From: Thermoplasmata archaeon
GTDB taxonomy: Archaea > Thermoplasmatota > E2 > UBA202 > JdFR-43
NCBI GenBank assembly: GCA_021161135.1
Contig: JAGHBD010000123.1
Coordinates: 1 to 10,782, forward strand
Reading direction: 5' to 3'
Length of the DNA: 10,782 bases
Shown: one piece after another, positions 1 through 10,782 of the stretch
How positions within the stretch are numbered: the stretch's first letter is position 1
How the letters are laid out: every line of letters starts with the position of its first letter
Notes under the pieces: model-generated
The model's input: the letters and a program-made list of their open reading frames with translations, nothing else
What the model was told of the DNA's origin: nothing
Database searches by the model: none
Translations under genes and position numbers: made by a program

Positions 1-2
1 AC

Positions 3-208
3 TATATTCAAAAGGTTAAAGAAGGTAAAAAGTGATTTTTCAATTTCAATCCAAGAATTAATAATGATATTATTGTTGCTATAGATTCAACCGTAAGAAA
101 GTATCAAGCAAAGAAGATTTGGATTTAAGTTTCTGTTTATTATTGCAGAAAAGAAGAAGGAATATGAAACACGGATTTCAATAGAGAACTCTTTACCAGA
201 TTAAATCA
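3..208 (+). pseudogene. degenerate transposase fragment
   Basis: Reading frame 3 from base 3 gives two short stretches that look like a decayed DDE transposase. Around bases 45-128 the translation contains IVAIDST, which resembles the first catalytic aspartate motif of IS4/IS5-type enzymes, followed by a basic stretch and a stop. After a frame change, about bases 128-205 read as a lysine- and glutamate-rich stretch containing YETRISIEN, which resembles the Y-x-x-R-x-x-IE block carrying the catalytic glutamate. Stops interrupt the frame at about 33 and 126, and the spacing between the blocks is far too short for an intact enzyme, so an internal deletion is likely. The fragment runs to the end of the convergent exporter gene. 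The family assignment is weak and could be chance similarity. Confidence 0.35.
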
Positions 209-1588
209 TTATCCAGCTACGTGAAAAACTCTTTTTAATGCTCTTATCCTCAATCTTCCCCAGGTGAAGCCAATAACAGCAGCTACCATGTTGCCCATCA
301 TAATTCCGAGCCACACTCCTTTCAAGGCAAGAGAAGTATATTGCACAAATAGGTAAGCAAAGCCCACCTGCATGATTATCGTTCTTAGGATGGTTAAAAT
401 AAGCGACTTTTCTCCTTCCCCTATACCCTGAAACATGGCTGAGGTCATCATGCCGAAGGGTGTCAAAACTAAAAAGATGGGGAGCATTCTAAGGGCAGAT
501 ATCAATCCCGCTTTTATTGCCCTAGCAGAGGCAGAATATGTGAAGAGATAAGCCACTTGTGGTGCAAAAAGGGTTATGAAAGCAACAACTAATAGTTCTA
601 TCAGGAAGGCAAATTTTATGGCGGAAAGATACGCTGTTTCCAGCTTCTTTATATTTTTCTCTCCATATGCTGCTCCTGTAACTGCTACAGTAGCGGAAGC
701 CATGCCGAGTATGGGCACTATCCCGAGCATTGTAACACGCCAGGCACTTGTGAATATTGCAACACCGTTTTCTTCACCTGCCATTATTGCTATACTGTTG
801 AGAAAGAATATTGCTATCGACATTGAAAGTTGAGAAATAGATGATGGAAGCCCGACACGCAAGATATCCTTGAGGATTTCTCTACTTGGCGAAAAGTCTC
901 TTAGCGTTATATTCACATAGGTGTCCTTCTTAATGAAGAGCCAGTAGGCTATAAGGAGGAAAGTCACAATCATCGAAAGGAGTGTGGCGTAAGCAGCACC
1001 AACAACACCTAAGCCGAGAGTGTAAATAAATATCGGGTCAAGGATTATGTTAAGGCCTGAGCCAAGCACCAGCGCGAGCATTGCCCTGTTTGTATCTCCT
1101 TCTCCCCTCAGAATACCGTTTCCGACGTTGTTGAAAACCATCACAAAAGCTCCTGCGAGAAGGACTCTCGAATACTCTATTGCGAGTTCAACCACTTCTC
1201 CCTTTGCACCCATGGAACGAAATAGCAGGTGTATGGTGGGGAGCATCGTAACTGTTATGGAAATTCCGAAAATCAATGAAAGTAGAAAGGAGTGTATGGC
1301 TACGTTATCCGCCCCTTCCTTATCTCTCGCCCCTATCCTCCTTGCTATTGCGGAGCTTGCACCTATTCCCAAGCCAGCAGCAAGAGAAATAATTCCCATG
1401 AAGACGGGAAAGAATAGCCCTATTGCAGCCAAAGCCTCTGAGCCCAGGCCCGATACCCACATCCCATCGGCAAGATTATATAACGTCTGAACTAACATGC
1501 CTATCATCATTGGAATGGAGAGTTTTATTATGGCCCTCTTTGGGTCGCCCAGAAGAATATCTATGTTTTTCTTCACCTTCTCATTCAT
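209..1588 (-). CDS. MATE-family multidrug/toxin efflux transporter
   Basis: This 459-residue integral membrane protein has the usual length and two-bundle layout of MATE exporters, which expel cationic drugs, metabolites or toxins using a sodium or proton gradient. The N-terminal half contains the typical opening (KLSIPMMIGMLVQTLYNLAD, then GLGSEALAAIGLFFP), an RGEGDT loop near residue 160, and NIILDPIFIYTLGLGVVGAA near residues 180-200. The second half begins at a matching LRVGLPSSISQLSMS repeat near 242 and has the pseudo-symmetric QGIGEGEKS loop near 390. About twelve hydrophobic segments are visible. The start ATG is supported by an AGGTGA ribosome-binding sequence 4 bases upstream. The gene is transcribed away from the surface-protein block, so it is probably independent of it. 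The substrate cannot be inferred. Confidence 0.95.
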   Translation of the reverse strand: MNEKVKKNIDILLGDPKRAIIKLSIPMMIGMLVQTLYNLADGMWVSGLGSEALAAIGLFFPVFMGIISLAAGLGIGASSAIARRIGARDKEGADNVAIHSFLLSLIFGISITVTMLPTIHLLFRSMGAKGEVVELAIEYSRVLLAGAFVMVFNNVGNGILRGEGDTNRAMLALVLGSGLNIILDPIFIYTLGLGVVGAAYATLLSMIVTFLLIAYWLFIKKDTYVNITLRDFSPSREILKDILRVGLPSSISQLSMSIAIFFLNSIAIMAGEENGVAIFTSAWRVTMLGIVPILGMASATVAVTGAAYGEKNIKKLETAYLSAIKFAFLIELLVVAFITLFAPQVAYLFTYSASARAIKAGLISALRMLPIFLVLTPFGMMTSAMFQGIGEGEKSLILTILRTIIMQVGFAYLFVQYTSLALKGVWLGIMMGNMVAAVIGFTWGRLRIRALKRVFHVAG

Positions 1589-1592
1589 GTTT

Positions 1593-1599
1593 TCACCTT
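1593..1599 (-). promoter_or_regulatory. Shine-Dalgarno site of the MATE gene
   Basis: On the minus strand the sequence AAGGTGA lies 4 bases before the exporter ATG and is complementary to the anti-SD end of archaeal 16S rRNA. Its last three bases (TGA) are also the stop codon of the small upstream ORF, so termination there would leave a ribosome at the exporter start. Confidence 0.75.
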
Positions 1600-1676
1600 T
1601 CTTTGTGCTTAATGATTTTGTTCATTCCTTTCCTCGTGAGTTTCAGTAACTCTCTCCTCACCAATTCCATGTTCAT
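1593..1676 (-). CDS. possible 27-residue leader/small protein upstream of MATE
   Basis: An ATG preceded by AAGGAG with 6 bases of spacing (minus strand, SD at about 1683-1688) opens a 27-residue frame. It reads MNMELVRRELLK and then a basic stretch ending in HKER. The peptide is strongly basic and would form an amphipathic helix. Its TGA stop overlaps the ribosome-binding sequence of the MATE gene, and only 4 bases separate the two frames, as expected for translational coupling. A second in-frame ATG lies two codons in (1670). It could be a real small protein, a leader peptide that governs exporter translation, or a chance frame. The good SD and the coupling favour translation, but a 27-codon ORF is too short to be convincing on its own. 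No family is recognised. Confidence 0.4.
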   Translation of the reverse strand: MNMELVRRELLKLTRKGMNKIIKHKER

Positions 1677-1700
1677 GTATATCTCCTTCTCTCTCCAAGC

Positions 1701-1710
1701 ATTATATCGT
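1701..1710 (-). promoter_or_regulatory. candidate TATA box for small ORF and MATE
   Basis: The minus strand reads ACGATATAAT about 30 bases before the small ORF. A start site about 25 bases downstream would fall close to the ATG and would leave the SD out of the transcript. The alternative AGATTAATATG at about 1730-1740 would give a leader that includes the SD. Which one is used is unclear. Confidence 0.3.
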
Positions 1711-1828
1711 GCATGTCAAGAGGCAGTGGCATATTAATCTTTCTAAAGTGTTTTCTTTACTCCAACGGAATGAGTAAGTCTGCTATTCACCTCTACTTTC
1801 TAATTTATTTACAATTCCTCCCATCCAT

Positions 1829-1879
1829 GCCTCCATACAACATTACCGCCTCCTTCCTGCTTATATGGAGGCGGGTTTT
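1829..1879 (+). repeat. two mutually exclusive hairpins followed by TTTT
   Basis: GCCTCCATA (1829-1837) is exactly complementary to TATGGAGGC (1864-1872), giving a 9-bp stem. CCGCCTCC (1846-1853) is exactly complementary to GGAGGCGG (1867-1874), giving an 8-bp stem with a 13-base loop. The 3' arms overlap, so only one stem can form at a time. The second stem is GC-rich and is followed directly by G and TTTT, resembling an intrinsic terminator on the plus strand. No plus-strand gene lies directly upstream, so its role is unknown. It could be an attenuator, a structured RNA or a protein-binding site. Confidence 0.5.
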
Positions 1880-1921
1880 CGCTTCAGGCAACTTTCCCGG
1901 CCCTCTCAAAAACCATAATTA

Positions 1922-1929
1922 TTTAAAAT
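1922..1929 (+). promoter_or_regulatory. TATA box, PRC-barrel gene promoter
   Basis: TTTAAAAT is centred about 30 bases before the ATG at 1956. With the usual archaeal spacing of about 26 bp, transcription would start within about 5 bases of the start codon, giving an almost leaderless message. No SD precedes the ATG, which fits. Confidence 0.55.
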
Positions 1930-1955
1930 CATTCTATATTAAGGGTTGTGGGAAA

Positions 1956-2234
1956 ATGAATGTGACAGATTTCATAAATTTGCCGGTTTATACAAATAAG
2001 GGAACATATGTGGGGGAGGTTAGAAATGTGCTCATTGATATAGAGGAAAGATGCATAGCAAAACTTATTTTAACAGAAACTAACAAAGAACTTGTTGAGG
2101 ATGGAATGGATGTTGCAGTGCCTTACAGATGGGTCTCTGCTGTAGGAGATATAATAATACTGAGTTACTTCCCTGAAAGAGTGGAAATTCCAAGAGAAGA
2201 GGAAGTTGAGGAAGAAGAGGGAGGAAAAAAATAA
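1956..2234 (+). CDS. PRC-barrel domain protein
   Basis: This 92-residue cytoplasmic protein is a single PRC-barrel. The pattern YTNKGTYVGEVRNVLIDIEE (about residues 11-30) followed by the beta strands RCIAKLIL and the closing DVAVPYRWVSAVGDIIILS (about 52-70) is characteristic of the small archaeal PRC proteins. The tail from about residue 77 is a run of glutamates ending in GGKK. I chose the ATG at 1956 because it starts exactly at the domain and follows a TATA box at the leaderless distance. An open frame continues further upstream but is not protein-like. Related small archaeal PRC-barrel proteins are known as SepF-interacting division factors (CdpB) in haloarchaea. Whether this one has that role is inference. 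It precedes the surface-protein genes by 39 bases on the same strand and may be the first gene of that operon. Confidence 0.8.
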   Translation: MNVTDFINLPVYTNKGTYVGEVRNVLIDIEERCIAKLILTETNKELVEDGMDVAVPYRWVSAVGDIIILSYFPERVEIPREEEVEEEEGGKK

Positions 2235-2240
2235 ATATAC
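2231..2240 (+). promoter_or_regulatory. weak candidate TATA box before the 2274 gene
   Basis: ATAAATATAC overlaps the PRC-barrel stop codon and lies about 38 bases before the next ATG. It would place a start site near 2262, just at the SD. Read-through from the PRC-barrel promoter is equally possible. Confidence 0.3.
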
Positions 2241-2262
2241 AATTCCTAATATCAGATTATCT

Positions 2263-2268
2263 GGAGGG
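2263..2268 (+). promoter_or_regulatory. Shine-Dalgarno site of the 2274 gene
   Basis: GGAGGG lies 5 bases before the ATG and fixes the start. This gene is therefore translated from a leadered or polycistronic message, unlike the PRC-barrel gene before it. Confidence 0.7.
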
Positions 2269-2273
2269 TTAAA

Positions 2274-3212
2274 ATGTTTAAAAGAACCGTTATATTGGCT
2301 TTAGCTGGTGTCGTCCTGCTTTTGTCTCAAAGCAGCCATGCAATATCATGGGGAAAAATAGATGCAACCGCAGATACATCCATTGCCTATGTCGAGAGAT
2401 ATGGACTGCAAGAAATAAGGCTAACAGTAGAATATCAGCCATATTATATTGGTTACATGCCAGCTTATGTAGAAGTTTCTGTTGAAGGCAGCCCGAGCTG
2501 GCTTACTGTTATTGCTTCTCCTCAGACATTTGTTCTCCAACCGAGGACTCCAAAACAGGTTACCCTTATAATGCAGGTTAAGGAGCATGATATCCAGGCA
2601 GGTCAGTCAGGTACAGTTGATGTCACAGTAAGAGGAAGAATAGTTGCAGGCGGAATGTTCCGAACAATTGATGAAGCAAAACTTTCCATAATAGTTGGCT
2701 ATAACCCCTATACGGAGATTGCAATAAGTGCTGTGCAGCCAATAGAGAGGACTTCTCCTGATAGAGAACTTCCTTTCATCATAAACATATACAATTATGG
2801 CAACTCCCGTGTAATTGTAGATTTAACAGCAGAAAAAGAACCTGGTGACTGGAAATATGTTATTAGTCCATCTACAGTCATTATAGAGCCCAAGCAACCC
2901 GGAGATGAAACATTTCCATATGCCACAGTAACCATTACTCTTACATCCCCACATGGCACAGCCATATCCTACCACAACGATTGGGAGGATTTCTCCATAA
3001 AAGCGAGGGCAAGGTCGGAGGCACCATATTATGAATATCAGGGAGGAAAATGGGTGCGCAGAACAGATGAAATACCGCTGATTACTCAATATGAAACAAC
3101 GGCATATTTCTTGGCGAAAAATAAGGGATTCTATGTGCCCGGCTTTGACGCCATTATAATGATTGCTGGACTTGCCATAGCTGGCTTACTGATTGCTAGG
3201 AAGAAAAAGTAA
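2274..3212 (+). CDS. secreted beta-sandwich surface protein with PGF-CTERM-like tail
   Basis: This 312-residue protein begins with a clear signal peptide (MFKRT, then a hydrophobic core, cleavage near SHA at about residue 23). The mature part is two beta-sandwich domains of about 110-130 residues each. The first (about 30-140) contains PSWLTVIASPQTFVLQP, and the second (about 145-275) contains GDWKYVISPSTVIIEPKQPG. The W-x-V-x-x-SP-x-x-x-x-L/I-x-P pattern is that of NEW3/COG1470-type domains found in archaeal envelope proteins. The C-terminus is YVPGFDA (PGF at 289-291), a hydrophobic helix and RKKK, matching the PGF-CTERM layout recognised by archaeosortase A, so lipid anchoring to the outer membrane face is plausible. 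Its stop is 1 base before the next start. No specific function is recognised. Confidence 0.75.
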   Translation: MFKRTVILALAGVVLLLSQSSHAISWGKIDATADTSIAYVERYGLQEIRLTVEYQPYYIGYMPAYVEVSVEGSPSWLTVIASPQTFVLQPRTPKQVTLIMQVKEHDIQAGQSGTVDVTVRGRIVAGGMFRTIDEAKLSIIVGYNPYTEIAISAVQPIERTSPDRELPFIINIYNYGNSRVIVDLTAEKEPGDWKYVISPSTVIIEPKQPGDETFPYATVTITLTSPHGTAISYHNDWEDFSIKARARSEAPYYEYQGGKWVRRTDEIPLITQYETTAYFLAKNKGFYVPGFDAIIMIAGLAIAGLLIARKKK

Positions 3213-3213
3213 C

Positions 3214-4743
3214 ATGCGAATTGCATGTCTCTCTCTCATACTTTTAATTTCCCTATCCTTCTTTACAAGCTATTTTGCTGTAGCTGAGCAGCCTCCAGAG
3301 TCTGACGAACCGATGCCTCAACTCGTTAATTTGCAAATTGACCCTATTGGTCCTACAACAGCGGAGATAGAACCTACAAAACAGTACACGTTTTATTTTA
3401 AATTTTACAATGGTGGATTTTTCAGCAAAAATTACTATCTCTTCTATGCAGAATTTGATGTGGAAGTCGAAGGCGAGGGATGGCAGGCATTTGTTTCCCC
3501 AACATGGACTTATTTCTGGCCAAACGAAACCAAAATTGGCAGGATTATTGTAACTGCATCAGCTCGTCCCTCAAATTATGCAACAATACATCTTCACGGT
3601 CGCATAAAAGATTTGCCAGGAAGAATTTTTAATTACTGGCATAAAGCCAATTTCACTTTCCAAGTTAAATTAGCACAGTATCATTCCTTTGATGTTGAAA
3701 TTAATAAAACATTTATCAAAGGGAGACAGGAAGAAATATACAGTCTGCCAATCAAAATAAAAAATCAGGGGAATTATGAGGACAGATTCTATATACGTAA
3801 AATATATGCCCCACCTGGCTGGAAGGTTGGTTTCTCACAGTCCCCAATAATCATACCACCAGATGAAGAGGCTTCCGTAAATCTATATTTTGCCATACCT
3901 CACGAAGGCGTATACGTGCAGGAAAGAACCCATTTCATACTTGTTGAGGTAAGGGCGGAGGGCGGAGGAGTGGCGAAAGCAGTGGCGGTAATTGTCTCTG
4001 TTAAAGGTTTTCATCTTACACTCGGTCAAATGGTGGCTTTGCTGAGCAGTATGCCCTCTCTTCTCATTCTTGCATTTGTTGGCATTGTTGCCCATCGTTA
4101 TAACAATCCCATAACATATTTACCAAAACCATGGAAAGAGGAGAAAGAAGAGCTGGCAAAATTGAAGGGAACTGCCAGAAGAAAAATGCTCAGAGAGATG
4201 AAAGACGAGTGGAAATCGGCGAAATATTACATGAAATGGAAAATGAGAGAGGAAAAAAGGCTTGAAGAGCTTAAAAGGAAAAAGAGCTTAAAACAGAGGA
4301 GGCTCGAAGAAAAAATTAAAAATGCATGGAAGGAAGGATGGGAGCCACTTTACAACAAATGGCAGGAGGAAAAGGAAAAGATAAAAACAGAATATGAAAA
4401 ACTAAGGAGAAATATTGAGAGAAAGCTTGCTGAAGCTAAACGGAAAGGGGTTTTGATAGATGTCTCTCTTCCAGAGGTAAAATATCCTCCAGAACCCAAA
4501 AAACCTGCAATGCCAAAGATTCCAGAATACAGGGTGGATGAACGACGCCTTACGCTTATTGAACCTGATGAAGTGGAAGTGGAAAGAATAATGATTCCTC
4601 TCGAGAGGAATAAGCTTTTAGTAAAGAGAGAAATTAGGAAAATTGAGGAAATTAGCAGAGAAATTATTGAGAATCTCAAAAAATCATTTGGGGCAATTGA
4701 AAGAAGAATAGATGCCGAAATAAGAAAAAAGAGTAGAAAATGA
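3214..4743 (+). CDS. membrane protein: secreted beta-sandwich domains, one TM helix, long cytoplasmic coiled coil
   Basis: The 509-residue product starts with a signal peptide (MRIACLSLILLISLSFF, ending near FAVAEQ). Two beta-sandwich domains follow. The second (about 155-265) is NEW3-like, with SLPIKIKNQGNYEDRFYI and APPGWKVGFSQSPIIIPPDE. A hydrophobic helix spans about residues 274-293. The remaining 215 residues are very rich in K, E and R and would be cytoplasmic. About 303-412 look like a long coiled coil, then comes a proline-rich linker (about 424-440, KYPPEPKKPAMPKIPEY), and a second charged helix runs to the end. I chose the ATG at 3214, 1 base after the previous stop, with AGGAAG upstream. 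A TTG at 3193 in the same frame is possible. The outer half has the same plan as the preceding protein, suggesting paralogues or partners. The ATGA overlap couples it to the next gene. The function is unknown. Confidence 0.75.
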   Translation: MRIACLSLILLISLSFFTSYFAVAEQPPESDEPMPQLVNLQIDPIGPTTAEIEPTKQYTFYFKFYNGGFFSKNYYLFYAEFDVEVEGEGWQAFVSPTWTYFWPNETKIGRIIVTASARPSNYATIHLHGRIKDLPGRIFNYWHKANFTFQVKLAQYHSFDVEINKTFIKGRQEEIYSLPIKIKNQGNYEDRFYIRKIYAPPGWKVGFSQSPIIIPPDEEASVNLYFAIPHEGVYVQERTHFILVEVRAEGGGVAKAVAVIVSVKGFHLTLGQMVALLSSMPSLLILAFVGIVAHRYNNPITYLPKPWKEEKEELAKLKGTARRKMLREMKDEWKSAKYYMKWKMREEKRLEELKRKKSLKQRRLEEKIKNAWKEGWEPLYNKWQEEKEKIKTEYEKLRRNIERKLAEAKRKGVLIDVSLPEVKYPPEPKKPAMPKIPEYRVDERRLTLIEPDEVEVERIMIPLERNKLLVKREIRKIEEISREIIENLKKSFGAIERRIDAEIRKKSRK

Positions 4744-5690
4744 AGAAGATATTTGCTGTTATAATTGCAATTCTACTTCTCAATATCTTTGCAGGATGTG
4801 TATTTAGGGAAAAAGGAGACAAGGATGGAGATGGGCTTCCAGATGAAAGAGAGAAAGAGGGATGGGAGGTAAATGTCATTTATCCAAACAGCAGGAATAT
4901 TACCACCTACACTGTAACATCTGATCCAACAAAGAAGGATACAGATGGAGATGGATTGAGTGATCTGGAAGAATTTTTATATCCTGGAGGAGCAACTGAT
5001 CCAACAAAGAAGGATACAGATGGAGATGGATTGAGTGATCTGGAAGAAAAGGAGTTAGGAAGTGATCCGAGAGATTGGAGAGGAGATATAGATATGGATG
5101 GTTTTATCGATTATGATGAGATTTTGTATTACGAAAAGCATAATATATCTCATGAAAAAATTATCCAGTATCTGCAAACAAAAGATGTGGATAAAGATGG
5201 TGTGCCAGATGGTTATGATATAGATCCTTTGAGAGATTTAAAAATAAAGGTATGGATTAAAAATATTATAATAACATCAGATATGGGAGATAGCGACGAA
5301 AATATTGAGCTTCGTATAAACATATCTACAGGAAATGAGTGGGCAGTTTTTCCTGAAGGAATTCCATTTTTGATAACGCCTGTTAATAAAAATGAGAGTA
5401 TAAATTTCAGCCATGTATTTGATTTAAGCGACTACGGTGTGCCGGGAAATGCCTCTCATCCTCTCATGATAGTTGTCGAAGACATAGATGAAGGTTTGGA
5501 AATTAATTTAAAGGATGGTATAGCTGGTTATGATTTAGTAAAGGTGTTTTCGAGCAATGTTTCTCCACCTTCACCTGTCTATGCGGAAAATATTAACATT
5601 TTCAAGGATTGCGACAAATATCATGAAAAGGGTGTGGATGGCGAGATATGGTTTGAAATAATTGATGCAAGTGTTGGTGTGGAGAGTTAA
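4740..5690 (+). CDS. lipoprotein with thrombospondin type 3 calcium repeats
   Basis: The 316-residue product has a lipoprotein signal peptide with lipobox FAGC (Cys20), so it should be tethered to the membrane outside the cell. Five TSP3/EF-hand-like loops follow: DKDGDGLPDE (27-36), DTDGDGLSDLEE (67-78 and again 92-103), DIDMDGFIDYDE (116-127) and DVDKDGVPD (149-157). Their spaced aspartates are the standard calcium ligands. Residues about 165-316 form a beta-rich domain, perhaps C2-like, ending near GEIWFEI. A similar EIWFDI occurs in the protease encoded next, so the two may share a module. The start ATG overlaps the previous stop (ATGA), indicating coupling. Two of the repeats are encoded by identical DNA, pointing to recent duplication. 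A structural or adhesive calcium-binding role is inferred. No enzyme motif is seen. Confidence 0.8.
   Translation: MKKIFAVIIAILLLNIFAGCVFREKGDKDGDGLPDEREKEGWEVNVIYPNSRNITTYTVTSDPTKKDTDGDGLSDLEEFLYPGGATDPTKKDTDGDGLSDLEEKELGSDPRDWRGDIDMDGFIDYDEILYYEKHNISHEKIIQYLQTKDVDKDGVPDGYDIDPLRDLKIKVWIKNIIITSDMGDSDENIELRINISTGNEWAVFPEGIPFLITPVNKNESINFSHVFDLSDYGVPGNASHPLMIVVEDIDEGLEINLKDGIAGYDLVKVFSSNVSPPSPVYAENINIFKDCDKYHEKGVDGEIWFEIIDASVGVES
4921..4973 (+). repeat. 53-bp exact direct repeat, copy 1
   Basis: This copy encodes DPTKKDTDGDGLSDLEE and is identical at every base to 4996-5048, at an offset of 75 bp (25 codons). The lack of even synonymous change indicates recent tandem duplication or gene conversion within the lipoprotein gene. 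Confidence 0.95.
4996..5048 (+). repeat. 53-bp exact direct repeat, copy 2
   Basis: Second copy of the repeat at 4921-4973. The two copies are separated by 22 bases encoding the FLYPGGA spacer. Because the offset is a multiple of three, gain or loss of one unit would keep the frame. Confidence 0.95.
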
Positions 5691-5693
5691 ATT

Positions 5694-5700
5694 CTTATAT
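5694..5700 (+). promoter_or_regulatory. TATA box, leaderless promoter of the metalloprotease gene
   Basis: CTTATAT lies just after the lipoprotein stop and is centred about 25 bases before the protease ATG. No SD precedes that ATG. This is the spacing expected for a leaderless transcript, so the protease can probably be expressed separately from the genes before it. Confidence 0.55.
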
Positions 5701-5721
5701 GATTAAACATTAGCATTTAAC

Positions 5722-7164
5722 ATGAAAAGGGGCTTTGCAACTATAATTTTGATTGCATTTATTCTACCTGGACTTGCCATAAATTTTAATGGGGTGTCAC
5801 CAAAGACCTCAAAAGCTGGGAAAGAGGTGGCAGTAATCGTGGAGGTTAAAAGGATACGGAGCTTGAATCTGCAAAATGAGAGTGTTTATTTAAGGGTGCT
5901 TATAAATGGGCAGGATAGTGTATGGTGGAGACAGATATTTAGAGGCATGGATATATGGCCGGAATGGGCTTTTGCATATAATGTTGTTGAATATGAAGAA
6001 AATAAGGAAATTCCCATCCAGATAGAGCTTTGGAAGAAAGGAATAATTGATCAGCCATGTGATATTTCCCCACAAAAAGGGAATTATCTTTATGGTAAAA
6101 CATTGACACTCTTTTACAACCTTACAAGCGGGGAATGGCATGGTGATGACTGGCTGGGAGATGCCAGCGGTTATGGACATGCAGGAGGACATGAAGATGG
6201 AAATTATGATGAAAATGATTATGAAATATGGTTCGATATATATGAGGAAGGAAGCACAGATGGATGGTGGGGTGGCAGCGATAGGATGACTCCATGGGAG
6301 AAGGCAAAATATGGGTTGAATGAAAGCATGGAGTATGGAAATGTTGATATAGATGGAGATGGCATTCCTTCTGACTGGGAAGATAAATATGGCTATAACC
6401 CTGTAGTGCCAGAAGACCACAGGCATCTCGATCCCGATAATGATGGATTAGACAATGTTGAGGAATATCTAACCAGTAAATGGCTATCTGACCCGTTTTG
6501 CCCAGATGTCTTCCTTGAAATTGATTTCATGGAAGCAAAATATCCATCGCAGAAGGATTATGTCCTTCCAAAGAAGAGCCAAGAAATGATTATCAGTGCT
6601 TTTACCAAACATAATATAATCCTCCATATTGATGATGGCTGCATGGGAGGAGGCGGTGATTTGATTCCATTTGATAGCAAGATGTATGGAGATGAATTGC
6701 GAGCTGCCAGGGAAAAATATTTCCTGAATGGAGATCCAAATAATTGGAGAAGGGGCGTTTTCCATTATGGCATAATGTGCTGCCAGATGGGCTGGGCTGG
6801 CAGGCCCGCAGGCGGAAGAATGTTTTACATAGATAGCTTTTGCGTTGGCGTTCAGTATGTGAGGAATTGGCTTTGGATGCTGAAATTGCAGGGGAGTGAT
6901 TATGAAACAGCTCTTGCCAGCGTGACAATGCACGAGCTCGGCCATACTCTTGGTCTTACTGATTTTGAGGGCATAGATAATGAAAGCACCCGTTTTCCAT
7001 GGAGCAAAGGATATTATATATGGAAAAACTATGAAAGCTGCATGAATTACAGGTATGTGTATAAGCTCGTCGATTATTCAGATGGAGATGATAGTGACCA
7101 TGACCAAAATGATTGGGAGGTTATAAAAGAAAGGTTGCCTCGCTTCCAGGGTGATTGGTGGTGA
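5722..7164 (+). CDS. secreted metzincin-type zinc metalloprotease with TSP3-like calcium module
   Basis: The 480-residue product has a signal peptide (about 1-19, MKRGFATIILIAFILPGLA). Residues about 35-180 form a beta-rich N-terminal domain ending in NDYEIWFDIYEE. A calcium-binding segment follows (DIDGDGIPSDWED from 209, then LDPDNDGLDNVEEY). The catalytic part begins near DVFLEIDFME. It carries HELGHTLGLTD at 404-414: His404 and His408 as zinc ligands, Glu405 as general base, Gly411, and Asp414 in the third-ligand position. A CMNY Met-turn has Met441, 27 residues later. HExxHxxGxxD plus a Met-turn defines the metzincin fold, and Asp as third ligand is known from snapalysin-type enzymes. 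Seven cysteines could form disulfides outside the cell. The substrate is unknown. The stop overlaps the next GTG start by 4 bases. Confidence 0.85.
   Translation: MKRGFATIILIAFILPGLAINFNGVSPKTSKAGKEVAVIVEVKRIRSLNLQNESVYLRVLINGQDSVWWRQIFRGMDIWPEWAFAYNVVEYEENKEIPIQIELWKKGIIDQPCDISPQKGNYLYGKTLTLFYNLTSGEWHGDDWLGDASGYGHAGGHEDGNYDENDYEIWFDIYEEGSTDGWWGGSDRMTPWEKAKYGLNESMEYGNVDIDGDGIPSDWEDKYGYNPVVPEDHRHLDPDNDGLDNVEEYLTSKWLSDPFCPDVFLEIDFMEAKYPSQKDYVLPKKSQEMIISAFTKHNIILHIDDGCMGGGGDLIPFDSKMYGDELRAAREKYFLNGDPNNWRRGVFHYGIMCCQMGWAGRPAGGRMFYIDSFCVGVQYVRNWLWMLKLQGSDYETALASVTMHELGHTLGLTDFEGIDNESTRFPWSKGYYIWKNYESCMNYRYVYKLVDYSDGDDSDHDQNDWEVIKERLPRFQGDWW
7150..7155 (+). promoter_or_regulatory. Shine-Dalgarno site of the Ig-like lipoprotein gene
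   Basis: GGTGAT, a direct complement to the 16S rRNA 3' end, lies 5 bases before the GTG at 7161 and inside the protease gene. It decides between three in-frame candidates (TTG 7155, GTG 7158, GTG 7161) in favour of 7161. Confidence 0.6.
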
Positions 7165-7823
7165 AGGAGAAAATATTTGTTTTGGTATTCGCTGCCCTCT
7201 TGCTTCTTGCTGGCTGCTTAGAGAAGAAAGATGAGACAGCACCAACCATTAAGATAAGTATAGAGGGAAAAGAAGGTGAGGAGAACTGGTATGTGAGTAG
7301 CGTAACCATAACATTTGAAGCCCATGATAATGAGAGTAGCGTAAAGGAACTGAAATACAGGATAAATGGTGATTTGTGGCGCGATTATGTGATGCCTGTC
7401 ACGCTAAGGAAAGATGGATTTTATTTCATTGAATATTATGCAAAAGATAGCAAAGGAAATGAAAATTATGGAAATATGACAATAAAAATAGATGCTACGC
7501 CTCCTTCAATAAATTTCACAAATTTCGAGCCAGGATACATATATTTCTGGGGAAAGAAAACTCCCACACCTCGCATACCTCGAGATACAATGATAATAGG
7601 AGATATTACAATTGAAGCATCAGCAGATGATAACCTTGCAGGGGTAAAGAAAGTGGAATTCTATATGAATGAAGGACTAGCCTTCGAAGACAATCAGCCA
7701 CCATATGAGTGGAGTATTAAAAATGCAATTGGAATATACAACATTACAGCCGTCGCTTTTGACTATGCAGGCAACTATGCTTCGATAACCATACCAGAAG
7801 TGCAAATTATAAATATACTTTAA
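7161..7823 (+). CDS. lipoprotein with two Ig-like beta-sandwich domains
   Basis: From the GTG at 7161 the product is 220 residues. The start overlaps the protease stop (GTGA). The signal peptide ends in the lipobox LAGC (Cys19), so the protein should be lipid-anchored outside the cell. Residues about 27-115 contain VTITFEAHDNESSVKELKYR and YYAKDSKGNENYG, typical of OmpL47/Ig-like domains found in multidomain surface proteins. Residues about 116-215 contain IEASADDNLAGVKKVEFYMN and YNITAVAFDYAGN, a second Ig-like unit that recalls bacterial Big-type domains. Such domains bind carbohydrate or protein or act as spacers, and no catalytic residues are visible. Coupling to the protease suggests a partner, docking factor or substrate presenter for it, which is inference. 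The gene ends in a 4-bp tail-to-tail overlap with the PurP-like gene. Confidence 0.8.
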   Translation: MKEKIFVLVFAALLLLAGCLEKKDETAPTIKISIEGKEGEENWYVSSVTITFEAHDNESSVKELKYRINGDLWRDYVMPVTLRKDGFYFIEYYAKDSKGNENYGNMTIKIDATPPSINFTNFEPGYIYFWGKKTPTPRIPRDTMIIGDITIEASADDNLAGVKKVEFYMNEGLAFEDNQPPYEWSIKNAIGIYNITAVAFDYAGNYASITIPEVQIINIL

Positions 7824-8962
7824 CTCACAATCTTCTCCAACTCATCCCTCTCTATAGCCATCTTCAGTTCGAGAGCCATTCTCCTGCCTGTGGACATGTT
7901 GCATCTCCATAAAGAGTTACCATATGGATGTCCGACCCACATATGAACATTTGTTCCCCCTCCTATGCGAGGTGCAACGTCATATATATAAAAATTTAAA
8001 TCCTTATCCACACACGTTTGTAAACAGAAAGGGCCGATTATTCCATAATCATAATGTTTTTTGCATGCTTCAACAAATTTTTCGGCTAAGTTAAATGCCT
8101 TTTCAAGCAACGACTCTCGCAACGTAGCCATATTATGTCCGCATACCGTGTATTCTGGAATCTTCTGCTTTTCTGGCAAATTAAGCTGTTGCTCTGCTGG
8201 AAGGCGCACATGCCCATCAAGGCTTGTTTCAAATCGCCAGTCAATGCCAAGTAATTCAATCTGTTCCAATATCGGAGAATAGAAGAAGTCCAAATTGAAG
8301 ACAGGGCCAATAATATATCTTTCTATTCTGGCCCTCTCTAAATCTTCTTCAGTTATAACACCCTGTTTTATCAGCTTCTCTGCTTTTTCCTTATATTCTT
8401 CATATGATGCGCAGGTAAAGAAACCTCGCTCTAATTTTTTGACTGCATGGTGCAGCTTTACTATGCACAATTCATCTATATCCTCTGGATTCTCTATTTT
8501 CTCTGGAAAGGGCAAACCCTCTTTTTCAAGCAGCCAGTAATAATCTCTCTTCTCCCCTCTCTCCTCCATTCTTAGAAGGCAGCGGGAGCCGAACATGGGC
8601 ACATAAAAATTATTTTCTATTTCATCCAAGCTACAATATGAGGTAAATGAACGATTTGGAATGAAAATAGCGTTTTCCTCTTTCAATCTTGTCTGATTCT
8701 CTTTTTTAAGTATTTCATCAAATCTGTCAAATATCCACGTTTCATCAACATATCCTATGCTCCTCTCGCCAATTTTTTTACTCCTGAAATAAATATCATA
8801 TGTTTTGTGCCTTCCTCTCTGGCATATTGCGAGAGTGGGAAAACCCTCCTCCTTTGCACCATCAAATGTATCTAAGGCAGAATGAGAAGCAATGGCTGCG
8901 ACTTTTATTTTTTTGTAGTCATAATTTTCAAGGAGATTCCATATTTCTTTTCTTTCAATCAT
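7820..8962 (-). CDS. PurP-family ATP-grasp ligase (FAICAR synthetase or paralogue)
   Basis: This 380-residue cytoplasmic protein is a full-length member of the archaeal PurP family. PurP makes FAICAR from AICAR, formate and ATP in purine synthesis. The N-terminal domain has the signature SHSALD (26-31) with His27 and GAKEEGFPTLAICQRGR (35-51). It is followed by IPNRSFTSYC (101-110), VPMFGSRCLLR, IIGPVFNLDFFYSP, ELLGIDWRFE and the C-terminal IIGPFCLQ (308-315) and APRIGGGTN (330-338). The ATP-grasp glycine loop, usually like GA-x-GG-x-GYF, reads HHAVKKLERGFF (171-182) and lacks the double glycine, as might be expected of a divergent paralogue. I prefer the ATG at 8962 because it matches the family's start and lies 26 bases from a TATA box. 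An ATG at 8980 would add six residues. The preceding gene ends 33 bases upstream. Confidence 0.8.
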   Translation of the reverse strand: MIERKEIWNLLENYDYKKIKVAAIASHSALDTFDGAKEEGFPTLAICQRGRHKTYDIYFRSKKIGERSIGYVDETWIFDRFDEILKKENQTRLKEENAIFIPNRSFTSYCSLDEIENNFYVPMFGSRCLLRMEERGEKRDYYWLLEKEGLPFPEKIENPEDIDELCIVKLHHAVKKLERGFFTCASYEEYKEKAEKLIKQGVITEEDLERARIERYIIGPVFNLDFFYSPILEQIELLGIDWRFETSLDGHVRLPAEQQLNLPEKQKIPEYTVCGHNMATLRESLLEKAFNLAEKFVEACKKHYDYGIIGPFCLQTCVDKDLNFYIYDVAPRIGGGTNVHMWVGHPYGNSLWRCNMSTGRRMALELKMAIERDELEKIVS

Positions 8963-8983
8963 ATAAAGAAGTAATAGCACGAA

Positions 8984-8993
8984 GTATATTTAA
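8984..8993 (-). promoter_or_regulatory. TATA box, leaderless promoter of the PurP-like gene
   Basis: The minus strand reads TTAAATATAC right after the stop of the beta-helix gene. Its centre is about 26 bases before the ATG at 8962. There is no SD. This indicates independent leaderless transcription and supports 8962 over 8980 as the start. Confidence 0.6.
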
Positions 8994-8995
8994 CT

Positions 8996-10561
8996 TTAAT
9001 TTTGCTGAATAAATTTTGCAAGTAATAAATCCCAATGATTCATTATCCATATGTTCAAAATAAGTCTATCAAGATAAATAGCTGAAACGTGTTTATCATT
9101 GTTTATAAACCAGTTATTGCAAAATAAATTGTAATAGCCATTTTCGATATAAATCCCAAATTCATTATTATGTATGACATTGCCAGCTATTAAATTAAAT
9201 AAGCTTCCTTTGTACTTTCCAGTTATAAAAATTCCATACTTGCTATAGCCAATATTATTTTTTCTTATCACATTTAAATCCGAGCTTGTCATCCAAATGG
9301 CTTCTTTCGTCATATTAAAAATAGTATTATTGATTATTTTGTTCATTTCTCCGCTCATCAATATTCCTTCTTTTCCATGTGTAATAATGTTTCCTTTAAC
9401 ATAATTAATATTGCTTGCACGTAAGTGGATACCATAAGAGATATTTTTTATAGCATTATCAGCAACTTCATTATTCATTCCATACCATAAAATTATAGCA
9501 TCGTCGCTATTTGAGTAATAATTTTTTGTAATCTGGTTATTGTTCGAGTTGTAAAGGAAAACGCTGCTTCCACATTTAAGGAAAGTATTGTTAAAAATGT
9601 TGCAGTTTTTAGTGCTTAAAAGCTCAATGCCAATTGAAGTATAGGATATGTTTTGATGGCATACTGTAATATTATTGCAATTAACCAGTATAATTTGTCC
9701 CGCCTCCTTTTCTATAATTTCGTCAGAATGTCCCTCCAAATATAGCAAGGGTTTACCATTAACTATATTATCAGCTATTTCATTATGAAAAGAATCTACA
9801 ATAATCCCGCATCGGTAAAAAGAATTATTGAAAACTGAATTGTTAGAAGAAGATAGGTATATTCCTATTTCGTTATCGGAAAGATTGTTATTTTTTATTA
9901 TATTATCATACCCAATCCAAATTGTTATTCCCCCGGTTTCATGATTAGAGATTTTATTATCAAAAATTTTATTGTGGCTCGCATTCATAAGTATTATTCC
10001 TGCCTCATTTGAATCAATAAAATTACTCGCTATAACATTATTATGGGAATAATAAATGTCGATAGCCCCTCCATCAATCGAGGTTATGCTATTATATAAA
10101 ATACGGTTGTTGTGAGAATGCTCAAGATATATTCCTTCCCAACCATTTTTTGTGATTATGTTATGGAAAATATAATTGTAATCGGAATATACATAAATGC
10201 CTCCATATTCTCCATTTTGGATTGTAAAGTTTTCAATAGTTACGCCTTCAGCAGTAATATTTATTACAACCCAACCTCCTTTTCCATCTATTATAGTAGT
10301 ATTTCTGTTCTCACCTATGAGGGCTATTGATTTATCTACATTTATACTCTCATAATAGGGCGAGGAGTCATCGTAAACAAAAATTGTATCTCCATCTTCT
10401 GCATCATTTATTGCATCTTGAATTTTCGTGTAGTTATTTGGACCAGAGCCACCAACATATAATACTCTTCCATCATGACATGAAATAAACTTTTCTGTAT
10501 TGGCTGGAAACACGAAAAGAAATAGTATAGATGTGATACCAGCTACTACTTTCCTATCCAT
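8996..10561 (-). CDS. secreted right-handed beta-helix protein (NosD/CASH type)
   Basis: The 521-residue product has a signal peptide (MDRKVVAGITSILFLFVFPA). A pectin-lyase-like entry segment follows (YTKIQDAINDAEDGDTIFVY at 44-63, then SINVDKSIALIGENRNTTII). From about residue 100 to 480 there are many coils of about 20-24 residues built on N-x-I-x-x-N-x-I and GI-x-I/L patterns, such as HNKIFDNKIS and NGYYNLFCNNWF. This is the parallel beta-helix of NosD and other surface carbohydrate-acting or adhesin proteins. No copper site or NosD operon partner is present, so a general surface beta-helix is the safer name. The usual closing N-x-W-x-x-x-x-GNYWSDY segment is missing: the frame changes character after NIW near residue 505 and stops soon after, suggesting a truncated or frameshifted end. 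The ATG at 10573 is an alternative start, but it would lie before the expected transcription start. Confidence 0.8.
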   Translation of the reverse strand: MDRKVVAGITSILFLFVFPANTEKFISCHDGRVLYVGGSGPNNYTKIQDAINDAEDGDTIFVYDDSSPYYESINVDKSIALIGENRNTTIIDGKGGWVVINITAEGVTIENFTIQNGEYGGIYVYSDYNYIFHNIITKNGWEGIYLEHSHNNRILYNSITSIDGGAIDIYYSHNNVIASNFIDSNEAGIILMNASHNKIFDNKISNHETGGITIWIGYDNIIKNNNLSDNEIGIYLSSSNNSVFNNSFYRCGIIVDSFHNEIADNIVNGKPLLYLEGHSDEIIEKEAGQIILVNCNNITVCHQNISYTSIGIELLSTKNCNIFNNTFLKCGSSVFLYNSNNNQITKNYYSNSDDAIILWYGMNNEVADNAIKNISYGIHLRASNINYVKGNIITHGKEGILMSGEMNKIINNTIFNMTKEAIWMTSSDLNVIRKNNIGYSKYGIFITGKYKGSLFNLIAGNVIHNNEFGIYIENGYYNLFCNNWFINNDKHVSAIYLDRLILNIWIMNHWDLLLAKFIQQN

Positions 10562-10590
10562 TTTAACATTCATAAAATGGATGTTAAAAT
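10560..10590. repeat. inverted repeat over the start of the beta-helix gene
   Basis: ATTTTAACAT (10560-10569) is the exact complement of ATGTTAAAAT (10581-10590). Including the inner bases with one G-T wobble, a 13-bp stem closes on a 5-base loop. It lies between the TATA box and the preferred ATG of the beta-helix gene, where a repressor or an RNA hairpin could act. Confidence 0.6.
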
Positions 10591-10595
10591 ATAAA
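10588..10595 (-). promoter_or_regulatory. TATA box of the beta-helix gene
   Basis: The minus strand reads TTTATATT, centred about 30 bases before the ATG at 10561 and only about 18 before the ATG at 10573. Transcription would start near 10562-10568, which favours the inner ATG and a near-leaderless message. Confidence 0.5.
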
Positions 10596-10603
10596 ATTTT
10601 TGC

Positions 10604-10782
10604 TTAGATTGAGGTTGTCGAAAAAATCAGAATGAAGGAAGAAATTGCCATGTATGTGTTTATGTTATGAACAATTGCCATGGCAATTATGTGTTTCATT
10701 CTCATTGACTTTTTCTTATATCTCGTGAATAACAATCTCCTCGTTTCCAATCCTCCAAATATTCCTTCTATTACTCCTCTGA
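10604..10782 (-). mobile_element. C-terminal part of a DDE transposase (IS5-like), cut by the window edge
   Basis: The last 58 codons of a transposase are visible, with the N-terminal part lying beyond the right edge. The stretch RGVIEGIFGGLETRRLL near the start has the V-x-E-x-x-F-x-x-L-x-x-R layout that carries the last catalytic glutamate of IS5/IS4-type DDE transposases. It is followed by the basic RYKKKSMRMKH and the hydrophobic C-terminal helix IIAMAIVHNINTYM common in that position. The visible part has no stop or frameshift, so this copy may be intact. The stop lies just past a candidate terminal inverted repeat. The exact IS family is uncertain. Confidence 0.7.
10611..10628. repeat. 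candidate IS terminal inverted repeat
   Basis: GAGGTTGTCGAAAAAATC has the look of an IS5-type terminal repeat (GAG, then TTGTCG, then an A run) and lies at the very end of the transposase frame. If it is the element's end, the stop codon TAA is supplied by flanking DNA. The partner repeat would lie outside the window, so this is a guess from one side only. Confidence 0.35.

Follow-up and report, generated by a model that had tools for sequence, protein, structure and literature searches.

The stretch of DNA analysed here (the window), 10,782 nucleotides long, is a complete contig from a 1.35 Mb, 87% complete assembly of a Thermoplasmata archaeon. Six open reading frames follow one another on its plus strand (1956-2234, 2274-3212, 3214-4743, 4740-5690, 5722-7164 and 7161-7823; genes 1 to 6) with junctions of 39, 1, -4, 31 and -4 bases, exactly as an earlier note on this DNA had listed them; the start codon of gene 6 is GTG, at 7161. 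A divergent MATE transporter gene flanks them upstream, and purP and a gene for a NosD-like beta-helix protein lie downstream on the opposite strand. The earlier note had described exported proteins anchored in different ways, and this picture is supported by the lipobox-like motifs of genes 4 and 6, the PGF end of gene 2 and the membrane helix of gene 3. Its domain assignments hold for the PRC, TSP3 and gene 6 Ig-like domains, all of which score over their cut-offs, and for the metzincin in part, since the motifs are present but profile matches are weak.

Gene 1 (1956..2234, plus strand) encodes a predicted cytoplasmic protein of 92 residues with a PRC domain (PF05239, 52.6 bits against a Pfam cut-off of 21.2), modelled as a barrel with a pLDDT of 87.3. 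Its nearest solved relatives, by sequence and by model, are CdpB1 and CdpB2 of the archaeal divisome, known from H. volcanii and from the A. fulgidus structures 8QZO and 8ONW, with which it has the PRC-barrel fold in common and to which it is much nearer than to the next solved PRC barrel. On both comparisons gene 1 resembles the CdpB type, without a choice between CdpB1 and CdpB2; the note had recognised the PRC barrel and did not contain this kinship. At least two PRC matches occur in 19 of the 22 genomes of the order, and we call the gene-1 type PRC-A and the second gene, of about 80-90 residues, PRC-B. The PRC-B of the window's own genome (G000:C148) matches the second partner in both structures (a domain in 8QZO, a chain in 8ONW) and, as judged from these sequence matches, is a complementary CdpB-type partner of gene 1. 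The same genome encodes SepF, over the cut-off, and two FtsZ proteins, and thus resembles the CdpB1/CdpB2 system both in having two complementary PRC genes and in encoding SepF and FtsZ. PRC-B (L116-L129, for example L122) often adjoins a gene for a Cdc48-type ATPase and, in several genomes of the class, Orc1/Cdc6.

A TATA-like element, CATAATTATTTAAAAT (1914..1929, plus strand), ends 26 bases before gene 1 and has one match in the window against 0.06 expected when one mismatch is allowed. Upstream of gene 1, CATAAYTATTTAAA is found in 15 of 17 family loci, with close variants in the remaining two. An AT-rich element before gene 2 (2228..2242, plus strand), noticed by eye when the spacers between genes 1 and 2 of the family loci were aligned, is a weak candidate for a second promoter, and these two genes may be transcribed from separate promoters.

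Genes 2 and 3 encode exported Ig-like proteins. Gene 2 (2274..3212, plus strand) ends in PGF, a membrane helix and RKKK; the PGF was read by eye, the Loki-CTERM profile gives 16.3 bits, under its cut-off of 19.9, and an archaeosortase-family gene is present in all 26 genomes searched. Gene 3 (3214..4743, plus strand) has one membrane helix and a cytoplasmic tail. Both proteins are related to the choice-of-anchor T family (NCBIfam NF041740), whose members have differing C-terminal anchors: gene 3 falls just within it (70.5 bits, barely over the cut-off of 70) and gene 2 below it (56.2 bits). The cut-off is reached in only 4 of 80 class genomes, and the present pair differs from the family entry in its link to a PRC-barrel gene, of which we saw none there. 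A protein search returned 28 homologues, either unnamed or called "hypothetical protein".

The AlphaFold2 model of gene 3 (24 rows, pLDDT 90.0) has a pTM of 0.43, which is low and makes the placement of domains relative to one another unreliable. It contains a signal helix, the strands of two Ig-like domains (residues ~40-133 and 143-266), a membrane helix (residues 270-297; 4021..4104, plus strand), a long helix (residues 320-410) and a further helix (residues 453-508). The ectodomain is similar to numerous Ig domains of surface and scaffold proteins, including those of the S-layer protein SbsC and of RbmA. The tail (residues 298-509; 4105..4740, plus strand) is basic, with a net charge of +22 counted over K, R, D and E, and contains KPW at 4126-4134 and EWKSA at 4207-4221. 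Among 50 gene 3 tails scanned, [KR][PM]W is found in 43 and E[YW]xS[AS] in 38; the seven tails in which KPW is absent (L063, L077, L078, L084, L085, L102 and L110) include all four from family f10 and two that are cut at a contig end. Gene 3 is thus predicted by the model to span the membrane once with a basic, largely helical tail inside the cell, and the suggestion that this protein ties the surface to the cell interior is supported to the extent of that prediction. An unlinked relative of gene 3 lies elsewhere in the same genome (L130, G000:C17, 1920-3851), a 643-residue protein with NEW3/CARDB-like domains on either side of a membrane helix, and open frames of about 650 residues from the family of the L130 protein occur in many genomes of the order.

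Genes 1 to 3 are a conserved module found throughout the class. We defined a PRC-A locus as a gene-1-type PRC gene scoring above 100 bits with a profile made here and collected 64 such loci from a class set of 80 genomes, two of which (L089 and L104) stop at a contig edge, leaving 62 with room downstream. A gene-2 homologue lies within 2.5 kb downstream on the same strand in 57 of these 62 loci, and a gene-3 homologue is present as well in 50 of the 57. The seven loci without a recognised gene 3 comprise one with no readable sequence at its place (L029), four with less than 1.6 kb of contig remaining (L083, L091, L092 and L094) and two in which there is room and no gene 3 was recognised (L086 and L097). 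No gene 2 was found beside PRC-A in five testable class loci (L079, L082, L090, L100 and L108), four of which come from families f7-f9; in one f8 genome (G027) a gene 2-3 pair sits on another contig (L063). Within the order, gene 1 is present in 20 of 22 genomes, gene 2 in 20 and gene 3 in 19. The two genomes without any trio gene (G018 and G021) are both about 70% complete, and in G001 the place of gene 3 reads N. The trio stays constant while the surrounding genes differ between families, and further copies of gene 2 or gene 3 stand beside it in some loci (e.g. L060, L062, L065, L067 and L081). We recognised no description of a PRC-barrel gene together with these surface genes in the literature searched, which mostly excluded subscription papers.

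The loci used as controls set this arrangement apart. No gene 2 or gene 3 homologue was present at any of the 14 PRC-B loci fetched. Across the phylum the PRC-A profile matches in 325 of 389 genomes, 65 of them members of the class; from the roughly 260 matching genomes outside the class we read 20 loci, and none has gene 2 or 3 downstream on the same strand, although two are partly N (L139 and L145) and one has a convergent open frame of 1410 residues with a gene-2-like part (L138). PRC-A outside the class therefore works without genes 2 and 3, and, among the loci read, the coupling belongs to the class. This co-inheritance with two Ig-like surface genes is also a difference between the PRC-A of the class and CdpB1/CdpB2. 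In L136, L137, L139 and L140, all outside the class, PRC-A adjoins a metallo-beta-lactamase-fold gene, which is RNase Z by NCBIfam in L136 and was judged from position and size alone in L137.

Downstream of the trio, conservation is narrower. Gene 4 (4740..5690, plus strand) encodes a lipoprotein with TSP3-type calcium-binding repeats (TSP3_bac, 33.6 bits against a cut-off of 25) and a lipobox-like FAGC read by eye. Seven family genomes, spread over six genera and including the window's own, have a readable homologue after gene 3, and in nine more this place reads N. The earlier note had proposed looking for at least four of the genes in order in other genera, and genes 1 to 4 are found so, in readable letters, in five other genera. 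In a sister family (L052) a gene-4-like gene follows gene 5 in place of gene 6.

Gene 5 (5722..7164, plus strand) encodes a secreted zinc-protease-like protein with HELGHTLG at 6931-6954, SCMNY at 7036-7050 and, from an alignment of 23 family members, calcium-loop-like motifs at 6346-6393 and 6430-6453 (plus strand). It shares HExxHxxG and a Met-turn-like MNY with metzincins of the M10 and Mep72-like types, but its matches to the M10 and Mep72 profiles are only weak and the third zinc ligand is off its usual place in most members. HExxH is present in all 23 aligned members, HExxHxxG in 22 (the exception is L090) and MNY in 22 (L058 is cut), whereas the usual third ligand position, HExxHxxGxx[HD], holds D or H in only 6 of the 23, the window having D. 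A GxDN motif a few residues past this site in 20 of the 23 might supply the third ligand. Several paralogues of gene 5 occur per genome. One of them (L068, G000:C108, 5630-7111) lies about 3.4 kb from SepF (contig positions 10438-10659), and L090 (G044:C1), one of the loci with PRC-A and no gene 2, has a gene-5 relative at 5579-7129, about 3.7 kb downstream.

Gene 6 (7161..7823, plus strand) encodes an Ig-like lipoprotein that we regard as the partner of gene 5, with Big_7 (59.4 bits, cut-off 24.1) and an OmpL47-type domain (80.6 bits, cut-off 40) and a lipobox-like LAGC read by eye; it comes after gene 5 in all 12 family loci with room. The next gene, purP (IMP synthesis; window 7820-8980), is convergent and follows gene 6 in 9 of the 11 family loci that extend far enough. 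The pairing of genes 5 and 6 with the trio is looser. Of 16 family genomes that allow the test, 8 have gene 5 right after the gene-4 place (G000, G001, G002, G003, G005, G008, G012 and G013); gene 5 is found elsewhere, at 57-76% identity, in five (G004, G009, G010, G011 and G015), and only weaker matches, of at most 50% identity, were found in three (G006, G014 and G016). The contig of a further genome (G007) ends too early for this test. A promoter-like element at the 31-base junction of genes 4 and 5, GTTAAATTCTTATA (5686..5699, plus strand), starts 36 bases before gene 5, with 0.03 matches expected in the window when one mismatch is allowed. Exact GTTAAATNCTTATA begins 34-36 bases ahead of gene 5 not only in the window but also in eight other genomes, five of which carry gene 5 apart from the trio. 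Genes 5 and 6 are probably a separate transcription unit with this predicted promoter. Conserved adjacency, as the note had expected it, thus extends far beyond chance for genes 1 to 3, but the six genes do not hold together as one unit.

The position of the trio relative to ftsZ is variable. In one genome (G034, L076) the order along one strand is PRC-A, gene 2, gene 3, aIF2-beta, an RHH gene and ftsZ; this is the only one of 20 RHH-ftsZ loci read in which the trio is directly beside ftsZ, and the other RHH-ftsZ loci read have no trio. The ftsZ loci of the window's own genome do not have the trio beside them. Three genomes of one genus (G033, G038 and G069) have the trio and ftsZ on one contig, 15-18 kb apart, and elsewhere the distance from PRC-A to ftsZ is about 142 kb or more (G044) or about 810 kb (G045, a single contig with one ftsZ found). 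Since the trio stands beside ftsZ in one genome only, a role in division would rest mainly on the likeness of gene 1 to CdpB and on published work on PRC-barrel proteins (PMC12186497 and PMC12134362).

Our best explanation, to which we give slightly less than an even chance, is that the trio works with the FtsZ/SepF/CdpB divisome as a partner that spans the envelope, with additions at the level of the family. We envision a scenario in which gene 1, a CdpB-type PRC-barrel protein co-inherited with the exported Ig-like genes 2 and 3, would act in the cytoplasm, gene 2 would be held at the surface by its C-terminal helix, and gene 3 would cross the membrane once with its basic tail in the cytoplasm. 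This tail could dock, through the region from KPW to E[YW]xSA, on the PRC-barrel/SepF/FtsZ layer of the ring, and the Ig-like parts of genes 2 and 3 outside the cell would carry the link on to the surface coat. Gene 4, a lipoprotein of calcium-binding type, would be a family-level addition beside gene 3, and genes 5 and 6, which half of the testable family genomes have next to the module, could trim surface proteins. The bolder form of this proposal is an undescribed transmembrane branch of the divisome, in which the gene 3 tail ties the CdpB/SepF/FtsZ layer to the Ig-like products of genes 2 and 3 outside, the coat is drawn in or remodelled with the ring, and a protease unit is adjacent in some lineages; we offer it tentatively and lean somewhat against it. 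CdpA, a membrane protein of the haloarchaeal divisome, has a PRC-type domain of its own. By analogy, gene 3 would fill a like role as a membrane-spanning divisome part, and it differs from CdpA in having no PRC-type domain. CdpA is mentioned in the review PMC12186497.

A more general function in the envelope would explain several of the same observations. The PRC barrel could be a cytoplasmic adaptor that holds the gene 3 tail along the membrane in an envelope scaffold, with genes 2 and 3 as coat proteins. The exported Ig-like sandwiches, the similarity of the gene 3 ectodomain to surface and scaffold domains such as those of SbsC and RbmA, the additional copies of gene 2 or gene 3 in some trio loci and the scant linkage to ftsZ are all consistent with such a scaffold, and we consider it possible, if less likely than not. 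It accounts less readily for a gene 1 whose similarity to CdpB1/CdpB2 far exceeds that to the solved PRC barrel ranking next, and for the presence of both CdpB-type partners, SepF and FtsZ in the genome. These are the observations that lead us to favor the divisome partnership.

The remaining alternatives concern how much of the locus acts together. The earlier note saw in all six genes a single surface complex that depends on calcium, with gene 6 presenting the gene 5 protease and gene 3 tying the whole to the interior. The common strand, the short gaps, the TSP3-type motifs in genes 4 and 5 and the fact that half of the 16 testable family genomes have genes 5 and 6 directly after the gene-4 place fit this idea, but the two genes are missing from that place in the other eight, the element before gene 5 persists even in genomes with gene 5 apart from the trio, and, among the loci read, genes 4 to 6 stand beside the trio only at the level of the family whereas the trio itself is class-wide. 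We therefore regard a six-gene complex as improbable. An equally remote prospect is that the PRC and surface genes merely share a locus for joint expression and their products never touch. Separate promoters for genes 1 and 2, if real, and a PRC-A that stands without surface genes outside the class would agree with this, but it is hard to reconcile with same-strand adjacency in 57 of 62 loci across families despite changing flanks, or with a conserved motif in the gene 3 tail, on the PRC side of the membrane.

To our knowledge, the coupling between the FtsZ ring inside archaeal cells and the coat outside them is still largely an open question. If the divisome partnership is correct, a class-wide trio of a CdpB-type protein and surface proteins, one of them bitopic, would offer a small set of named, testable candidates for the link between ring and coat, and would give surface proteins that are at most family-named in the databases searched their first cellular context. 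The neighborhood of ftsZ has a regularity of its own: of the 21 ftsZ loci read, 20 have an RHH gene ahead of ftsZ (L155, L157-L174 and L076), and in many of them aIF2-beta comes before it.
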